Origin: an uncultured Pseudohongiella sp. | GTDB taxonomy: Bacteria; Pseudomonadota; Gammaproteobacteria; Pseudomonadales; Pseudohongiellaceae | Direction of reading: 5' to 3' | Length of the DNA stretch: 64,000 nt | Assembly (NCBI GenBank): GCA_951812965.1 | Contig: OX638341.1 | Location: 1,098,438 to 1,162,437 of the forward strand | Shown: one piece after another, positions 1 to 64,000 of the stretch | How the letters are laid out: every line of letters begins with the position of its first letter | Numbering within the stretch: position 1 is the first letter of the stretch | Program-made: the position numbers and the translations under genes | The notes under the pieces: generated by a model | What the model was told of the DNA's origin: nothing | Database searches by the model: none | Seen by the model: only the letters and a program-made list of their open reading frames with translations

Positions 1-1
1 G

Positions 2-985
2 CAGTCGGCCCTCATTGATCTCGCAGAGCGTGAAGCCGAAACGATCATGCCCGGCTTCACTCACCTGCAATCGGCGCAGCCGGTGACTTTCGGCCATCAC
101 ATGCTCGCCTGGTACGAAATGCTCGCGCGTGACGATGCCCGCCTGGTGGACTGTCGCAAGCGCGTGAATGTCTCGCCGCTCGGCGCGGGCGCCCTTGCCG
201 GCACGAGCTTTCCCATCGACCGCGCCCGCACCGCGGAACTGCTCGGATTCGATGCGCCGGCCGGCAACTCGCTCGATGCGGTCAGCGACCGTGATTTCGC
301 CATTGAGCTCGCGGCGGTGGGCAGCATTCTCATGACGCATCTGTCGCGGATTTCCGAGGAACTCGTACTCTGGATGTCGGCGCAATTCGGTTTCATCGAT
401 CTGCCCGACCGCTTTTGCACGGGCTCGTCGATCATGCCGCAGAAGAAGAATCCCGACGTGCCGGAACTGGTGCGCGGTAAGGCAGGGCGCGTCCAGGGCC
501 ATCTGCAGTCGCTGCTGACCCTGATGAATTCCCAGCCGCTGGCATACAACAAGGACAACCAGGAAGACAAGGAACCCGTTTTCGATCTGATCGACACGCT
601 CAAGGACTGCCTGTTCGCCTATGGCGAGATGATCCCCGCCATCGAATGCCGGCGCGAGGTAATGCGCGAAGCAGCCGGACAAGACTGCGCCACCGCCACC
701 GATCTGGCGGATTACCTTGTGCGCAAGGGCCTCGCTTTCCGCGACGCTCATGCAGTGACCGGAAAGACCGTGGCGCACACGCTGGCGCAGGGCAGGGAAT
801 TGCACGAACTGACGCTCGAGGAACTGAAAGGATTTTCCGAGCTGATCGAAGCCGATGTTTACGACATTCTTACCGTGGAAGGTTCGATCTCCGCCCGTGA
901 TCATTTCGGCGGAACCGCGCCGGCGCAAGTGAGAGCCGCGGTGAAACTGGCGCGAAAGGCACTAGCCGGGCGCAATCCTGCCTAG
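2..985 (+). CDS. argH: Argininosuccinate lyase, C-terminal part (5' end outside window)
   Basis: Catalyses the last step of arginine biosynthesis, splitting argininosuccinate into arginine and fumarate in the cytoplasm. The open frame runs in from the left edge with no start codon, so roughly the first 150 residues of a normal 460-residue protein are missing. The fumarase/aspartase superfamily signature [12 protein letters not shown] is intact near the middle, preceded by the [16 protein letters not shown] segment that holds substrate-binding residues. The C-terminal helical domain is complete. Its TAG stop overlaps the convergent protease gene by 4 bases (982-985), so no spacer separates the two genes. 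Identification rests on clear family motifs. Confidence 0.96.
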
Positions 986-2052
986 CGCGAGGCCGGCGCG
1001 AGCAATTCGATTTCGTAGTTCAGGCGCTGGTTGCCGCGCAGGCTCGTCAAGTTGATCGTATCACCGCCGCGATAGCGCTCGAGCATGGAAGCGAGGTCGT
1101 CTTCATCGCGCACTGGCTCGCCCTCGATTTCCACGATTACATCGCCGAGTACGATTCGGCCGAGCCGGTCCCGGCTCAATCCACGCATGCCTGCGATTTG
1201 CGGCCCCGCACCATCGACGACATCGAGCACGATGACGCCTTCGATACCCCACAGCCGTCGGTAATAGTCCGGCTGCGGTATCTGGGTGATGCCGAGAAAC
1301 GGCGTCTGTACACGGCCGTATTGGATCAGTTCGGGTACGACGCGCTTAACGGTATTCACGGGAATGGCGAAGCCGATTCCTGAATTGGCGCCGCTGGGAC
1401 TGAAAATCGCCGTATTTACCCCGATGAGCTGGCCGAGGGAATTGAGCAGCGGACCGCCGGAATTTCCCGGATTGATTGCCGCGTCGGTCTGGATGACGCC
1501 GCGGATCTTGCGCCCGCTGAGAGCGTCGATTTCCCGCCCGAGCGCGCTAACCACGCCGACGGTCATGGTGGTATCGAGCCCGAACGGGTCGCCGATGGCG
1601 ATCACTTTGCGCCCTACTTCGAGCAGGGACGAATCACCGGCCGTGATCGGCGTCAGTTGCAGGTCCCCGGCATCGATTTTCAACACCGCCAGGTCCTTGT
1701 CCGGATCGACTCCCTGAACCCGCGCCAGATGGGTGCTGCCGTCCTGCAAGGTCACGCTGACACTGTCAGCCTGTTGTATGACATGGAAATTAGTGACGAT
1801 GTAACCGTCTCCGCTCCAGATGAAGCCGCTGCCGTTACCCTGGGGCACCGCCTGGGGATTCAGCGAATAAAAAGAGCGCACTATGCGGGAATTGGTGATG
1901 TTGACCACCGAGGGACTTGCAAACTTGAACACCTCGATGTTGTTGGCTTCATCAATGGTGCTGAATCTGCCGTAATCCGGCGCCTGCGCCGCGGCCGCAC
2001 CAGCCATTAATGCGGCTGCGAACAAGGCAATAAGACTGCGTATGGCTTGCAT
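982..2052 (-). CDS. Periplasmic HtrA/Deg-family serine protease, single PDZ
   Basis: A trypsin-like envelope quality-control protease of 356 residues. The start at 2052 gives a hydrophobic N-terminal signal or anchor (residues 4-23, ending AAAAQA); the frame stays open upstream but reads into intergenic repeat and IS sequence. The catalytic triad is visible as His90 (TNFHVIQQ), Asp120 (DKDLAVLKI) and Ser198 (NPGNSGGP). One PDZ domain occupies about residues 255-350. The size and single PDZ resemble DegS/AlgW, but the linker and PDZ (for example the [11 protein letters not shown] segment) look closer to generic Deg proteases, so no symbol is given. The IS element ends only 94 bp upstream of this start, so the promoter may have been altered by that insertion. 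Confidence 0.9.
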
Positions 2053-2109
2053 GGGTCGATCCGGTATCGCGGAATATTCCAAGATATGAACGAAAATCCC
2101 ATCTTTCAA

Positions 2110-2128
2110 GTAGGGGCGAGGTATGCCT
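2110..2128 (+). repeat. Truncated left half of the dispersed palindromic element
   Basis: The sequence gtaggggcgaggtatgcct matches the left arm of the composite palindromic element found many times in the window, but it breaks off after the core and continues into unrelated sequence. It lies 17 bp outside the left end of the IS. It shares a T variant (GGTATGCC) with the intact copy just beyond the right end of the IS. Confidence 0.8.
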
Positions 2129-2145
2129 GTAGAGAGCACATAATC

Positions 2146-2178
2146 TGTCCGGTCTTGTAGCACAAGGTCTGTCCGGTT
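2146..2178 (+). repeat. Left terminal inverted repeat of the IS
   Basis: It aligns with the reverse complement of 3459-3491. TGTCCGGT is shared at the outer end, TGTAGCA in the middle and TCTGTCCGGTT at the inner end, with about seven mismatches in 33 positions. The repeated TGTCCGG within each end suggests two transposase-binding sites per end. Confidence 0.85.
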
Positions 2179-2205
2179 CTCATCGGATGCGGGAGGAAGC
2201 ATCTG

Positions 2206-3384
2206 ATGAGACGAACAGCCTGGTTGCAGGAGACGCGAATGGAACGTTTTGAGGAAGCCTTTGGTGCGTGGACGGAGAGTCGGCTGACGCAGGAAGAAGC
2301 TGCGCGGCTGCTTGGGGTGTGTGAGCGCACGTTTCGGCGCTGGATAGATCGGTATGAGGAAGCGGGCCTGGACGGATTGATCGACAAGCGCTTGTCGCAA
2401 GCATCGAACCGTCGCGCGCCGGTCGACGAAGTGATGGCGTTGGTGGATCGCTACCGGAACCGTCACCGGGGTTGGAACGTGCGTCATTTTCATGCCTGGT
2501 ACCGGCGCGATGGCGGGAAGCGCAGCTACACCTGGGTGAAGAACGCCTTGCAGGCAGCGGGCCTGGTGGCGCGGGCGTCACGCCGCGGAGCGCATCGCAA
2601 GCGGCGGGAGCCGGCGCCGTGGCCGGGCATGCTGTTGCACCAGGATGGCAGTCGCCATGAATGGGCGCCGGGTCGGATGTGGGATCTGATCGTGACCATG
2701 GACGACGCCACGAACGCGCATTACTCGATGTTCTTTTGCGAGGAGGAAGGTACGTGGAGCAGCTTTCGCGGCATCCGCGAGGTGATTGATGCGCGCGGTC
2801 TGTTCTGTTCGCTGTATACCGACCGCGGCAGTCACTACTGGCACACGCCGACGGCGGGCGGCAAAGTGGACAAGGGCAATCCGACGCAGTTTGGACGGGC
2901 GATGAGGCAGCTGGGCATCGAGATGATTCCGGCGTACTCGCCGGAGGCGCGGGGCCGTTCGGAGCGAGCGTTCAAGACGCACCAGGACCGACTGGTGAAG
3001 GAGTTGGCGCTGGCGGGGGTTGCGGAGATGGAAGCGGCGAATCGGTACTTGCGGGAGACGTACCTGCCGGCCTTCAACGCGGAGTTCGCGCGGCCGCCGC
3101 GGGAGGAAGGGTCCGCCTTCGTGGCCTGCGGCGACGCCGATCGGCTGGACGAGATCCTGTGCGAGCACCATGAGCGGGTCGTCGGGCACGACAACTGCGT
3201 ACGCTTTCGTCGAAAGGTGCTGCAGATTCCGCCGGATCGGTACCGTTGTCACTATGTGAAGGCGACAGTCAAGGTCTTGCAGTATCTGGATGGGTGCGTT
3301 GCGATCCGCCACGGCCCGCGCGAACTGGCGCGATACGACTCCCAGGGGAAACTATTGACGGAGAATTTACGGACCGCCGCGTAG
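2206..3384 (+). CDS. IS1202/ISNCY-type transposase (DDE integrase core)
   Basis: A 392-residue transposase. An N-terminal helix-turn-helix (about residues 25-70; TQEEAARLLGVCERTFRRW) should bind the inverted ends. An rve-type DDE core follows at about residues 145-300, with acidic residues in HQDGSRHEW, VTMDDATNAHY, LYTDRGSHYW and the EARGRSERAFK segment that carries the catalytic Glu. The start could instead be the second ATG at 2239 (MERFEEAF), which matches how related transposases usually begin. The frame is uninterrupted and all catalytic regions are present, so the element may still be active. The C-terminal part (residues 310-392) looks like the usual Mu-transposase-type tail. Confidence 0.92.
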   Translation: MRRTAWLQETRMERFEEAFGAWTESRLTQEEAARLLGVCERTFRRWIDRYEEAGLDGLIDKRLSQASNRRAPVDEVMALVDRYRNRHRGWNVRHFHAWYRRDGGKRSYTWVKNALQAAGLVARASRRGAHRKRREPAPWPGMLLHQDGSRHEWAPGRMWDLIVTMDDATNAHYSMFFCEEEGTWSSFRGIREVIDARGLFCSLYTDRGSHYWHTPTAGGKVDKGNPTQFGRAMRQLGIEMIPAYSPEARGRSERAFKTHQDRLVKELALAGVAEMEAANRYLRETYLPAFNAEFARPPREEGSAFVACGDADRLDEILCEHHERVVGHDNCVRFRRKVLQIPPDRYRCHYVKATVKVLQYLDGCVAIRHGPRELARYDSQGKLLTENLRTAA

Positions 3385-3458
3385 GAACGCGGCGGCGGCT
3401 GGCGTCTGGGGGGCCTTTCCGGGCTACGCCCTCCAAGGCCCCCCAGACGCCAAAAACA

Positions 3459-3491
3459 AACCGGACAGATCATTTGCTACAGAACCGGACA
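3459..3491 (-). repeat. Right terminal inverted repeat of the IS
   Basis: Partner of 2146-2178 in inverted orientation; it contains CCGGACA twice. It marks the outer right boundary of the element. Confidence 0.85.
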
Positions 3492-3510
3492 TTTCTATTT
3501 GCTCTTAACA

Positions 3511-3592
3511 GTAGGGGCGAGGTATGCCTCGCCCGCGTTCCGGAACTGCATACAGCCCGGACACCCCCGTGCGAGGCATGCCTCGCCCCTAC
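3511..3592 (+). repeat. Composite palindromic element, L-spacer-R
   Basis: An 82-bp copy: the left palindrome starts gtaggggcgaggtatgcc and the right palindrome ends gcctcgcccctac, with a spacer of about 35 bp between them. The outer arms GTAGGGG and CCCCTAC are themselves inverted. The right half here uses the GAGGCATGCCTC core instead of the usual GACGCATGCGTC. It lies between the IS and the response regulator gene, so it could form a stem in the 5' leader of that operon. Confidence 0.85.
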
Positions 3593-3698
3593 AGGTGCGG
3601 CAGGCGATATCGGACATTCCGGCCGCTGTTTCCCGCAAATTGCATTGCCGGAAGCGAATTCGTACCATCATGCGAAGACCGGGCGCCGCCGGGAGCGT

Positions 3699-4397
3699 AT
3701 GAAAAAGATCCTGATCCTCGATGACGATGAGAAGCTGGGCCTGTTGCTGACGCAGTACCTGGAACGGCACGGCATGGAATGCCATGTGGCCCTGACGCCG
3801 CCGCGTGGCTTCGAGATGTTGAAGAAACTCAAGCCAGATCTGTTGATTCTCGATGTCATGTTGCCGGTCATGGACGGTTTCGAGGTCTGCGGGGAAATTC
3901 GCGCCAAGACCTCGATCTACGGCAATCTGCCGATTCTCATGTTGACCGCCCATGCCGAGGTCAACGACCGTATCGCCGGCCTCGAACTCGGCGCCGACGA
4001 TTATCTGCCCAAGCCCTTCGAGCCGCGCGAATTGCTTGCCCGCATCCAGAACATCCTCCGCCGCAGCCTGGACGATTACGATTTGCGCGAAATCAAGCAG
4101 ATCGAAGGTCTCGACGTGGACGCATCGCGCAGGGAAGTGAAACTCGACGGTGAAGTACTCGACCTCACGACCATGGAATACGAATTACTGATCCTGTTCA
4201 TGCAGTTTCCGAACAAGACCTTCTCCAGGGACGAACTCATGAACCGCTTGCGGGGAATTAACGCCGAGTTGTTCTCGCGGGCCGTCGATACCCTCGTAAG
4301 CCGGCTCCGGCACAAATTGAAAGACACCTCGAAGACGCCGCGATTCATCAAGACCGTCTGGGGCCGCGGCTACACTTTTGTCGGCCAGCAGTTGTGA
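3699..4397 (+). CDS. OmpR/PhoB-family response regulator
   Basis: A 232-residue DNA-binding response regulator. The receiver domain (1-120) has the acidic pocket DDDE at 8-11, phospho-acceptor Asp52 (LLILDVMLP) and Lys105 (LPKPFEP). A winged-helix trans_reg_C domain covers about residues 130-230 (TTMEYELLILF, RAVDTLVSRLRHKL, VWGRGYTF). The ATG at 3699 is preceded by GGGAGC; the longer open frame upstream is read-through of the palindromic repeat. The gene overlaps the downstream kinase by 4 bases, indicating translational coupling. The CpxR/RstA-like architecture suggests envelope sensing, but the stimulus cannot be read from sequence. Confidence 0.95.
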   Translation: MKKILILDDDEKLGLLLTQYLERHGMECHVALTPPRGFEMLKKLKPDLLILDVMLPVMDGFEVCGEIRAKTSIYGNLPILMLTAHAEVNDRIAGLELGADDYLPKPFEPRELLARIQNILRRSLDDYDLREIKQIEGLDVDASRREVKLDGEVLDLTTMEYELLILFMQFPNKTFSRDELMNRLRGINAELFSRAVDTLVSRLRHKLKDTSKTPRFIKTVWGRGYTFVGQQL

Positions 4398-5722
4398 ACG
4401 CACTGATCCAATCGATTCGGCGCTCGCTGTTCCTGCGGCTGCTGCTGATTTTCGGCACCACGGTATTGCTGTTCTTCGTCATTATCTTCGGATCCCTGCG
4501 GCTGGTTATCAATACCGGGAACACGATCGACGCGATTCCTGATTTCTTCACTCGCAACATCGATTCGATCATCGACATCGAGAGCATCGGTTCGCCCCCG
4601 AATCTGGCCAACGCCATGCGGCTGGCGGAGGAACTCGGCTGGACGATCCAGATCCGCAGTCCGATCATGCGCTGGAGTTCCGATACCGATAATCGCATCG
4701 ACGTCACCCAGGCGGAATTCGACCATTCTCTGAGCGCGGACGCCGAAATACGCCGAATCAGCGGCGAAGACATCATCATGGTGGAGCGCGGCGGCTATGA
4801 GTTCTATCTGTATCAGCGCGCAGTCCCGGAGCCGGCCATCAATTCCCTGGTGCTCTATATCGGCTTTGCCCTGGCCGCGCTGGTGCTGCTGACCAACTAT
4901 TTTATGGTGAACCGGCTGTTGTCGCCGGTACGGCTGCTCAAGCAAGGCGCCGAACGAATTCGCAACGGCGATCTCGGCTTCCGCGTCGACAGCGACCGGC
5001 AGGACGAACTCGGAGAACTGACCGAAAGCATCAATCACATGGCGGATTCGCTGCAATCGATGCTTGAAGCCAAGCGCCAGTTGCTGCTGGCGATCAGTCA
5101 CGAATTGCGCTCGCCGCTGGCGAAGGCGAAACTGCGGCTGGAATTTCTCGAAGAAAGCGATCAGACCGATCAGCTTCGCGAAGACATCAACGACATCGAC
5201 TTGCTGATTGCCGATCTGATCGAAGCCGAGCGCCTCAACCAGGAACACTCGGTACTCGTGGCCGAAGCCGTGCGCTTAGGCGGCTTCGTGCGCTCGGTCG
5301 CCGACCAGTACGTCGAATACAAGGGCAGCTTGGAAGTCAGGATCGCCAGGCCCGATCTGGAATTCCATATCGACAAGTTGCGCATCCGGCTGTTGCTCAC
5401 CAATCTGCTGAACAACGCCGTACGCCATGGCGAGAACAAGCCGATCCAGGTCAAGGTGTCATTCCGGGACGAGACGGCCGAGATAGAAGTGCTCGATCAT
5501 GGCGAGGGAATTCCCGCGCAACATCTGAAGCAGATCGCCGAGCCCTTCTATCGCGCCGACAGCGCTCGCCGGCGCAATACCGGCGGCACCGGGCTCGGTC
5601 TATACCTGTGCCGCCTCATCGCCGAAGCCCATGGCGGCGCGTTGGATATCGAAAGCAAGGTCGGCGAAGGCACCCGCGTAATCGTGCGCCTGCCGCGCCG
5701 ACCGCGCGCACCGGCGGACTAA
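4394..5722 (+). CDS. Sensor histidine kinase (HAMP, HisKA, HATPase)
   Basis: A 442-residue inner-membrane kinase, cognate partner of the regulator it overlaps (GTGA at 4394-4397; GTG start). TM1 is at about residues 14-36, a roughly 110-residue periplasmic sensor follows, and TM2 is at about 151-172. Then come HAMP (about 172-225), the H-box with His236 (AISHELRSPLAKAKL), an N-box (NLLNNAVRHG), G1 (DHGEGIP) and G2 (GTGLGLYL). All catalytic boxes are intact. The periplasmic domain has no motif that I recognise, so the signal is unknown. The layout resembles CpxA/RstB. Confidence 0.94.
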   Translation: MNALIQSIRRSLFLRLLLIFGTTVLLFFVIIFGSLRLVINTGNTIDAIPDFFTRNIDSIIDIESIGSPPNLANAMRLAEELGWTIQIRSPIMRWSSDTDNRIDVTQAEFDHSLSADAEIRRISGEDIIMVERGGYEFYLYQRAVPEPAINSLVLYIGFALAALVLLTNYFMVNRLLSPVRLLKQGAERIRNGDLGFRVDSDRQDELGELTESINHMADSLQSMLEAKRQLLLAISHELRSPLAKAKLRLEFLEESDQTDQLREDINDIDLLIADLIEAERLNQEHSVLVAEAVRLGGFVRSVADQYVEYKGSLEVRIARPDLEFHIDKLRIRLLLTNLLNNAVRHGENKPIQVKVSFRDETAEIEVLDHGEGIPAQHLKQIAEPFYRADSARRRNTGGTGLGLYLCRLIAEAHGGALDIESKVGEGTRVIVRLPRRPRAPAD

Positions 5723-5728
5723 TCCGCG

Positions 5729-7780
5729 TTATGCCCGGCTGGTTTGGCGCCGTCTCGCGCGCATCAGGAAAATCCCCAGCACCAGCACGCTGAGCAGCAC
5801 CGGCACGAGCAAGGTATTGAGCCATTGCAGATTGGCGCCGAGCCGTTCGATGTCTTCCGTCAACTGGAACTGCACCTCGCGCAGACGGCGGCGCGTGTCG
5901 ATCATTTCCTGGTTGAACTGATCGATCTCGCCCTGGATTTCGGGAGCGATCTGATCCAGCGGTTCGCCTTCCTCGTTCTGGCTCAGGCGGGCGATTTCAG
6001 CTTCGGCGTCCGCAAGCCGTGAGAGCAATTCCGCTTCTTCCTCGCGCAGGCGGTCATCGGCCTGGCGCTGCATTTCGATGACGCGATTGAACGGGCGCGA
6101 ATAGGTGCCGCGGCTGCGGATGCTCGCCAGGTTGGCGCCGCCGGCGAGATTGTCGAGGGCGTTGATGATCATGTCGCCGTTATTGGCGAAAGGCTGGGGG
6201 ATGCGTTGGCCGAGGAACTGGGCCACCTGCACCCACATGCGGTCCGACATCAGATCGGTGTCTGCGAACAACAGGATGTTCACCGGCTCTTCGGATTGCG
6301 CGATGTGCGGAACGGTTTCCTCTTCTTCGATGGATTCCGCTTCCTCTACAGCCACGGATTCTGCGTCTGCTTCGACTTCGTCATCAGCGGGCGCTTCGGC
6401 ATCGACTTCCTCTGCCGCGGTATCGATCGCATCTCCCGCGTCTTCTTCAGTCGCCTCGGATTCTTCCTCCTCCTCTTCTTCCACCGGCAGTGGCGGCGGA
6501 CCGTCCGGAAAGGCGGAATTCACGACGCCGCTGACGCGCGCCGCCAGGGTATAGCTCTCTTCCGTGGGTTCAAACTCGTCAAACAGCACCGAAGGTTCGG
6601 TGATGTCCTGAATCAGCGCCGCTTCCATCAGCATGGAATTGCTCGAGGATTGCATCAGCGGCTCGAACAGGGTGGCGGCGCCTTCCGCCTGAGCGATGAC
6701 GCCTGCCGAGGAAACGTTGATCGTTTCGAGCCGGCTCGTAATGATGTCGTCGCCGTCGAGATTGGCGCGCTGAATGCCGAGCATGCCGAGATGGGGTTCG
6801 GGGCGCGAGCCCTGGCCCATGGAAACGCGCAAGGCCAGGTTGCTGTCTGCGAGCACCTTGCTGCTGTCGTATTCCACGCCCCAGGCTTCGAGCAGCCCGG
6901 GCAGGTCCGAACTCATGCCCGCGGGAACGAGCACGCCCTGGGGTGAGCGCGTCACCAGCGAATCGGCGTTGGGATCGAGGAAGGCGATTACTTCGCCGCC
7001 GCGCATGACGTGCTGGTCGATGGCGTAAAGCATCTGATCCGGCAAATCGCGCGGATGCACGAGCATGACGATATCGACGTCTTCGTCGATGCTCTCGTCG
7101 AACTCGCTGATGCGGCGCACTTCGTACAATTGCCGGATGACGTCCATGGCGAACCAGGGCTGGAGCATTTGCTGGGTCCCCGGATCAAAACCGCCGTCCA
7201 CGTCGAGATCGGTCAGCAAGGCCACGACCCTGCGTTCGGGATTGGCGGCCTGCATGATCAGCTTGACGAATTCGTATTCGAGGAAGGGTTCCTGGTCGGG
7301 CCGGATCAGCGGCATGGTTTCGGATATGCGCAGGGTTTCCGGCGCGCCTTCTGCCAATTGCTGCGCCGCCACGAGCCCGAAATAAATTGCTTCACCGCCC
7401 TGGGTGACCGGGACGGGCTGGATACCGAAACTGTTGGCGAGATCCTCGTCTTCCGAAAAGGGTTCAGGGTCGATCATCGTCAACGACAGGCGTCCGTTGC
7501 TCGCGATCACGATTTCCCCGAGGAGTTCCTGCACGCGGGTGGCGTAAGTGCGAATCTGAGGCACGTCCTCGGTGGCCGAATCCGAATAGAAAAAGGTCAT
7601 TTCGATCGGATTCTCAAGGTTTGAGACGATATCCCGCGTCGCGGGAGCCAGGGTGAACAGACGATCTTCGGTCAGGTCCAGGCGCCAGCCCGGCAGCAGG
7701 GAAATCACGGCAACCGCAAACAGCAGGGCGGCCGCGATCAGGACCAGTCCAACCAGTGATACAAGGCGTCCGGTTGTCAT
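5729..7780 (-). CDS. GldG-family ABC transporter auxiliary protein with acidic linker
   Basis: A 683-residue membrane-anchored protein: N-terminal TM at about residues 8-30, a GldG/ABC_transp_aux domain at about 40-400 (KLIMQAANPERRVVALLTDLD, DLPDQMLYAIDQHVMRGGEV), then a very acidic low-complexity linker (bases about 6316-6483, runs of Glu/Asp/Ala). A short region like the end of the domain follows (NILLFADTDLMSDRMWVQV), then a coiled coil (about 575-645) and a C-terminal TM (about 655-676). It is the last gene of a three-gene set ATPase-permease-GldG. GldA/F/G is known for gliding in Bacteroidetes; in proteobacteria the same trio occurs with unknown substrate. No DUF4340 partner follows. 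Confidence 0.85.
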   Translation of the reverse strand: MTTGRLVSLVGLVLIAAALLFAVAVISLLPGWRLDLTEDRLFTLAPATRDIVSNLENPIEMTFFYSDSATEDVPQIRTYATRVQELLGEIVIASNGRLSLTMIDPEPFSEDEDLANSFGIQPVPVTQGGEAIYFGLVAAQQLAEGAPETLRISETMPLIRPDQEPFLEYEFVKLIMQAANPERRVVALLTDLDVDGGFDPGTQQMLQPWFAMDVIRQLYEVRRISEFDESIDEDVDIVMLVHPRDLPDQMLYAIDQHVMRGGEVIAFLDPNADSLVTRSPQGVLVPAGMSSDLPGLLEAWGVEYDSSKVLADSNLALRVSMGQGSRPEPHLGMLGIQRANLDGDDIITSRLETINVSSAGVIAQAEGAATLFEPLMQSSSNSMLMEAALIQDITEPSVLFDEFEPTEESYTLAARVSGVVNSAFPDGPPPLPVEEEEEEESEATEEDAGDAIDTAAEEVDAEAPADDEVEADAESVAVEEAESIEEEETVPHIAQSEEPVNILLFADTDLMSDRMWVQVAQFLGQRIPQPFANNGDMIINALDNLAGGANLASIRSRGTYSRPFNRVIEMQRQADDRLREEEAELLSRLADAEAEIARLSQNEEGEPLDQIAPEIQGEIDQFNQEMIDTRRRLREVQFQLTEDIERLGANLQWLNTLLVPVLLSVLVLGIFLMRARRRQTSRA

Positions 7781-7792
7781 ATTCCTACCTTC

Positions 7793-8530
7793 CTAATTCG
7801 CTTTCTTGATTTCGATGACAATTGCGCTGGCCAGCAGCCAGGCGGCGATGAACACGCTGAAATAGAGCACATCCCGGATGTCGAGCACGCCCTTGGAAAT
7901 CGAATCGAAATGCGTCAGAAATCCGAGCGCCGCTACCGCGTCGACGATTGCCTGGGGCGTCCAGTCCGGAAATGCGTTGAGCAGAATCGGCGAGCCCATG
8001 ATGACGAACAGGAAACAGATGCTGACCGTCAGGATGAAGGCGATCACCGAATTGCGGGTGCAGGCGGACATGCACGAGCCGATGGCGAGATAGGCCCCGG
8101 CCATGAACCAGCTACCGAGATAACTCGCCACGATCACGCCGTTGTCCGGCTCGCCGAGATAGTTGACGGTGATCCAGATCGGGAAGGTCAACAGCAATGC
8201 GATTCCGGTAAGTACCCAGGCGGCGAGAAACTTGCCGATCACCGCATCCGCCAGTTTCACCGGCAAGGTCAGCAGCAATTCAATGGTGCCGGTTTTGCGC
8301 TCGTCCGCCCACAAGGCCATGGCGATGGCCGGCACCATGAACAGGTAGAGCCAGGGATGGAAGCCGAAGAACGGCATCAGGTCGGCCTGGCCCCGGGCGT
8401 AGAAGCCACCGAGTTCGAAAGTGAAGATGCCGTTGGTGATGAGAAAGATCACGATGAACACGTAGGCCAGCGGAGTGGCGAAATAGCCCATCAGTTCGCG
8501 CCGGAAAATGATACCCAGATTCTGCATCAT
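7793..8530 (-). CDS. ABC transporter permease (GldF-like, ABC-2 type)
   Basis: An integral membrane protein of 245 residues with about six hydrophobic segments, starting MMQNLGIIFRRELMGYF. The typical ABC-2 motif region FGFHPWLYLFMVPAIAM and RKTGTIELLLTLPV (a conserved E-L-L cluster following the third TM) are visible. The chosen ATG at 8530 overlaps the ATPase stop (ATGA), which indicates coupled translation; the 30 extra upstream codons in the open frame lie inside the ATPase gene. It forms the channel of the exporter together with the upstream ATPase and the downstream GldG-like protein. Confidence 0.9.
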   Translation of the reverse strand: MMQNLGIIFRRELMGYFATPLAYVFIVIFLITNGIFTFELGGFYARGQADLMPFFGFHPWLYLFMVPAIAMALWADERKTGTIELLLTLPVKLADAVIGKFLAAWVLTGIALLLTFPIWITVNYLGEPDNGVIVASYLGSWFMAGAYLAIGSCMSACTRNSVIAFILTVSICFLFVIMGSPILLNAFPDWTPQAIVDAVAALGFLTHFDSISKGVLDIRDVLYFSVFIAAWLLASAIVIEIKKAN

Positions 8531-9465
8531 GCTGCCTCCCGCCGGTTTGCGTCTTCGGTAACCGCGCGGAACACGTCTTCGAGTTGCCCGCGCCGCGCAT
8601 GGAACTCCTCTACAGGCCATTGCCGTTGCTGTGCAAGTTGGGAGATGCGCGCGAAGATCGGATTGCCTTCCGAGAGAATCGTGTAACTCGCCTTGTCCAG
8701 CCGGTCCTGCTCGACGCCGGCGATTTCCGCCACGCCTTCGAGTTCGCCGGCCAGGTCGAGTTCGTCGGCCAGCCGCACTTCGACCGCGTGGTGGTAGCGC
8801 GAACGCGCTTCAAGTTCGGACGGCGTGCCGTCGGCGACGATCCTGCCTTCATCGATGATGATGGCGCGGGTGCATACCGCGGTCACTTCTTCAAGAATGT
8901 GAGTGGAAACGACGACGATCTTGTCCCTGGCCAGATTGCGGATGAGTTCCCGCACATGGTTCTTCTGGTTCGGGTCGAGACCGTCGGTGGGCTCGTCAAG
9001 GATCAGCACCTTGGGGTCGTGCAGAATCGCCTGGGTCAGGCCCACCCGGCGCTTGAATCCCTTTGACAGGGTTTCAATGGTCTGATGCGCGACGGATTCG
9101 AGCGCCACGTCGCCCATGACGCCGGCGATGCGCCGGTCGGCTTCTTCGCCGCGGAAGCCGCGAATGCGGGCGATGAAGCGCAGGAACTCCAGCGTCGTCA
9201 TGTCGCCGTAGCAAGGCGCGCCTTCCGGCAGATAACCGATCAGCGCCTTGGCCTCGAGCGGCTGGCTGCCGATATCGAAACCGTCGATGGTGGCGCTGCC
9301 CGCGCTCGGCGCGAGAAAGCCGGTAATGATCTTCATCGTGGTGGACTTGCCGGCGCCGTTCGGACCGAGAAAGCCAAGCACCTCGCCTTCACGGACGTCG
9401 AAACTGAGGTCGTCGACCGCGACGACCTGATCGAATTTTCTGGTCAGGTTTTTAATTTCAATCAC
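8527..9465 (-). CDS. ABC transporter ATP-binding protein (GldA-like)
   Basis: A 312-residue cytoplasmic ATPase. Walker A is at residues 34-42 (GPNGAGKST), the signature-like LSKGFKRRVGL at about 135-145, Walker B with VLILDEPTDGLDP at about 156-168, and the switch His in VVSTHILEEV. The long C-terminal extension (about residues 230-312) is typical of the GldA/CcmA class that energises ABC-2 exporters. It is the first gene of the minus-strand trio; its start is followed upstream by a 180-bp gap to a convergent broken gene end, which probably holds the operon promoter. Confidence 0.93.
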   Translation of the reverse strand: MIEIKNLTRKFDQVVAVDDLSFDVREGEVLGFLGPNGAGKSTTMKIITGFLAPSAGSATIDGFDIGSQPLEAKALIGYLPEGAPCYGDMTTLEFLRFIARIRGFRGEEADRRIAGVMGDVALESVAHQTIETLSKGFKRRVGLTQAILHDPKVLILDEPTDGLDPNQKNHVRELIRNLARDKIVVVSTHILEEVTAVCTRAIIIDEGRIVADGTPSELEARSRYHHAVEVRLADELDLAGELEGVAEIAGVEQDRLDKASYTILSEGNPIFARISQLAQQRQWPVEEFHARRGQLEDVFRAVTEDANRREAA

Positions 9466-9646
9466 TGGTTCCCAATTCTCCCGTCTATGCCTGATCTATC
9501 CGGGCCCGTATGCGGGCGCCCGTTTCAGGCACGCAAATATAAGTATGCCGTCATGATTTTTCAAGACACGGCCCGACCAACCAGCGGGGGCAGGTGGAAA
9601 GCATGTCGTCGGTTTTACATGAAAAATGACGACAACCTGGACAGTC

Positions 9647-10825
9647 CTAATCGGGACGGCATGGTAGTGAGGGCACTGAACCTGTCCAGAGGCGTTCCAG
9701 GAAAACTGCCCAAGGCAAAACGTCTATCGTCCCAATGCGCCGGGCCGCGGGTTCGGCGCACACCACGATAGAAGCGGCGGGTCGGTGCTCTTCGGTGTAG
9801 GCAAGCAAGCCTTTGAGATCCTCACCTCGGACTCTGGCGCCCTTGACCTCGATAGCGACCTGCCCGGTGGCGCCCGCCACGAAATCCACCTCCAGGCCGG
9901 ATTTGGTTCGCCAGTAGCGTATCGGAAAATCGGTCTCGCTAAAACTGCTATATGCCAGCAATTCCATAAGGATGAAGTGCTCGAAGGCGCGGCCGAAATT
10001 CTCTCCCCTAGCCCGCTCGACGCTTCGTCCGCAAACATGACCGGCGACCCCCACATCGAGCAAATAGAATTTGGGAGCGCTCGTGATGATGGCTCGTGAA
10101 CGCCGCCGAGCGAATGGTTCGATCATTTGGCCAAGCAGAGTGTCTTCGAGTATCTGGAAATACTCGCGCACGGTTTTGGAATCCACGCCGCAATCTCTCG
10201 CCAAGCTGGAAAAATTTAGAATTTCCCCGTGGCTGAAGTTCAAAGCGTCGAAGAATCGCGAAAATGCCGCGGCATTGCGCATCAATCCTTCATCGAACAC
10301 TTCCTCCTTCAGATAATCGGCAACGTAACCGCCAAGAGCGCGGCGATGCGCTGTACTGTCGTAGTGGCTGGGCACAAGTCCTCGGTTCAGCGCCCGCAAC
10401 AGATCGAATTCCGGCAGTTCCCGCCAACTCAATGGGTGGAGTTCAAACCGCCAGGCGCGTCCGCCGAGCAAGTTGGCGCCGCCGCGTTTGAGTTTGTGGG
10501 CGCTCGAACCGCAGAGCACGAAGCTCAGGCCCTCGGTTTCGATCAGTCGATGGACTTCATCGAGTATCGCCGGCGCTTTTTGCACTTCGTTGACGATGAT
10601 TGGCAGCCGACGCTGCTTCTCCGGCAGCGCCATGACCTGTTCGCTGAAGGTCCACGGTTACCGCAGGTACTGAATGAAGCGGCGCGTATCGAGTAGATCG
10701 AAATACACAGATTGTGGGAAGCGTTCGGCAAGCAGGGTCGATTTTCCCACTTTACGGGGACCCCAAAGAAAGGCGGACTGGCCAGTCGGCAGGTCGAGCG
10801 CGAGTTGGCGGGAATACATGCCCAT
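9647..10825 (-). pseudogene. AAA+ ATPase with DUF4143 domain, interrupted by in-frame TAA
   Basis: Reading from ATG 10825 gives an AAA N-terminus with Walker A (WGPRKVGKSTLL, residues 21-32), then TAA at 10658-10660 (codon 56). The same frame continues without shift as PWTFSEQVMALPEKQRRLPI into the Walker B-like IIVNEVQKAP, the sensor region VLCGSSAHKL and the C-terminal DUF4143 module with a PD-(D/E)XK-like core (LEVDFV...IEVKG). The parts join exactly at the stop, so this is a single nonsense change and not a frameshift. The 3' fragment could restart at ATG 10633 but would lack the P-loop. Family members are common, poorly understood ATPases, sometimes considered toxin- or defence-related. 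Confidence 0.85.
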
Positions 10826-10855
10826 TCGTAATTAATTCCAAATTGGCTAGACTAA

Positions 10856-10873
10856 TTCGGAGTTAACTCCGAA
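10856..10873. promoter_or_regulatory. 18-bp perfect palindrome upstream of the DUF4143 gene
   Basis: ttcggagttaactccgaa is a perfect inverted repeat 31 bp upstream of the ATG at 10825, in an AT-rich stretch (10827-10860) that would suit a promoter. It could be an operator for the gene; no regulator gene lies next to it. Confidence 0.4.
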
Positions 10874-10931
10874 AAAGTTTCAGTGCAAGTAATTGGTTCG
10901 AGCGTGGAGAGGCTCAGTCCCCTTCAGCATC

Positions 10932-10957
10932 TAGGGGCGAGGCATGCCTCGCCCCTA
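10932..10957. repeat. Single perfect palindrome of the dispersed element
   Basis: taggggcgagg-catg-cctcgccccta is a perfect 26-bp palindrome. It is an L-type core with the outer GGGG/CCCC arm on both sides, unlike the usual left half whose inner arm ends in CGCCCGCG. It sits between the broken DUF4143 gene and xylA's 3' end. Confidence 0.85.
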
Positions 10958-11006
10958 CGGTCTCACATGTATCTGAACCTGGACAGATTGCAGGCGACCC
11001 AAAAGT

Positions 11007-12356
11007 CTAGCGGATAGCGTTTGCGATGTGATCGTTGATCAGATTCTCCACCAGTTCCTGTTTGCCGCTGATCTGTTCGGGTTCCGCGGAGCCGGCGGCG
11101 ATGTCGCGTAGCGCCGCCAGGTCGAGTTCTCCATTCTCGAAGCGTTTGCCGTCTCCGGATTCGAAGCTGCTGTATCGTTCTTGCGCCAGCGTGCGCATTC
11201 TCGGGTCCCGGCGCACGCTGTCGGCTATGAGCAAGCCTCGGGCAAACGAGTCCATGCCGCCGATGTGGGCGATGAACATGTCTTCGACGTCGGTCGATTC
11301 CCGCCTGACCTTCGCGTCGAAATTGAGCCCTCCGCTGCCGAGACCGCCGGCTTCGAGCACCACCATCATGCCGTGGATGCAATCATACAGGTCGAGCGGG
11401 AACTGGTCGGTGTCCCAGCCGTTTTGCGGGTCGCCGCGATTGGCGTCGATGGAGCCGAGCAGGCCCGCGTCCGCGGCCATGCGCAGGTCGTGCGCGAACG
11501 GGTGTCCCGCCAGTGTGGCGTGGTTCGCTTCTATATTCAGCTTGAAATCACCCGCCAGTCCGTAGTGGCGCAGAAATCCGATGACAGTCTGGGCATCGAA
11601 ATCGTATTGATGCTTCATCGGCTCCATTGGTTTGGGTTCGATCAGGAACGTGCCGTCGAAACCGATCGAGCGGCCGTAGTCCCGGGCTTTTTCCAGGAAC
11701 ATCGCCATGTGTTCGAGTTCCCGGCGCGTGTCGGTGTTCTGCAGGCAGGCATAACCTTCGCGCCCGCCCCAGAAGACGTAATTGCCGCCGCCAAGTGCGA
11801 CGGTGGCGTCAAGCGCCGCTTTCACCTGGGCAGCGGCCCGCGCGACGACGGCGAAATCCGGATTCGTCGCGGCCCCGTTCATGTATCGTGGGTGTGAGAA
11901 CAGGTTTGCCGTGCCCCAGAGCAGCCGCAAACCGGTTTCGCGTTGTCGTTCGCCGGCGAGTTCGACCATGGCGCGCAGGTTTTCTTCCGATTCCGCGACC
12001 GAGACGCCTTCGCTGGACAGGTCGAAATCATGGAAGCACCAGAACGGCACGTTCAGTTTGCTGAAGAACTCGAATGCCGCGTCGAGCCGGTCGCGCGATC
12101 GGTCCATCGCGTCCGCGCGTTCCGCCCATGCGTGCCTGCGCGTTCCGGGGCCGAACGGGTCGGCGCCTTCAGCGCAGAACGTGTGCCAGTAACAGACCGC
12201 GAAACGCAGGTGCTCTTCCATCGTCTTGCCCGCCACGATCCGCGCGGGATCATAGGCCTTGAACGCGAGCGCGTTGCCGGATTCAGGTCCTTCGTACCGG
12301 ATTTGCCCGATGCCCGGAAAATACTCCCGATCTCCGACGAAAACTGTTCGATTCAT
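11007..12356 (-). CDS. xylA: Xylose isomerase
   Basis: Interconverts D-xylose and D-xylulose in the cytoplasm; a 449-residue class II-type enzyme. Diagnostic segments include [12 protein letters not shown] (catalytic His and Asp), [24 protein letters not shown] (metal-binding Glu), [12 protein letters not shown] and [19 protein letters not shown] (metal ligands). The ATG at 12356 has AGAGGA 6 bases upstream; in-frame ATGs at 12362 and 12371 are less well placed. It follows xylB on the same strand after a 36-base gap, so the two form an operon xylB-xylA. Confidence 0.97.
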
Positions 12357-12392
12357 GTTCATTCCTCTCACCGTTCCGGGCTGAGTCCGGAT

Positions 12393-13874
12393 TCAGGCAT
12401 ACAGCGAGGCGACCGCCGCTGCCGCTTGCTGATACCGGCCGTAAGCGTCTTCGTAGAATTTCACTGCGTCGCGCCGGGGCTCGCAGCACTTCTCGCCGTC
12501 CCGCGTAAGAGCGACGCCGGAAAGTTCGGTGATCGAGGCGCCGGGCTCGAGCAGTTGCATTGCCTGCAAAGCCGCGCCGAAAGCGGCGCCTTCCTGCTGT
12601 TCGTAAACCGTGACTGGAGCGGCGCAGATATCGGCGACGAGTTGGCGCCATTTGCCGCTCTTGGCGCCGCCTCCGGTCAATACGATTTCGCTTGTTCCAA
12701 CACCGAGGGCGGCAAGTTCGTCGATACCGAATTTCAATGCGAAGGTAGCACCTTCGACCGCTGAGCGCAGAAAGTTCTCCGGCTTCATGTTGCGGCTGTC
12801 GAGACCGACGATACAGCCGCGGGCTCTCGGGAGATTCGGCGTGCGTTCACCATTGAAGTAAGGCAGCGTGATCACTCCTTCCGAGCCGCGCGGCGTCTGT
12901 TCGATGCGGGATTCGAACTCCGTCAGGTCAGCGCCGAGCAGGTTCCGCATCAGCTCCGTCGTGACGGTGCAGTTCATCGTGCAAAGCAATGGCAGCCAGC
13001 CGCCGGTCGATGAACAGAAGGCGGCGATGTTGCCCCCGGGGTCGATGACGGGCTTGTCCGCAAAGGCATACACGGTGCCCGAGGTTCCCAGGCTCATGGT
13101 TACTATTCCGGGACTGACATTGCCGGTGCCGATGGCGCCCATCATGTTGTCGCCGCCGCCGATGGCAACCGGAATGCCCGCGGGAATGCCGAGTTCGGCG
13201 GCCGCATTGGCTCGGACTTCGCCGATCGCTTCATTTTCGATTCGCGGGGGAGGCAGGCATTCGCCCAGATTCCGGTCCGGGTCGACCGCGCGCAACAAGG
13301 CCGGCGACCATTCGCGCCGGCGGATGTCGAGCAAGCCGGTGCCGGAAGCGTCGCCCATTTCCATGCAGCGCTCCCCGGTCAGATAAAGATTGAGATAATC
13401 GTGGGGCAGCAGAATAGCGTCGAGCTTTTCGTATTCGCGCGGAAGGTTCTTCTTCAGCCAGCGAATCTTCGATGCCGTGTAGCCGGCGAGAATCGGATTC
13501 CCCGCGTGTTCGATGCAGGCATCGAATCCGCCGGCTTCGCGCATGATCTCGGCGCATTCGATTTCAGTCGAGGTGTCGCACCACAATTTCACCGGCGCGA
13601 GCACGTTATCGGCTTCATCGACGGCGACGAAGCCATGTTGTTGGCCTGAAACCGCGAGTGCGCGGGTGGAAGCGCGGAGTTCCGCATCGACCCTGGAAAA
13701 TGCAGTCTTCAGTGCGGACAGCCACCAATGGGTTTGCTGCTCGGCGGTACCGCTTTTGTCCTGATGGAGTTCCAGCGGAGCGGATTCCACCGCCGCGACC
13801 TCACGGCGATCCACATCGTAAAACACCAGCTTGAGCGCCTGCGTGCCGAGATCGATGCCGACTACGCTGTTCAA
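12393..13874 (-). CDS. xylB: Xylulokinase
   Basis: Phosphorylates D-xylulose to xylulose 5-phosphate, feeding the pentose phosphate pathway; FGGY family, 493 residues. The N-terminal phosphate motif GIDLGTQALKLVFYD, SGQQHGFVAV, the substrate Asp region LLPHDYLNLYLTGE, GGGDNMMGAIGTG and ATP-site motif LTGGGAKSGKW are all present. The best start is a TTG at 13874 with GGAGAA just upstream, giving MNSVVGIDLG; the ATG at 13931 would add residues translated from the palindromic repeat region. First gene of the xyl operon; the symporter gene lies divergently. Confidence 0.95.
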   Translation of the reverse strand: MNSVVGIDLGTQALKLVFYDVDRREVAAVESAPLELHQDKSGTAEQQTHWWLSALKTAFSRVDAELRASTRALAVSGQQHGFVAVDEADNVLAPVKLWCDTSTEIECAEIMREAGGFDACIEHAGNPILAGYTASKIRWLKKNLPREYEKLDAILLPHDYLNLYLTGERCMEMGDASGTGLLDIRRREWSPALLRAVDPDRNLGECLPPPRIENEAIGEVRANAAAELGIPAGIPVAIGGGDNMMGAIGTGNVSPGIVTMSLGTSGTVYAFADKPVIDPGGNIAAFCSSTGGWLPLLCTMNCTVTTELMRNLLGADLTEFESRIEQTPRGSEGVITLPYFNGERTPNLPRARGCIVGLDSRNMKPENFLRSAVEGATFALKFGIDELAALGVGTSEIVLTGGGAKSGKWRQLVADICAAPVTVYEQQEGAAFGAALQAMQLLEPGASITELSGVALTRDGEKCCEPRRDAVKFYEDAYGRYQQAAAAVASLYA

Positions 13875-13939
13875 AGTTGATTCTCCATTCGGATTTCCCG
13901 CCCGTTCGTCTGTGCCCAGGTTCAGAAACATGTGAGACG

Positions 13940-14018
13940 GTAGCGGCGAGGCATGCCTCGCCCGCAGAAAGCCTCGATATCGCACAACGCCCGCGGGCGA
14001 CGCATGCGTCGCCCCTAC
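13940..14018 (+). repeat. Composite palindromic element in the xylB/symporter divergent region
   Basis: A 79-bp L-spacer-R copy: left half gtagcggcgaggcatgcctcg (one G to C change), right half cgggcgacgcatgcgtcgcccctac. It occupies over a third of the 218-bp divergent region between the xylose operon and the symporter gene, so it probably lies in the leader of one or both transcripts. Confidence 0.85.
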
Positions 14019-14092
14019 CGAACACGCACAGTCTGTTTACAAGACCCGCGTAATCGTAGATTCTTGACCCGCACTTAACAAGGATCAGACTA

Positions 14093-15760
14093 TTGCCTTC
14101 ACTCAGTACTCTCGACTGGATCGTCATCGCCGCCTATTTCGGCGTGCTGCTGGCGCTGGTCGTGGCCGTCACGCGCCGACACCAGACCTCGACGGATTAC
14201 TTCCTTGCCGGCCGTAATGTCGGTTTCTTTGCCATCGGCGCGTCAATCTTCGCCTCGAATATCGGCTCCGAGCACATCGTCGGACTGGCGGGGCAAGGGG
14301 CGTCCACCGGCCTGGCCATGGCGCATTACGAGTTGCATGCGTGGATCGTCGTTCTGCTTGCCTGGGTGTTTGTTCCCTTTTATTACCAGGCAGGCGTGTT
14401 CACCATGCCGGAATTCCTCGAGCGGCGGTTCGGGCCGAAACCACGCTGGATTCTTTCACTGGTTTCGCTGGCGGCTTATGTGCTGACCAAGGTTTCCGTT
14501 ACCGTCTATGCTGGCGCCATCATTTTCCGGACCTTGTTGCCGGACACCTTCGGCAGCCCCGACGCGGCGTTCTGGGTCGGCGCGGTCGTAACCGTTCTGC
14601 TCACGGGAATGTACACTGTCGCCGGCGGTCTGCGAGCCGTGCTGTATACCGACTCGGTGCAAGCCTTTGTGTTGATCCTCGGTTCGGCATCGATCACCTG
14701 GTTCGGGCTCCAGCAACTGGGCGGCTGGGGCGAATTGCAGTCTTTCGCCGCGGCCAATGTCGCCGATTACGCATTATGGCGACCCTTGTCCGATCCTGAA
14801 TTCCCCTGGCTCGGAATACTCGTTGCATCGCCCATTGTCGGCATCTGGTACTGGTGCACCGATCAATACATCGTGCAACGCACCCTGGCGGCGAAAGACC
14901 TGCGGGCGGCCCGCCGCGGCGCCTTGTGGGGCGCCTTTCTCAAGGTCTGGCCCGTCTTCATCTTCCTCGTGCCGGGGCTGATCGGCGCCGCATTGAACGA
15001 CCGTGGCATGTTGCAGATTCCGATTGACGCGGCAGGCAATCTCGCCGGCGACCAGGTCTTTCCGACGATGGTGGTCTCACTGCTTCCGGCCGGATTGCGC
15101 GGGCTCGTGGTAGCCGGATTGCTGGCCGCGCTGATGAGTTCCCTGTCCTCGCTGTTCAATTCGACCGCCACGCTGTTTACGGTCGACGTGTACGAGAAAT
15201 TCAGGCCGAACGCCTCGGAACAGCAGATCGTCAACGTCGGCCGGCTCGCGACGGGCGTCGTCATCGTACTCGGCCTGATCTGGATTCCGATCATGCCGGC
15301 TGTCTCCGAAGGCGGGCTTTACCAATACCTGCAGAATGTGCAGAGTTACCTGGCGCCGCCCATCACCGCGGTCTTTCTGCTGGGGCTGTTCAACCAGCGA
15401 ATCAATGCGCGCGGCGCGGTCTGGGGCATGGGTCTCGGCTTCGTGCTCGGCATGACCAAACTCGGTCTGCAAGCCGTTTTCGGCAGCGGTAAGATCGAAA
15501 ATCCGGTGTTTCTCGCGGCCATCGCCGATTTCAATTTCCTGTATTTTTCCGGCGTACTTTTCCTGATCAGTATCGCCGTAATCATCGTTTTCTCCTTTGG
15601 CGGCGAGTCGCCGAAGCCCGAACAGATTCGCGGCCTGACCCTGGCGACCATCGATCGCGAGGCCGTGCGGCAAAGCTGGAATCGCAGTGACGTGATCGCC
15701 ACCGCGGTCATATTGAGCCTGGTTGCGGCGGTCTACATCTATTTCTCCTTCTGGGTTTAA
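14093..15760 (+). CDS. Sodium:solute symporter (SGLT/SSS family), probably sugar uptake
   Basis: An inner-membrane Na+-coupled transporter of 555 residues with about 14 hydrophobic segments. The family signature runs through TDYFLAGRNVGFFAIGASI, SNIGSEHIVGLAGQGA and, later, VAGLLAALMSSLSSLFNSTATL. The close match to the vSGLT/SGLT1 pattern (GSEHIVGLAGQGA) and the divergent position beside xylB-xylA suggest that xylose or a related sugar is carried; that is inference. The start is TTG at 14093 with AAGGA 8-9 bases upstream. Confidence 0.92.
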   Translation: MPSLSTLDWIVIAAYFGVLLALVVAVTRRHQTSTDYFLAGRNVGFFAIGASIFASNIGSEHIVGLAGQGASTGLAMAHYELHAWIVVLLAWVFVPFYYQAGVFTMPEFLERRFGPKPRWILSLVSLAAYVLTKVSVTVYAGAIIFRTLLPDTFGSPDAAFWVGAVVTVLLTGMYTVAGGLRAVLYTDSVQAFVLILGSASITWFGLQQLGGWGELQSFAAANVADYALWRPLSDPEFPWLGILVASPIVGIWYWCTDQYIVQRTLAAKDLRAARRGALWGAFLKVWPVFIFLVPGLIGAALNDRGMLQIPIDAAGNLAGDQVFPTMVVSLLPAGLRGLVVAGLLAALMSSLSSLFNSTATLFTVDVYEKFRPNASEQQIVNVGRLATGVVIVLGLIWIPIMPAVSEGGLYQYLQNVQSYLAPPITAVFLLGLFNQRINARGAVWGMGLGFVLGMTKLGLQAVFGSGKIENPVFLAAIADFNFLYFSGVLFLISIAVIIVFSFGGESPKPEQIRGLTLATIDREAVRQSWNRSDVIATAVILSLVAAVYIYFSFWV

Positions 15761-15769
15761 AATGGCGTC

Positions 15770-15922
15770 ATGACAAGACACTTCCCGGTTTCAGCCCGGC
15801 TTGCGCTATTGTTGACCGGGTTCCTGTTACTGACCGCCTGCGGACAGAAGGGTGGCCTGGTGCGCCCGGAAGCGGCGGATTCCTTTGCACAGTCCGGGCC
15901 GGCTGCCGTTATTTCTCTTTAG
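15770..15922 (+). CDS. lptM: LptM-type (YifL) small lipoprotein
   Basis: A 50-residue protein. A hydrophobic signal leads to the lipobox LLTACGQKG, with Cys24 as the lipidation site. The sequence CGQKGxL and the position directly before lysA-dapF match the LptM/LppL/YifL family, which assists maturation of the LptD translocon in E. coli. The gene is too short for common ORF cut-offs. It begins 9 bases after the symporter stop, and the TAG at 15920-15922 is immediately followed by a hairpin. Confidence 0.85.
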   Translation: MTRHFPVSARLALLLTGFLLLTACGQKGGLVRPEAADSFAQSGPAAVISL

Positions 15923-15951
15923 GGAAGCTCTAATCAAGTCAGAGCTTCCCT
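15921..15951 (+). terminator. Perfect 11-bp stem directly after lptM
   Basis: agggaagctct (15921-15931) pairs with agagcttccct (15941-15951) across a 9-base loop. It begins inside the lptM stop codon. No U-run follows, so a classical Rho-independent terminator is doubtful; it may instead be an RNA-stability or processing hairpin. Confidence 0.5.
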
Positions 15952-15972
15952 GCGGCACAGGGATGTGCTGCC

Positions 15973-16064
15973 GAATTTAATGGCGTAAGCCATTGAATTC
16001 GCGAGCAAAACAAAACCACGCTTTTGTTTTGCGATAATGAAAAATTCCATGGAGGGAATTTTTC
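15973..16064 (+). repeat. Three further consecutive inverted repeats ahead of lysA
   Basis: Three stems follow one another: 15973-15984 with 15989-16000 (gaatttaatggc / gccattgaattc, loop GTAA); 16005-16015 with 16022-16032 (gcaaaacaaaa / ttttgttttgc, 6-base loop); 16039-16048 with 16055-16064 (gaaaaattcc / ggaatttttc). The region is AT-richer than its neighbours. Together with the hairpin at 15921 it makes four in a row within 144 bp, in the 5' region of lysA. It could be a mobile repeat unit or a structured leader. Confidence 0.7.
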
Positions 16065-16098
16065 AAATACTTAAGTCTCTCATTCAGAGCCGAATACG

Positions 16099-17346
16099 AT
16101 GGACCACTTTCTGTATCGTGGCGATGAGTTGTTCGCCGAAGACGTTGCTGTCGCCGAAATTGCGGAAAGCGTCGGTACGCCTTGCTACATCTATTGCCGG
16201 GCAACGCTTGAGCGTCATTACCGGGTTTACCGGGAGGCGCTCGGAGGACTCGACGGTCTGATTTGCTTCGCGGTCAAGGCCAATTCCAACCTGGCGGTGT
16301 TGAATGTACTGGCGCGCCTCGGGAGCGGATTCGACATTGTTTCGGGGGGCGAGCTTGAACGTGTGCTCGCAGCCGGTGGCGATGCGGGCAAGACGGTGTT
16401 TTCAGGTCCGGGCAAGAGCGCGCGGGAAATCCGGCAGGCGCTCGAAGCCGGTATCCGCTGTTTCAATGTCGAGTCGGAAGCGGAACTCGAACGAATCAAT
16501 GACATCGCCGGGAAGCAGGGTCGCGTCGCTCCCGTTTCGCTACGCATCAATCCCGATGTCGATGCCGGCACGCATCCCTATATCGCCACCGGCCTGAAGG
16601 AAAGCAAGTTCGGCATTCCTGCCGAACGCGCTTTCCTGCTTTATCGGCGCGCCGAACGTCTGCCGGCGATCGACCCGATCGGCATCGACTGCCATATCGG
16701 ATCGCAATTGACCAGCGTCGCGCCTTTTATCGACGCCATAGATCGGTTGTTGCCGATCGTCGAGGAACTGGAAGGCGAGGGCATCCGGCTGCGGCATTTC
16801 GACACCGGCGGGGGTCTCGGCGTTCGCTATGGCGACGAGGCGCCGCCGCAGCCGGACGAAATGATGCGGGCGGTCGCGAGCCGTTTCCGCGGCCGGGAGT
16901 TGAAACTCGTGATCGAACCCGGCCGTTCGATCGCCGCCAACGCCGGAATCTTCGTAACCGGGGTTGAGTATCTGAAGTCGAATTCGGCGCGCAATTTCGC
17001 CATCGTCGACGGCGCCATGAACGATTTGCTGCGTCCCGCGCTGTACGGCGCCTGGCAGGAAATCATTCCGGTTCGCCGGCGGCATGGGGAAACGACCGAT
17101 TACGATGTCGTTGGACCGGTTTGCGAGTCGGCCGATTTTCTTGGCAAGGACCGTCAACTTTGCCTGGAGCCCGGCGACATGCTTGCGGTGCGCGGCGCGG
17201 GCGCCTATGGATTCGTCATGAGCAGCAATTACAATTCTCGAGAGCGCGCGGCGGAAGTCATGGTCGACGGCGACGCGTATCACGTTGTGCGGCGGCGCGA
17301 GGAACTCGGCGCCCAACTTGCGCTCGAGTCCATCCTGCCAGGCTGA
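16099..17346 (+). CDS. lysA: Diaminopimelate decarboxylase
   Basis: PLP-dependent enzyme converting meso-diaminopimelate to L-lysine; 415 residues, alanine-racemase-like fold type III. The PLP lysine lies in ICFAVKANSNLAVL (about residue 60), followed by the glycine-rich HFDTGGGLGVRY, EPGRSIAANAG and CESADFLGKDR, which carries the active-site Cys. ATG at 16099 begins MDHFLYRGDELFAED, typical for the family. It lies 34 bp after a cluster of hairpins and is followed by dapF, so both steps around meso-DAP are co-encoded. Confidence 0.97.
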   Translation: MDHFLYRGDELFAEDVAVAEIAESVGTPCYIYCRATLERHYRVYREALGGLDGLICFAVKANSNLAVLNVLARLGSGFDIVSGGELERVLAAGGDAGKTVFSGPGKSAREIRQALEAGIRCFNVESEAELERINDIAGKQGRVAPVSLRINPDVDAGTHPYIATGLKESKFGIPAERAFLLYRRAERLPAIDPIGIDCHIGSQLTSVAPFIDAIDRLLPIVEELEGEGIRLRHFDTGGGLGVRYGDEAPPQPDEMMRAVASRFRGRELKLVIEPGRSIAANAGIFVTGVEYLKSNSARNFAIVDGAMNDLLRPALYGAWQEIIPVRRRHGETTDYDVVGPVCESADFLGKDRQLCLEPGDMLAVRGAGAYGFVMSSNYNSRERAAEVMVDGDAYHVVRRREELGAQLALESILPG

Positions 17347-17371
17347 GATGGGCGTAAACGAGATCGACGCC

Positions 17372-18208
17372 ATGCGAATCAATTTCACCAAGATGCACGG
17401 CCTGGGCAATGACTTCATGCTCATCGACAGCACCGCGAAAAAATTCGATCTGCCGGCGGACCGAATAGAAATTCTCGCCGACCGCAGGCTTGGCGTCGGC
17501 TTCGATCAATTGCTGGTGCTCGAGTCGAGCACCGATCCGCAAGCCGATTTCCACTATCGCATCTTCAATCCCGACGGCCTGGAGGTGGAACACTGCGGCA
17601 ATGGCGCCCGCTGCCTGGCCCGATTCATTGCCGACCAAGGTCTCAGCGAACGCAATCCGATCGTCGTATCCACCGTCAATCGAACGCTCGAATTGCGGCT
17701 TCTGGACAACGGCGATGTGTCGGTGGACATGGGCAGTCCGGACTTTGCGCCGGCGTCGCTGCCGTTCCATGCCGGGCGCCGCGAGGCGGTTTACCGGCGC
17801 GAAATCGAGGCAATCGGGGCCGATGTAAGCTTTGCCGCCTTGTCGATGGGCAACCCCCACGCGGTAATTCCAGTTGAAGACCTGGCAAATACTGCCGTAA
17901 AGACAATAGGAAAGGCGCTTGGAAACCATGCGGACTTTCCCGCCGGCGTAAATGTCGGCTTCATGCAGGTGGAAAACCGCAATCGAATCAGGCTGCGTGT
18001 GTATGAAAGGGGACCGGGAGAAACTCCGGCATGCGGCAGCGGCGCCTGCGCAGCGGCGGTCAGCGGAATCGAGGCGGGCTTGGTCGACAGCCCGGTAACG
18101 GTAGCGCTGATCGGAGGTGAGTTGAAAATCGACTGGCTGGGCGGTTCGGCGCCGGTTTTCATGTCGGGGCCGGCGCAAGCCGTATACGAGGGAACCGTCA
18201 GGAAATGA
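17372..18208 (+). CDS. dapF: Diaminopimelate epimerase
   Basis: Converts LL- to meso-diaminopimelate for lysine and peptidoglycan synthesis; 278 residues, about the family norm. Both halves of the active site are present: the first catalytic Cys in EHCGNGARCLARF and the second in TPACGSGACAAAV. The N-terminus MRINFTKMHGLGNDFMLID supports ATG 17372; an in-frame ATG at 17348 would add eight residues. The gene starts 25 bases after lysA and overlaps the DUF484 gene by 4 bases (ATGA at 18205). Confidence 0.97.
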   Translation: MRINFTKMHGLGNDFMLIDSTAKKFDLPADRIEILADRRLGVGFDQLLVLESSTDPQADFHYRIFNPDGLEVEHCGNGARCLARFIADQGLSERNPIVVSTVNRTLELRLLDNGDVSVDMGSPDFAPASLPFHAGRREAVYRREIEAIGADVSFAALSMGNPHAVIPVEDLANTAVKTIGKALGNHADFPAGVNVGFMQVENRNRIRLRVYERGPGETPACGSGACAAAVSGIEAGLVDSPVTVALIGGELKIDWLGGSAPVFMSGPAQAVYEGTVRK

Positions 18209-18930
18209 ACAAGAAAGCAATCATCACGGCGGGTCAATCCGGCGTCGAAGCGGTTGAATTGACAGCCGAACAGGTAGCCGGATTTCTTGGAACGCATCCG
18301 GAATTCTTCCTCGAACACGAAAATCTGCTTACGGAACTCTCCTTGCCGCATGACTCGGGCAAGGCGGTATCGCTGCTCGAACACCAGGTCATGCTTTTGC
18401 GGCGGCGATTCGACAATACCAGCCGCAAACTCGGCGAATTGCTCGAAAACGGACGCCGCAGCGAACAATTGTTCGGTATCACCCGGGAGCTCGTATTGGC
18501 GCTGCTGGAAACGCGCAATGCGGAACAGGTCATAGCCGTATCCCGGGGGCATCTGCTCAGCCGCACCGACGTCGAAGCGATGGAAGTGATTTTCCTGAAT
18601 GGCGCAGGACAGATGCCCGTCGGCGAATTTCGTATTGAGGACCGGGCGCTGATCCTGGAAGAGTTTCGCGATGTCTTCAGATTGAACAAGGCTCATTGCG
18701 GCAAGCAGAGCGAATCGCTCCTGCACTGGTTGTTTCCGGAAGGCTGTGTGCGAATCCAGTCGACAGCGCTGTGTCCGATCAGTCCGAATGGCGAACCGTT
18801 GGCGCTGTTGGCCCTCGGGCAGCGCTCTCCGGACCATTTCACCATCCACATGGAAACGCTTTTTCTCGATTTTATTGCTGAAGCCATGGGAGCCATGTTC
18901 ACATTGCACCTGGAAGCCGCCACTGAATAG
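18205..18930 (+). CDS. DUF484 family protein
   Basis: A 241-residue cytoplasmic protein that is regularly encoded after dapF in gammaproteobacteria, usually before xerC. It starts with a helical part (VAGFLGTHPEFFLEHENLL, a family hallmark), a coiled-coil stretch (about residues 55-95) and a GAF-like C-terminal domain. Function is not established. The 4-base overlap with dapF points to cotranscription. Here the usual xerC is absent, replaced by a large glycosyltransferase gene 26 bp downstream. Confidence 0.9.
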   Translation: MNKKAIITAGQSGVEAVELTAEQVAGFLGTHPEFFLEHENLLTELSLPHDSGKAVSLLEHQVMLLRRRFDNTSRKLGELLENGRRSEQLFGITRELVLALLETRNAEQVIAVSRGHLLSRTDVEAMEVIFLNGAGQMPVGEFRIEDRALILEEFRDVFRLNKAHCGKQSESLLHWLFPEGCVRIQSTALCPISPNGEPLALLALGQRSPDHFTIHMETLFLDFIAEAMGAMFTLHLEAATE

Positions 18931-18956
18931 CCCCGGGCGGCCAGGTACAGGACTTC

Positions 18957-21900
18957 ATGGCGAGCGAATCCTCAAGCCCGCAAACAAACCCGCAATCTCC
19001 GCTGGTATCCATTATTTGCCGGACCATGGGCCGGCCCGAACTGGGTGAGGCGCTCGCCTCGGCCGCCGGGCAGACCCATTCGCCGCTGGAAATCGTTCTG
19101 GTTGACGCCGCCGCCCTCGGTGAGCCTGCTTATCGGGAAGCGTGCGCCGGCAATACTATCGTTCTCGCATTACCCGAATCACCTCTGTCCCGGCCGAACG
19201 CCGCCAATTTCGGCCTGGACCGCGCCCGCGGAGAGTATCTGCTATTCCTCGACGAAGACGACTGGATCGCGCCCGATCATGTAGAGCAATTGTTGAATTG
19301 TCTGACCGGCCGGCAGGGCATACGCGCGGCCTACAGCAGCACGCGCAAGACCGATGTCACGGGGAAAGCCACTCTGGAGACTTTCCAGCAGTCGTTTGAC
19401 CGGCTGTTACTGATGCGGGACAACTACATTCCCATTCACTCGATGCTTTTCGCCCGGGACCTGCTCGAAGAGGGCTGCCGGTTCGAAGAGGAATTCGAAA
19501 TATTCGAGGATTGGGATTTCTGGCTGCAATTGAGCGAGCATACGGATTTTCATCACGTCGACCATTGCACGGCGTTCTATCGCGCCGGCGGGGCGTCCGA
19601 GACCGGCGATCCCGGAGATCACTTGCGGCGATTCGATCCGGAGCATCAACTCGGCAAGGCCAGGGCCGCGGTCTACAACAAGTGGCTGCGGCGCTGGAAC
19701 GGCAAACAATTGAATGAATTGCTGGGAGTAGGCCAGCGGGAACAAAGCGAGAGTATTGATCGAATCAGTGAGTTGGGTCGGGAACTTGAGCGTCTGGCGC
19801 TGGCGAAACAGAGTGCGGAGCGGAAACTGGGCGAACTTCACCACGAAAGAGAGGAACTGAAACGCCAATGGGCGAAAGATCGAAATCAGTGGGAAGAAGA
19901 TCGCAAGGCACACCTGCGCACGGAAACCCGCCTTAATGCGGCTATCAAGGATTTACAGTCGGCAAACGTGGACCTGCACGAAGCGGTTCAGGAACTGCGG
20001 CAAAATCTGCAAGCTGTATTGAATTCCCGCAGTTGGAAACTGACGCGCCCGTATCGCGCGCTAGGGAATTTGCTCAAACCTCGTGCCCCCATGCCACTGG
20101 ATGCCCAGGCAATCGAAGCACGCGATGTCGCGCCGGATGAGGCCGAAGCGGCAGCTCCGGAAACTGAAAAACGCACCGGACCCGCTGATTTCAAGGCCGA
20201 ATTCGACCGGAAGGCCAGGCATGCCATGGACGAATTTTTTACCGGCAAGGAAAAGCTGGCCGTGTCGGCGTCGCACAATCCGGTCGTGTCGGTTTTGCTC
20301 GTTTTCTACAATCAGGCCCATCTCAGCCTGATGTGTCTGCGGACATTACTGGAAAACGCCGATGTTCCTTTTGAATTGATTATCGTGGACAACGCTTCCG
20401 GCGATCGCACCGGCGAATTGCTCGACCGGCTCGAAAACGTAAAGTCGGTCAGGAACGAGAAAAATCTCGGTTTCGTGAAAGCGGTCAATCAGGGTGCAAA
20501 ACTCGCGCAGGCTGACTTTCTGCTATTACTGAACAACGATGCATTTATTGAACCCGGCGCACTCGGCGCCGCCCTTCGCGTATTGCGTAAAGATGCAACC
20601 GCCGGCGCCGTGGGTGGCCGCATCGAGGCGCTGGACGGAAAATTGCAGGAAGCAGGCAACATCGTCTGGCGCGACGGCTCCTGCGCCGGATACGGCCGCG
20701 GAGAAAATCCCGAAGACGGCGCATTCCGTTTTCGCCGGGAAGTCGACTACTGTTCCGGAGCGTTTCTCATGTTTCGCACCGCCCAATTCCGTGATCTCGG
20801 CGGATTCGACGAAGCATTCGCTCCGGCCTATTACGAGGAATCGGATTTTTGCCTGCGGCTCGCACAGCAAGGCCTGCATACGATCTACGAACCTGCCGTC
20901 AAGGTGCGTCACTACGAATTCGCCAGCACCGGCGGCATGAATGCCGCAGTAGCTTTGCAGGAGAAAAACCGCGCGCTGTTCCGCGAAAAGCACGCGGAGT
21001 TTCTCAAACGTCAACCCGAAGCCGACCCCGCTCGCACCTTGCATGCCCGTTCGAGTAACGGTCACCCCAATTTGCTGCTGATCGACGACGCGGTGCCGCA
21101 TGCGAGCCTGGGCGGAGGCTACCCCCGCTGCCGGCATATCGTCAGCCTGCTGTCGCAATTGCCGCTGAATGTCACATTTTTCCCCCTGCATTTCCCGAAC
21201 GACGATTGGGGCGAGGTCTATCGAACTTTGCCTGACAATGTAGAAGTACTGTTGAAGCGGGGACGGTCGGGCCTGGCGCAACTGCTGGCTGAACGGGCGG
21301 GTTTTTACCGCCATGTAATGGTCAGCCGCCCCACCAATATGGCAATTTTCAATCAAGTGTTGCAATACTTGCCGCAAGAAGCGCGGCAGTTCGACATCGT
21401 TTACGACGCGGAAGCCGTGTTCGCCGGACGAGAACTGCTATGGCGCGAATTGCAAGGCGAGTCCATCGAAGAAGACGAAAAGAAACGTGTCATCGCGCAG
21501 GAACTCGACCTGGCCGCCGAAGCTTCGGCGGTGTTGACCGTTTCCGACGCGGAAGCGGAACTTTTTCGGGAACACGGCCTTGAACGAGTCCTGGTGCTTG
21601 GTCATGGAATGGAGCCGGTCGCCGGACCGGCGCCGTTCGACAACCGCCGGGGACTGCTATTCGTAGGGGCGCTAAAGGACGAACACTCGCCCAATGTGGA
21701 TTCCCTTTTATGGTTTGCCTGCAATGTGCTGCCTCTCATCGAACGGGAAATGCCCGGAGTTGACCTGAACGTGGCAGGCCAAACCGCAGCGCCGTCGCTA
21801 CTCAGCATCGATCGGCCGAACATTCACATGAAAGGCAGGCTGGAAACCCTGGAAGGTTTGTATCGAGATTGCCGCGTGTTCATCGCGCCGACGCGCTTCG

Positions 21901-22175
21901 CCGCCGGCATCCCCCACAAGGTGCACGAAGCCGCGGCTCACGGTATACCAGCGGTCGTTACGCCGTTACTGGCCCGACAGCTTGGCTGGCGGCACGATCA
22001 GGAAGTTCTGGTGGGAGAAGAACCCGAGGAATTTGCCGAACAATGTCTTCGCCTCTATCGAGAGGCCGATTTGTGGGAGCGGCTCAGCCAGGCCGCCCGC
22101 GAGGCCGTGGCCAGGGATTGTTCCGAAGAGCGATTTCGGGAAACGTTACGAGAACTGTTCAGCCCCATTGATTGA
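18957..22175 (+). CDS. Three-domain glycosyltransferase (GT2-coiled coil-GT2-GT4)
   Basis: A 1,072-residue protein with no signal or TM segment. Domain 1 is a GT2 fold (about 16-240) with the acidic metal site FLDEDDWIAPDH. A charged coiled coil spans about 260-350. Domain 2 is a second GT2 fold (about 440-680; VLLVFYNQAHL, IIVDNASGDRTGEL, LLLLNNDAFIEPGA). Domain 3 (about 700-1070) is GT4-like (GGYPRCRHIVSLLSQL, LLFVGALKDEHSPNVDS, FIAPTRFAAGIPHKVHEAAA). Such fusions build O-antigen or surface polysaccharide at the membrane in one polypeptide. Sugar and acceptor are unknown; the two GT2 genes at 23-25 kb may act in the same pathway. Confidence 0.85.
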   Translation: MASESSSPQTNPQSPLVSIICRTMGRPELGEALASAAGQTHSPLEIVLVDAAALGEPAYREACAGNTIVLALPESPLSRPNAANFGLDRARGEYLLFLDEDDWIAPDHVEQLLNCLTGRQGIRAAYSSTRKTDVTGKATLETFQQSFDRLLLMRDNYIPIHSMLFARDLLEEGCRFEEEFEIFEDWDFWLQLSEHTDFHHVDHCTAFYRAGGASETGDPGDHLRRFDPEHQLGKARAAVYNKWLRRWNGKQLNELLGVGQREQSESIDRISELGRELERLALAKQSAERKLGELHHEREELKRQWAKDRNQWEEDRKAHLRTETRLNAAIKDLQSANVDLHEAVQELRQNLQAVLNSRSWKLTRPYRALGNLLKPRAPMPLDAQAIEARDVAPDEAEAAAPETEKRTGPADFKAEFDRKARHAMDEFFTGKEKLAVSASHNPVVSVLLVFYNQAHLSLMCLRTLLENADVPFELIIVDNASGDRTGELLDRLENVKSVRNEKNLGFVKAVNQGAKLAQADFLLLLNNDAFIEPGALGAALRVLRKDATAGAVGGRIEALDGKLQEAGNIVWRDGSCAGYGRGENPEDGAFRFRREVDYCSGAFLMFRTAQFRDLGGFDEAFAPAYYEESDFCLRLAQQGLHTIYEPAVKVRHYEFASTGGMNAAVALQEKNRALFREKHAEFLKRQPEADPARTLHARSSNGHPNLLLIDDAVPHASLGGGYPRCRHIVSLLSQLPLNVTFFPLHFPNDDWGEVYRTLPDNVEVLLKRGRSGLAQLLAERAGFYRHVMVSRPTNMAIFNQVLQYLPQEARQFDIVYDAEAVFAGRELLWRELQGESIEEDEKKRVIAQELDLAAEASAVLTVSDAEAELFREHGLERVLVLGHGMEPVAGPAPFDNRRGLLFVGALKDEHSPNVDSLLWFACNVLPLIEREMPGVDLNVAGQTAAPSLLSIDRPNIHMKGRLETLEGLYRDCRVFIAPTRFAAGIPHKVHEAAAHGIPAVVTPLLARQLGWRHDQEVLVGEEPEEFAEQCLRLYREADLWERLSQAAREAVARDCSEERFRETLRELFSPID

Positions 22176-22204
22176 AGCTGAGCGCATACCCGTTGGTATT
22201 ACGT

Positions 22205-22852
22205 TCAATATTCGACCGGTACGGCGTCCAGGCTGCGCCAGAGATACCAGGAAGCGACCGAGCGCCATGGCCGCCACGGTTCGGCGATTGCCACCATTTC
22301 CTTGGGACCCGGACGTACGCCGCCGTTGAAATGATTGCCGATCGCTTTCTGGATGCCGATATCGTCGACCGGCAACACGTCCGGCCGCAAGAGGTGGAAA
22401 ATCAGGAACATCTCCGCGGTCCAGCGGCCGATGCCTTTCACCTGGACGAGGCGCTCGATAACGGCCTCGTCGTCCATTTCGCTCCATTGCTCCTGTTGCA
22501 GCGAACCGTCGATGAAATGTTCGGCCAGGCTGAGAATATAGCGCGCCTTGGGCCGCGACAGCCCGCATTCCCGCAGGCTGTCCTCGTTTTCCCCCGAGAC
22601 AGCCTTTGGGGTTATCTCTCCTACATGCGCGAGCATCTTCTGCCAGACCGATTCCGCCGCCTTCACTGAAATCTGCTGACCCACGATCGAGCGCGACAGT
22701 GAAAAGAAGGGATCATGGCGCGGCCGCAATATGGAATCTCCGGCGAGCTTGATGACCTTGCCGAGAGTGGGGTCGGCAGCAGCAAGCGCACGCTGCGCTT
22801 CTTCCCAATACAGCGCGGGATATGCGTTCCCGCCTCCCATGATCCTGGACAT
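22205..22852 (-). CDS. DNA-3-methyladenine glycosylase (AlkA-like, HhH-GPD)
   Basis: A base-excision repair enzyme of about 215 residues that removes alkylated purines. The HhH-GPD superfamily core is clear: RSIVGQQISVKAAESVW, the hairpin LVQVKGIGRWTAEMFLIF, and the catalytic Asp in LPVDDIGIQKAIG. It lacks the AlkA N-terminal domain, so it resembles the shorter AlkA/Mag type. The start is uncertain: ATG 22852 or 22840 (MGGGNAYP). The gene lies convergent to the glycosyltransferase. Confidence 0.88.
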   Translation of the reverse strand: MSRIMGGGNAYPALYWEEAQRALAAADPTLGKVIKLAGDSILRPRHDPFFSLSRSIVGQQISVKAAESVWQKMLAHVGEITPKAVSGENEDSLRECGLSRPKARYILSLAEHFIDGSLQQEQWSEMDDEAVIERLVQVKGIGRWTAEMFLIFHLLRPDVLPVDDIGIQKAIGNHFNGGVRPGPKEMVAIAEPWRPWRSVASWYLWRSLDAVPVEY

Positions 22853-22996
22853 TTCAGTGATGTACCCCGCAACTCGCGAACAACGCGCCCAAGACGACAC
22901 AGAACAGGCACGAAGTAGCGATATTGTTGCTTTCACTCATTTATCAAATTCCTTTCGACGGGCGCTCGGAGTGGCAAAACATCGGTGTGAACTGTG

Positions 22997-23929
22997 CTAC
23001 TTTTTCTTCACGCGGGCAATACGATAAACGACTCGCTGTAACAATCCCACCCGTACCCGGAGCAGCGAGCATAGGCGCAAGCTTCGGCGCTGTTTCCGGC
23101 TGAGGATCGCTCCGTGCTGGCGCAGGAACGCGCTTGCCTGGCTGCCGACTTCCAGCAAGTGTGGATTGGACGCGGCGGCGATGAGGCGGCGCCAGTGGGA
23201 CCAGCGCGTGATTCTGGCCGTGGTGTGGCGGCGGGCGCCGATGGTGTTGGCGTCGTGCTGACGATAGCGGACCATGGGTTCCGCGATATAGGCGACTTTG
23301 CCGAAGGCGCTGGCGGTCAGCGCCAGCCACCAGTCGTGCATGATAGCGTCGGTGGATATCGGCAGGGCCCGGCGCACGAGCGCTTCATTGATGAGCGCCG
23401 TGCAGCCGGTTACGAGATTGCTGATCGTCATGTCGGAGAAATGATTACGGTCGATGTCGAGCCCCTGGTAGGCGGCGAAGGAAGGCGCGACATGATCGTT
23501 TTCGAAGGAAACGACTTCCAGGTCGCTGTGGACGAGGACCGGAACCGATGGATCTCCCGCTTCGGTCGCGCGCATCAGATTCATCTGACGTTCAATCTTG
23601 TCTTCGCGCCAGATGTCGTCCTGGTCGCAGAACATCAGGTAGGGCGATTCCAGCCCGAGTTCCGCTGCCTGATCGAGCGCGGTTTGCATCAGTATGGCGA
23701 AACTCGCGCAGGCCCCCCGATTCTCCGGGTCTTTCGGCAAAAGAAGAAAACAGTTCGGGGAGCGGGCGGCGTAGTCTTCGAGCACCTCCCGGCTGCCGTC
23801 GCTCGAGCCGTCGTCGCGCGCTACGACGATAAAGTCCTGCCGGGTCTGGCGCTTGAGCGAATCGAGTTGGTCGGCGAGAAAGCGTTCGCCGTTGTAAGTC
23901 GATAACAGGACGACCAGCGAGGGAACCAT
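22997..23929 (-). CDS. GT2 family glycosyltransferase
   Basis: A 310-residue transferase with an N-terminal GT-A fold (VLLSTYNGERFLADQLDSL; ARDDGSSDGS) and the metal-binding region YLMFCDQDDIW. The sequence most resembles the alpha-1,3-rhamnosyltransferase-type GT2 enzymes of O-antigen clusters (SNLVTGCTALINEAL, MHDWWLALTAS). The C-terminal 60 residues are basic and could contact the membrane. It is the third gene of a minus-strand unit, 3 bases after the neighbouring GT2 stop codon. The sugar donor is inferred only from similarity of motifs. Confidence 0.88.
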   Translation of the reverse strand: MVPSLVVLLSTYNGERFLADQLDSLKRQTRQDFIVVARDDGSSDGSREVLEDYAARSPNCFLLLPKDPENRGACASFAILMQTALDQAAELGLESPYLMFCDQDDIWREDKIERQMNLMRATEAGDPSVPVLVHSDLEVVSFENDHVAPSFAAYQGLDIDRNHFSDMTISNLVTGCTALINEALVRRALPISTDAIMHDWWLALTASAFGKVAYIAEPMVRYRQHDANTIGARRHTTARITRWSHWRRLIAAASNPHLLEVGSQASAFLRQHGAILSRKQRRSLRLCSLLRVRVGLLQRVVYRIARVKKK

Positions 23930-23932
23930 GGG

Positions 23933-24841
23933 CTATTGCAATTGCCGGAAATCGCGAATGCCAGAGCTGATGTGTTTCCAGTACTCCGACCGTTGCGGCG
24001 AACTTGCCAGCAGCCAGGCTGCCTTGAGCGCGAATCGGACTATGTCGCGCACCTTCCAGCCGATGGGTGAATATCGTCGCGTATACAAGTGAATGCGATT
24101 GCGGCTCGAATAATAGGTCCGTGAAGGCTTGTGCTGGGCCATGATGCCGGCTCGCACGAGAGGATTGAGGCTGCGTTCGCCGATCAGGTGATAGAGGATT
24201 GCGTTGTTTGTGCCGACCAGGTCGTAGCCCCTGGAGCGGGCGCGGAAACACCATTCGAGATCCACGTTGTCGATGAAATAGTCCTCGCGCATGAGGCCGA
24301 TTTCAGGCATGTGCTTCGCGATCAGCATGGTGCCCGAGGTGATCAGGAAATCGGCGATGAAATGGGATTCGCTGCGCGCGAAGGGCCGATTGGTGCGGAA
24401 CCAGAGCCGATTGAACAGTTTGAAAGGCGTTTGGCGGCTCGTTTGTGGGTTGATGATGCGCGGTCCCATGGCGGCGATGCCTTTGCTGCTGTGATCGTGC
24501 ACTTCCTCGTATGCGGCGACCATGCGTTCCACATAGGATTCGCAAAGACTGCTGTCCTGATCGAACAGGAAGATGTAGTCGTAGCCGTGTTGCGTCGCGC
24601 GGGCGATGCCGATGTTGAGCGCCCGCGCCAGTCCTTCGTTCTGTTCTCGCTTGATGATGCCGAGACAGTTGTCATAGGCGGTGATCGACTCCTCGAGCCG
24701 CTCGATCGACGGCGAACCGTTGTCGACCACGAGGAAATTCGTTTCCCGGTTCAATTGCCCGAGCATGTCCAGCAGCGGAGTGATGTCCGGGTAATAGGTG
24801 ACGACGATGGCGCAGGTATTGGTCTTGCCGGCAGGGGACAT
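23933..24841 (-). CDS. GT2 family glycosyltransferase (rhamnosyltransferase-like)
   Basis: A 302-residue GT-A enzyme: nucleotide-binding start CAIVVTYYPD, VDNGSPSIERLEE, the NEGLARALNIG segment and metal-site YIFLFDQDSSL. Family features such as FFIDNVDLEWCFRARSRGYD (catalytic-base region EWCxRA) are present. The overall pattern fits RfbF/WbbL-type rhamnosyltransferases. It lies between the membrane protein gene at 24847 and another GT2 gene with gaps of only a few bases, so all three are likely cotranscribed for a surface glycan. Confidence 0.88.
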   Translation of the reverse strand: MSPAGKTNTCAIVVTYYPDITPLLDMLGQLNRETNFLVVDNGSPSIERLEESITAYDNCLGIIKREQNEGLARALNIGIARATQHGYDYIFLFDQDSSLCESYVERMVAAYEEVHDHSSKGIAAMGPRIINPQTSRQTPFKLFNRLWFRTNRPFARSESHFIADFLITSGTMLIAKHMPEIGLMREDYFIDNVDLEWCFRARSRGYDLVGTNNAILYHLIGERSLNPLVRAGIMAQHKPSRTYYSSRNRIHLYTRRYSPIGWKVRDIVRFALKAAWLLASSPQRSEYWKHISSGIRDFRQLQ

Positions 24842-24846
24842 CGAAC

Positions 24847-25380
24847 TCAGGACCTCGCGATTTCCGGAGTGTCCGGAGAAACTTCAATCCGCTGCGGCGC
24901 CAGCCGGGCGACCGCCATGAAATAGAGAATCGAGCAGATGCCGATGCTCAGACCTGCCACCACACCGGCATCGAGAATGCCGCGCCAGGGCTGTGGTAAC
25001 TGTCGGGCGACCGCGATAAAGCAGACGATCATCGCCGTAAGTCCGAAAGTTGCCAGCTTGCGCCGGCGCGTGGCATGCACGAAGCCCATGCAGAACAGCG
25101 GCGCCAGCAACACGAATCCCGGCCTTGGATCGCGTCCGAGACATAGCGCCCGCACAACGACCCGCGGCGCGAACCCGAGATGAAACCCCTTGTAGCCTTC
25201 GGCATAGGACATGTAGACCACGCTAAAGATCAGCGCCGCCCAATGCAACAGATTCAACCGCAAATCCACAAGTTCGAACGCCAGGGGCGCCAGCCGGTAA
25301 ATCGCAAACACCAGCAAGGCCACCACACCGCCCAAACCCCAGGCCAGCCCAAATACTCTCAAGAGACCACCACCAGACAA
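24847..25380 (-). CDS. Uncharacterised membrane protein
   Basis: A 177-residue protein with about four to five hydrophobic helices (LAWGLGGVVALLVFAIY, LLHWAALIFSVVYM, FVLLAPLFCMGFVHA, TFGLTAMIVCFIAVA, VVAGLSIGICSILYFM). I do not recognise a family. It is first in a minus-strand unit with two GT2 glycosyltransferases, starting 5 bases ahead of the second gene, so a role in surface polysaccharide assembly or anchoring is possible but unproved. A degenerate copy of the palindromic repeat lies about 60 bp upstream of its start. Confidence 0.65.
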   Translation of the reverse strand: MSGGGLLRVFGLAWGLGGVVALLVFAIYRLAPLAFELVDLRLNLLHWAALIFSVVYMSYAEGYKGFHLGFAPRVVVRALCLGRDPRPGFVLLAPLFCMGFVHATRRRKLATFGLTAMIVCFIAVARQLPQPWRGILDAGVVAGLSIGICSILYFMAVARLAPQRIEVSPDTPEIARS

Positions 25381-25442
25381 GAGTCGCGCATTATAACTAT
25401 AAGACTTACCGAGCGATGCTCCCAGGCGGGCGCAGGAAGGGT

Positions 25443-25520
25443 GTAGTCACATCTATCCCTCGCCTTCGAATGTTCCCAACACCGTGCAACTCCCGCGGGC
25501 GACGCATGCGTCGCCCCTAC
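25443..25520 (+). repeat. Composite palindromic element with degenerate left half
   Basis: The right half, gcgggcgacgcatgcgtcg then cccctac (about 25493-25520), is perfect, and the spacer keeps the conserved caacaccgtgcaac. The left half is eroded (gtagtcacatctatccctcgcc). Total length, 78 bp, matches the intact copies. Confidence 0.7.
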
Positions 25521-25560
25521 AAAAAATAAGGTTCGGTTGGCAGGCTGTCAAAACCGTGCC

Positions 25561-25637
25561 GTAGGGGCGAGGCATGCCTCGCCCGCGAATGGCCCCGTAC
25601 ACGCGACACGCACGGGCGACGCATGTGTCGCATCTAC
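25561..25637 (+). repeat. Composite palindromic element with degenerate right half
   Basis: The left half is perfect (gtaggggcgaggcatgcc...). The right half has decayed to cgggcgacgcatgtgtcgcatctac. The 77-bp length and spacer fit the family. Confidence 0.8.
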
Positions 25638-25712
25638 CAATCCCGCGCAATCTATTGAGTGAATTTCCATTCCCATGCACAATGCCGCCCAAACCCAACC
25701 GCATCCACGCGC

Positions 25713-26669
25713 ATGACACTACAACTCGGGGTCGTGATGGACCCCATAGAGTCCATCACCGTCAAGAAGGACACCACCCTGGCCATGCTCCTCGCGGCCC
25801 AGTCCCGCGGCTGGAGCATCCAGTACATGCTCCAGCCCGACCTTTACCTCGGAGATAACGGCAGTCGGGCCAGGGTCAGGGAACTTGCCGTGCGCGACGA
25901 CCCCGACGACTGGTTTGACCTCGGCGCTACAAGCGACATCGCCCTGGGAGACCTCGATGTAATCCTCATGCGCAAGGATCCGCCCTTCGACATGGATTAC
26001 ATCAACTCAACCTATCTGCTCGAGCACGCCCAGGCCGACGGTGTGCTCGTGGTCAACGAAGCACGCAGCCTGCGCGACTACAACGAAAAGATGTCCGCCA
26101 CCGTGTTTCCGCAGTGTTGCGCGCCTTTCCTGGTATCCGCTAACGCGGAACTGTTACGGGCGTTTCACGAAGAACATCGGGATGTCGTTTACAAACCTCT
26201 CGACGGCATGGGCGGAACCAATGTGTTCCGGGCGCGGTCCGACGATCCCAATGTCGCGGTCATCATCGAATCCCTGACCGGCCACGGCCGACGCCAGATC
26301 ATGGCCCAACGCTTCATTCCCGAGATTTCCGCCGGCGACAAACGCATCCTGCTCATCGACGGCAAACCCGTTCCCCATGCCCTGGCTCGCATCCCCGCCG
26401 CCGGCGAAACCCGCGGCAACCTGGCCGCCGGCGGCGTCGGAGAATGCCGCGAATTGAGCGAGCGCGACCGTTGGATATGCGATCAGGTCGGTCCTACTCT
26501 TGCCGACCGGGGGCTGCTTTTCGTCGGGCTCGACGTCATCGGCGACTATCTCACCGAAATCAATGTCACCAGTCCCACCTGCATGCGGGAGATTCAGTAC
26601 GCGACCGGATTGGATATTGCCGGCGAACTGATGGACTGTATACTGGGTAAATTGAATCTAAACGGTTGA
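25713..26669 (+). CDS. gshB: Glutathione synthetase
   Basis: ATP-grasp ligase that joins gamma-glutamylcysteine and glycine; 318 residues as expected. The N-terminal domain begins LQLGVVMDPIESITVKKDT, a hallmark of proteobacterial GshB. ATP-grasp elements include VVYKPLDGMGGTNVFRA, RILLIDGKPVPHALARIP and FVGLDVIGDYLTEINVTSPT (metal-binding Glu/Asn). Chosen ATG 25713; the open frame reaches back to 25659, but those residues do not resemble the family. It heads the unit gshB-tonB-yqgE-ruvX as in Pseudomonas. Confidence 0.97.
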   Translation: MTLQLGVVMDPIESITVKKDTTLAMLLAAQSRGWSIQYMLQPDLYLGDNGSRARVRELAVRDDPDDWFDLGATSDIALGDLDVILMRKDPPFDMDYINSTYLLEHAQADGVLVVNEARSLRDYNEKMSATVFPQCCAPFLVSANAELLRAFHEEHRDVVYKPLDGMGGTNVFRARSDDPNVAVIIESLTGHGRRQIMAQRFIPEISAGDKRILLIDGKPVPHALARIPAAGETRGNLAAGGVGECRELSERDRWICDQVGPTLADRGLLFVGLDVIGDYLTEINVTSPTCMREIQYATGLDIAGELMDCILGKLNLNG

Positions 26670-26684
26670 GCGTCGAGGCGAAGC

Positions 26685-27527
26685 GTGGAGCGTTCCGAAA
26701 GGGCAGGCCAGGGGGACCGATTCGTGTTCACGGTCTTTCTGTCGATTTGTGCCCACGCCCTGATCATACTCGGAATCGGTTTTTCCCTGCCCGCCGAAAG
26801 CCGCGACGAATCCCCCCTCGATATCACCATTGCCAGCTATCGCAGCGAAATACCGCCGCGGGAAGCCGATTTTCGCGCACAGGAAAATCAGACCGGAAGC
26901 GGCTCGCTCGATGTGGCGGCGGCGCCGGCGACCCTGTACGAATCCGAATTTCACGCAGAGACCATCGAGGAAGTGCTGCCGTTGCCGCAGATTCCGGACA
27001 GTGGCGAGGAAAACGCGGTGACCGAAGTGATTGCCGCCGAAGGCGATCTCGCCAATGCCGATCTTGCAGGTGAAAACAGGGCTGAAGCGGCAACCGACGA
27101 AATCAGTCTTGCCATCGCCAGCTTGCAGGCGCAACTCGACCGGCGCCGGCAGGCCTACGCCAAGCGGCCTCGCACCTACACCATTTCCTCCGCTTCGACG
27201 CAGAAGAGCCATGACGCCCTGTATCTCGACAACTGGCGCCGGCATGTCGAAGCCGTGGGTAACCGGAACTATCCCTCGGAGGCCGAGCACTTGCGCCTCT
27301 ACGGCAGTCTGCGGCTGCTCGTCTCGCAAATGCCCGACGGCAGCGTGAACGATGTGGAGATTCTGTCTTCCTCGGGGCATGAATTGCTCGACCAGTCCGC
27401 GGTGGAAATAGTGCGCATGGCAGCGCCCTTCGAGCCCTTTCCGGCTGAATTACGATCCGAAGTTGATATACTCGAAATCATACGCACCTGGCGGTTCCAC
27501 GAAGCGGAGGGACTGACCAGCTACTAG
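26685..27527 (+). CDS. TonB-like energy transducer (TonB3-type)
   Basis: A 280-residue inner-membrane-anchored protein: one N-terminal TM (about residues 10-32, VFLSICAHALIILGIGFSL), a long periplasmic Ala/Glu-rich linker and a C-terminal TonB domain (about 185-275; YPSEAEHLRLYGSLRLLV, SSSGHELLDQSAVEIVRMA). The position between gshB and yqgE matches Pseudomonas TonB3, linked to twitching and type IV pilus function there. No ExbB/ExbD is present nearby. The gene begins 15 bases after gshB. Confidence 0.88.
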   Translation: MERSERAGQGDRFVFTVFLSICAHALIILGIGFSLPAESRDESPLDITIASYRSEIPPREADFRAQENQTGSGSLDVAAAPATLYESEFHAETIEEVLPLPQIPDSGEENAVTEVIAAEGDLANADLAGENRAEAATDEISLAIASLQAQLDRRRQAYAKRPRTYTISSASTQKSHDALYLDNWRRHVEAVGNRNYPSEAEHLRLYGSLRLLVSQMPDGSVNDVEILSSSGHELLDQSAVEIVRMAAPFEPFPAELRSEVDILEIIRTWRFHEAEGLTSY

Positions 27528-27611
27528 ACGTACCTGCACGGGGACTTGCATGACAGGCGCCACGCGCGCCGTCATGAATCAGCATGAGTACTTGGGTATG
27601 AGCACCAGGGC

Positions 27612-28181
27612 ATGAGTACCGGGGACAGTCTGGAAAATCAATTTCTCGTCGCCATGCCGCAATTGGCAGGCACCTATTTTGGCAGTTCGGTGACCTATTT
27701 GTGGAAACACGACGATTCGGGCGCAATCGGCATCGTGGTAAACAAACCGCTGCAGGCCAGCGTCGCCGACATATTCGAAGAGCTGGAAATCCGCAGCGAA
27801 GCGGGTGAGCGGTACTTTCGCGAGCGGCAAGTACTGGCCGGAGGCCCGGTGGAAAGCGACAAGGGATTCATCCTGCACGATGCCGGCGAACAATGGGAAT
27901 CCTCGATCGGCATCACGCAGGGAATCACCATCACCACCTCGAAAACCATCCTCGAAGCGATCGCTTCAGGCAAAGGCCCGAACAACTATCTGGTCGCACT
28001 GGGCTGCGCCGGCTGGGCGCCCGGACAACTCGAACAGGAGTTGTGCGACAACGTCTGGCTGACAACGCCGGCAAGCAGCGACCTGATCTTTTCCGAAGAC
28101 TATGCCGGCAAGCCGCGCGCCGCGGCGGCGCAACTCGGCATATCGCTGGAAAAACTTTCCCCCGAGGCAGGCCATACCTGA
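27612..28181 (+). CDS. YqgE/AlgH family protein
   Basis: A 189-residue cytoplasmic protein of the DUF179 family (yqgE/algH). Typical motifs are NQFLVAMPQLAGTYFGSSV, HDDSGAIGIVVNKPL and LGCAGWAPGQLEQEL. Its biochemical function is not established; in Pseudomonas AlgH was linked to alginate gene expression, but the fold suggests a nucleic-acid or redox role. It ends one base before the ruvX frame, fitting the conserved yqgE-ruvX pair. Confidence 0.94.
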   Translation: MSTGDSLENQFLVAMPQLAGTYFGSSVTYLWKHDDSGAIGIVVNKPLQASVADIFEELEIRSEAGERYFRERQVLAGGPVESDKGFILHDAGEQWESSIGITQGITITTSKTILEAIASGKGPNNYLVALGCAGWAPGQLEQELCDNVWLTTPASSDLIFSEDYAGKPRAAAAQLGISLEKLSPEAGHT

Positions 28182-28190
28182 TTGACCGCA

Positions 28191-28652
28191 ATGACCCTGA
28201 GCCTGTTTCCCGACGATCTGAGTTCCGAGTTCTCGGCGCTCGCATTCGACTTCGGCACTCAGCGCATCGGCGTCGCGTTCGGTCAGAGCGTAACCGGAAC
28301 CGCCAGTGCGGTCACGGTGCTGAAGGCCCGCGACGGCCAGCCACGCTGGAACGAAATGGCGCAACTCGTCGAGCAATGGAAGCCGGACGTTTTTCTGGTT
28401 GGATTGCCCTACAACATCGACGGCACGGTCAGCGAATTACTGGGGCGCGCGGAGAAATTCGCCCGCCGCCTGCAGGAACGATTCGACAAACCCTGCTACG
28501 GCATGGACGAGAGACTTTCCTCGCGGGAGGCGATCGAGCGCCTGGTAGAAGCCAATACGGCCAGGACCGTCAGGAAAACCGCCATCGACCATATCGCCGC
28601 CCAGATCATCCTCGAAAACTGGTTCAACGAAATCCGCGTTAATTCCTCATAG
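28191..28652 (+). CDS. ruvX: Putative Holliday junction resolvase / pre-16S rRNA nuclease
   Basis: YqgF family RNase H-fold nuclease, 153 residues from ATG 28191 (a TTG at 28182 abutting the yqgE stop is possible). The active-site Asp lies in AFDFGTQRIGVAFG, followed by the NIDGTVSELLGRA region, GMDERLSSREA with catalytic Glu/Asp, and the final Asp in AIDHIAAQIIL. It processes the 5' end of 16S rRNA in E. coli. It is convergent to pilT and overlaps its 3' end by 6 bases. Confidence 0.94.
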   Translation: MTLSLFPDDLSSEFSALAFDFGTQRIGVAFGQSVTGTASAVTVLKARDGQPRWNEMAQLVEQWKPDVFLVGLPYNIDGTVSELLGRAEKFARRLQERFDKPCYGMDERLSSREAIERLVEANTARTVRKTAIDHIAAQIILENWFNEIRVNSS

Positions 28653-29687
28653 TCCGAACGCCGCCATATCTCGCGCCTGGGCGCGAGCCTGCGCCAGGCT
28701 GATCGATCCGGCGGTGAGCATTTCCGCCAGACTCTGATCGAGCGTGCGCATGCCCAGCGCAGCACCGGCCTGCATGCACGAATAAATCTGGGCGATGCGG
28801 TCTTCACGAACCAGATTTCTCACCGCATTGGTAGCGATGAGCAGTTCCCGGGCGGCGACGCGTCCGCCGCCGGTTTTTTTCAGCAGGATTTGGGCGATCA
28901 CCGCCTGCAGGGACTCGGAAAGCTGGGTTCTCACGATGGCCTTTTCGCCGGCGGGGAATACGTCGATGATGCGATTGACAGTCTTGATTGCCGATGCCGT
29001 ATGCAAGGTAGCCAACACCAGATGGCCGGTTTCCGCGGCGGTCAGCGCCAGACGAATCGTTTCCGGATCGCGCAGTTCGCCTAGCAGGATGACATCGGGA
29101 TCTTCGCGCAATGCCGCGCGCAACGCCGCCGGGAAGCCCCTGGTATGCAGTCGCGCCTCGCGTTGGGTGACCAGGCAGCGCCTGCTTTCGTGAATGAATT
29201 CGATAGGGTCCTCGATGGTAAGGATATGTCCCTTTCGATTGCGGTTCACTGAATCGACCATGGCCGCCAGCGTGGTGGACTTGCCCGAGCCCGTCGGCCC
29301 GGTGACCACAACGAGGCCACGCGGCAGGCCGGCGATTCCGGCGATGGCATCGTCCATGCCGAGTTGTTCGAGCGAGAGCAACCGTGACGGTATCGCGCGA
29401 AACACCGCGCCTGCGCCGTTGCGTTGCAGAAAGGCGTTGAGCCGGAAGCGGCCCAACTCCGGCGCATCGATCGCGAGATCGATTTCCTCGCCGGCGAGGA
29501 ATCGCCCACGCTGCTCTTTGTCGAGGCATTCTTCGATGCAAGTCAGAACTTGTGAATTGCTCAAGGTCGGCATCGACACCTCGCACAATTCTCCGTCCAC
29601 CCGCAGCCAGGGCGGAAGTCCGGCCGAAAGATGCAGATCGGACGCCCCGCGCTCGATGCACAATTCAAGTAGTTTCCTTAGCGCCAT
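28647..29687 (-). CDS. pilT: Type IV pilus retraction ATPase PilT
   Basis: A hexameric secretion-type ATPase that drives pilus retraction; 346 residues, like standard PilT. The N-terminus LCIERGASDLHLSAGLPPW fits the family, and Walker A GPTGSGKSTTLAAM, Asp box ILTIEDPIEF, Walker B DPDVILLGELRD and HTASAIKT (His box) are intact. The C-terminal AAFGL tail differs slightly from the classical PilT ending. ATG 29687 has GGGAAA upstream. Divergent from yggS and convergent with ruvX. Confidence 0.94.
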   Translation of the reverse strand: MALRKLLELCIERGASDLHLSAGLPPWLRVDGELCEVSMPTLSNSQVLTCIEECLDKEQRGRFLAGEEIDLAIDAPELGRFRLNAFLQRNGAGAVFRAIPSRLLSLEQLGMDDAIAGIAGLPRGLVVVTGPTGSGKSTTLAAMVDSVNRNRKGHILTIEDPIEFIHESRRCLVTQREARLHTRGFPAALRAALREDPDVILLGELRDPETIRLALTAAETGHLVLATLHTASAIKTVNRIIDVFPAGEKAIVRTQLSESLQAVIAQILLKKTGGGRVAARELLIATNAVRNLVREDRIAQIYSCMQAGAALGMRTLDQSLAEMLTAGSISLAQARAQARDMAAFGL

Positions 29688-29723
29688 TGCGGTTTCCCTC
29701 CTGATTGGCCTTGTCCCCCTGGT

Positions 29724-29740
29724 CGTACATGTCATGTACG
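29724..29740. promoter_or_regulatory. 17-bp odd-length palindrome between pilT and yggS
   Basis: cgtacatg-t-catgtacg is a perfect inverted repeat around a central T. It sits in the 137-bp divergent region 37 bp upstream of the pilT ATG, so it could be an operator acting on both genes. A related half (gtcgtacctg) follows at 29748. Confidence 0.4.
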
Positions 29741-29824
29741 CCCCTGGTCGTACCTGCAATGGTAGACTTGACGGGCAAAAACACCCGATTTCGGGATTAT
29801 TTTTCTGGCCTATTCCGTAGTGAC

Positions 29825-30517
29825 GTGACCGACATCGCCGCCAACCTGAAACGGATTCGCGCCCGCATTCGGGAATGCGAAGCGCGCAACGGCCGGGCGC
29901 CGGGCAGTGTGTCACTGCTTCCGGTCAGCAAGGGGCAGCCGCCGGAAAAGATCGAGCAGGCGTATCGCCTGGGTATACGCGATCTCGGCGAGAGTTACCT
30001 CAAGGAAGCCCAGGACAAGATGGCGCTGGCCCAGAACCGCAACTGGCGCTGCGACTGGCATTTCATCGGTCCGTTGCAATCCAACAAGACCCGCGGCATT
30101 GCCGCGATCTTTCATTGGGTGCAAAGCGTCGAACGCGCGAAAATCGCTCTGCGGCTGGATGACCAGCGACCCGCGGATCTGCCGCCGCTGAATGTTTGCG
30201 TACAGGTCAACTTGTCGGGCGAGCCCGGCAAATCCGGTGTGAGCCTCGATGAGGCCGAGGATCTTTGCCGCGAGATCGAATCCTTGCCGCGCCTGCGCCT
30301 GCGAGGGTTGATGGCGATTCCCGCGCGAATCGCCGATGAACGCGTCCAGCGCGAGGCGTTCCGCACCCTCGCCGGCGAGTTTCACCGCCTTCGAAAATCC
30401 TTCCCCGGCATGGACACGCTCTCCATGGGAATGAGCGCCGATTTCGAAGCCGCCATCGCCGAGGGCGCCACCATGATCCGCCTTGGTGAAGTGCTGTTCG
30501 GAAAGCGCCCCCAATGA
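29825..30517 (+). CDS. yggS: YggS-family PLP homeostasis protein
   Basis: A PLP-binding protein of 230 residues (PLPBP/YggS) that buffers pyridoxal phosphate and affects amino-acid balance; it has no known catalysis. The lysine that holds PLP is in LLPVSKGQPPEKI, followed by LGESYLKEAQDK and WHFIGPLQSNKTRGI, and the C-terminal LSMGMSADFEAAIAEGATM. The GTG at 29825 gives the normal N-terminus (TDIAANLKRIRARI). It starts the conserved string yggS-proC-yggT. Confidence 0.95.
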   Translation: MTDIAANLKRIRARIRECEARNGRAPGSVSLLPVSKGQPPEKIEQAYRLGIRDLGESYLKEAQDKMALAQNRNWRCDWHFIGPLQSNKTRGIAAIFHWVQSVERAKIALRLDDQRPADLPPLNVCVQVNLSGEPGKSGVSLDEAEDLCREIESLPRLRLRGLMAIPARIADERVQREAFRTLAGEFHRLRKSFPGMDTLSMGMSADFEAAIAEGATMIRLGEVLFGKRPQ

Positions 30518-30565
30518 TTATGGGATAGAATGACCGCTTTTCTCGGAACGGCTGGGAGAAACGCC

Positions 30566-31384
30566 GTGGCGGCGCAGAACATCGGATTCATCGGCAGCGG
30601 CAACATCGCCCGCAGCCTTGTGCTCGGCTTGCTCGCCAAAGGCCGGAATCCCGCGCACATATACGCCGCTGACATCGATGCCGGAAAGGTGGAGCGGCTC
30701 GTGCGCGATCATGGCGTCAATGCCGCCGGTCACGAACAGATTGCGCAGACTTGCGATCTCATCGTACTTGCCGTGAAACCGCAATCCATGTCTGAAGCCT
30801 GCGCTTCGCTGAAGGCCGCGCTGGCAGGCCGCGGCCCGGTCATCATGTCGCTTGCCGCCGGTGTAAACCTGGCCCGAATCGGGGAATTGCTTGGTTCCGG
30901 GCTCGCGCTGGCGCGCTGCATGCCGAATACGCCCGCCCTGATCGGCACCGGCGCCGCGGGCTTGTACGCTAACGAAAACGCAAGCACCGAACAGAAACAG
31001 GACATCGAAGACTTGATGAACTCCGTCGGCATCTGTGTCTGGTGCGAGCTTGAATCAGACCTCGATACGATCACCGCGCTTTCAGGTTCCGGGCCGGCCT
31101 ACTTCTTCCTGTTCATGGAAGCCATGCGGAACGCGGCCTGCGGCCTCGGCCTGGAACCCGGCGTAGCTGAAAAACTGACCGGCCAGACCGCTCTCGGCGC
31201 CGCGGAGCTCGCTCGCGCCAGCGAATGCGGGCTCGTCGAGTTACGCGCCCAGGTGACTTCTCCAGGCGGCACCACCGAAGCCGCGATCGCCCGCTTCGAG
31301 CAAGGCGGGTTGCGGCAACTGGTCGATGAGGCCATCGTCGCGGCAGCCGAGCGGGCCCGCGAACTGGCCCGGGAAAACGGGTAG
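30566..31384 (+). CDS. proC: Pyrroline-5-carboxylate reductase
   Basis: Last step of proline biosynthesis: NAD(P)H-dependent reduction of pyrroline-5-carboxylate; 272 residues from GTG 30566, which has GGGAGA upstream. An ATG at 30530 would add 12 residues. The Rossmann motif NIGFIGSGNIARSLV lies at the N-terminus; VKPQSM, ARCMPNTPALIGTGA and the family signature near LRAQVTSPGGTTEAAI are present. Cotranscribed with yggS and yggT. Confidence 0.96.
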   Translation: MAAQNIGFIGSGNIARSLVLGLLAKGRNPAHIYAADIDAGKVERLVRDHGVNAAGHEQIAQTCDLIVLAVKPQSMSEACASLKAALAGRGPVIMSLAAGVNLARIGELLGSGLALARCMPNTPALIGTGAAGLYANENASTEQKQDIEDLMNSVGICVWCELESDLDTITALSGSGPAYFFLFMEAMRNAACGLGLEPGVAEKLTGQTALGAAELARASECGLVELRAQVTSPGGTTEAAIARFEQGGLRQLVDEAIVAAAERARELARENG

Positions 31385-31393
31385 GAAATCAAG

Positions 31394-31978
31394 ATGAACG
31401 CATTGGCTACGGTCTTCAGCGCACTCGGCGGTCTCTACCTGCTGGCTATACTCTTGCGCTTTCTGCTGCAAGTGGCGCGGGCAGACTTCTATAACCCGGT
31501 TTCACAGGCGGTAGTGCGGGTTACGGACCCGATGGTGCGTGTGTTCCGCACTTTCATTCCCGGTTATCGAAATCTGGACTTCGCCGCGCTGGCGCTGGCC
31601 TTTGTCGTGGAGGGCATCGCCATCTACGTGCTGTTCCTGTTGTATGGCGCCAGCGTGCCGGGAATCGGATTCGTCGTCACCTGGTCGGTACTCGGCGTGG
31701 TGTATTTCATAATCAATATCTATTGGTATGCGATCATCGCGTCCATCATCATGTCCTTCGTCATGCTTTTTTCAGGCAACATGAATCCGCATCCGATCCT
31801 GATGCTGGTCTGGCAATTGACCGACCCGGTGATGGCGCCTTTCCGAAAGATCATCCCACCCATGGGCGGCCTGGACTTCTCGCCTATTTTCGTTTTCATT
31901 CTGTTGCGGTTTATCCTGAGTTTCCTGGATGAAAACTTTGGCGGGCAGCAGGTCTCGATGGTCGTAATCGGCATTTGA
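31394..31978 (+). CDS. yggT: YggT family membrane protein
   Basis: A 194-residue inner-membrane protein with two YGGT repeats (about residues 8-80 and 110-190), each with a hydrophobic helix pair and the [15 protein letters not shown] segment (here [19 protein letters not shown] and [17 protein letters not shown]). Function is not established, although YggT proteins are linked to osmotic stress and cell division. It sits between proC and metX as in Pseudomonas-type genomes. Confidence 0.93.
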
Positions 31979-32034
31979 CGAAGCATGATCGAGGACGGAA
32001 AGCCCGCGCGGGCCGCGCACGAAAACAGCCAGCC

Positions 32035-33234
32035 ATGAGTAAAGCGAACGAACAGAACAGCGTCGGCCTGGTTGAGCCGCAACGCTTTGATTTCGACGAA
32101 CCGCTGACCTTGCGCAGCGGCAAGGTGCTGCCTGCTTATGAATTGATGGTAGAAACCTACGGCGAACTGAACGCGGAACGTTCCAACGCCATTCTGATCT
32201 GCCATGCGCTCAGCGGCGATCATCACGCCGCGGGCTACCATAGCGAGGACGACCGCAAACCGGGCTGGTGGGATACCTGCATCGGACCGGGCAAGCCGAT
32301 AGACACCAGGTTCTTTTACGTCGTATGCCTGAACAATCTCGGCGGTTGCGGCGGCAGCACGGGTCCGACTTCGATCAACCCGGAAACCGGCAAGTACTAC
32401 GGGCCGGATTTTCCCATCATTACGGTACGCGATTGGGTCAACAGCCAGGTCCGGCTGACAGATCGGCTGGGTATAGAAAAATGGGCGGCGGTAATCGGCG
32501 GCAGCCTCGGCGGCATGCAAGTGCTGCGATGGGCCATCAGTTATCCCGAACGGCTGCACCACGCCATCGCCATTGCCGCGGCGCCGAAACTTTCGGCGCA
32601 GAATATCGCTTTCAACGAAGTGGCGCGTCAGTCGATCACCAGTGATCCGGATTTTCACGACGGGCACTATCTGGAACATGGTGTCTACCCCAAGCAGGGA
32701 CTGATGCTCGCGCGCATGGTAGGGCATATCACCTATCTGTCCGATTCGGCCATGGGCGCCAAGTTCGGCAAGGACGACGCCGGTCTGCAAGGGCAGAAAG
32801 GCAATTTCGGCCGCGATCTGCGCACCGGATCGCTGAGTTTCGGATTCAATGTCGATTTCGAAGTGGAAAGCTACCTGCGTTACCAGGGCGAGCAGTTTTC
32901 GGAAAAATTCGACGCCAACACCTACCTGCTGATGACCAAGGCGCTAGACTATTTCGACCCGTCGGTCGACTACGAAGGCGATCTCGCGCGCGCGTTCTCC
33001 GGGTCCGATTGCAAGTTCCTGCTGGTCTCCTTCAGCACCGACTGGCGTTTCCCGCCGGACCGTTCGCGCGAACTCGTCAATCAGTTGCTCCAGGCGGGCA
33101 AACAAGTGAGTTACCTGGAAATCGAGGCGGATCAAGGGCACGACGCATTTCTTCTGCCGATTCCGCGTTATGTGAATGCGCTTTCCGCCTATCTCGGCAA
33201 TGCGCACAGAGAGCTTTGCGGCGATGCGTCCTGA
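32035..33234 (+). CDS. metX: Homoserine O-acyltransferase (MetX)
   Basis: Activates homoserine for methionine biosynthesis; 399 residues, alpha/beta hydrolase fold. The nucleophile Ser lies in [13 protein letters not shown], with the oxyanion region [15 protein letters not shown]; later Asp/His are in [11 protein letters not shown] and [10 protein letters not shown]. Acetyl- versus succinyl-CoA use cannot be read with certainty; MetX paired with MetW in gammaproteobacteria often uses succinyl-CoA. The ATG at 32035 was chosen because the preceding 20 codons do not match the family. Overlaps metW by 11 bases. Confidence 0.95.
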
Positions 33235-33817
33235 CCTGGAAATCATTCAGCAATGGATCGAACCCGGCAGCCGCGTGCTCGACCTCGGCTGCGGCGACGG
33301 CGCCTTGCTTGCCTACTTGCAGGAGGAAAAAGGCGTGCGCGCCATCGGGCTCGAGATTGATCCGCTCAAAATCGAGAAATGCCTGGCAGCCGGGGTGGCG
33401 GTAATCGAACAGAATCTGAACCAGGGCCTTTCCAATTTCGACACCGGAAGTTTCGATACCGTGCTGCTCGCCCAGACTCTGCAAGCACTCGACAATCCCG
33501 CGGAACTCGTGCAGGAAATGTTGCGAATCGGCAAGAAGGGGATCGTTACTTTTCCCAATTTCGGCAACTGGCGCAGCCGGCTCGACCTGTTGCTGCGAGG
33601 ACGCATGCCGGTGTCGGAGTTCATTCCGCACCAGTGGTATGACACGCCCAACATCCATTTCTGCACGGTCAGGGATTTTGACGTTCTTTGCACGGACGGG
33701 AACATCGACGTACTTGCCCGCACCGTGGTCAATTCCCGCCACGAAGGCAGTTGGCCGATGAGGGCCTGGCCGAACTTTCTCGGCGAAGTCGCCATCTACC
33801 ACCTGACGACAAATTAG
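33224..33817 (+). CDS. metW: Methionine biosynthesis protein MetW
   Basis: A 197-residue SAM-dependent methyltransferase-fold protein that is found as a partner of MetX and stimulates its activity in several bacteria. Motif I is [15 protein letters not shown]; conserved regions [14 protein letters not shown] and [21 protein letters not shown] follow. The ATG at 33224 lies within metX, so the genes are translationally coupled. Confidence 0.95.
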
Positions 33818-33823
33818 CGATCG

Positions 33824-34426
33824 ATGTCCAGGATCGTGCTTGCCAGTGGAAACAAGGCCAAATTGGAGGAAATGCGCGCACTGCTGGCGGACAAGAAGGT
33901 CGAGTTACTGTCCCAGGACGAGTTCGGAATCGATGCCGCGGAGGAAACCGGCCTGAGTTTCGTGGAGAACGCATTGATCAAGGCCAGGCACGCCTGCCGG
34001 GAATCAGGGCTGGCCGCCATCGCCGACGATTCGGGTCTCGAAGTCGATGCGCTCGACGGCGCCCCCGGGATTTATTCCGCGCGTTACGCTGAATGCGACG
34101 GGCCCGGGGCGGATGAGGAGAACAATCTGAAATTATTGTCCGAAATGGAACAGGTGCCAAAGTCCGAACGCAGCGCGCGCTTTCAATGCGCCATAGTCCT
34201 GATGAGGCATGCCGCGGACCCGATGCCCCTGGTCTGCCAGGGAACCTGGGAAGGAAGCATTCTGTTCCTGCCTCGCGGCGAGAACGGCTTTGGCTATGAT
34301 CCGCTATTTTTCGTTCCCGGCGAGAACTGTACTTCAGCGGAACTTCCGTCGGCGCGCAAAAACGTCCTCAGTCACCGTGGCCAGGCCATCGGCAAATTAC
34401 TGTCATGCTGGAACTACCCCCTTTAA
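33824..34426 (+). CDS. rdgB: dITP/XTP pyrophosphatase (RdgB/HAM1)
   Basis: Removes non-canonical purine triphosphates from the nucleotide pool; 200 residues. SGNKAKLEEMRALL, ENALIKARHAC, AIADDSGLEVDAL (catalytic Asp), FGYDPLFFVP and SHRGQAIGKL are all in place. The gene begins 6 bases after metW and its 3' end overlaps hemW by 22 bases. Confidence 0.96.
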   Translation: MSRIVLASGNKAKLEEMRALLADKKVELLSQDEFGIDAAEETGLSFVENALIKARHACRESGLAAIADDSGLEVDALDGAPGIYSARYAECDGPGADEENNLKLLSEMEQVPKSERSARFQCAIVLMRHAADPMPLVCQGTWEGSILFLPRGENGFGYDPLFFVPGENCTSAELPSARKNVLSHRGQAIGKLLSCWNYPL

Positions 34427-35646
34427 GTTTGTATGTCCACATTCCCTGGTGTGTACGCAAGTGCCCATATTGTGATTTCAATTCACATGAACGCCCGGGC
34501 GGGGAAATTCCCGAAGCGGAGTATGTCGAAAGACTCGAAGCCGACCTGAAACGCGAACTCGCCCGGGCGACGCATGCGTCGCCTCTACAGGCGAACAAAA
34601 ATGCGCAAAGGGTCGGGCGTAGTCGTAGGGGCGACGCATGCGTCGCCCGAAATTCGCGTGAATCGGCAAATGCAGGCGAAAGGCAGATCCAGACCGTGTT
34701 CTTCGGTGGTGGGACACCCAGCCTGTTCCGGCCGGAGTCATTTGAACGATTGTTGGATTTCTTGCATGCCGGCGGCCGGCTTGCTCCGGAGCCTGAGATC
34801 ACGCTGGAGGCCAATCCGGGTACGGCGGAGGCCGCGCGGTTCGCTGGATACCGCAAGGCCGGAATCAACCGCCTTTCCCTTGGCGTACAAAGTTTCAATG
34901 ATATCTCCCTCGCCAGGCTCGGCCGTATCCATAACGGCGCCGAAGCGCGCTCGGCTATTGCCATGGCGCGCTTCACCGGTTTTGACAACATCAATCTCGA
35001 TCTGATGTTCGGCCTGCCGGGCCAAAGCCGGGAACAGGCGTTGCAGGACCTGGAAACCGCCATCGACTTCAGGCCGGAGCATATCTCCTGGTACCAGTTG
35101 ACACTGGAGCCCAATACCGCGTTCTGGCGCCGGCCGCCGCGATTGCCGGAAGCAAGCGCTGTCGACGAAATGCAGGAAGCCGGCCTCCACCGGCTCGCGC
35201 GCGCCGGTTATGAACGCTACGAAGTTTCCGCGTTTGCACTTAAGGGCAAGGAGAGTCGGCACAACATTAATTATTGGGCTTTTGGAGATTATCTCGGCAT
35301 TGGCGCCGGCGCACATGGCAAGTTGACCGAACCGGCTTCAAATCGAATTTTCCGGACCAGAAAGACCAGGCAGCCGAAACACTTTCTTTCACCGGGCGAC
35401 CATACCGCCGTGGAGGAGGTACAAAAGAACGAACGGCCGCTGGAATTTCTCATGAATGCCCTGCGCCTGGGGGCCGGTTTCAGCGTCGGCGAGTTCGAAA
35501 GCCGCACAGGGATTGCTTTCGGCACAATCAAGGAGAAGATAGAATGCCTTACTTCTCGGGAATTGCTGGAATTGAATGGACAGATTGTCCGTCCCACCCA
35601 CAAGGGCTATCGGTTGCTGGACAGCATTCTGGGAGAATTCACTTGA
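34405..35646 (+). CDS. hemW: Heme chaperone HemW (radical SAM) with a palindromic-element insertion
   Basis: A 413-residue radical-SAM protein that delivers heme to respiratory enzymes; annotated in older work as oxygen-independent coproporphyrinogen oxidase-like. The 4Fe-4S Cys motif is at Cys16, 20, 23 (WCVRKCPYCDF), followed later by GGGTPSLF and GVQSF. Compared with E. coli HemW (about 380 residues) there are about 33 additional residues at about 53-86 (ARATHASPLQ ... RRGDACVARN) encoded by two inverted copies of the dispersed palindrome; the frame stays open. The insertion falls between the first helix and the next strand, likely a surface loop, so function may be kept. Confidence 0.93.
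   Translation: MLELPPLSLYVHIPWCVRKCPYCDFNSHERPGGEIPEAEYVERLEADLKRELARATHASPLQANKNAQRVGRSRRGDACVARNSRESANAGERQIQTVFFGGGTPSLFRPESFERLLDFLHAGGRLAPEPEITLEANPGTAEAARFAGYRKAGINRLSLGVQSFNDISLARLGRIHNGAEARSAIAMARFTGFDNINLDLMFGLPGQSREQALQDLETAIDFRPEHISWYQLTLEPNTAFWRRPPRLPEASAVDEMQEAGLHRLARAGYERYEVSAFALKGKESRHNINYWAFGDYLGIGAGAHGKLTEPASNRIFRTRKTRQPKHFLSPGDHTAVEEVQKNERPLEFLMNALRLGAGFSVGEFESRTGIAFGTIKEKIECLTSRELLELNGQIVRPTHKGYRLLDSILGEFT
34564..34649 (+). repeat. Inverted pair of right-half palindromes inside hemW
   Basis: 34564-34588 reads cgggcgacgcatgcgtcg then cctctac (R half) and 34625-34649 reads gtaggggcgacgcatgcg then tcgcccg (R half reversed), 36 bp apart. Both are read through in frame. The arrangement R...R' differs from the L...R form seen between genes. 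Confidence 0.9.
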
Positions 35647-36005
35647 GTAAGCCATTGAACAAAATGAACTGTGAACCATGCCGGTTCGGCGGACACGCAG
35701 TGACCGACGCGGAAGCCCGCGACTTGATTATCAAGATTCCCGCGTGGCGGCGGGAAACCCGTAAAGGTGTAAAGAGGTTGTTGCGGGAATTCAGTTTTAT
35801 CGGCTTTGACGAAGCTTTCGAGTTCTCCGGACGTATCGCCGAACTCGCGCGGGAGCAGGATCATCATCCGACCATGCTGGTCGAATACGGCAAGGTAACG
35901 ATCCGCTGGTGGACCCACAAGATCAACGGCCTGCATCTGAACGATTTCATCATGGCGGCGAAAACCGACGACATCTTCAAGGGAATGACCGAAAGTCGGA
36001 ACTGA
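35643..36005 (+). CDS. phhB: Pterin-4a-carbinolamine dehydratase
   Basis: Recycles the tetrahydrobiopterin cofactor in phenylalanine hydroxylation and is also a small nucleotide-metabolism-associated protein; 120 residues. The family pattern is clear: CEPCRFGGHAVTDAEA, the active-site His pair in REQDHHPTMLVEYGKV, and WWTHKINGLHLNDFIMA. TTG at 35643 overlaps the hemW stop and has GGGAGA 8 bases before it, whereas the ATG at 35664 has no ribosome site and would remove part of the N-terminus. No phenylalanine hydroxylase gene is in view. Confidence 0.9.
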   Translation: MSKPLNKMNCEPCRFGGHAVTDAEARDLIIKIPAWRRETRKGVKRLLREFSFIGFDEAFEFSGRIAELAREQDHHPTMLVEYGKVTIRWWTHKINGLHLNDFIMAAKTDDIFKGMTESRN

Positions 36006-36007
36006 CC

Positions 36008-37183
36008 ATGCCTGTCAATTCTCTTGAAAAAAACCGGGGCCTGCTGCCCGGTCTCGGCAAACTGGTCAGTCTGGCCAGTGTCAGTTCGGCCAATCCCGGC
36101 ATCGACATGAGCAACAAGCCCGTCATCGATTATCTGGCGGAACGGCTTGAAGAGCTTGGTTTTGCCTGCGAAGTGCTGCCTTCGCCATCGAAAACCGGCA
36201 ATGAAAAGTTCAATCTCATCGCGACGTTCGGCAGCGGGCCGGGTGGAATCGTGCTTGCCGGCCATACCGATACGGTACCCTTCGACGAACAGCTCTGGAG
36301 CGCCGATCCGCTGAAATTGAGCGAGCGCGACGGCCGTCTTTACGGACTCGGCGTTACCGACATGAAAGGCTTTTTCCCGATCGCCATCGAAGCGGTCCGC
36401 CCGCTGCTCGATCAGGAATTCCGCGAGCCGCTGATCATTCTCGCGACCGCTGACGAGGAGACTTCGATGCAAGGCGCACGGACACTGGCGGAAATGGGGC
36501 GGCCGCGAGCCCGCTCCGCCGTGATCGGCGAGCCAACTGGTATGCGTCCGATCCGCAGTCACAAGGGCATCATGATGGAGTCCGTTCGGCTGCTCGGCAG
36601 TAGCGGACATTCCTCGAACCCGGCGCTCGGCCGCAATGCGCTCGACGCCATGCACCTGGTCATCGCCGACCTGATTGATTTTCGCCGGGAATTACGCGAT
36701 CGATACCGTGGCGATTTTTTTGAGATTCCTTATCCGACGCTGAATCTCGGCGTAATCCACGGCGGCGACAATCCGAACCGGATTTGCGGACATTGCGAGT
36801 TGCAGTTCGATATTCGCCTGATGCCGGGCATGCATATCGAAAGCATTCGCGAGGAGATTCGCCAACGCGTGGAAGGCGTGGCCGGACCATTGCAGATGAA
36901 GGCCGAACTCGTGCCGTTGTTTCCGGGGACGCCGGCGTTTTTCGCGCGCGAACAAAGCGCCTTGCTGAAGTCCGCCGAAAAGCTGACCGGCCACGATGGC
37001 GCCAGCGTCGCCTTCGGCACCGAAGCGCCTTTCCTCAAGGAACTCGGCATGGACACGATCGTGCTCGGACCCGGCAATATCGATCAGGCCCACCAGCCCG
37101 ACGAATACATGTCGATGGAAATGATCGAGCCCTGTATCGAGGTATTGCGCAAACTGGTGGGTCAACATTGTCTGCGGGATTGA
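36008..37183 (+). CDS. argE: Acetylornithine deacetylase
   Basis: Zinc-dependent M20 amidohydrolase in arginine synthesis, releasing ornithine from N-acetylornithine; 391 residues. Metal ligands sit in LAGHTDTVPFD, LGVTDMKGFF, ATADEETSMQG (catalytic and metal Glu) and GEPTGM; the C-terminal His is in IDQAHQPDEY. The ATG at 36008 lies 2 bases after the phhB stop and 3 bases separate argE from argA, so the two arginine genes are coupled in one operon. Confidence 0.95.
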   Translation: MPVNSLEKNRGLLPGLGKLVSLASVSSANPGIDMSNKPVIDYLAERLEELGFACEVLPSPSKTGNEKFNLIATFGSGPGGIVLAGHTDTVPFDEQLWSADPLKLSERDGRLYGLGVTDMKGFFPIAIEAVRPLLDQEFREPLIILATADEETSMQGARTLAEMGRPRARSAVIGEPTGMRPIRSHKGIMMESVRLLGSSGHSSNPALGRNALDAMHLVIADLIDFRRELRDRYRGDFFEIPYPTLNLGVIHGGDNPNRICGHCELQFDIRLMPGMHIESIREEIRQRVEGVAGPLQMKAELVPLFPGTPAFFAREQSALLKSAEKLTGHDGASVAFGTEAPFLKELGMDTIVLGPGNIDQAHQPDEYMSMEMIEPCIEVLRKLVGQHCLRD

Positions 37184-37186
37184 GCG

Positions 37187-38485
37187 ATGAGCGAAGGTGA
37201 CCAGATGATCGAGCTGTTCCGCTCGGCGGCGGCCTATATCAATGCCCACCGGGGCAGGACATTCGTCATATTGCTGCATGGCGAAGCGCTTGCTCCCGGC
37301 AATCTGCCGAACATCGTCTTCGACCTGAGCCTGTTGCACAGTCTCGGCGTGCGCATGGCGCTTGTGCATGACGCGGCGGAAGCCGAAGCGGAGGCGGCCG
37401 CCGGCAATGCATTACCCGCTACCGACGCCACGGCCATGGAGCGAATCCGGCAGCGGGCCGGCGGCATCGGCATCGAACTCGAAGCCATGTTTTCCCAGGG
37501 CACCAGCAAGTCTCCCATGCACGGCGCCGATATCGCGGTGCGAAGAGGCAATTTCATCAGTGCGAGGCCGGCCGGGGTCGTCGACGGGGTCGATCTGCAA
37601 TACACCGGCAAGGTCCGAAAAATCAACGACGAAGCCATCGGCCGGGAACTCGCACAAGACAAGATCGTGCTGCTGCCGAGCCTGGGCTATTCGATTACGG
37701 GAGAAGTCTTCAACTTGCAGCCGGGCGAGGTCGCGACCGAAACAGCCAGGGCCCTGGGGGCCGACAAGCTGATTCTATTCGTTCCCGGCGACGGGGTGAG
37801 TGACGATGAAGGCGCGGTTTTACCGACCCTCAGCATCGCCCAGGGGGAAGCCTGCCGGGATTGCCTGCTGGCGCGAAACGATTTGGAATCGCGTAGCGCG
37901 GGCCTGGCCCTGCAAGCCGCTCTGCGCGCCTGCCGCGCCGGCATTCACCGCTGCCATCTGATCAGTTGCCGGAAGAACGGTGCGCTATTACAGGAATTGT
38001 TCACACGCGAGGGCAGCGGCAGCCTGCTCAGCCGCGACGAAGCGCATCTGCTGCGGCGGGCGGAACTGTCCGATGTGCCCGGTATCCTGCAATTGATCGC
38101 GCCGCTGGAAGAAGACGGTTCGCTGGTGCGCCGTTCCCGGGAACTGATCGAGAACGAGATCCGCAATTTCAGCATCGTCGAATGGGAAGATACCCTGATT
38201 GCCTGCGCCGCCCTGTATCCGGTCAACGGCAATTTCGGCGAAGTCGCCTGCATCGCCATCGATCCCCGGCATCGCGACCGGGGACTCGGCGAACGACTTC
38301 TCGCCAGTCTCGAGGAGCAGGCGCGAGATGCCGGAATGGACGTCCTGCTCGCCTTGACGACAAGCGCCGACCACTGGTTCCAGCGTCATGGATTCGAAAA
38401 GTCCGGTCTTGATGACCTGCCCGCCGAACGACGCGAGTTCTACAACGTCCAGAGAAACTCCAGGATCCTGCGAAAACAATTGTAG
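37187..38485 (+). CDS. argA: N-acetylglutamate synthase
   Basis: First step of the arginine pathway; 432 residues with an N-terminal amino-acid-kinase-like regulatory domain (about 1-280; FVILLHGEALAPG) and a C-terminal GNAT acetyltransferase domain (about 290-432; CIAIDPRHRDRGLGERLL acetyl-CoA loop). The regulatory AAK domain is where arginine inhibits the enzyme in gammaproteobacteria. The stop codon TAG (38483-38485) is supplied by the start of a palindromic repeat (gtaGGGG); convergent folA follows. Confidence 0.95.
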   Translation: MSEGDQMIELFRSAAAYINAHRGRTFVILLHGEALAPGNLPNIVFDLSLLHSLGVRMALVHDAAEAEAEAAAGNALPATDATAMERIRQRAGGIGIELEAMFSQGTSKSPMHGADIAVRRGNFISARPAGVVDGVDLQYTGKVRKINDEAIGRELAQDKIVLLPSLGYSITGEVFNLQPGEVATETARALGADKLILFVPGDGVSDDEGAVLPTLSIAQGEACRDCLLARNDLESRSAGLALQAALRACRAGIHRCHLISCRKNGALLQELFTREGSGSLLSRDEAHLLRRAELSDVPGILQLIAPLEEDGSLVRRSRELIENEIRNFSIVEWEDTLIACAALYPVNGNFGEVACIAIDPRHRDRGLGERLLASLEEQARDAGMDVLLALTTSADHWFQRHGFEKSGLDDLPAERREFYNVQRNSRILRKQL

Positions 38486-38509
38486 GGGCGAGGCATGCGT
38501 CGCCCCTAC
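38482..38509. repeat. Single hybrid palindrome (L left arm, R right arm)
   Basis: gtaggggcgaggcatgc followed by gtcgcccctac combines the left arm of the L half with the right arm of the R half, meeting at the shared GCATGC core, with the spacer missing. It includes the argA stop codon and lies 13 bp before the folA 3' end. Confidence 0.85.
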
Positions 38510-38521
38510 GCAGAGACGGGC

Positions 38522-39031
38522 TCAGAGTCGCCGCAAGAGGCAGATGCTGTAGTCGAAGGGGTTTTCTTCGTCGCGGGGGTACTCTTCGCGGGAGAGTTCT
38601 TGCCATTCCGACTCGTCGAATCCGCTCAGGACCGTATCGCCGGGTACTTCGGCGTGGATTTTGGTGAGATGGAACAGGGTCGCCAGGGGCATGGCCAGGC
38701 GGTACAACTCGGCGCCGCCAATAACGAAAGCCTGTTCGGCGCCGTCGATGGCGGCGATATTTTCGGCCAGACCAAGCGCCGCTTCCAGCGAGCCGCGAAC
38801 CCTGGCGCCCTCGGCCTGGTAATCCGTTTGCCGCGTCACGACGATATTGGTGCGTCCGGGAAGGGGTTTGCCGATCGATTCCCAGGTCTTGCGGCCCATG
38901 ATGATGCTATGGCCCATGGTGGTGCGGCGGAAATGCCGCAGGTCTTCGGGCAGGCGCCAGGGCAACATGTTGTTGTTGCCGATGACTCCATTGCTCGCCA
39001 TGGCGCAGATCAGCGCAAGTTTCATTTCCAT
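38522..39031 (-). CDS. folA: Dihydrofolate reductase
   Basis: Reduces dihydrofolate to tetrahydrofolate with NADPH; 169 residues. LALICAMASNGVIGNNNMLPW carries the substrate-binding region, HFRRTTMGHSIIMGRKTWESIG the cofactor site and VIGGAELYRLAMP the NADPH loop. ATG 39031 or the in-frame ATG at 39025 (MKLALIC) are both possible. It is encoded next to thyA, which regenerates dihydrofolate, in the same direction. Confidence 0.96.
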   Translation of the reverse strand: MEMKLALICAMASNGVIGNNNMLPWRLPEDLRHFRRTTMGHSIIMGRKTWESIGKPLPGRTNIVVTRQTDYQAEGARVRGSLEAALGLAENIAAIDGAEQAFVIGGAELYRLAMPLATLFHLTKIHAEVPGDTVLSGFDESEWQELSREEYPRDEENPFDYSICLLRRL

Positions 39032-39056
39032 TGCCGGGCTCTTGGCCTATGTGCGC

Positions 39057-39908
39057 CTATACCGAAAACGGATAGGCGATCGGCGGATGATGCCGGTAGT
39101 CTTCCACTTCGAAGTCGTCCAGGCTGACCCAGGTTTCCAGGTCTTCCAGGCTCTTGATGTCGGGATTGATCCACAGACGAGGCGGCGGATAGGGCTCGCG
39201 CGAAAGTTGTACGTCGCGCATCAGCTCGAGTTGGTCTTCGTAGATATGCGCGTTGACGATCTTGTGAAAGGCCCGCGCCGGTCGGTGGCCGGTGATCCGC
39301 GCAATCAGCGCGAGCAGGGTGAATACCTGCACCTGGTTGAAGTTCAGGCCGAGGGGGACGTCGCAGGAGCGCTGGTAACTGGTCAGATACAACTCGCCGC
39401 CAAGCAATGAAAAAGTGTGCGAATACATGCAGGGCCGCAGGCAGCCCAGGTGCAACTCGCCGGGGTTGTAGAATGTGAGGATTTCGCCACGGTCGTCGAT
39501 GCCCGCGGAAAGATGATCGACGATGCGGCGTAACTGATCCAGGCTGCCGCCGTCGGGCTTGCTCCAGTGGCGGCCTTGCACGCCATACACGCGGCCCATG
39601 TCGTCTTCGCCCTTGCGCACCGGATTTTCCAGCCATTCGCGATTGTCGTTGGCGTTTGCATCCCAGGTCTTGGCACCGAGAGCGCGGAAGTCGGCCGCGT
39701 TGTCATAACCGCGCAGATAGCCGAGCAACTCGGCGATCGCCGCTTTCCAATAACTCTTGCGAGTGGTGATCAGCGGGAACCGGTTATTGGCGACATCGTA
39801 TTCGAGATCGGCGTTTATCAAGGTAAGACAGCGCTTGCCGGTGCGCGCGTTATCGACCCATTCGCCTTCGTCGATGATCTTGCGGCACAAATCCAGATAC
39901 TGTCGCAT
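39057..39908 (-). CDS. thyA: Thymidylate synthase
   Basis: Makes dTMP from dUMP with methylenetetrahydrofolate; 283 residues, slightly longer than E. coli ThyA (264). [30 protein letters not shown], the catalytic Cys in [30 protein letters not shown] and [10 protein letters not shown] are diagnostic. The start ATG at 39908 overlaps the lgt stop by one base (TGATG). The unit order is lgt-thyA-folA. Confidence 0.96.
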
Positions 39909-40702
39909 CAGCCGGCCACCGATTCGCGCACCGGTTGTGAACGCGACAGCCACAGTAGCAACAGGCCTAACACGAGCATGGGAATGCACAGCAATTGACC
40001 CATCGTCATCCATTCGAAGGCGATAAAGCCGATGTGGGCGTCGGGTTCGCGGGCGAACTCGACAATGAAACGGAAGCAGCCATAGCCCAGCAGGAACATG
40101 CCCGATACCGCGTATTTCGGCCGTGGCCGTGACGAGAACCACCACAGAAGCACGAACAGCGCGAGACCTTCCAGCGCCATCTGGTAGAGCTGGGAAGGAT
40201 GCCGCGGCAAGGCGTCGATATAGGGAAAAACCATGCCCCAGGGCAGTTCCGTCGGACGTCCCCACAGCTCACCGCCGATGAAGTTGCCCAGCCGGCCGGC
40301 GGCCAGGCCCAGGGGCACGGCCGGCGCGACGAAATCGGTGACCGTGAAGAAATCCCGTCCGATCCTGCGCCCGTAAAGCCAGCTTGCCAGCAGGACTCCA
40401 AGCAGCCCCCCGTGAAAGGACATGCCGCCCTCCCAGACGCGGAACAGCCATACGGGGTCGGCGAGGAAACGGTCGAAGTTGTAAAAGAAAACCGAACCCA
40501 GACGGCCGCCGAGCACCGCGCCCAGCGCGCAATAAAACACCAGGTCGGAAACTTGCTCGGAACTCCAGCCGTTGCGTCGCGCCCGCCGATTCCCCAGATA
40601 CCAGGCGACGCCGAAGCCGACGATGTACATGATCCCGTACCAATGGATGCTTAACGGTCCGATGGAAAAGGCAATGGGGTCGAACTCTGGAAAAGTCAGC
40701 AT
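39908..40702 (-). CDS. lgt: Prolipoprotein diacylglyceryl transferase
   Basis: Transfers diacylglycerol to the lipobox Cys of prelipoproteins in the inner membrane; 264 residues, seven hydrophobic segments. The essential His-Gly-Gly motif is in [12 protein letters not shown] and the lipid-binding signature in [17 protein letters not shown]-terminal helices end in [10 protein letters not shown]. First gene of the lgt-thyA-folA run; its product would process LptM and any other lipoproteins in the cell. Confidence 0.96.
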
Positions 40703-40766
40703 CTGGGGGCTGGTCTGAAATCGATTGAACTACGGTGAAAGTTGCGGGAATGGTAACACCCCGCCG

Positions 40767-41369
40767 TCAACCGCTGCTATTCTGGGCGTCGATTTCAACG
40801 CCGTTATGCACCAGCCTGGTAGACCAGGGAATCGGGTTGCGCAAGGCGTGGTGCGCCATGCATGCGCCTTCGGCTTCCTCCAGCAGGGCGTGGATCGTTT
40901 CCGGCGCCTCGGGACTTTCGACGATAACGTGGGTCTCGACCATTTCGCATGCGCCTTCGGTGCGATAACCGAGTTCACGCATGGTTCCCAGATTGGTCAT
41001 GAACCGTATTCGCTGTTCCAGACGCATGGAAGTGACTTCGATCTTTCGGGTATTGAGGATGTCGGTCATGTGCGTCATCAGGCAGAAGCCGATGCCGGCG
41101 GCGAAAAACGCCAGTGGCGGCGGCGCCCGGTCGTCGCCGACGGGAGGTTGCTCGTCGCAATACAGTGTCACCGGGCTGAAGCCCGGGATATTGACCTGGA
41201 CCGTACCCGTTTTCTGCTGCTTGTCGTGCGCTTCCGCCACCAGGTTGACTTCGAACCGCAACGGTTCGGGGGGACGTGATTTGCGGAATGGTCCCGGCTC
41301 GAACTGCCCGGGCGCCGGTGTGACGTCAGCCTGCTCGCCGACGTGAAAGTGTCGTTCGTGAAATTTCAT
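40767..41369 (-). CDS. OsmC family protein
   Basis: A 200-residue OsmC/Ohr-fold protein, possibly a hydroperoxide or thiol-stress enzyme. The two redox Cys are visible in FFAAGIGFCLMTHM and EEAEGACMAHHALR, spaced as in the family. The N-terminal 45 residues (many Pro) are not typical of OsmC and may be a linker. It faces away from the NRDE gene and stands alone. Confidence 0.85.
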   Translation of the reverse strand: MKFHERHFHVGEQADVTPAPGQFEPGPFRKSRPPEPLRFEVNLVAEAHDKQQKTGTVQVNIPGFSPVTLYCDEQPPVGDDRAPPPLAFFAAGIGFCLMTHMTDILNTRKIEVTSMRLEQRIRFMTNLGTMRELGYRTEGACEMVETHVIVESPEAPETIHALLEEAEGACMAHHALRNPIPWSTRLVHNGVEIDAQNSSG

Positions 41370-41470
41370 GTTCCTGTTTCCATCGAAGCCATGTAAGAGA
41401 CTACTGCATCAGCCATGCGGTCGTCGCGGGTCTTTCCACCGCTACGGCAAAGCCGGTAAGATTGCGCTCC

Positions 41471-42295
41471 ATGTGCTTGATCGTCGTTGCCCATCGAATG
41501 TCTCCGGAGTACCCGCTCATATTGGCGGCAAACCGCGATGAATTCTTCGACAGACCGACGCATCAGGCGCATATGTGGAAGAACGGGGCCATCATAGCCG
41601 GCCGCGACCTGCTTGCCGGGGGCACCTGGCTCGGCGCAGATCTCGACGGGCGCTTCGCCGCGGTGACCAATGTCCGCGAACCCGGCGGTAACGGCGCGGG
41701 TTTGCGAACGCGGGGCGAATTGCCGCTCGATTTTCTCACCGGAGATTTGCCGCCGGCGGAGTATCTGAAGGAACGGTCAGGCAGTTTCGACGAATACGCC
41801 GGTTTCAATCTGCTCGTGGGAGATCTCGATACCGTGTATTACGCCAGTAACCGGGCGCCCGGAATCCACGAGGTGGATTCTGAAATCATCGGATTGTCCA
41901 ATGGCCCGCCCGGCTCGGAATGGCCCAAGGTCGTGCTGGGCAAGCAAAAAATGGCGGATTTGTTGGCCGGTGACGCCGCCATGAATAGCGATGTACTCGT
42001 TGAACAGATGCACGATCAAGGCAAGGCCGACGACATCGATCTGCCGGATACCGGCATACCAGGTGAGCAGGAAAGCCGCCTTTCTTCAATGTTCATTCCT
42101 GCTCAGCCCGGTGGTTACGGCACCCGCTGCATCAGCGTCCTCATCCGCCAGAGCGATGGTCTGTGCCGCTTTTCAGAGCAGAATTTCAATGCCGAAGGCA
42201 AGGTCACCGAACGTCAGATCTTCAACTTCTCCCTTGCGCGGCAGGCATCCGCGGACGCGGCCGAAAATCAGGACGCAATCCAGTTGGCGGGGTGA
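41471..42295 (+). CDS. NRDE family protein (TANGO2-like)
   Basis: A 274-residue protein whose Cys2 (MCLIVVAH) is the invariant N-terminal residue of the NRDE (Ntn-hydrolase-like) family; the NRDE motif is in LILAANRDEFFDRP. LAGGTWLGADLDGRFAAVTNVREP and GTRCISVLIRQSDG are further hallmarks. The related TANGO2 proteins have been linked to heme traffic; the bacterial role is unclear. ATG 41471 is chosen over the upstream in-frame TTG so that Cys is residue 2. Its 3' end borders a tandem repeat. Confidence 0.88.
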   Translation: MCLIVVAHRMSPEYPLILAANRDEFFDRPTHQAHMWKNGAIIAGRDLLAGGTWLGADLDGRFAAVTNVREPGGNGAGLRTRGELPLDFLTGDLPPAEYLKERSGSFDEYAGFNLLVGDLDTVYYASNRAPGIHEVDSEIIGLSNGPPGSEWPKVVLGKQKMADLLAGDAAMNSDVLVEQMHDQGKADDIDLPDTGIPGEQESRLSSMFIPAQPGGYGTRCISVLIRQSDGLCRFSEQNFNAEGKVTERQIFNFSLARQASADAAENQDAIQLAG

Positions 42296-42298
42296 AGG

Positions 42299-42570
42299 CA
42301 AGCGTATTCGAAGCGCAGCTTCGAGCGCAGCCTGAACGGCGCGAAGCTATGCTTCGCGACTGGGCCAAAGCGTATTCGAAGCGCAGCTTCGAGCGCAGCC
42401 TGAACGGCGCGAAGCTATGCTTCGCGACTGGGCCAAAGCGTATTCGAAGCGCAGCTTCGAGCGCAGCCTGAACGGCGCGAAGCTATGCTTCGCGACTGGG
42501 CCAAAGCGTATTCGAAGCGCAGCTTCGAGCGCAGCCTAAACGGCGCGAAGCTAGGCTTCGCGACTGGGCC
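42299..42570 (+). repeat. 68-bp tandem repeat, four copies, between NRDE gene and ptsP
   Basis: Units start at 42301, 42369, 42437 and 42505, each 68 bp (agcgtattcgaagcgcagc...); units 1-3 are identical and the last differs by two substitutions. Each unit has two hairpins, gaagc-gca-gcttc and gcgaagc-tat-gcttcgc. It lies in the convergent gap, ending 18 bp before the ptsP stop. It is too long and uniform for a terminator and could be a recently amplified REP-like unit. Confidence 0.9.
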
Positions 42571-42587
42571 GGAATTGTTCGGAACAA

Positions 42588-44861
42588 CTAGTTAATCCGT
42601 TGCGAGCGCAGCAGCCGGTCGACACCGGCCTCGTACAGCGCCATATCCACGGCATTGCTGATCAGTTGTTCGTCTTCCATCTGCATGATCTTGCGCAACA
42701 GGCTTTGTGCGGCTTCCAGCGTCATGCTTCGAATCACCGATTTCACTTTCAGCAGGGCGGAGGCGTTCATGGAAAGGATATCGAAGCCCATGGCGACGAG
42801 TATCAGGGCGGCGCCGGGGTTGCCGGCCATTTCGCCGCAAATGCTCACCGGCTTGTTCTCCGCGTGCGCCTGGTCGACCACGAATTGCAAGGCGTTGAGT
42901 ACGGCCGGATGGTAGGAGGAGAACAGGTTCGCCACCCGGGGATTGTTACGGTCGACCGCCAGCAGGTACTGGGTCAGGTCATTGCTGCCGATGGACACGA
43001 AGTCCACCCTGCTTGCCAGCGCCCGGGTCTGATAAACAGCAGCGGGTAATTCGATCATTACTCCAATCGGCGGGAAGGGCAACTCGGCGCCTTCCTGCAA
43101 CAGTTCGTGGTACGACTTGCGAATCAGCGTGACCGCGGTTTCAACCTCGCGAATGTTGCTGACCATGGGCAACATGATTTGCAGGTTCTCCAGGCCGATG
43201 CTCGCGCGCATCATGGCGCGCACCTGGGAGGTGAAGATCTCCGGGTGATCGAGCGTTACGCGGATGCCGCGCCAGCCGAGAAAGGGATTCGCTTCTTCGA
43301 TGGGAAAATAGGACAGCGCCTTGTCTCCGCCGATATCGAGCGTGCGCATGGTGACGGGCTTCGGCGCAAAAGTCTCCAGTTGTTCGCGATAGATTTCGGT
43401 TTGCTCCTGCTCGCTGGGAAAGCGCTCGGCGATCAGAAAGGGCACCTCGGTGCGAAACAGGCCGATGCCTTCCGCGCCCTGGTCGAGCGAACGCACCACG
43501 TCTGACATCAGACCGGTATTTACCCACAGGGAAACCCGATGCTTGTCCGCCGTTTCACACGGCAGGTCCTTCAGTCCTTCCAGGCCCCGGGTCAATTCCT
43601 CCTGTTCTCGGATGGTCGTGCGAAATTGTTCGAGCAGGTGTTCGGAAGGATTGGTTATCACTTCACCCTTGTAGCCGTCCACGATCAACTGTTTGCCTTC
43701 GAGTTGGTGGAAAGGCAAATCGACCGCGCCCATGACCGTGGGAGTACCCATGGAGCGCGCCAGAATGGCTACATGCGAGTTACCGGATCCTTCCAGTGAA
43801 ATCAGGCCCTTGAGCTTTTCCTTGGGCACTTCCATGAGGACCGAGGCGGTGAGTTCTTCACTGATGAGGATGGTGTTCGGTGGATATTCCGGCTTTTCGG
43901 GCTTTTCCTGCTGCAGGTGGGACAATACGCGCGCGCAAAGGTCCTTGATGTCCACCGCGCGTTCCCGCATGTATTCGTCTTCCATCGACTCGAAAGCGCG
44001 CAAGTGTTCATTGGCGACCCAGGCCAGCGCCCCCTGGGCCCAATGACCCTCGCGGATACGCTCGACCACCTCGTTGCCGAGCGCGTCATCGTCGAGGATG
44101 CGTACGTACGCATCGAACAACTGTCTTTCCTCTTCCACCAGCCGGCTGGCCACCTGCACGTTGAGTTCCTTCATTTCCTCTCGTACCGCGTTCAGGCAGG
44201 AATTGAAGAACTCGATTTCCGCGTCGATGTCGTCGACCATTCGTTCCGGGATATGGCTCAAATCCGCGTGCGGAGACACCACCACCGATGTACCGATGGC
44301 GACCCCTGCGCAGCCCGACACGCCGGCGAAAGCCGTGTCGAATATTCGCTGTCCGGAGGGACTGATGCCTTCAATGGCGCCGGTCGCCTCGGCGTGGGCG
44401 ATTACTCCGGCCAATTGCGCAGACAAGGTGACCAGAAAGGCTTCCTCGCCTTCGTCGTAGCGGCGCCGCTCGCGATGCTGCACCACGAGTACGCCCAACA
44501 CCGACCTGTGATGAATGATGGGGACGCCGAGAAAGGCGTGGAAGTCCTCCTCGCCGGTCTCTTCCAGGAACCGGTAGCTGGGATGCAAGGGCGCGTCGCG
44601 CAGATTGATCGGCTCGGCGTGTTTGGCGACGAGGCCGACCAGGCCTTCGCCGATTTCCAGGCTGACCCGCCCGACCGCCTCCTTTTTCAACCCCTCGGAA
44701 GCCATCAGCACGTGACAATGAAAATTGCGGTCAAGCAGGTAGATCGAACACACCTGTGTGTGAAGCGCTTCCCTGACTCGATTGGCGATAATGTCGAGCG
44801 CCGATTGCAGGTCCTTCGCCGTGTTGACTTCCTGAACTATGCCGCGGAGTCTTTCGAGCAT
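42588..44861 (-). CDS. ptsP: Nitrogen-PTS phosphoenolpyruvate phosphotransferase (EI-Ntr)
   Basis: First enzyme of the nitrogen-related phosphotransfer chain (EI-Ntr to NPr to EIIA-Ntr); 757 residues. An N-terminal GAF domain covers about 10-150 (YLLDRNFHCHVL), followed by the PEP-utilising N-terminal domain, phospho-His in EGSGNSHVAILARSMGTPT, and the TIM-barrel PEP-binding domain with RTLDIGGDK, GVMIELPAAVY, SIGSNDLTQYLLAVDRN and SICGEMAGNP. GAF regulation by glutamine is known for this family. Just upstream lies rppH on the same strand. Confidence 0.96.
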   Translation of the reverse strand: MLERLRGIVQEVNTAKDLQSALDIIANRVREALHTQVCSIYLLDRNFHCHVLMASEGLKKEAVGRVSLEIGEGLVGLVAKHAEPINLRDAPLHPSYRFLEETGEEDFHAFLGVPIIHHRSVLGVLVVQHRERRRYDEGEEAFLVTLSAQLAGVIAHAEATGAIEGISPSGQRIFDTAFAGVSGCAGVAIGTSVVVSPHADLSHIPERMVDDIDAEIEFFNSCLNAVREEMKELNVQVASRLVEEERQLFDAYVRILDDDALGNEVVERIREGHWAQGALAWVANEHLRAFESMEDEYMRERAVDIKDLCARVLSHLQQEKPEKPEYPPNTILISEELTASVLMEVPKEKLKGLISLEGSGNSHVAILARSMGTPTVMGAVDLPFHQLEGKQLIVDGYKGEVITNPSEHLLEQFRTTIREQEELTRGLEGLKDLPCETADKHRVSLWVNTGLMSDVVRSLDQGAEGIGLFRTEVPFLIAERFPSEQEQTEIYREQLETFAPKPVTMRTLDIGGDKALSYFPIEEANPFLGWRGIRVTLDHPEIFTSQVRAMMRASIGLENLQIMLPMVSNIREVETAVTLIRKSYHELLQEGAELPFPPIGVMIELPAAVYQTRALASRVDFVSIGSNDLTQYLLAVDRNNPRVANLFSSYHPAVLNALQFVVDQAHAENKPVSICGEMAGNPGAALILVAMGFDILSMNASALLKVKSVIRSMTLEAAQSLLRKIMQMEDEQLISNAVDMALYEAGVDRLLRSQRIN

Positions 44862-44918
44862 GCTTTACCAGAGGTCGGCCCTCGCCATTGGCGACGACCG
44901 TACCCTTTCCAATTGCGT

Positions 44919-45455
44919 TCAATTTGCCGAAGATACCCGAAAAGGCTGCGCCGGTGTTCTTTCTCCGGCGCGGCCGCTAACGTACTTGTCGCGAGCGCCG
45001 CGAAGCTCCCGCAGCGCCTTCCGGTAGACATCGCGTTTGAAATCCACTATCCGCTTCACCGGCTCCCAGTAACCGACCCAGCGCCAGTCATCGAACTCGG
45101 GCCGTACCGACCGGCTGAGCGCGATACGGCTTTCGTCACTGTTCAGGCTGAGCAGAAACCATTTCTGCTTCTGGCCGATGCAAAGCGGACCCGGACCTCG
45201 CCGGACCAGCCGTTCCGGCAGCCGATAGCGCAGCCAGCCCCGCGTCCGTTTGAGGATGCTGACATCCGCCTCGGACAGCCCCGTTTCCTCTTGCAGTTCC
45301 CGGTACAAGGCCTCCTCGAACGATTCTCCCGCCTGTATTCCTCCCTGGGGAAACTGCCATGCGTTCTGGCCGATGCGTTTGGTCCAGAGCAATTTCCCGG
45401 AGGGGTTGCAGATTATGATGCCTACGTTCGATCTGAATCCGTCCGAATCCAGCAC
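44919..45455 (-). CDS. rppH: RNA pyrophosphohydrolase
   Basis: Nudix hydrolase that removes pyrophosphate from the 5' end of transcripts, opening them to RNase E; 178 residues. The Nudix box starts [20 protein letters not shown] and continues TGL; the family start [19 protein letters not shown] and W-QFPQGG follow. The C-terminal part (about 130-178; [20 protein letters not shown]) matches proteobacterial RppH. Position next to ptsP is conserved in gammaproteobacteria. Confidence 0.95.
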
Positions 45456-45523
45456 TTTCCTGTTTCCCCGGTTCGAAGTGCGGTCATTGTTTCACAACAA
45501 GTCGCGGTCAGGCAATCCCGCAA

Positions 45524-45552
45524 TCGACCCGCAATCAAATAAAATTTATAAT
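45524..45552 (+). promoter_or_regulatory. Candidate sigma70 promoter for the HAD gene
   Basis: TCGACC (45524-45529), a 17-base spacer and TATAAT (45547-45552) stand 37 bp upstream of the ATG at 45589 in a markedly AT-rich patch. The -10 hexamer is perfect; the -35 matches TTGACA at four of six positions. Confidence 0.45.
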
Positions 45553-45588
45553 TTTCAGTATGTTAAATAAATGCTTGCGTGACGCCAC

Positions 45589-46257
45589 ATGAATCGGCGC
45601 TTAGCCTTGTTCGATCTTGACAATACCTTGCTCGCCGGCGACAGCGATCATGCATGGGGAGAATTCCTTATCTCCCGCGATCTGGTGGACGAAAAAGTTC
45701 ACCGGGAAACGAACGACAGGTTCTATGCGCAATACCTGGCCGGAGTACTCGATATTCATGCCTGGCTGGCCTTCACTCTTGAGCCGGTCCGCAAGTTCAG
45801 CGAGTCGCAACGCGATAATTTGCTGGCTGAATTTGTCGATCTGCGCGTGCGGCCCATGGTGCTCGAAGCTGGGCTGGAACTGGTGCGCGAACATCGGCGG
45901 GCCGGAGACCTCTGCATGATTCTGACGGCGACCAACGATCTGATTACCCAGCCGATCTCGAAACTGTTCGAGGTTGATGTATTACTGGCAACGGAAGCGG
46001 AAATCGTGGACGGCTCAATCACTGGACGCATTCGCGGCACGCCCTGTTTCCAGGAAGGCAAGGTGAAAAAACTGCAAGACTGGCTGGCGCGCAACGGCGG
46101 CTTCGAGATCGGGAATAGCGTGTTCTATTCGGATTCAATCAACGACCTGCCGCTACTCGAAATTGCCGGCAAGGCCGTGGCGGTTGACCCGGACGACCGG
46201 CTCAGAAGCGTCGCCCGGGGAAGAAACTGGAAAATCCTCAGTCTACGGCTATCGTAG
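45589..46257 (+). CDS. HAD-IB family phosphatase (SerB-like)
   Basis: A 222-residue hydrolase of the HAD superfamily, subfamily IB, that probably removes phosphate from a small metabolite. The nucleophile motif DLDNTLLAGDS (Asp10), the second motif LTATNDLIT, Lys in FQEGKVKKLQDW and YSDSINDLPLL are present. The family includes phosphoserine phosphatase relatives; the substrate is not clear. The stop codon TAG (46255-46257) is the first part of the first palindromic repeat of the array that follows. Confidence 0.88.
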   Translation: MNRRLALFDLDNTLLAGDSDHAWGEFLISRDLVDEKVHRETNDRFYAQYLAGVLDIHAWLAFTLEPVRKFSESQRDNLLAEFVDLRVRPMVLEAGLELVREHRRAGDLCMILTATNDLITQPISKLFEVDVLLATEAEIVDGSITGRIRGTPCFQEGKVKKLQDWLARNGGFEIGNSVFYSDSINDLPLLEIAGKAVAVDPDDRLRSVARGRNWKILSLRLS

Positions 46258-46861
46258 GGGCGAGGCATGCCTCGCCCGCCGCCGCGGCCCATACATCGCG
46301 CAACACCCGCGGGCGACGCATGCGTCGCCCCTACCGGCCCCCGCGCTGCTGCACCGACCCTGTCCATCTGTAGGGGCGAGGTATGCCTCGCCCGCCGCCG
46401 CGCCCCATACATCGTGCAACACCCACGGGCTACGCATGTGTCGCCCCTACCGGCCCCCGCACTGCTGCACCGACCCTGTCCATCTGTAGGGGCGAGGCAT
46501 GCCTCGCTCGCGGCCGCGCCTCATACATCGTGCAACACCCACGGGCGACGCATGCGTCGCCCCTACCGGCCCCCGCGCTGCTGCACCGACCCTGTCCATC
46601 TGTAGGGGCGAGGCACGCCTCGCTCGCGGCCGCGCCTCATACATCGTGCAACACCCACGGGCGACGCATGCGTCGCCCCTACCGGCCCCCGCGCTGCTGC
46701 ACCGACCCTGTCCATCTGTAGGGGCGAGGCACGCCTCGCTCGCGGCCGCGCCTCATACATCGTGCAACACCCACGGGCGACGCATGCGTCGCCCCTACCG
46801 GCCCCCGCACTGCTGCACCGACCCCGTCCATCTGTAGGGGCGAGGCATGCCTCGCCCGCGG
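46254..46861 (+). repeat. Tandem array of the composite palindromic element (116-bp units)
   Basis: Five full units start at 46255, 46371, 46487, 46603 and 46719 with exactly 116-bp period, and a sixth begins at 46835 and breaks off after the left half. Each unit is an 81-bp L-spacer-R element plus a 35-bp linker (cggcccccgcgctgctgcac...gtccatct). Units differ by a few substitutions. 116 is not a multiple of 3, so the long open frames seen here shift from unit to unit and are artefacts. This fills the 622-bp gap between the HAD and molybdoenzyme genes; no gene or promoter was recognised there. Confidence 0.93.
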
Positions 46862-46879
46862 ATGCGGCATTCCCTGCGA

Positions 46880-48043
46880 TCAAATAGTCAGCGTGCGCGG
46901 GAATTGCGCGTAGTTCTCCCAGCGGCTCACTTTTTCGGGAAACTCGTCCATCGTCGGCTGTATGTTGCCGTTGATGTCGGTGACACGCGAAACGATGGTA
47001 TGGTCTCCCGGAGCGGGATTGTCCCAGTTGAAAGTGAACAGCTTCCAGGAATATTGCGTGTTTTCCTCGCTCAATTCAGCCGGCTGCCAGGGGCCGCCGT
47101 CAACGCTGACCTCCACGCTTTGCAACGGTGTGCCGTCATTCAGCACAAATCCCAGTACGCTGTATTCGCCGCCGAGTTCGGTAACCCGCACGATCGCGGA
47201 CTTCAACTGGATCGCGGTAACGGAATTTTCCACCCAGCGTTCTTCGCCGCCGACCATGACGCGTTTCAGTGTCACATAGTCACGGCCCATGAACCGGCCC
47301 ATGTAGCGCGTATCCTGGACGTGAATCTGGGTAAGCCATTTCACGTTGGAAACACCGTACCAGCCGGGCACGAGCAGGCGTAGCGGCTTGCCGTGAAAGA
47401 TCGGCAGCGCTTCGCCGTTCATTTCGTATGCCAGCAGATTGTCCGGCCGCATCGCATCGGCTATCGACATGCTGCGCGCAAAGGCTTTCTCGACTTCTCT
47501 TTCGCGAATTTCCTCCATGCCCACGTCGGCGCCGAAAAATACCACTTCCTTGGCGCCTTCCTGAATACCCGCCTCCTCAAGCATCGAGCGCAACGAGCAG
47601 CCGCGCCAGTTGGCGTTGCCGATCAGGCCGTTGAAAAGGCCGGGACTGTTTCCGCCGCATTCAAAACCGGCCTGCAGGTCGACCGCAGTGCGCTGCATGA
47701 GATCGTCCAGCGAAAACTCGAGTTCGCGGTCCACCATGCCGGTAACCCGGAGCCGGTAGCTGGCGTTGTCGACTTCCGGCTGGCCGTAATGCTGCACCAC
47801 ATAAAAGTCGTCGTTCGAGGTTATGTGGGAATCAATCAGCCGCGTGTCCTGGTAATGCGTCGCGCCGGGACGTTTCCCCCTCACCTGGAAAGCCTCGGGG
47901 ACATCCGTGAACGGGACCAGTGTTTCGCCCTGGGCCAATGCCGGGAGTATCCAGCCGGGTACGGTCGCGGCGCCGGCGGCAAGTACGCCGGCTCCTCTGA
48001 GAACCTGTCGTCGGCCGCTGTCCTGAATGTCGTGTGGATTCAT
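46880..48043 (-). CDS. Sulfite-oxidase-family molybdopterin oxidoreductase, Tat-exported
   Basis: A 387-residue periplasmic enzyme. A twin-arginine signal (SGRRQVLRGAG; start ATG 48043) exports the folded protein. The molybdopterin domain has the Mo-ligand Cys in GFECGGNSPGLFNG (the usual form is ECAGN), with WRGCSLRSMLEEAG and PGWYGVSNVKWLTQI. A C-terminal Mo-co dimerisation domain covers about 265-385. It resembles SorA/SoxC-like sulfite dehydrogenases; no cytochrome SorB partner is adjacent, so the electron acceptor is unknown. Substrate assignment is by family only. Confidence 0.88.
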   Translation of the reverse strand: MNPHDIQDSGRRQVLRGAGVLAAGAATVPGWILPALAQGETLVPFTDVPEAFQVRGKRPGATHYQDTRLIDSHITSNDDFYVVQHYGQPEVDNASYRLRVTGMVDRELEFSLDDLMQRTAVDLQAGFECGGNSPGLFNGLIGNANWRGCSLRSMLEEAGIQEGAKEVVFFGADVGMEEIREREVEKAFARSMSIADAMRPDNLLAYEMNGEALPIFHGKPLRLLVPGWYGVSNVKWLTQIHVQDTRYMGRFMGRDYVTLKRVMVGGEERWVENSVTAIQLKSAIVRVTELGGEYSVLGFVLNDGTPLQSVEVSVDGGPWQPAELSEENTQYSWKLFTFNWDNPAPGDHTIVSRVTDINGNIQPTMDEFPEKVSRWENYAQFPRTLTI

Positions 48044-48181
48044 TTTTAGCGCTCTCAATCTGCGAAATTCAAGCGCAAACCATAACACATCATTCCCGCT
48101 TTGTACGCCCTCGGCGATTGCGCTGGAAAGCTTGGAAATGTGGGCTATACTTTGTCCCGCTCCAACGAACTCCGCTCACAC

Positions 48182-48616
48182 ATGTCTTTTCCCGTACGCA
48201 ACTTTTCCCTGAGCAGGCCATTGCCGGGTGAGTCAGCTCCCGCATGCTGGGAGCGACTCGCCGACTTCAATCGCTGGCCCTCCTGGAACTCCGAATTTCT
48301 AAAAATCAATTGCGTGCCTGCCGGCGAAGCGGGGCGCGGCAGCGTATTCGAAATCGAGACGGCTGCGGGCAGGAAGCTCGAATGGACCATTGTCCACTGG
48401 GAACCGCAATTCAAGCTTGCATTCATCATGCAGGACCAATTTCACCGATGCGCCTGGTGTTTCGAGTTTCCGGCGGATTCGGCGCCGGAAGAGCGGGGAT
48501 TGAATCTCTCACTGGAATTGCAACGCAAGCGCCGCGTGGCTCTGCTTGGCTGGTGGCTGCGCTGGCGTGCGCTCCGGCGGGCCAATCGATTTCTGGATTG
48601 TCTATGTCGTGGTTAG
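48182..48616 (+). CDS. SRPBCC-fold protein
   Basis: A 144-residue protein whose sequence fits a START/SRPBCC-like fold (polyketide cyclase/dehydratase type): CWERLADFNRWPSWNSEF is the usual N-terminal pattern. Ligand and function are unknown. The ATG at 48182 lies shortly after a TATACT box. The C-terminal part is basic (WLRWRALRRANRFL). The TAG ends at 48616, and the 129 bases to the next gene contain no recognised feature. Confidence 0.7.
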   Translation: MSFPVRNFSLSRPLPGESAPACWERLADFNRWPSWNSEFLKINCVPAGEAGRGSVFEIETAAGRKLEWTIVHWEPQFKLAFIMQDQFHRCAWCFEFPADSAPEERGLNLSLELQRKRRVALLGWWLRWRALRRANRFLDCLCRG

Positions 48617-48745
48617 ATTACGATTTAGGCCGCATTGTGATACTTTATCTCTTTGGGAAGGGCGGAAATTACGGAAGGAATTGGCATGCCATTGTGCATG
48701 AAGTGGTCCGAGAACTACAAACAAACAACATAAGTCGATAAGAAT

Positions 48746-49054
48746 ATGAGCAGCAGACCAAATATAAAATTTTCTCCAATAGCTCTCGACGTCAAGAAGA
48801 ACATTCGGAATCTGCGCCTTCAGGCCGGGTATTCCATGAACGAGGGCGCAAGGCTACTCAATATCTCCCGCAAACAACTTGAGGATATCGAGACTGGCCG
48901 CAACTACGGATGCCACATTGAACTTGAGCTTCTCGCCAAGATCAAAGTGGTTTACGGCGCCTCGATAGACGCGATGATCGGCGATCTGCCGAGCAACACC
49001 GCTTCGGAGTATTTTTCCAGGCCTCGCAAACGCATCGGGTCCCGGGGCAGGTAG
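48746..49054 (+). CDS. XRE-like helix-turn-helix protein
   Basis: A 102-residue probable DNA-binding regulator. The HTH spans about residues 18-75 (VKKNIRNLRLQAGYSMNEGA, LNISRKQLEDIETG, LELLAKIKVVYG), like the Cro/C1 fold, with a basic C-terminal tail (RPRKRIGSRGR). No close partner is apparent. Codon use is a little less GC-rich than in the neighbours. Target genes unknown. Confidence 0.75.
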   Translation: MSSRPNIKFSPIALDVKKNIRNLRLQAGYSMNEGARLLNISRKQLEDIETGRNYGCHIELELLAKIKVVYGASIDAMIGDLPSNTASEYFSRPRKRIGSRGR

Positions 49055-49110
49055 GCGCGGCGCCCGCGGCGCCTGGTTTTCAATTCCCGAATCGCACCCG
49101 CTCCACGGCT

Positions 49111-49146
49111 GGCCAATTTGGCCGAAAAAGCCACTCGGTGTATACT
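49111..49146 (+). promoter_or_regulatory. Strong sigma70-like promoter for the 59-residue gene
   Basis: TTGGCC (49118-49123), a 17-base spacer, then TATACT (49141-49146); transcription would begin near 49153, 27 bp before the ATG. A 13-bp inverted repeat ggccaa-t-ttggcc (49111-49123) covers the -35 box and could be an operator. Confidence 0.6.
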
Positions 49147-49179
49147 GCGCCGCTTTGGTCCGAACCAAGCGAGGAGCTG

Positions 49180-49359
49180 ATGTCGACTAAATCGAAGAAA
49201 AAAGTGTCCGCCGATAACAGCCGGGAAGACTTGGCCAGGCACGTTGCGGACTTTTTGAAGTCTGGCGGAAAAGTACAACAGATTCCCACCGGAGTTAGCG
49301 GTCAGACATCCACCAGCGGACCGCGCCAGATCGTCTTGAGTCACAAATCCAGCACCTGA
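49180..49359 (+). CDS. Small conserved-type protein, 59 residues
   Basis: A short Lys/Ser-rich protein (MSTKSKKKVSADNSREDL) with a C-terminal core ARHVADFLKSGGKVQQIPTG. The segment FLxxGGKVQQIPxG resembles small proteins of unknown function found in gammaproteobacteria and loosely the tail of SutA. It has GAGGAG 3 bases before the ATG and its own good promoter, which makes expression likely. It was chosen at the second in-frame ATG because the first (49138) lies in the promoter. Confidence 0.7.
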   Translation: MSTKSKKKVSADNSREDLARHVADFLKSGGKVQQIPTGVSGQTSTSGPRQIVLSHKSST

Positions 49360-49393
49360 TCCAGAGCCCCGCGGGCTCCGTCTCCATTTCCAG

Positions 49394-50308
49394 CTAACAG
49401 TCCTGTAAAACCAGGGGGCGCACGGTTGCGCCCTCCTGCCGCAGCAATTGCAGTAATCCGTCCTCCCGGGGCATATGTCCGACGCCGACAAGGACGAACT
49501 CCGTGTCGGCATCTTCGAGCATGACCATAATCTGCGAAAGCCAGTTGCGGTTTCGCTGCGTGAACATGGCCTGGTAGTCAGCCGGGAACTGCTCTGCCAT
49601 GTCCGCCAATAAAAACTCGTCGATCCGGCCTACATCTCCTTCGCGCCAGGCGTTCACGGCCTCGTTCATATAATCTTCAATCTCTTCGAACTGTTCCAGA
49701 AAATCGGCAACCATCGCATCTTCGTTGCCTTCTCCCAGTCCCGCAAGCAAGTTGGTCTGGAACTCCACCGATTCCAGCGCCCCCTGGCGCAGTCCGTCAG
49801 CACTCGCCCGTTCCAGGAAATGCATCTCCACGCCCTGGGGACCGAATCCGAGATTTCCCAGTTCGATAAAGAGCACCGCAGTCGTGGCCGGGCTAGGCTT
49901 GAGGTTGTCAAGAGCACCGGCTGGTATGCCGAATCTTCCGGCCAGTCTGTAAAAGTCGGTATAGACCTCCTCGCTCAATACCGAATGCAGGCTGCGTCCG
50001 TCACTGTAGCTGGAGTTCTGGAGGAACGCGGCCTGGGAGGCCGGATTAAGGGCCTCATTGATGTCTACCTCGAAATAGATTTCATCCGCGGCAGCGTATG
50101 CGTGATCGAATTCCTCCGGCAATGGGTAGTCCGATTGCCGCAAGGCATGGATCGTTCCTCCGAGGTACAAACGGGTTTCTCCGTTTGAAACTTCCCAGAC
50201 TGAAGTGTCCGCCTGTGCCGCGCGTAACTGCATCAACGAGAAGATCAGCATGCCGGAAACGGCCATGCCAAGACGAAACGTGCGGAATTGCGGATTTATC
50301 TGCTTCAT
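49394..50308 (-). CDS. TraB/GumN family protein
   Basis: A 304-residue exported protein: signal segment at about residues 12-33 (GMAVSGMLIFSLMQLRAAQA), then the TraB/GumN domain with the GTIH motif (LYLGGTIHALRQSDYPLP), EIYFEVDI and the C-terminal GVGHMPREDGLLQLLRQ with conserved Gly-His. The family fold is related to Tiki and PrgY proteases; a metallopeptidase-like activity is plausible but not proven. It is convergent to the 59-residue gene and divergent from the DUF6164 gene. Confidence 0.85.
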   Translation of the reverse strand: MKQINPQFRTFRLGMAVSGMLIFSLMQLRAAQADTSVWEVSNGETRLYLGGTIHALRQSDYPLPEEFDHAYAAADEIYFEVDINEALNPASQAAFLQNSSYSDGRSLHSVLSEEVYTDFYRLAGRFGIPAGALDNLKPSPATTAVLFIELGNLGFGPQGVEMHFLERASADGLRQGALESVEFQTNLLAGLGEGNEDAMVADFLEQFEEIEDYMNEAVNAWREGDVGRIDEFLLADMAEQFPADYQAMFTQRNRNWLSQIMVMLEDADTEFVLVGVGHMPREDGLLQLLRQEGATVRPLVLQDC

Positions 50309-50433
50309 GTCGAATTTCCTGAATCAAGTTGCAAGTCAATTTCGAGTTGACCCTCCCGGACCTTTTTTTATTTCATCGGCGTCTGGTCGGGGTGCGGACT
50401 CCTGGGCTAGACTGCGCCGCCTGGAGTTTCATT

Positions 50434-50793
50434 ATGTCAAAATTATTGTTTCGGATGCGCCATGTGCCCGAAGACGAAGCGAGCGAGGTGCGCGACCTGC
50501 TCGAAAGTCACGACATAGAGTATTTCGAAACCGAGGCCGGACTCTTCGGAATATCCTTTCCTGCCATCTGGGTAAGCCGGGACGAACAGTTCGAATCAGC
50601 GCGTGGGTTGCTCGACCGATATCAGGAACAGCGGCGCGAGCGCATTCGAACACAGTATCGCGAGGCGCTGGAGAAGGGCGAATCCAGAACCGCGTTCGAC
50701 AAGTTTCGGGAAAATCCGGCGCGATTTCTCGGCAGCCTCGCCGTGGCGGCGCTGGTGCTGTATTTTTCGGTGCAGTTTTTCTTCAGTTTCTGA
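50434..50793 (+). CDS. DUF6164 family protein
   Basis: A 119-residue protein starting MSKLLFRMRHVPEDEASEV, with a small alpha/beta domain (about 1-70), a charged helix (DRYQEQRRERIRTQYREAL) and one C-terminal TM segment (about 98-118, FLGSLAVAALVLYFSVQFFF). It is typical for DUF6164 in gammaproteobacteria; function unknown. The 3' end is 8 bp from a palindromic repeat that also forms the lhr stop. Confidence 0.75.
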   Translation: MSKLLFRMRHVPEDEASEVRDLLESHDIEYFETEAGLFGISFPAIWVSRDEQFESARGLLDRYQEQRRERIRTQYREALEKGESRTAFDKFRENPARFLGSLAVAALVLYFSVQFFFSF

Positions 50794-50801
50794 CCCATTT
50801 T

Positions 50802-50827
50802 GCGGGCGAGGCGTGCCTCGCCCCTAC
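50802..50827 (-). repeat. Left-half palindrome in reverse orientation, covering the lhr stop codon
   Basis: On the minus strand it reads gtaggggcgaggcacgcc then tcgcccgc, an L half with one core change. The minus-strand TAG at 50826-50824 is the lhr stop codon. Confidence 0.8.
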
Positions 50828-53800
50828 GAATGCTTGTTTGCAGGAAACAATTTCTGGGTAGCCGGTGCGGCGCCGCTCACGATCATCTGCCGCAACTTCC
50901 ATTCATCTTCGTCCGCGACCTCGCCGAGAAAACCGATTTCGCCAGCAATCAACACCGCGAGCGGCGCCCCCCCGCGATACAACACGCGATTTCGCGTCAG
51001 CCGCGGCAGCGAACGCTCGGGCATCAGCAGGTGCAGCAGGTTCAAGGGGTCGGCGGCGGACAGCACGAAATGTCGGTTCTGCCGCTGTTCGCGACCGAAC
51101 TTGCGCAATTCGTCAACGGTCTCGGCGCGGGAGAACTGCTCGCCCTGCAATCCGGCGATGAATCTGCCGCCGCGCAGTTTTCCGCGTAATTCCTGCTTTC
51201 GCAGCGCAGTCAACAGGATCCGCCAGGGCGGAGCCAGTGCTTCTCGCGCAACCAGCGAACGGCAGACCACGCCCCAGCGATCGAGATAGATTTCGAGCAA
51301 GCGTTGCAACTGTTCCTCGTCCAGTGCGTCCCAGACCTGTGGGCGGCGCCCGGAGGGCGCCGGTTCGCGAGGCTGCCGGCCAGGTTTCAGATTAGGTTTC
51401 AGACAAGGTTTCACAAAAGTGTCGAGCAAGCTCCAGCGACCCGCATCTTCCACACCGAAAGTCAGCGCGCGGCGCCGCCGGCCGCCGGATTTCCTGTGTT
51501 CGGGAAGCAGCAACGCGCGCAGTCCGACAAAGCTGTCACTGCAAACCCGGCCGAAGCTGACGAGTTCGGCCAGGCCTTGCTCGAGCTGTGTGCGCAACAG
51601 GCCCGTTCGCGTCTGAACCTGGTCGAAAAAGCTGGCGCCATGGGTTTCGAGATCCTGTTCCACGCGGCGGGCGTCTGCGCCTGGCTCCATGGGTTCCCGG
51701 GAATCGGCCTGTTCGCTGGCGAGCGCCTGCCAGATGTCGAGATTTCGCCGCGTTGCCATGGTGATCGGAGTGGTCTTTATGGGGCTGCCGCCGCGCATGC
51801 GGCCCGCGGGCAGACTGTATCGACCCCAGGCGAGCCGGCCGCTGATGCTGAGCAGGTCCAGCCATTGCGGATCGTAGTTGCCGATGCGCGCGGGGTAAAT
51901 GCCGCTTTCCCAGGAAGCTGCGGGCGCACAAGCGCCGTCGAGCAGGCGGATGCACTCCTGCAATTGCAACTGGCCGTCGAGAACGGGCATCGACTCGGTC
52001 GCTTCGCAGGCGCGCAATCCGTGCCGCCGGAACAGGAATTCGGTGAATGTCTCCAGCGATACCGGCTTGATGCTCTTGCGATGCTGGTCGATGGTGTAGC
52101 GATGAATGCGTTGCAGCAGGCGCCGCTCGCACCATTGCACCGGACCGCCCCGGGAGGAGGGCGAAAAATGGCCCTGCACGGCAAATCCTTCGGTTTGCAG
52201 CGCAAGCAGCGCAACATCCACCGACCTTGCCGTAATACGCCCCGGCTCCATTGTTTTGCCATCCGTAGGGGCGACGCATGCGTCGCCCGTTCTGTCTTCG
52301 ATCGCAGGAATCCAGCTTGCCAATTCGCCCGCGAGAGAATCTGCCGTCACCGGGCCGAGCCCACTCAGGCGTCCGCGGAGGATGTCGCGCAGGGCGTCCT
52401 CGGTCGTCCAGTTCTCTTCCCGCAGGAAATCGGGAAGGCTGAAGTCCGGCGCCGTTTCCGGAAACAATGCGCGAAAGCGCGGCAGCATCTCCGTGGCCAG
52501 CCACAGACCGCCGGCCCGGCAGATTCGGCCCTGTTCGCGCAATTCGCCGGCAAATCGTTCGCCGGCGTCGAATTCTTTCTCCGTCATGTAGCCAAGGGTC
52601 AGCAACGCGTCATGCAATTCCTCGGCATTGCTCACCAGCGGCCAGGCTTCGGTTCTGACCCGTTCGATCGCTTCGCCATCGAGCAGACTGAAGTCTTCCA
52701 CTTCGGCGGGGTCGAGCCAGGAGCGATTGCGGATGGCGTTGGTGCGGCGTTCTTCGAAGGGTGCATCGTCCAGGAAGGCATAGGGACGCGCGTTAATGAT
52801 TTCCTGGGCAAAAGGCGAAGGCTCGCGCAAGTCTCGGCTCACCAGTTCGAGTTTGTCCTGTTCCATGTCTTGCAGCAGAGCGATCAACCCGTCGATGTCC
52901 ATGGCTTCCGTCAGGCAGTCGTGGACAGTCTGCGTTACCAGCGGATGATCGGGAATCTCGCGCTTGCCCGTCAGATTCTCCTGGCAGGCGATCTGGTCCG
53001 GAAAGACATGGGCGACAAGATCCTCGGCGTCCATGCGCTGCCATTGGGGCGGCACCCTCTGACCGTTGCGATTGCGCTGGATCGCCAGCGAGCGGGTTGC
53101 GTTCCAACGCCAACGTACTTCGAACATCGGTGCGTCCAGCATGGCCTGGATCACGACCTCGCGCACGGTCTTGCTGTTGAGATAGCGGAATACTTCATCC
53201 AGCGGAAAGCTGTGCACCGAACCGAGCGACAGCACAATGGTGTCTTCGTTGGCCGCGGCCTGCAGTTCGAAATTGAATGTCCGGCAGAATCGCTTGCGCA
53301 GGGCCAGTCCCCAGGCCCGGTTGAGACGGCTGCCGAACGGTGCGTGCAAGACGAGATGCATGTCGCCGACTTCGTCGAAAAATCGTTCCATGACGATGGT
53401 GTCGCGCGTAGGCATCACGCCCAGGCTGCGCATGCCGGCATGCAGGTAGTCGACGAGTTGCGACGCGGCTGCGGGAACCATGCCGAGTTCGCCGGTCAGC
53501 CAGACGTTGGCCGCCGCGGCGCCGCCTTCCTCCAGCAATCCGGAAAGACGGCCGCGAAGTTCGGAAACCGTCTCGGACAGCTCCCGGCTGCGGCCGGGAC
53601 CTTCGCCGAACCAGAAAGGAATCGTCGGCCGCGCGCCATGGGCGTCACGCACGCGCACCTTGAGGCCATCGATGCGGATCATCTGCCAACTATGGCTGCC
53701 GAGCGTGAACACGTCGCCGGGCAGGGATTCGAGCGCGAAGTCTTCGTTCAGAGTTCCTACGACGACGTCTTGGGGATCGAGTACGACCTGGTAGTCGAAC

Positions 53801-55299
53801 ATGTCGGGAATCGCCCCGCCATTTGTCAGCGCCACCAGGTTGGCGCCGCGCCGCGCCCGGATGCGTCCGTTAATGGCGTCTAGATGCAGCAATGCGCCAC
53901 GCCTGCCGCGCCGGGTCGTATAGCCTTCGGCAAGCATCCGTATTACGTCGTCGAACTGGCTCCGGTCGAGATTCCGGTATGGCCAGGCACGTCGCAGCAG
54001 GGCAAACAGTTCATCGAGTTCCCGCCCTTCTTCGCTCATGGCTGTTTCGGCGATGATTTGCTGCGCGAGGATATCGAGCGGCTTCTGCGGCGGATGAATG
54101 CGGTCGAGGTCTCCGTCCCGGATCGCGGCCAGCAGGGCCGCGGCTTCCACGAGGTCGTCCCGGCTCAGGGGGAACAGGATGCCTTTCGGCGTGCCGTCGA
54201 TGGAATGGCCGCTGCGGCCCACGCGCTGCAGAAAGGCTGCAACGCTCTTGGGCGAGGAAAATTGCACGACGAGGTCGACATGACCGATATCGATGCCCAG
54301 TTCCATCGACGCGGTGGCAACCAGTACTTTCAACTGACCGGATTTCAATTGCTGTTCGGCCGCGAAACGATGGTCGCGGCTCATGCTGCCATGATGCGCG
54401 CTGACCACACCTTCCCCGAGGCGTTCGCCGAGCGCGAGCGCCAGGCGTTCCGACAGACGGCGGGTGTTGACGAAAACCAGAGTCGAGTTATGCGCGAGGA
54501 TCGACTCGACCAACCGCTCATACAGCTCCTCCCAGACCTCGGCGCTCATCACGGCGGACAACGGTGAACCGGGAACTTCGACCGAAATCTCCATATTGCG
54601 CTGAAAGCCGGAGTCGATGATCTCGCAATCGGCCGTTGCTGCCGAGCCGGTTCCGGTCAGATAGCGCGCCACAGTCTCGACGGGTTTTTGCGTGGCGGAT
54701 AGCCCTATGCGCTGCAGCCGCCTGCCGCCGGCCTGGCTTACCAGGTCTTCGAGCCGCTCGATGGATAGCGCCAGATGCGAACCGCGCTTGTCGCCGAGCA
54801 TCGCGTGGATCTCATCGACGATAAGCGTGGTAACGGATGCCAGCATGGCGCGGCCGCTGGCGTTGGTGAGCAGCAAATACAGGGACTCGGGAGTCGTGAC
54901 CAGAATATGCGGCGGGTGTGTCGCCATCTTGCGGCGCTCGGCGGCGGGGGTATCGCCGGTGCGAACCGCCAGCCGAATTTCCGGTGCGGCGCCGCCGAGC
55001 AGTTCGGCAATGCCGGCCAGTGGAATCTGCAGGTTCCGGTGAATATCGTTGTTCAGCGCTTTCAGCGGAGACACATACAGAATCTGCACGCCCGAAGAGA
55101 GTTCATTGCCTTGACTGACGAGCCGGTCGAGTCCCGCATAAAACGCGGCCAGGGTCTTGCCGCTGCCGGTGGGCGCCGCGATCAGCGTGTGGCTGCCCCG
55201 CCGAATCGCGGCCCAGGCATCAGCCTGCGCCGGTGTCGGCGCCTTGAACTGCTGCTCGAACCAGCGCCGGCAAGCCGGATGAAATTCCTCAAGCGACAT
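50824..55299 (-). CDS. lhr: Lhr-family ATP-dependent helicase with in-frame repeat insertion
   Basis: A superfamily 2 helicase of 1,491 residues (E. coli Lhr has about 1,538). Walker A is at 41-49 (APTGSGKT), Walker B is DEIHAMLGDKRGSH, and motif VI is like AFLQRVGRSGHS. The Lhr core winged helix and beta-barrel follow, with a long C-terminal domain (about 900-1491). The ATG at 55299 starts MSLEEFHPACRRWFEQQF. About residues 1004-1012 (TGDACVAPT) are encoded by a palindromic element and stay in frame. The gene ends at TAG of another copy. Its role in DNA repair or replication is known only in outline. Confidence 0.94.
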   Translation of the reverse strand: MSLEEFHPACRRWFEQQFKAPTPAQADAWAAIRRGSHTLIAAPTGSGKTLAAFYAGLDRLVSQGNELSSGVQILYVSPLKALNNDIHRNLQIPLAGIAELLGGAAPEIRLAVRTGDTPAAERRKMATHPPHILVTTPESLYLLLTNASGRAMLASVTTLIVDEIHAMLGDKRGSHLALSIERLEDLVSQAGGRRLQRIGLSATQKPVETVARYLTGTGSAATADCEIIDSGFQRNMEISVEVPGSPLSAVMSAEVWEELYERLVESILAHNSTLVFVNTRRLSERLALALGERLGEGVVSAHHGSMSRDHRFAAEQQLKSGQLKVLVATASMELGIDIGHVDLVVQFSSPKSVAAFLQRVGRSGHSIDGTPKGILFPLSRDDLVEAAALLAAIRDGDLDRIHPPQKPLDILAQQIIAETAMSEEGRELDELFALLRRAWPYRNLDRSQFDDVIRMLAEGYTTRRGRRGALLHLDAINGRIRARRGANLVALTNGGAIPDMFDYQVVLDPQDVVVGTLNEDFALESLPGDVFTLGSHSWQMIRIDGLKVRVRDAHGARPTIPFWFGEGPGRSRELSETVSELRGRLSGLLEEGGAAAANVWLTGELGMVPAAASQLVDYLHAGMRSLGVMPTRDTIVMERFFDEVGDMHLVLHAPFGSRLNRAWGLALRKRFCRTFNFELQAAANEDTIVLSLGSVHSFPLDEVFRYLNSKTVREVVIQAMLDAPMFEVRWRWNATRSLAIQRNRNGQRVPPQWQRMDAEDLVAHVFPDQIACQENLTGKREIPDHPLVTQTVHDCLTEAMDIDGLIALLQDMEQDKLELVSRDLREPSPFAQEIINARPYAFLDDAPFEERRTNAIRNRSWLDPAEVEDFSLLDGEAIERVRTEAWPLVSNAEELHDALLTLGYMTEKEFDAGERFAGELREQGRICRAGGLWLATEMLPRFRALFPETAPDFSLPDFLREENWTTEDALRDILRGRLSGLGPVTADSLAGELASWIPAIEDRTGDACVAPTDGKTMEPGRITARSVDVALLALQTEGFAVQGHFSPSSRGGPVQWCERRLLQRIHRYTIDQHRKSIKPVSLETFTEFLFRRHGLRACEATESMPVLDGQLQLQECIRLLDGACAPAASWESGIYPARIGNYDPQWLDLLSISGRLAWGRYSLPAGRMRGGSPIKTTPITMATRRNLDIWQALASEQADSREPMEPGADARRVEQDLETHGASFFDQVQTRTGLLRTQLEQGLAELVSFGRVCSDSFVGLRALLLPEHRKSGGRRRRALTFGVEDAGRWSLLDTFVKPCLKPNLKPGRQPREPAPSGRRPQVWDALDEEQLQRLLEIYLDRWGVVCRSLVAREALAPPWRILLTALRKQELRGKLRGGRFIAGLQGEQFSRAETVDELRKFGREQRQNRHFVLSAADPLNLLHLLMPERSLPRLTRNRVLYRGGAPLAVLIAGEIGFLGEVADEDEWKLRQMIVSGAAPATQKLFPANKHS
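52265..52289 (-). repeat. Right-half palindrome inside lhr
   Basis: The minus strand carries cgggcgacgcatgcgtcg then cccctac. It is translated in the frame that avoids the TAG (ACG-GGC-GAC-GCA-TGC), giving TGDACVAPT. Confidence 0.85.
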
Positions 55300-55638
55300 C
55301 GAATCACTCGCCACAAATGACAAAGCCCAAAGTAGAGAACGCCAGCTTGTTTTGCAAGATGAGGGTGGTGACTTCAATGTGGGCGCTCTCCGAGGAGGGC
55401 CTCAGATCCGTGAGTGTTAGCGTTCAGATATATGAGAGAATGAAACGATGAGCCGTCGACGGAAGATTCAGTTGCATGTGGGGCAGTAGGGGCGAGGCAT
55501 GCCTCGCCCGCGAACGGCCCGGCATCGTGCAACACCCGCGGGCGACGCATGCGTCGCCCCTACCGATACCACACACTCCATTGACAAGAAGGCGCGTCGG
55601 CAACCTTTGTACGTTGAGAAAATCTAATCGGCATGCAC
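55300..55638. other. 339-bp intergenic region between lhr and the 2OG-oxygenase gene
   Basis: It has a composite palindromic element at 55486-55563. The rest holds no convincing gene or RNA. The lhr promoter must lie in 55300-55485; no strong box was seen. Confidence 0.6.
55486..55563 (+). repeat. Composite palindromic element, intact L-spacer-R
   Basis: A 78-bp copy, with the spacer segment gcatcgtgcaacacc conserved with the array units. Both palindromes are perfect. This is the best single reference copy in the window. Confidence 0.9.
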
Positions 55639-56349
55639 CTATCGGGCGTCGTGAAAAATTATTCCTAGCGTCCGGCGACGACCACTACGCAATTCACTAA
55701 CTCCATGACGAGTCTGTGCGCGATAGTATCCGCGCGAACCATTCCTGGGTCTCTCGCGGACGGGAATAATGACAGCACAACCTTGCATCGGTGCTAATAC
55801 TGAAGCTCGAGACTGCAATCGGGGGCGATTTTCGACAAGCACGAATTCTCCCCCGGTAAATTCTGACTCAGCGTCGCTAAGCATAACTACTACCTGGAGT
55901 GGGAAATACACATCCCCATAGAGATCCTGATGCAAACAATTGTAGTCATGAGCCTCGTAGCTGAGTAGTAGAGGCGTTGGTCTGCATTGCAGGTTTTGAT
56001 GACACTGTTCAATGAAAGTGTCGTGAAGGTTTGGCCAACGTATATCCGTTCCCAGTTTTTTGGCCCATTGATTTGCTACTTTAGAAAGGGGTGGATACAA
56101 GGATTCCCTTAATTTTTGCACGATACCAGGCAATGGATACGAGAAATATTTGTACTGGCCAGAGCCAAAATTGTAGCGAGACATATCAATAGTGCTACGA
56201 AACGATTCGGGTGAATCATCGTACAAACCAGTGAGTGAATCACATTCAACTGAAGAAAGTAATTTACCTGTTTGCGCATATCCGTCCCGGTCTAAATTTT
56301 CCGTTAGATTGTTCCAATCCAATGCAGTAACTCTCTCGTGGATGTTCAT
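55639..56349 (-). CDS. 2-oxoglutarate-Fe(II) oxygenase linked to Ada
   Basis: A 236-residue non-haem iron dioxygenase: HxD motif His140/Asp142 (NCLHQDLYGD), distal His215 (RAQTRHGVSEL) and a likely 2OG-binding Arg shortly after (RSGRRRTLGI). It starts 4 bases inside the ada stop (ATGA at 56346-56349), so it is coupled to ada and likely induced in the adaptive response. A similar gene follows ada in other bacteria. Oxidative repair of alkylated bases (as AlkB does) is an attractive guess; the fold differs from AlkB by sequence. The region is AT-richer than its surroundings, suggesting transfer. Confidence 0.8.
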   Translation of the reverse strand: MNIHERVTALDWNNLTENLDRDGYAQTGKLLSSVECDSLTGLYDDSPESFRSTIDMSRYNFGSGQYKYFSYPLPGIVQKLRESLYPPLSKVANQWAKKLGTDIRWPNLHDTFIEQCHQNLQCRPTPLLLSYEAHDYNCLHQDLYGDVYFPLQVVVMLSDAESEFTGGEFVLVENRPRLQSRASVLAPMQGCAVIIPVRERPRNGSRGYYRAQTRHGVSELRSGRRRTLGIIFHDAR

Positions 56350-57443
56350 TTCGTTGCCCTGTTCGCGCGTTCGCCATCGAGCAGGACTCGTTTTCGATCC
56401 AGACCCCAGCGATATCCGCCAAGATCGCCGTTCCCACGCAAGACTCTATGGCAAGGAATCAACACTCCGATTCGGTTGGCGCCGCAAGCAGATGCTACAG
56501 CGCGGAATGCTTTCGGTTCGTCGATTTCTTTTGCCAACTCTCCGTAACTGAGGACATCTCCTTCCTTTACGCTAAGCAAGAACCGCCATACCTTCAATTG
56601 GAAAGCGGTTCCTCGAAGATCAAGCGGCAGGTCCGGGCGCGGTGCGTGACTTCCTACGTGTTCGTCCAGCGCCTGTATCCATCGATCTAAATCCGGTCCT
56701 GCAGTGCAGGTCGATTCACTGAATTTTGCTTTCGGAAATTCTGCTTTCATTTGCCCCAGTAACTCTTCAAGGCTCTCTCCAAATTGTGCAAAACAAACGC
56801 CGCGCTGAGTTGCCGCCATCAGAAGTGGTCCAAGCGTAGAATCACAAAAGGCATAAAAAATCTGCTCTTTTGTACCACCTTCTCGATAAGCTGCCGGAGT
56901 CATACCCATGGTTCGGGAAACTTCGCCGTATACGCGGCTGGGTGAACTGTAACCGGAAGAATAGATAGCTTCTGTGACGGTCTCTCCCTTTTTAAGTGCG
57001 TTTTTGTATCGTTCGAGACGGCTGGCGTCCTGGTATTCTTTTGGAGTTACTCCGAATGCTGATTTAAATGCTTTTTGAAGTCTGGAAGGGGAAAGATTCG
57101 CCATTTTCGACAAATCAGCCAAGGTCAAACGATCGTCAGCGTGCGTTTCAATATGTCGAGCGACCTCGACCATTCTTTCCAATTCTCGCTCCAGGCATTC
57201 AGGTCGGCACCTTTTACATGCACGGAAATCGGCGTTAATTGCAGACTCCAAATCCAGAAAAATGCGGATATTCTCCGGTTTGGCTGGTCGTGATGAGCAA
57301 GACGGTTTGCAAAAAACCCCCGTGGTGACGACCCCATAGAAAAATGCCCCGTCATACGAGCCGTCGCGACTGGATATCGCTTCAAGCATTTCATCGCTTG
57401 ACGGAACTCTATGGCGGCACTGCCTGTTTGATTGTGGATTCAT
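56346..57443 (-). CDS. ada: Ada: methylphosphotriester/O6-methylguanine transferase and activator
   Basis: A 365-residue bifunctional alkylation sensor and repair protein. The N-terminal zinc-binding AdaA domain has Cys45, Cys49, Cys76 and Cys79 (FCKPSC, CKRC; the spacing matches E. coli C38/C42/C69/C72). An AraC-type HTH (about 90-180) and the methyltransferase domain with Cys331 (IPCHRVLRG) follow. All acceptor Cys are intact. Lower GC than most of the window. It lies upstream of, and overlaps, a 2OG-oxygenase gene, forming an inducible unit. Confidence 0.95.
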   Translation of the reverse strand: MNPQSNRQCRHRVPSSDEMLEAISSRDGSYDGAFFYGVVTTGVFCKPSCSSRPAKPENIRIFLDLESAINADFRACKRCRPECLERELERMVEVARHIETHADDRLTLADLSKMANLSPSRLQKAFKSAFGVTPKEYQDASRLERYKNALKKGETVTEAIYSSGYSSPSRVYGEVSRTMGMTPAAYREGGTKEQIFYAFCDSTLGPLLMAATQRGVCFAQFGESLEELLGQMKAEFPKAKFSESTCTAGPDLDRWIQALDEHVGSHAPRPDLPLDLRGTAFQLKVWRFLLSVKEGDVLSYGELAKEIDEPKAFRAVASACGANRIGVLIPCHRVLRGNGDLGGYRWGLDRKRVLLDGERANRATK

Positions 57444-57614
57444 GATTTTTCTGCCTTCAGTTGGTCAATGACTCAATTAGGCTATAGTGAGACCGAAACG
57501 CCTATCCGAAAACGGGCGTCTAATTTTACATTTCCATTCGGGCCTGTTGACAAGCAGGCGGCCGGACGGCAACCTTTGCGCGTTGTGTGAAACTGATCGG
57601 CAAGGAAGTGGAAT

Positions 57615-58307
57615 ATGAACGAACCGGCGCCTGTTGCCAGCTTTTCCGAACGTGTTTCCGGTTGGCTGGGCAATGTGTGGAGAGACAACCGCAACTTTCT
57701 GTTGCTGCTTTGCGCGATTGTGTTTTTCAAGAGCGCGATTGCCGATCTCAGCTCCATTTCCGGCGCTTCCATGTTGCCGACCCTCGTGGACGGCGACAAG
57801 GTCTGGGTCAACAAGCTCGCCTATGACGTGAAAGTTCCTTTCACCGATGTCACCCTGGCCAGATTGTCCGATCCAACCCGCGGCGATATCGTCATCATCG
57901 ACAGCGTTCAGGCGCGCAAGCGGCTTGTAAAGCGCATCGTAGGCGTACCCGGAGACCAGGTCGAGATTCAGAACAACGCGCTAATCATCAATGGCACACC
58001 GGTCGACTACGAGGTGCTGTCGCGGGAAAGCGGCGAGATGATCATCGAAGAGGCTTTGCCCGGACGCAATCATCAGGTCCGACTGACGCAATTTCGGAGT
58101 TCGAACCGCAGCTATGGGCCTGTGATAGTTCCCGAGGATCGCTATTTCGTGCTCGGCGACAATCGCAACAGCAGCGCCGACAGCAGGGTTTACAGTTTCA
58201 TACCCCGCGAGGAGCTCATGGGCCGCTCGCGCTCGGTCATTTTTTCGCTCGATAGCGACAACTATTTTCTGCCCCGCGGTAGCCGGTTCATGGCCGGGCT
58301 GGAGTAA
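57615..58307 (+). CDS. lepB: Signal peptidase I
   Basis: Inner-membrane serine protease that removes Sec and Tat signal peptides; 230 residues. A TM segment lies at about 28-45, then catalytic Ser52 (SISGASMLPTL) and general-base Lys106 (RLVKRIVGVPGD); box E (VLGDNRNSSADSR) is intact. ATG 57615 follows GGAAGTGG. It is shorter than E. coli LepB (324) but of the size usual for other gammaproteobacteria. A single TM is expected. Confidence 0.93.
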   Translation: MNEPAPVASFSERVSGWLGNVWRDNRNFLLLLCAIVFFKSAIADLSSISGASMLPTLVDGDKVWVNKLAYDVKVPFTDVTLARLSDPTRGDIVIIDSVQARKRLVKRIVGVPGDQVEIQNNALIINGTPVDYEVLSRESGEMIIEEALPGRNHQVRLTQFRSSNRSYGPVIVPEDRYFVLGDNRNSSADSRVYSFIPREELMGRSRSVIFSLDSDNYFLPRGSRFMAGLE

Positions 58308-58350
58308 CAGGACGGGAGTCTTTTCCTGGTGTAAGATTCGTGCAGTAATG

Positions 58351-58375
58351 CGGGCGACGCATGCGTCGCCCCTAC
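58351..58375 (+). repeat. Right-half palindrome between lepB and the redoxin gene
   Basis: cgggcgacgcatgcgtcg then cccctac, a perfect R half without a left partner; it lies 59 bp upstream of the redoxin ATG. Confidence 0.85.
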
Positions 58376-58433
58376 AGTGTGGCGGGCATTGTCCAAACGA
58401 AGCTTGTCTCACCTGAAACAATGGGGATCGGAT

Positions 58434-59003
58434 ATGCATTCGCGATTTCGAATATCACTGGCCGCAACGATGTTGGCCCTGTTCCTTTCCGGAAGCGCTT
58501 TCGCCCAGGACTTTGTCTGGGCGCCGGACCTTCCGACAGGCGCGGCGCTACCGCCGATTTCGGCCGAAGACCAGAACGGCGAAGTTCGCACGTTCGATGA
58601 TCTCGTGGGTGGCAACGGCATGCTTTTCATGCTCAGCCGCTCCTTCGACTGGTGACCCTACTGTAAATCTCAGCTCGTGCAGCTGACAGAGATTGCGGAA
58701 CAGTTCGAGGAAATGGGTTTGTCGGTGGTAGCGATGACCTACGATTCGGTGGAAATGCTGAAGATCGTCGAGGAAGATCAGGGAATAAATTTCGCGTTGC
58801 TGCATGACGAGGACGTTACCCACGTCAACGCCCTGGGCATCAGGAACATGGATTATGAGCCTGGCCATCGCGCCTACGGGATCCCGTATCCGGGCATATT
58901 CCTGGTCGATCCGGATGGCGTGATCCGGGCGAAGTTCGCCGAAGAAGATTATCGCGACCGCCCGGATTTTGAATTTGTCCTGGAAGCCGCGGCCAGCCTC
59001 TAA
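58434..59003 (+). CDS. Candidate selenoprotein: exported redoxin with UxxC motif
   Basis: An AhpC/TSA-redoxin-like thioredoxin-fold protein of 189 residues if the TGA at 58653-58655 (codon 74) is read as selenocysteine. A signal peptide ends at about Ala24 (FLSGSAFAQ). The motif reads FDW-TGA-PYCKSQLVQLTE, so UGA occupies the first Cys of a W-C-x-x-C motif; the second Cys is Cys77. Downstream, the frame continues with typical features: LSVVAMTYDS, FALLHDED, YGIPYPGIFLVDPDGVI (cis-Pro) and a normal end. The frame is the same on both sides and both halves belong to one fold, so a frameshift is excluded. A hairpin follows the UGA. Alternatively it is a nonsense mutation or a sequencing error. 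SelA/B/C/D were not seen in the window. Confidence 0.75.
58653..58689 (+). promoter_or_regulatory. Candidate bacterial SECIS hairpin after the in-frame UGA
   Basis: CAGCT (58671-58675) pairs with AGCTG (58681-58685) around the loop CGTGC, and CTGT (58661-58664) can pair with ACAG (58686-58689) across a bulge. The loop starts 21 nt after the UGA and has G as its second base; the family rule is a G in the first two loop positions, 16-37 nt downstream. The fit is by eye and no energy was computed. Confidence 0.6.
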
Positions 59004-59012
59004 AGGCAACGC

Positions 59013-61220
59013 ATGCGGGCGGCATTGCTATTCGCCGTTGCGACTGCGACCGGCGCGGATGCGGCTGCTCAAGGCCCGTCCACGATTGAAATTCCGCGAA
59101 CCCCCGCGGCGCCCGTAATCGACGGGCGCGTCGATCCGGCTGAATGGGCCGGGGCCGCTCGCGTCGAGGTCGATATCGAGTACCAGCCCGCGGACAATCG
59201 GCCGGCGGACGTACGCGCGGAAGCGCTGATCATGGAAGACGGCGAAACGCTGTTTGTCGCTTTTCTTGCCGAAGACCCCGACACCAGCAGCATCCGCGCC
59301 TATTTCAAGGACCGCGACGCCATTGTCGTGGACGATTGGATGTCGGTGGTGCTCGATACCTTCAACGACGAGCGCCGCGCCTACGCCTTTACTGTCAATC
59401 CTCTCGGCGTACAGGCAGATGCCATTTTCGACGACGTAAACGGGCGGCTGGACGATTCCTGGAACGGGATCTGGGACAGCGCAGGCCGAATCATCGAAAG
59501 CGGCTACAGCGTGGAACTGGCGATCCCGTTCAAGCAATTGCGCTTCAGCGACACCGAATCCGTGCAGACCTGGGGCGTGGATTTTGTCCGTCAGTATCCA
59601 CGGGACCAGGTGACCCTGATCTCCAGCAATCCGCGGAACCGCGATATCTCCTGTTATTTGTGCCAGATAGCCAAAGCTGACGGTTTTCACAATCTCGAAC
59701 GCGGCCGTAACCTGGAAATCATCCCGACGGTCACGGCAAGCGCGAGCAAAGACCGTCCTTCAGGCCAGGGCGATTGGCTGGGCGCGGACGAATCGGAAGG
59801 CGGTCTCGACGTGCGTTGGGGCATTACCCCGGACATGTATCTGAATGCGACGCTGAACCCGGATTTTTCCCAGGTCGAGGCAGACAGTCCGCAACTGGAC
59901 GTCAACAATACTTTCGCGCTGTTCTTTCCCGAGCGCCGGACGTTTTTCCTCGACGGTTCCGATTACTTCGAGACCCGGCAGAATCTGGTGCATACCCGCA
60001 CCATCGCCGAACCTGAATATGGCGCCAAGCTGACGGGTAAAAGCGGTGCGCATACCTTCGGTCTGCTGGCGGCAAACGATCGCAGCACAAGTTTCGTCAT
60101 TCCCGGCAGCCTGCGTTCGAGCACCGCCTCGCTGGGCGATTCTCCCAGCGATGTCGCCATCGGCCGCTACCGCGCGGACATCCTTGGCAATTCCACCGTC
60201 GGAGCGCTCGTTACCGACCGGCAAGGGAGTGGATATCGGAATACCGTCATGAGTCTGGACACCATGTTGCGTCCGACGGATCAGGACACGATCGCCATTC
60301 AGGCCATGCGCTCCCGTTCAAGCTATCCCGGGCAGATTCAGCGCGACTTCGGTCAGCAGGCGGACATTGCCGGCGATAATCTGTTTGTGGAGTACAGTCA
60401 CGCCGACCGCCGCTGGGACTGGCGCGTGGGATATTTTGATGTGGGGGAGGATTTCCGCGCTGACCTCGGCTTCATCAATCGGGTCGATTACAAGCATGTC
60501 GTCACTACCGTCGGACATACCTGGCGCTGGGACGGCGAAGGCTTCTTCAGCCGTATCCGCTTCGCCGCCGACTGGGACCGCACCGAAGATCAGTCCGGAC
60601 TCAAACTGGAAGAGGAAACGGAATTCTTCCTCAACATGAACGGGCCGATGCAGTCCTTTCTCAATGGACTGTTCGGTGGCAGCAAGTCCTGGTGGAACGG
60701 CCAGTACTTCGACGAACAGTTCAATCAGGTTCAGGTCGGTTTCAGTCCGTCGATGGACCTTACCCTGGGCATGCGTATCCGGATCGAAGACGTGGTGGAT
60801 TTCGCGAATACGCGTCTGGGCAGATCAAATCGGTTCGGACCGCAAATGCGCTATCAATGGGGACGACACCTGCAACTCGACCTGGAACACACGATCCAGC
60901 AATTCGACGTCGATGGTGGACGCCTGTTCACAGCTCGGCTCACCGACTTGCGCAGCATCTGGCAGTTCGACGCCCGCAGCGCTCTGCGTTTCACCTTGCA
61001 GCACTCGGATACCGAACGCGATCGATCGCTGTACACGTTCCCGGTGCAGCATCTCCACCGCGAGTTGACCACGCAATTGCTTTACAGCTTCAAACTGAAC
61101 GCCGCGACGCGTTTTTTCATCGGCTATTCCGACGCGGGCTTCCGCGACGACCGCTACCAATCCCTTGTTGAAACCAACCGCACCTGGTTCGCCAAGTTCA
61201 GCTACGCCTGGCTGCCCTGA
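59013..61220 (+). CDS. DUF5916 protein with N-terminal CBM9-like domain
   Basis: A 735-residue exported protein: signal at residues 1-19 (AALLFAVATATGADAAAQ), a carbohydrate-binding module 9-like domain (about 25-225; PVIDGRVDPAEWAGA, FKDRDAIVVDDWMSVVLDTFND), then the DUF5916 domain, likely an outer-membrane barrel (repeated aromatic strands, ending in FAKFSYAWLP with the terminal aromatic typical of barrels). Found in xanthomonads and marine gammaproteobacteria, function unknown. It begins 9 bases after the redoxin stop and may be cotranscribed. Confidence 0.85.
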   Translation: MRAALLFAVATATGADAAAQGPSTIEIPRTPAAPVIDGRVDPAEWAGAARVEVDIEYQPADNRPADVRAEALIMEDGETLFVAFLAEDPDTSSIRAYFKDRDAIVVDDWMSVVLDTFNDERRAYAFTVNPLGVQADAIFDDVNGRLDDSWNGIWDSAGRIIESGYSVELAIPFKQLRFSDTESVQTWGVDFVRQYPRDQVTLISSNPRNRDISCYLCQIAKADGFHNLERGRNLEIIPTVTASASKDRPSGQGDWLGADESEGGLDVRWGITPDMYLNATLNPDFSQVEADSPQLDVNNTFALFFPERRTFFLDGSDYFETRQNLVHTRTIAEPEYGAKLTGKSGAHTFGLLAANDRSTSFVIPGSLRSSTASLGDSPSDVAIGRYRADILGNSTVGALVTDRQGSGYRNTVMSLDTMLRPTDQDTIAIQAMRSRSSYPGQIQRDFGQQADIAGDNLFVEYSHADRRWDWRVGYFDVGEDFRADLGFINRVDYKHVVTTVGHTWRWDGEGFFSRIRFAADWDRTEDQSGLKLEEETEFFLNMNGPMQSFLNGLFGGSKSWWNGQYFDEQFNQVQVGFSPSMDLTLGMRIRIEDVVDFANTRLGRSNRFGPQMRYQWGRHLQLDLEHTIQQFDVDGGRLFTARLTDLRSIWQFDARSALRFTLQHSDTERDRSLYTFPVQHLHRELTTQLLYSFKLNAATRFFIGYSDAGFRDDRYQSLVETNRTWFAKFSYAWLP

Positions 61221-61242
61221 ATCACGGGCGGCCGCTTCGGTC

Positions 61243-62409
61243 TCAATCCCCCCGCAAGGCGCGGGTAATCGGCATGCGCGCGGCCTGCAAGGCGGGGAAC
61301 AGCCCACCGGCCATTCCGAGTGCGAGGGCCCAGACGATTCCGGTAACGAGAATATCCGGGCTTACGGCGAAATCGAACGCCACCTGGGAGAATGATCCCT
61401 GGTTTAGCGTGGAAACGGTGTAACCGTTGAATCCGAACCAGGCTACAGCAGCGCCGAGCAGGCCGCCGATCAGCGCCAGCGCCACGGATTCCGCAATCAC
61501 GGAGAACACTACCGGCGTGGCGCCGAATCCGAGTGCGCGCAAGGTTGCAATTTCCACGGTGCGTGTCGAGACCGCTGCATACATCGTATTGAGCGCGGCG
61601 AACATGGCGCCGACCGCCATGATCAGTGCAACGCCGTATCCGAAACCCGTGATCAGGGTCGTCAGAAACTCCGATTGACCCCGGAAAAACTCTTCCTCGG
61701 AAGTTACGGAAAGATCGATCGAGGGATTGTTATCGAATTCCGCCTGCAAGGAGTCGACCGCGGCGGGCTGCTCCAGTTGCAAACGCATGGAACTGATCAG
61801 GCTGAAGCGCCGGAATGCGGATTGGGCTATCGCAAGGTCGGTCCACAGTTCGGATTCGTAAGCGGATCCCTCGGCTTCGAATATGCCCACGACCGTCCAC
61901 TCGGACTGGCGCAATTCTACGGTCGCGCCAAGATCGATTCCAAGAAACTGCTCACTGGCGGCTCGACCCGCGATCAATTCACTGCGTCCGGGAGTGAAAT
62001 TGCGCCCTTCGATTATCCGCACTTCCGGGCGGATTTCGAAAGCCGACTGTTCCACGCCGCGAATCACGACGTTTGACGGAAGCAGGGTGGCGCGTTTGGG
62101 GATATCCGCCACCGTGTACAGCTCGCTGCTGGACAGCCGCACGCCGTCGAGCGTACTGACGAATTGGCGCTGCCGGTTGTCGATTGTGCTGCTCAATTCA
62201 GCGGACGAACTGCCGCCTCGCAGCACGATGGCGCGGTCCGGCGCCCCCGACCGGTTCAGCGTCGCCGAAAATCCCGCCGCCATTGCCAGAATCGCCACCA
62301 GCACCGCCACGACGCCGCCGATACCCACCACGATTACCGACGAACTGCCCAGCCGCTGCGGCAGATTGCGCAGGTTCAGGAGAGAAATCTGGAAAATTTG
62401 CGCCCACAT
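61243..62409 (-). CDS. FtsX/MacB-type ABC permease
   Basis: A 388-residue membrane protein: one TM at the N-terminus (about 22-45), a large periplasmic domain, then three TM helices at the C-terminus (about 250-370), the FtsX layout. A permease of the MacB_PCD/FtsX type. It pairs with the similar gene at 62432 and the ATPase at 63586; the stop at 61243 is 22 bp from the convergent DUF5916 gene. Probably part of an export or lipoprotein-release complex. Confidence 0.9.
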   Translation of the reverse strand: MWAQIFQISLLNLRNLPQRLGSSSVIVVGIGGVVAVLVAILAMAAGFSATLNRSGAPDRAIVLRGGSSSAELSSTIDNRQRQFVSTLDGVRLSSSELYTVADIPKRATLLPSNVVIRGVEQSAFEIRPEVRIIEGRNFTPGRSELIAGRAASEQFLGIDLGATVELRQSEWTVVGIFEAEGSAYESELWTDLAIAQSAFRRFSLISSMRLQLEQPAAVDSLQAEFDNNPSIDLSVTSEEEFFRGQSEFLTTLITGFGYGVALIMAVGAMFAALNTMYAAVSTRTVEIATLRALGFGATPVVFSVIAESVALALIGGLLGAAVAWFGFNGYTVSTLNQGSFSQVAFDFAVSPDILVTGIVWALALGMAGGLFPALQAARMPITRALRGD

Positions 62410-62431
62410 GATTCAGGATTCCGTAGCGACC

Positions 62432-63589
62432 TTACTTGCGCAGGGCCTCGACCACCTGCAAGCGTCTTGCGCTCAGCGCCGGATTCAGACCCACGATCAC
62501 TCCCAGCAAAAGGGCGATTCCCACTCCGCTCAAGGTGGTGGCAGCCGATATTTCGATCTGTCCCAGGAATCCCTCCAGTTCCGGGCCCAGCGCCTGAAGC
62601 GCTATCCCGGACAGCGCGATGCCGATGGCCCCGCCAATACCGCAAAGCAACACCGATTCAAGCAATACGAGAAAAGCCACCCGACGATCCGTGAATCCAA
62701 GCGTTTTCAGCACCGCCAGTTCCGGAATACGTTCACGCAGCGCCTGGGTCATGGTATTGGCGGTGAGCAGCAGTATGGTAAAGAACACCGCGCTCAGAAT
62801 ACTGTTCATGATCAGTCCGATATCGCCCACCTGAGCGGCGAATTGACGATTGGCCTCTTCTTCGGTGGCGGTCCGGGTCGGGTTGATGGAGTTTTCGAAT
62901 TGCGCGTCGATCCTGGCCGACACTTCCGCAGCCTGATCCGGATCAGACACGCGCACCATGAAATTGCTGACGATACCCTGGGTTTCCGGCACTCTGGCTT
63001 CGTCGAAATACTCGTAGTTGAACAGAAACGAGGGAAAATCCGTGTCTTCGTCCCCGACCCGGTAGGTGCCCACGAGTTCGAATTCCCACAAGTTGCTTCC
63101 ATCCCCGCGCAACCAGATATCCCCCTCGATCGGAATGCGGTCGCCGATTTGCCAGCCGAATTCCTCCGCCAGTTCGGCCGACGCCACCGCGGCCGTTCGA
63201 ATGCGCTCGAATTCGTCGAGTTGCAGCGGATCGATGATGTATTCGGAATACATGTCGAAATAGAAGCGCGGCTGTACCGGAAACTTGGGGAAAAAGTTGA
63301 TCGGATTCTGGTACGTGCCGCCGAACCAGGTCATGTGGGTCGCTGTGTCAACTCCCTCCACCGCCTCGATCTGCGCCAGGTGGCTGATGGGAAGCCCGTC
63401 GACCATCGAATATTTCGGCGACACCATCAGCCGGTCCACTCCCGCCACATTGACGCCCATTTCGAACGCGCCGGCTATCGAACGGAGCAGGCCGAACAGG
63501 AGGAAGGCGGCGACGATGGAAAACAGCGTCAGAAAGGTCCGCACGCGGCGGCGAAACAGATTGCTCCAGATCAGTGGAAAGGATTTCAT
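62432..63589 (-). CDS. FtsX/MacB-type ABC permease, second subunit
   Basis: A 385-residue paralogue-like partner of the downstream permease with the same topology (TM at about 18-40; three C-terminal TMs, TIMTQALRERIPELAVLKTLGF motif of the family). It overlaps the ATPase gene by 4 bases (63586-63589), so the three genes are coupled. Distinct permeases suggest a heterodimer similar to LolCE or YbbP/YbhFSR-like systems; no adaptor protein is visible downstream. Confidence 0.9.
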   Translation of the reverse strand: MKSFPLIWSNLFRRRVRTFLTLFSIVAAFLLFGLLRSIAGAFEMGVNVAGVDRLMVSPKYSMVDGLPISHLAQIEAVEGVDTATHMTWFGGTYQNPINFFPKFPVQPRFYFDMYSEYIIDPLQLDEFERIRTAAVASAELAEEFGWQIGDRIPIEGDIWLRGDGSNLWEFELVGTYRVGDEDTDFPSFLFNYEYFDEARVPETQGIVSNFMVRVSDPDQAAEVSARIDAQFENSINPTRTATEEEANRQFAAQVGDIGLIMNSILSAVFFTILLLTANTMTQALRERIPELAVLKTLGFTDRRVAFLVLLESVLLCGIGGAIGIALSGIALQALGPELEGFLGQIEISAATTLSGVGIALLLGVIVGLNPALSARRLQVVEALRK

Positions 63590-64000
63590 GCCGCCTCCCG
63601 CACCAGGTTGCCCTTGTCCAGATAAAGCGTATGTCGTGCGTGGCTCGCGGCCTTGGGGTCATGGGTGACCATGATGATGGTCTTGCCGTGTTTGCGATTG
63701 AGCAATTCGAGCAGATCGAGAATCTCGTCGGCAGTCTCGCGGTCGAGATCACCGGTGGGCTCGTCGCAAACCAGTATGCGCGGGTCGGCGACGATGGCCC
63801 GGGCGATGGCGACGCGCTGCTGCTGCCCGCCGGAGAGTTCGCCGGGTTTGTGGCGGGCGCGGTCAGCCAGACCGACAATGGTCAGGGCGACATCGGCATT
63901 GCGCTTGCGTTGCCCACCGCCGAGACGGGTCAGCAGCAGCGGCAATTCGACATTTCGGCGCGCGCTCAAGATGGGCAGCAGGTTATAGAACTGAAAGATG
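63586..64000 (-). CDS. ABC transporter ATPase (MacB/LolD class), C-terminal part
   Basis: The frame enters from the right edge ([20 protein letters not shown]), so the N-terminal P-loop is outside the window. The signature [15 protein letters not shown], Walker [14 protein letters not shown], switch His in [11 protein letters not shown] and the D-loop are present. The Q-loop is visible in the edge sequence. It energises the two FtsX-like permeases that follow. Confidence 0.93.

What the first reader, a model, noticed from the sequence alone, without database searches (positions are those of the whole stretch)
58434..59003. Redoxin gene with UGA at the first catalytic position: candidate selenoprotein
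Seen: the exported thioredoxin-fold gene is split only by TGA at 58653-58655, read as W-UGA-P-Y-C. The same frame holds a full signal peptide before it and a full redoxin domain with cis-Pro after it. Known: bacterial selenoproteins often replace the first Cys of a redox CxxC motif by Sec, and this motif is commonly WCPYC in redoxins. Inference: the UGA is recoded as selenocysteine, making this an oxidoreductase with UxxC.
Basis: partly seen in the sequence, partly recalled or inferred. Interest (0 to 1): 0.92.

Follow-up and report, generated by a model that had tools for sequence, protein, structure and literature searches.

The report
Exported redoxin carrying selenocysteine
This bacterial redox gene has a UGA stop codon at the first position of its active-site motif, kept at that spot in 46 of 46 copies from its genus that reach it, and it is very likely read as the rare amino acid selenocysteine to make a protein predicted to work outside the cytoplasm.

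Summary
The frame 58434-59003 is interrupted only by UGA 58653-58655: signal-peptide-like start, W-UGA-P-Y-C, then the rest of an AhpC/TSA (peroxiredoxin-fold) domain. The selenocysteine reading is strongly supported. The 3.43 Mb genome has selA, selB, selD and a tRNA-Sec with a UCA anticodon. All 46 genus copies that reach the codon (the window's included) carry UGA there; nine more distant loci carry Cys. Synonymous sites are frozen just where a hairpin can form 20 nt after the UGA, as the published bacterial SECIS model asks. One stem pair switches G-C/A-U/G-U over 116 motif copies and is never broken. Coding constraint continues after the UGA.

The kind is known: Prx-like/redoxin UxxC selenoproteins were described from marine metagenomes. 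This is a well-supported, lineage-specific member, predicted to be exported. It fits disulfide-reductase chemistry better than peroxidase chemistry (the PxxxTxxC signature is absent, and Pro replaces the Prx arginine).

The most interesting extra: three paralogues in the same genome carry the same UGA and hairpin plus a DsbD N-terminal-like domain. Of 120 listed relatives of one paralogue, 117 are recorded as fragments that begin after the UGA. Selenium incorporation itself is untested.

The parts
58434..59003 (+). Coding sequence of the redoxin (189 codons plus TAA), read through one in-frame UGA
   Evidence: open frame, Pfam AhpC-TSA across the UGA, one conserved UGA in 46 of 46 genus copies that reach it, purifying selection on both sides
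58434..58505 (+). Signal-peptide-like N-terminus (M1-A24), predicted export signal
   Evidence: Sequence read by eye: basic start, hydrophobic core, AFA-Q; helix 3-18 in the model at modest confidence, block pLDDT 68. No signal-peptide predictor was run
58653..58655 (+). UGA codon 74, predicted selenocysteine, first position of the UxxC motif
   Evidence: (UGA in 45 of 45 distinct Sec-type regions), Cys codons in 9 of 9 more distant loci; aligns with the first Cys of the ResA motif
58662..58664 (+). Cys77, second residue of the redox pair
   Evidence: Conserved in 120 of 120 listed homologues; aligns with the second ResA Cys and with a Cys in 2cx3, 5enu and 2ywn, a Ser in 3hjp
58670..58686 (+). 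SECIS-type hairpin, 6-bp stem (58670-58675 with 58681-58686) and 5-nt loop CGUGC (58676-58680), 20 nt after the UGA
   Evidence: geometry meets the bSECIS model given in PMC13188914, Fig. 2 legend
58677..58679 (+). GTG in the hairpin loop that a mechanical ORF call takes as the start of a 108-aa fragment (58677-59003)
   Evidence: ORF list; the same residue is the recorded start of 98 of 120 listed relatives of a paralogue
58890..58892 (+). Pro153, taken as the thioredoxin-family cis-Pro; BCP-type peroxiredoxins have Arg opposite it
   Evidence: Conserved in 120 of 120; opposite Arg in 2cx3, 3hjp and 2ywn. cis geometry not examined; the roles of cis-Pro and of the Prx Arg are recalled
57615..58307 (+). 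Neighbour: signal peptidase I gene (lepB type), conserved upstream of the Sec-type redoxin
   Evidence: Pfam Peptidase_S26, 138 bits; present upstream in 43 of 46 genus loci, the other three are cut by contig ends
59013..61220 (+). Neighbour: CBM9-like/DUF5916 protein gene, 9 nt downstream
   Evidence: Pfam DUF5916 and CBM9_1; at least a partial match in the fetched flank (1.5 kb or less) of 38 of 46 genus loci

Best explanation
The gene at 58434-59003 encodes a peroxiredoxin-fold redoxin (fold predicted) whose in-frame UGA (codon 74) is very likely read as selenocysteine, probably under the direction of a conserved hairpin just downstream, giving a U-P-Y-C enzyme predicted to be exported and to reduce disulfides outside the cytoplasm. 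Shown by the sequences: the intact frame, the conserved UGA, the Cys homologues, the frozen and covarying hairpin stretch, and the complete selA/selB/selC/selD set. Inferred: SelB carries Sec-tRNA(Sec) to the ribosome paused at the UGA by binding the hairpin 20 nt downstream. Inferred: the signal peptide takes the chain through the general secretion pathway. Inferred: in the envelope the Sec74 selenolate attacks a disulfide (or another oxidised thiol) and Cys77 resolves it, leaving a selenenylsulfide. Inferred: a DsbD-type membrane carrier, of which one was found in the genome, re-reduces it. The substrate is unknown.
For: Machinery in the same 3,425,201-base, single-contig genome (98.1% complete): SelB 339 bits over a cut-off of 242; tRNA-Sec 65.8 bits over 47 with anticodon TCA by ARAGORN; SelD 252 bits over 125; SelA 573 bits over 268. 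Homologues: UGA at the aligned codon in 46 of 46 genus loci and in 16 of 26 genome-contig loci, some of them the same genomes, with Cys codons in 9 and one fragment. Residue 74 among 120 listed proteins (of 555) is C in 93, W in 26, G in 1; the W rows fit UGA translated with another code, which I could not verify. Hairpin: codons +6 to +10 are CAG 44/45, CTC 45/45, GTG 45/45, CAG 44/44, CTG 43/45, while equally conserved Leu codons elsewhere in the gene use many synonyms; 99.1% of stem cells paired against 9-49% for slid partners, two pairs with changes on both sides. In 116 DW-UGA-P[Y/F]C motif copies from 73 of 84 genus genomes (reversed-pattern control 0) stem pair 21/31 is GC 73, AU 39, GU 4, broken 0. 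A homologue in another family keeps the hairpin with two compensatory pairs. bSECIS rules (loop 3-9 nt, stem 4-16 bp, G in the first two loop bases, spacing 16-37 nt, MFE at most -7.5) are met with 5, 6, yes, 20 and -12.0 over 45 nt. dN/dS after the UGA is 0.06-0.10 for the six nearest relatives. SelB is found in 67 of 73 motif-bearing genus genomes. Chemistry: alignment WcPyC/WCPHC with ResA, and Pro153 opposite an Arg in three BCP/Prx chains. A DsbD transmembrane gene is present.
Against: Folding alone is weak evidence. For the window z is -1.37 (45 nt) and -1.66 (17 nt), and the 17-nt hairpin by itself is only -6.0 kcal/mol. The single-sequence MFE structure contains the hairpin in 32 of 45 Sec-type regions but also a helix at the same columns in 4 of 9 Cys-type ones, and MFE is at or under -7.5 in 42 of 45 and 8 of 9. 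So the case rests on the frozen CGUG-loop block (45 of 45 Sec, 0 of 9 Cys) and on covariation. Two of 39 distinct rows break one stem pair each. Six motif-bearing genus genomes show no SelB at E <= 1e-60 (drafts, 75-94% complete), and 8 of the 11 genomes without the motif do have SelB, one under the cut-off. One listed protein has Gly at position 74. The tRNA-Sec model is over its cut-off in 5 of 14 control genomes, so it may not be fully specific. The structural neighbours ranked highest are peroxiredoxins, which leaves peroxidase activity open. Export, selenium incorporation and substrate were not tested.
Confidence: 0.88

Rival explanations
1. It is a selenocysteine-containing peroxidase: Sec74 or Cys77 reduces hydroperoxides in the envelope, as in selenium peroxiredoxins.
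Against: The PxxxTxxC signature is absent (Ser70 instead of Pro, Sec74 instead of Thr), and where three BCP/Prx chains have Arg this family has Pro153, in 120 of 120 listed homologues. The known selenium Prx motif is TxxU (PMC13188914, passages), not UxxC.
Confidence: 0.25
2. UGA is read as another amino acid (Trp by code 4, or Cys by an unusual tRNA) rather than Sec.
For: Some database entries carry W at this position: 26 of 120. Bacteria with Cys-accepting UCA-anticodon tRNAs are known (recalled).
Against: UGA ends 19 of 45 long ORFs in the window, a mechanical list with some shadow frames, so it is not reassigned throughout. The UCA-anticodon tRNA fits the tRNA-Sec model. SelA and SelB are present. 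The CGUG-loop block is in 45 of 45 UGA forms and 0 of 9 Cys forms.
Confidence: 0.03
3. A true stop: a pseudogene, or two separate proteins, the second starting at the GTG in the hairpin.
For: Mechanical ORF calling gives exactly these two frames, and databases list the matching fragments for a paralogue's relatives.
Against: The same UGA persists in 46 of 46 genus copies with no other stop inside the match. Selection is purifying on both sides, dN/dS 0.06-0.18 for the six nearest relatives. The split would cut the active-site motif in two. The hairpin covaries between synonymous choices.
Confidence: 0.02

Closest known systems
Prx-like thiol:disulfide oxidoreductase selenoproteins (PF00578, UxxC/UxxU); 'Prx-like 1' and 'Prx-like 3' of the Global Ocean Sampling study (PMC2398784), 'Prx-like' of the Sargasso Sea study (PMC1088965), 'Redoxin family protein PF08534 UxxC' in PMC13188914
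   Same: Same Pfam domains, same UxxC motif, UGA with downstream bacterial SECIS, Cys homologues (passages)
   Different: A search of these three texts for 'signal peptide' found none. No sequence comparison with the published sets was possible (supplements not available), so whether this subfamily is among their sequences is open. Here a frozen, covarying hairpin is shown within one genus
ResA-type exported thiol-disulfide oxidoreductases
   Same: Redoxin with WCPHC aligned to W-U-P-Y-C; ResA also has a cis-Pro later in the chain (recalled; the alignment stopped before it)
   Different: Sec in place of the first Cys; NCBIfam ResA model only 28.7 bits against a cut-off of 170; structurally nearer to Bcp/AhpE peroxiredoxins
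SelL-related redox proteins (NCBIfam NF040769)
   Same: A partial profile match, best stretch residues 40-136; selenocysteine-containing redox family (recalled)
   Different: 40.1 bits against a cut-off of 120; UxxC rather than the UxxU of SelL (recalled)
Selenium peroxiredoxin (PrxU; TxxU)
   Same: Peroxiredoxin fold with Sec
   Different: Sec sits at the Thr position of the Prx motif, not at the peroxidatic Cys position; PrxU model 24 bits against 270

Membership tests
Bacterial selenoprotein | In-frame UGA at a redox position, conserved, with Cys homologues | tested here: met
   UGA in 46 of 46 genus loci that reach the codon; Cys codons in 9 distant loci
Bacterial selenoprotein | SECIS hairpin immediately downstream (loop 3-9 nt with early G, stem 4-16 bp, 16-37 nt from UGA, MFE at most -7.5) | tested here: met
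   5-nt loop CGUGC, 6 bp, 20 nt, -12.0 kcal/mol over 45 nt, though -6.0 for the 17-nt hairpin alone; synonymous freezing and covariation (rules from the PMC13188914 Fig. 2 legend)
Bacterial selenoprotein | selA, selB, selC, selD in the genome | tested here: met
Bacterial selenoprotein | Selenium actually incorporated | not testable with these tools
   Needs 75Se labelling or mass spectrometry
Prx-like / redoxin UxxC selenoprotein (PF00578 / PF08534) | Pfam AhpC-TSA or Redoxin domain over cut-off with UxxC | tested here: met
   79.6 bits (cut-off 26) and 51.2 bits (cut-off 26.6); U-P-Y-C
Peroxiredoxin (catalytic) | PxxxTxxC active-site signature | tested here: not met
   S70-F-D-W-U74-P-Y-C77: Ser for Pro, Sec for Thr. 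The signature itself (with U for C) is in the PMC13188914 passage
Peroxiredoxin (catalytic) | Conserved active-site Arg | tested here: not met
   Pro153 stands opposite the Arg of 2cx3, 3hjp and 2ywn in the profile alignment. Opposite 5enu there is a gap, with an Arg one position away. That this is the catalytic Arg is recalled
ResA (NCBIfam PRK03147) | Score over the curated cut-off | tested here: not met
   28.7 bits against 170
SelL-related (NF040769) | Score over the curated cut-off | tested here: not met
   40.1 bits against 120
Exported protein | Cleavable signal peptide | tested here: inconclusive
   Typical by eye, but no predictor was run

The most novel reading that the evidence does not exclude
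This lineage of Pseudohongiella-related gammaproteobacteria has built selenium into envelope disulfide reduction. Four selenocysteine redoxins in one genome, three of them fused to a DsbD N-terminal-like domain that could act as their built-in electron donor, use one and the same recoding hairpin and form a selenium-based reductive relay outside the cytoplasm, which databases have missed because they list such proteins as fragments that start inside the hairpin.
Probability: 0.3. Interest if true: 0.68.

Novelty: new member of a known kind. Interest (0 to 1): 0.47.

Why it matters
It adds a firmly supported selenoprotein, found in 46 genomes of one genus and predicted to sit in the envelope, to an uncultured gammaproteobacterial lineage, and a clean comparative case of SECIS covariation between synonymous choices. 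It shows how a standard gene call loses the active site: for a paralogous family 117 of 120 listed database proteins (of 3,924 found) begin after the UGA. If the fused DsbD-like domain is the electron donor, it makes the question of who reduces exported selenoproteins directly testable.

Tried and rejected
Pseudogene or sequencing error: rejected, because the same UGA is present in 46 of 46 genus loci and dN/dS is low on both sides. Genetic-code reassignment: rejected, as UGA ends 19 of 45 long ORFs in the window. That list of 45 is mechanical and includes some shadow frames.

Folding energy as a test of the hairpin: not useful. MFE at or under -7.5 is reached by 42 of 45 Sec-type and 8 of 9 Cys-type regions, and a helix at the same columns appears in 32 of 45 and 4 of 9 MFE structures; z for the window is -1.37.

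Other UGA-split genes in the window: a scan for read-through frames with at least 15 codons before and 50 after the TGA and little overlap with long ORFs gave eight candidates. Two overlap the redoxin itself (the longer-start version and a shadow frame); the other six looked like non-coding frames by eye and were not searched against families.

Rfam scan of the window and ARAGORN on the window gave nothing; the tRNA-Sec lies elsewhere in the genome. No NCBIfam model scores over its cut-off for this protein or the three paralogues. Plasmid records hold only distant relatives, under 60% identity in 52 of 52 records. A tree (quick method, 95 rows left after near-copies at 88% identity were thinned) puts Cys rows inside the Sec rows (6 changes at least, 2 forced by starred branches); with a distant root I do not decide whether Sec or Cys is ancestral. 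A paper search for selenoprotein with Pseudohongiella found 0 papers. Searches for sponge/gammaproteobacterial, DsbD-linked, redoxin or periplasmic selenoproteins listed, by title and start of abstract, no study of this protein. Only open-licence PMC papers were searched, so this is not proof of absence from print. Papers: PMC13188914 - passages; PMC1088965 - passages; PMC2398784 - passages and section 9; PMC12013277 - a term search that found none of six terms; others - listings only.

Full report
What is there. The frame 58434-59003 on the + strand is open except for a single TGA at 58653-58655. Standard ORF calling splits it into 58377-58655 and 58677-59003, the second starting at a GTG. 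Read through, the 189-residue product has a signal-peptide-like start (by eye), the motif S-F-D-W-U-P-Y-C (U = codon 74) and an AhpC/TSA domain that spans the UGA (79.6 bits, cut-off 26).

Machinery. The window lies in a 3,425,201-base single-contig genome of 98.1% completeness. It holds SelB (339 bits, cut-off 242), SelA (573, cut-off 268), SelD (252, cut-off 125) and a tRNA-Sec (65.8, cut-off 47; anticodon TCA by ARAGORN). Of the 14 control genomes the same searches go over the cut-off in 2 (SelB), 1 (SelA), 2 (SelD) and 5 (tRNA-Sec), and ring at all, weak matches included, in 14, 4, 14 and 14. SelD sits at the C-terminal end of a frame of 754 residues whose N-terminal part looks like an NADH dehydrogenase (sequence, judged by eye), the Ndh-SelD fusion type described in PMC2398784 (section 9).

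The UGA is conserved. Among 97 genomes searched (the own one included), 87 have some match. In the genus, 46 genomes (again with the own one) have a match with E < 1e-60; each contains exactly one TGA, and in 46 of 46 it falls at the aligned codon. Two more genus matches are contig-edge fragments. In the genome-contig scan, 26 loci came back: 16 with TGA, 9 with TGC or TGT at the same codon, one fragment; some of the 16 are the same genomes as before. Among 120 listed database proteins (of 555 found) position 74 is Cys in 93, Trp in 26 and Gly in 1. Trp is what a caller using code 4 would print for TGA, but I could not check those contigs. Of 12 relatives compared, the six nearest give dN/dS 0.09-0.18 before and 0.06-0.10 after the UGA; a seventh gives 0.15 after it; dS after the UGA was saturated in five.

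The hairpin. In 45 distinct Sec-type regions the codons +6 to +10 after the UGA are almost fixed even at synonymous sites (CAG 44/45, CTC 45/45, GTG 45/45, CAG 44/44, CTG 43/45). Leu codons elsewhere in the gene that are Leu in 45 of 45 spread over many synonyms: synonymous entropy is 2.1-2.5 bits, against 0 and 0.31 here. This stretch can fold as a 6-bp stem with a 5-nt loop CGUGC, 20 nt after the UGA. 99.1% of stem cells pair, against 9-49% with slid partners; two pairs have changes on both sides, and 2 of 500 shuffles reach that (11 of 500 for cells paired and for the covariation score). RNAalifold chooses the same helix. In 116 copies of the DW-UGA-P[Y/F]C..QL motif from 73 of 84 genus genomes (reversed pattern: 0), stem pair 21/31 is G-C 73, A-U 39, G-U 4 and broken 0. 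The A-U form pairs a CAA Gln codon with a TT- Leu codon, and the G-C form CAG with CT-, so the coupling runs between two synonymous choices. The 116 copies are those of the redoxin and of its paralogues together, and many are near relatives. A homologue from another family (G063) has CAATTCGTGCAATTG, two compensated pairs.

Limits of the hairpin evidence. In the nine Cys homologues the block is not kept and none has the CGUG loop, but 4 of 9 fold a helix at the same columns, against 32 of 45 Sec-type regions, and energies do not separate the groups (at or under -7.5 in 8 of 9 and 42 of 45). For the window MFE is -12.0 over 45 nt (z -1.37) and -6.0 for the 17-nt hairpin alone (z -1.66). The published bacterial SECIS rules are met with the 45-nt value (PMC13188914, Fig. 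2 legend). The argument is therefore comparative.

SelB across the genus. 75 of 84 genomes have SelB at E <= 1e-60 (74 over the cut-off): 67 of the 73 with the motif and 8 of the 11 without. The six motif-bearing misses are drafts of 75-94% completeness. Of the nine genomes with a Cys homologue three have SelB and six do not.

Surroundings. A signal peptidase I gene lies upstream in 43 of 46 genus loci (the other three are contig ends), and at least part of a DUF5916 gene follows in the fetched flank of 38 of 46; none of nine Cys loci shows lepB in its fetched flank. A functional link to either neighbour is not shown.

Paralogues. A pattern for the motif hits four places in the genome, 0 for the reversed pattern. 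The other three (60455, 946088, 1313415) are about 400-residue proteins. Each has a signal-peptide-like start (by eye), an AhpC-TSA domain with R-S-A-D-W-U-P-Y-C, the same hairpin type (CAR-CTC-GTG-GAG-YT) and a C-terminal stretch matching DsbD_N: 29.2 bits (cut-off 25) in one, 21.8 and 22.6, just under the cut-off, in the other two. Of the 120 listed database relatives of one paralogue (of 3,924 found; the search admits only 0.55-1.75 times the query's length), 117 begin after the UGA, 98 of them at the Val whose codon here is the GTG of the hairpin loop; one has an unclear offset, and the two full-length ones show W and L at the UGA position. The genome has one place with a DsbD transmembrane domain.

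Known or new. UxxC Prx-like selenoproteins with pfam00578 or pfam08534 were described in 2005 and 2008 from sea water (PMC1088965, PMC2398784; passages) and are listed in the 2026 review (PMC13188914; passages). The GOS study also reports a Prx-like 3 fusion to an unknown domain with three conserved Cys (section 9), which might be the DsbD_N-like fusion seen here; I could not compare sequences. Hence: new member of a known kind.

Noticed in passing
L051:1887-3116 (+), L052:1839-3026 (+), L053:1278-2450 (-); genome places near 60335, 945974, 1313246: Three paralogous larger proteins in the same genome with one internal UGA in R-S-A-D-W-U-P-Y-C, the same hairpin type, a signal-peptide-like start and a C-terminal DsbD_N-like stretch (over the Pfam cut-off in one, just under in two): likely three further selenoproteins.
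   Followed up: partly
Database relatives of L053 (P0122-P0241): 117 of 120 listed relatives begin after the UGA, 98 of them at the residue encoded here by the GTG inside the hairpin loop, so they are recorded as truncated proteins.
   Followed up: yes
L017 (genome 1636572-1637468, - strand): SelD is the C-terminal part of a 754-residue frame with an NADH-dehydrogenase-like N-terminal half (Ndh-SelD fusion type), judged by eye.
   Followed up: partly
L070:1400-2100 (-), genome G063 of another family: A distant homologue with UGA in S-V-D-W-U-P-F-C keeps the hairpin with two compensatory base pairs.
   Followed up: yes
P0010, P0011, P0017, P0019: Cys-type proteins that fall among Sec-type ones in the tree, suggesting more than one Sec/Cys exchange.
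   Followed up: partly
window 58350-58371: A GC-rich palindrome (GGGCGACGCATGCGTCGCCC) in intergenic DNA before the gene; similar-looking stretches show up in the frames around 55.5 kb and beside the paralogues, so it may be a dispersed intergenic repeat.
   Followed up: no
L109 (genome 2084870-2085502, + strand): A DsbD-type transmembrane protein with what look, by eye, like two tandem DsbD_N-like regions before the membrane part.
   Followed up: no
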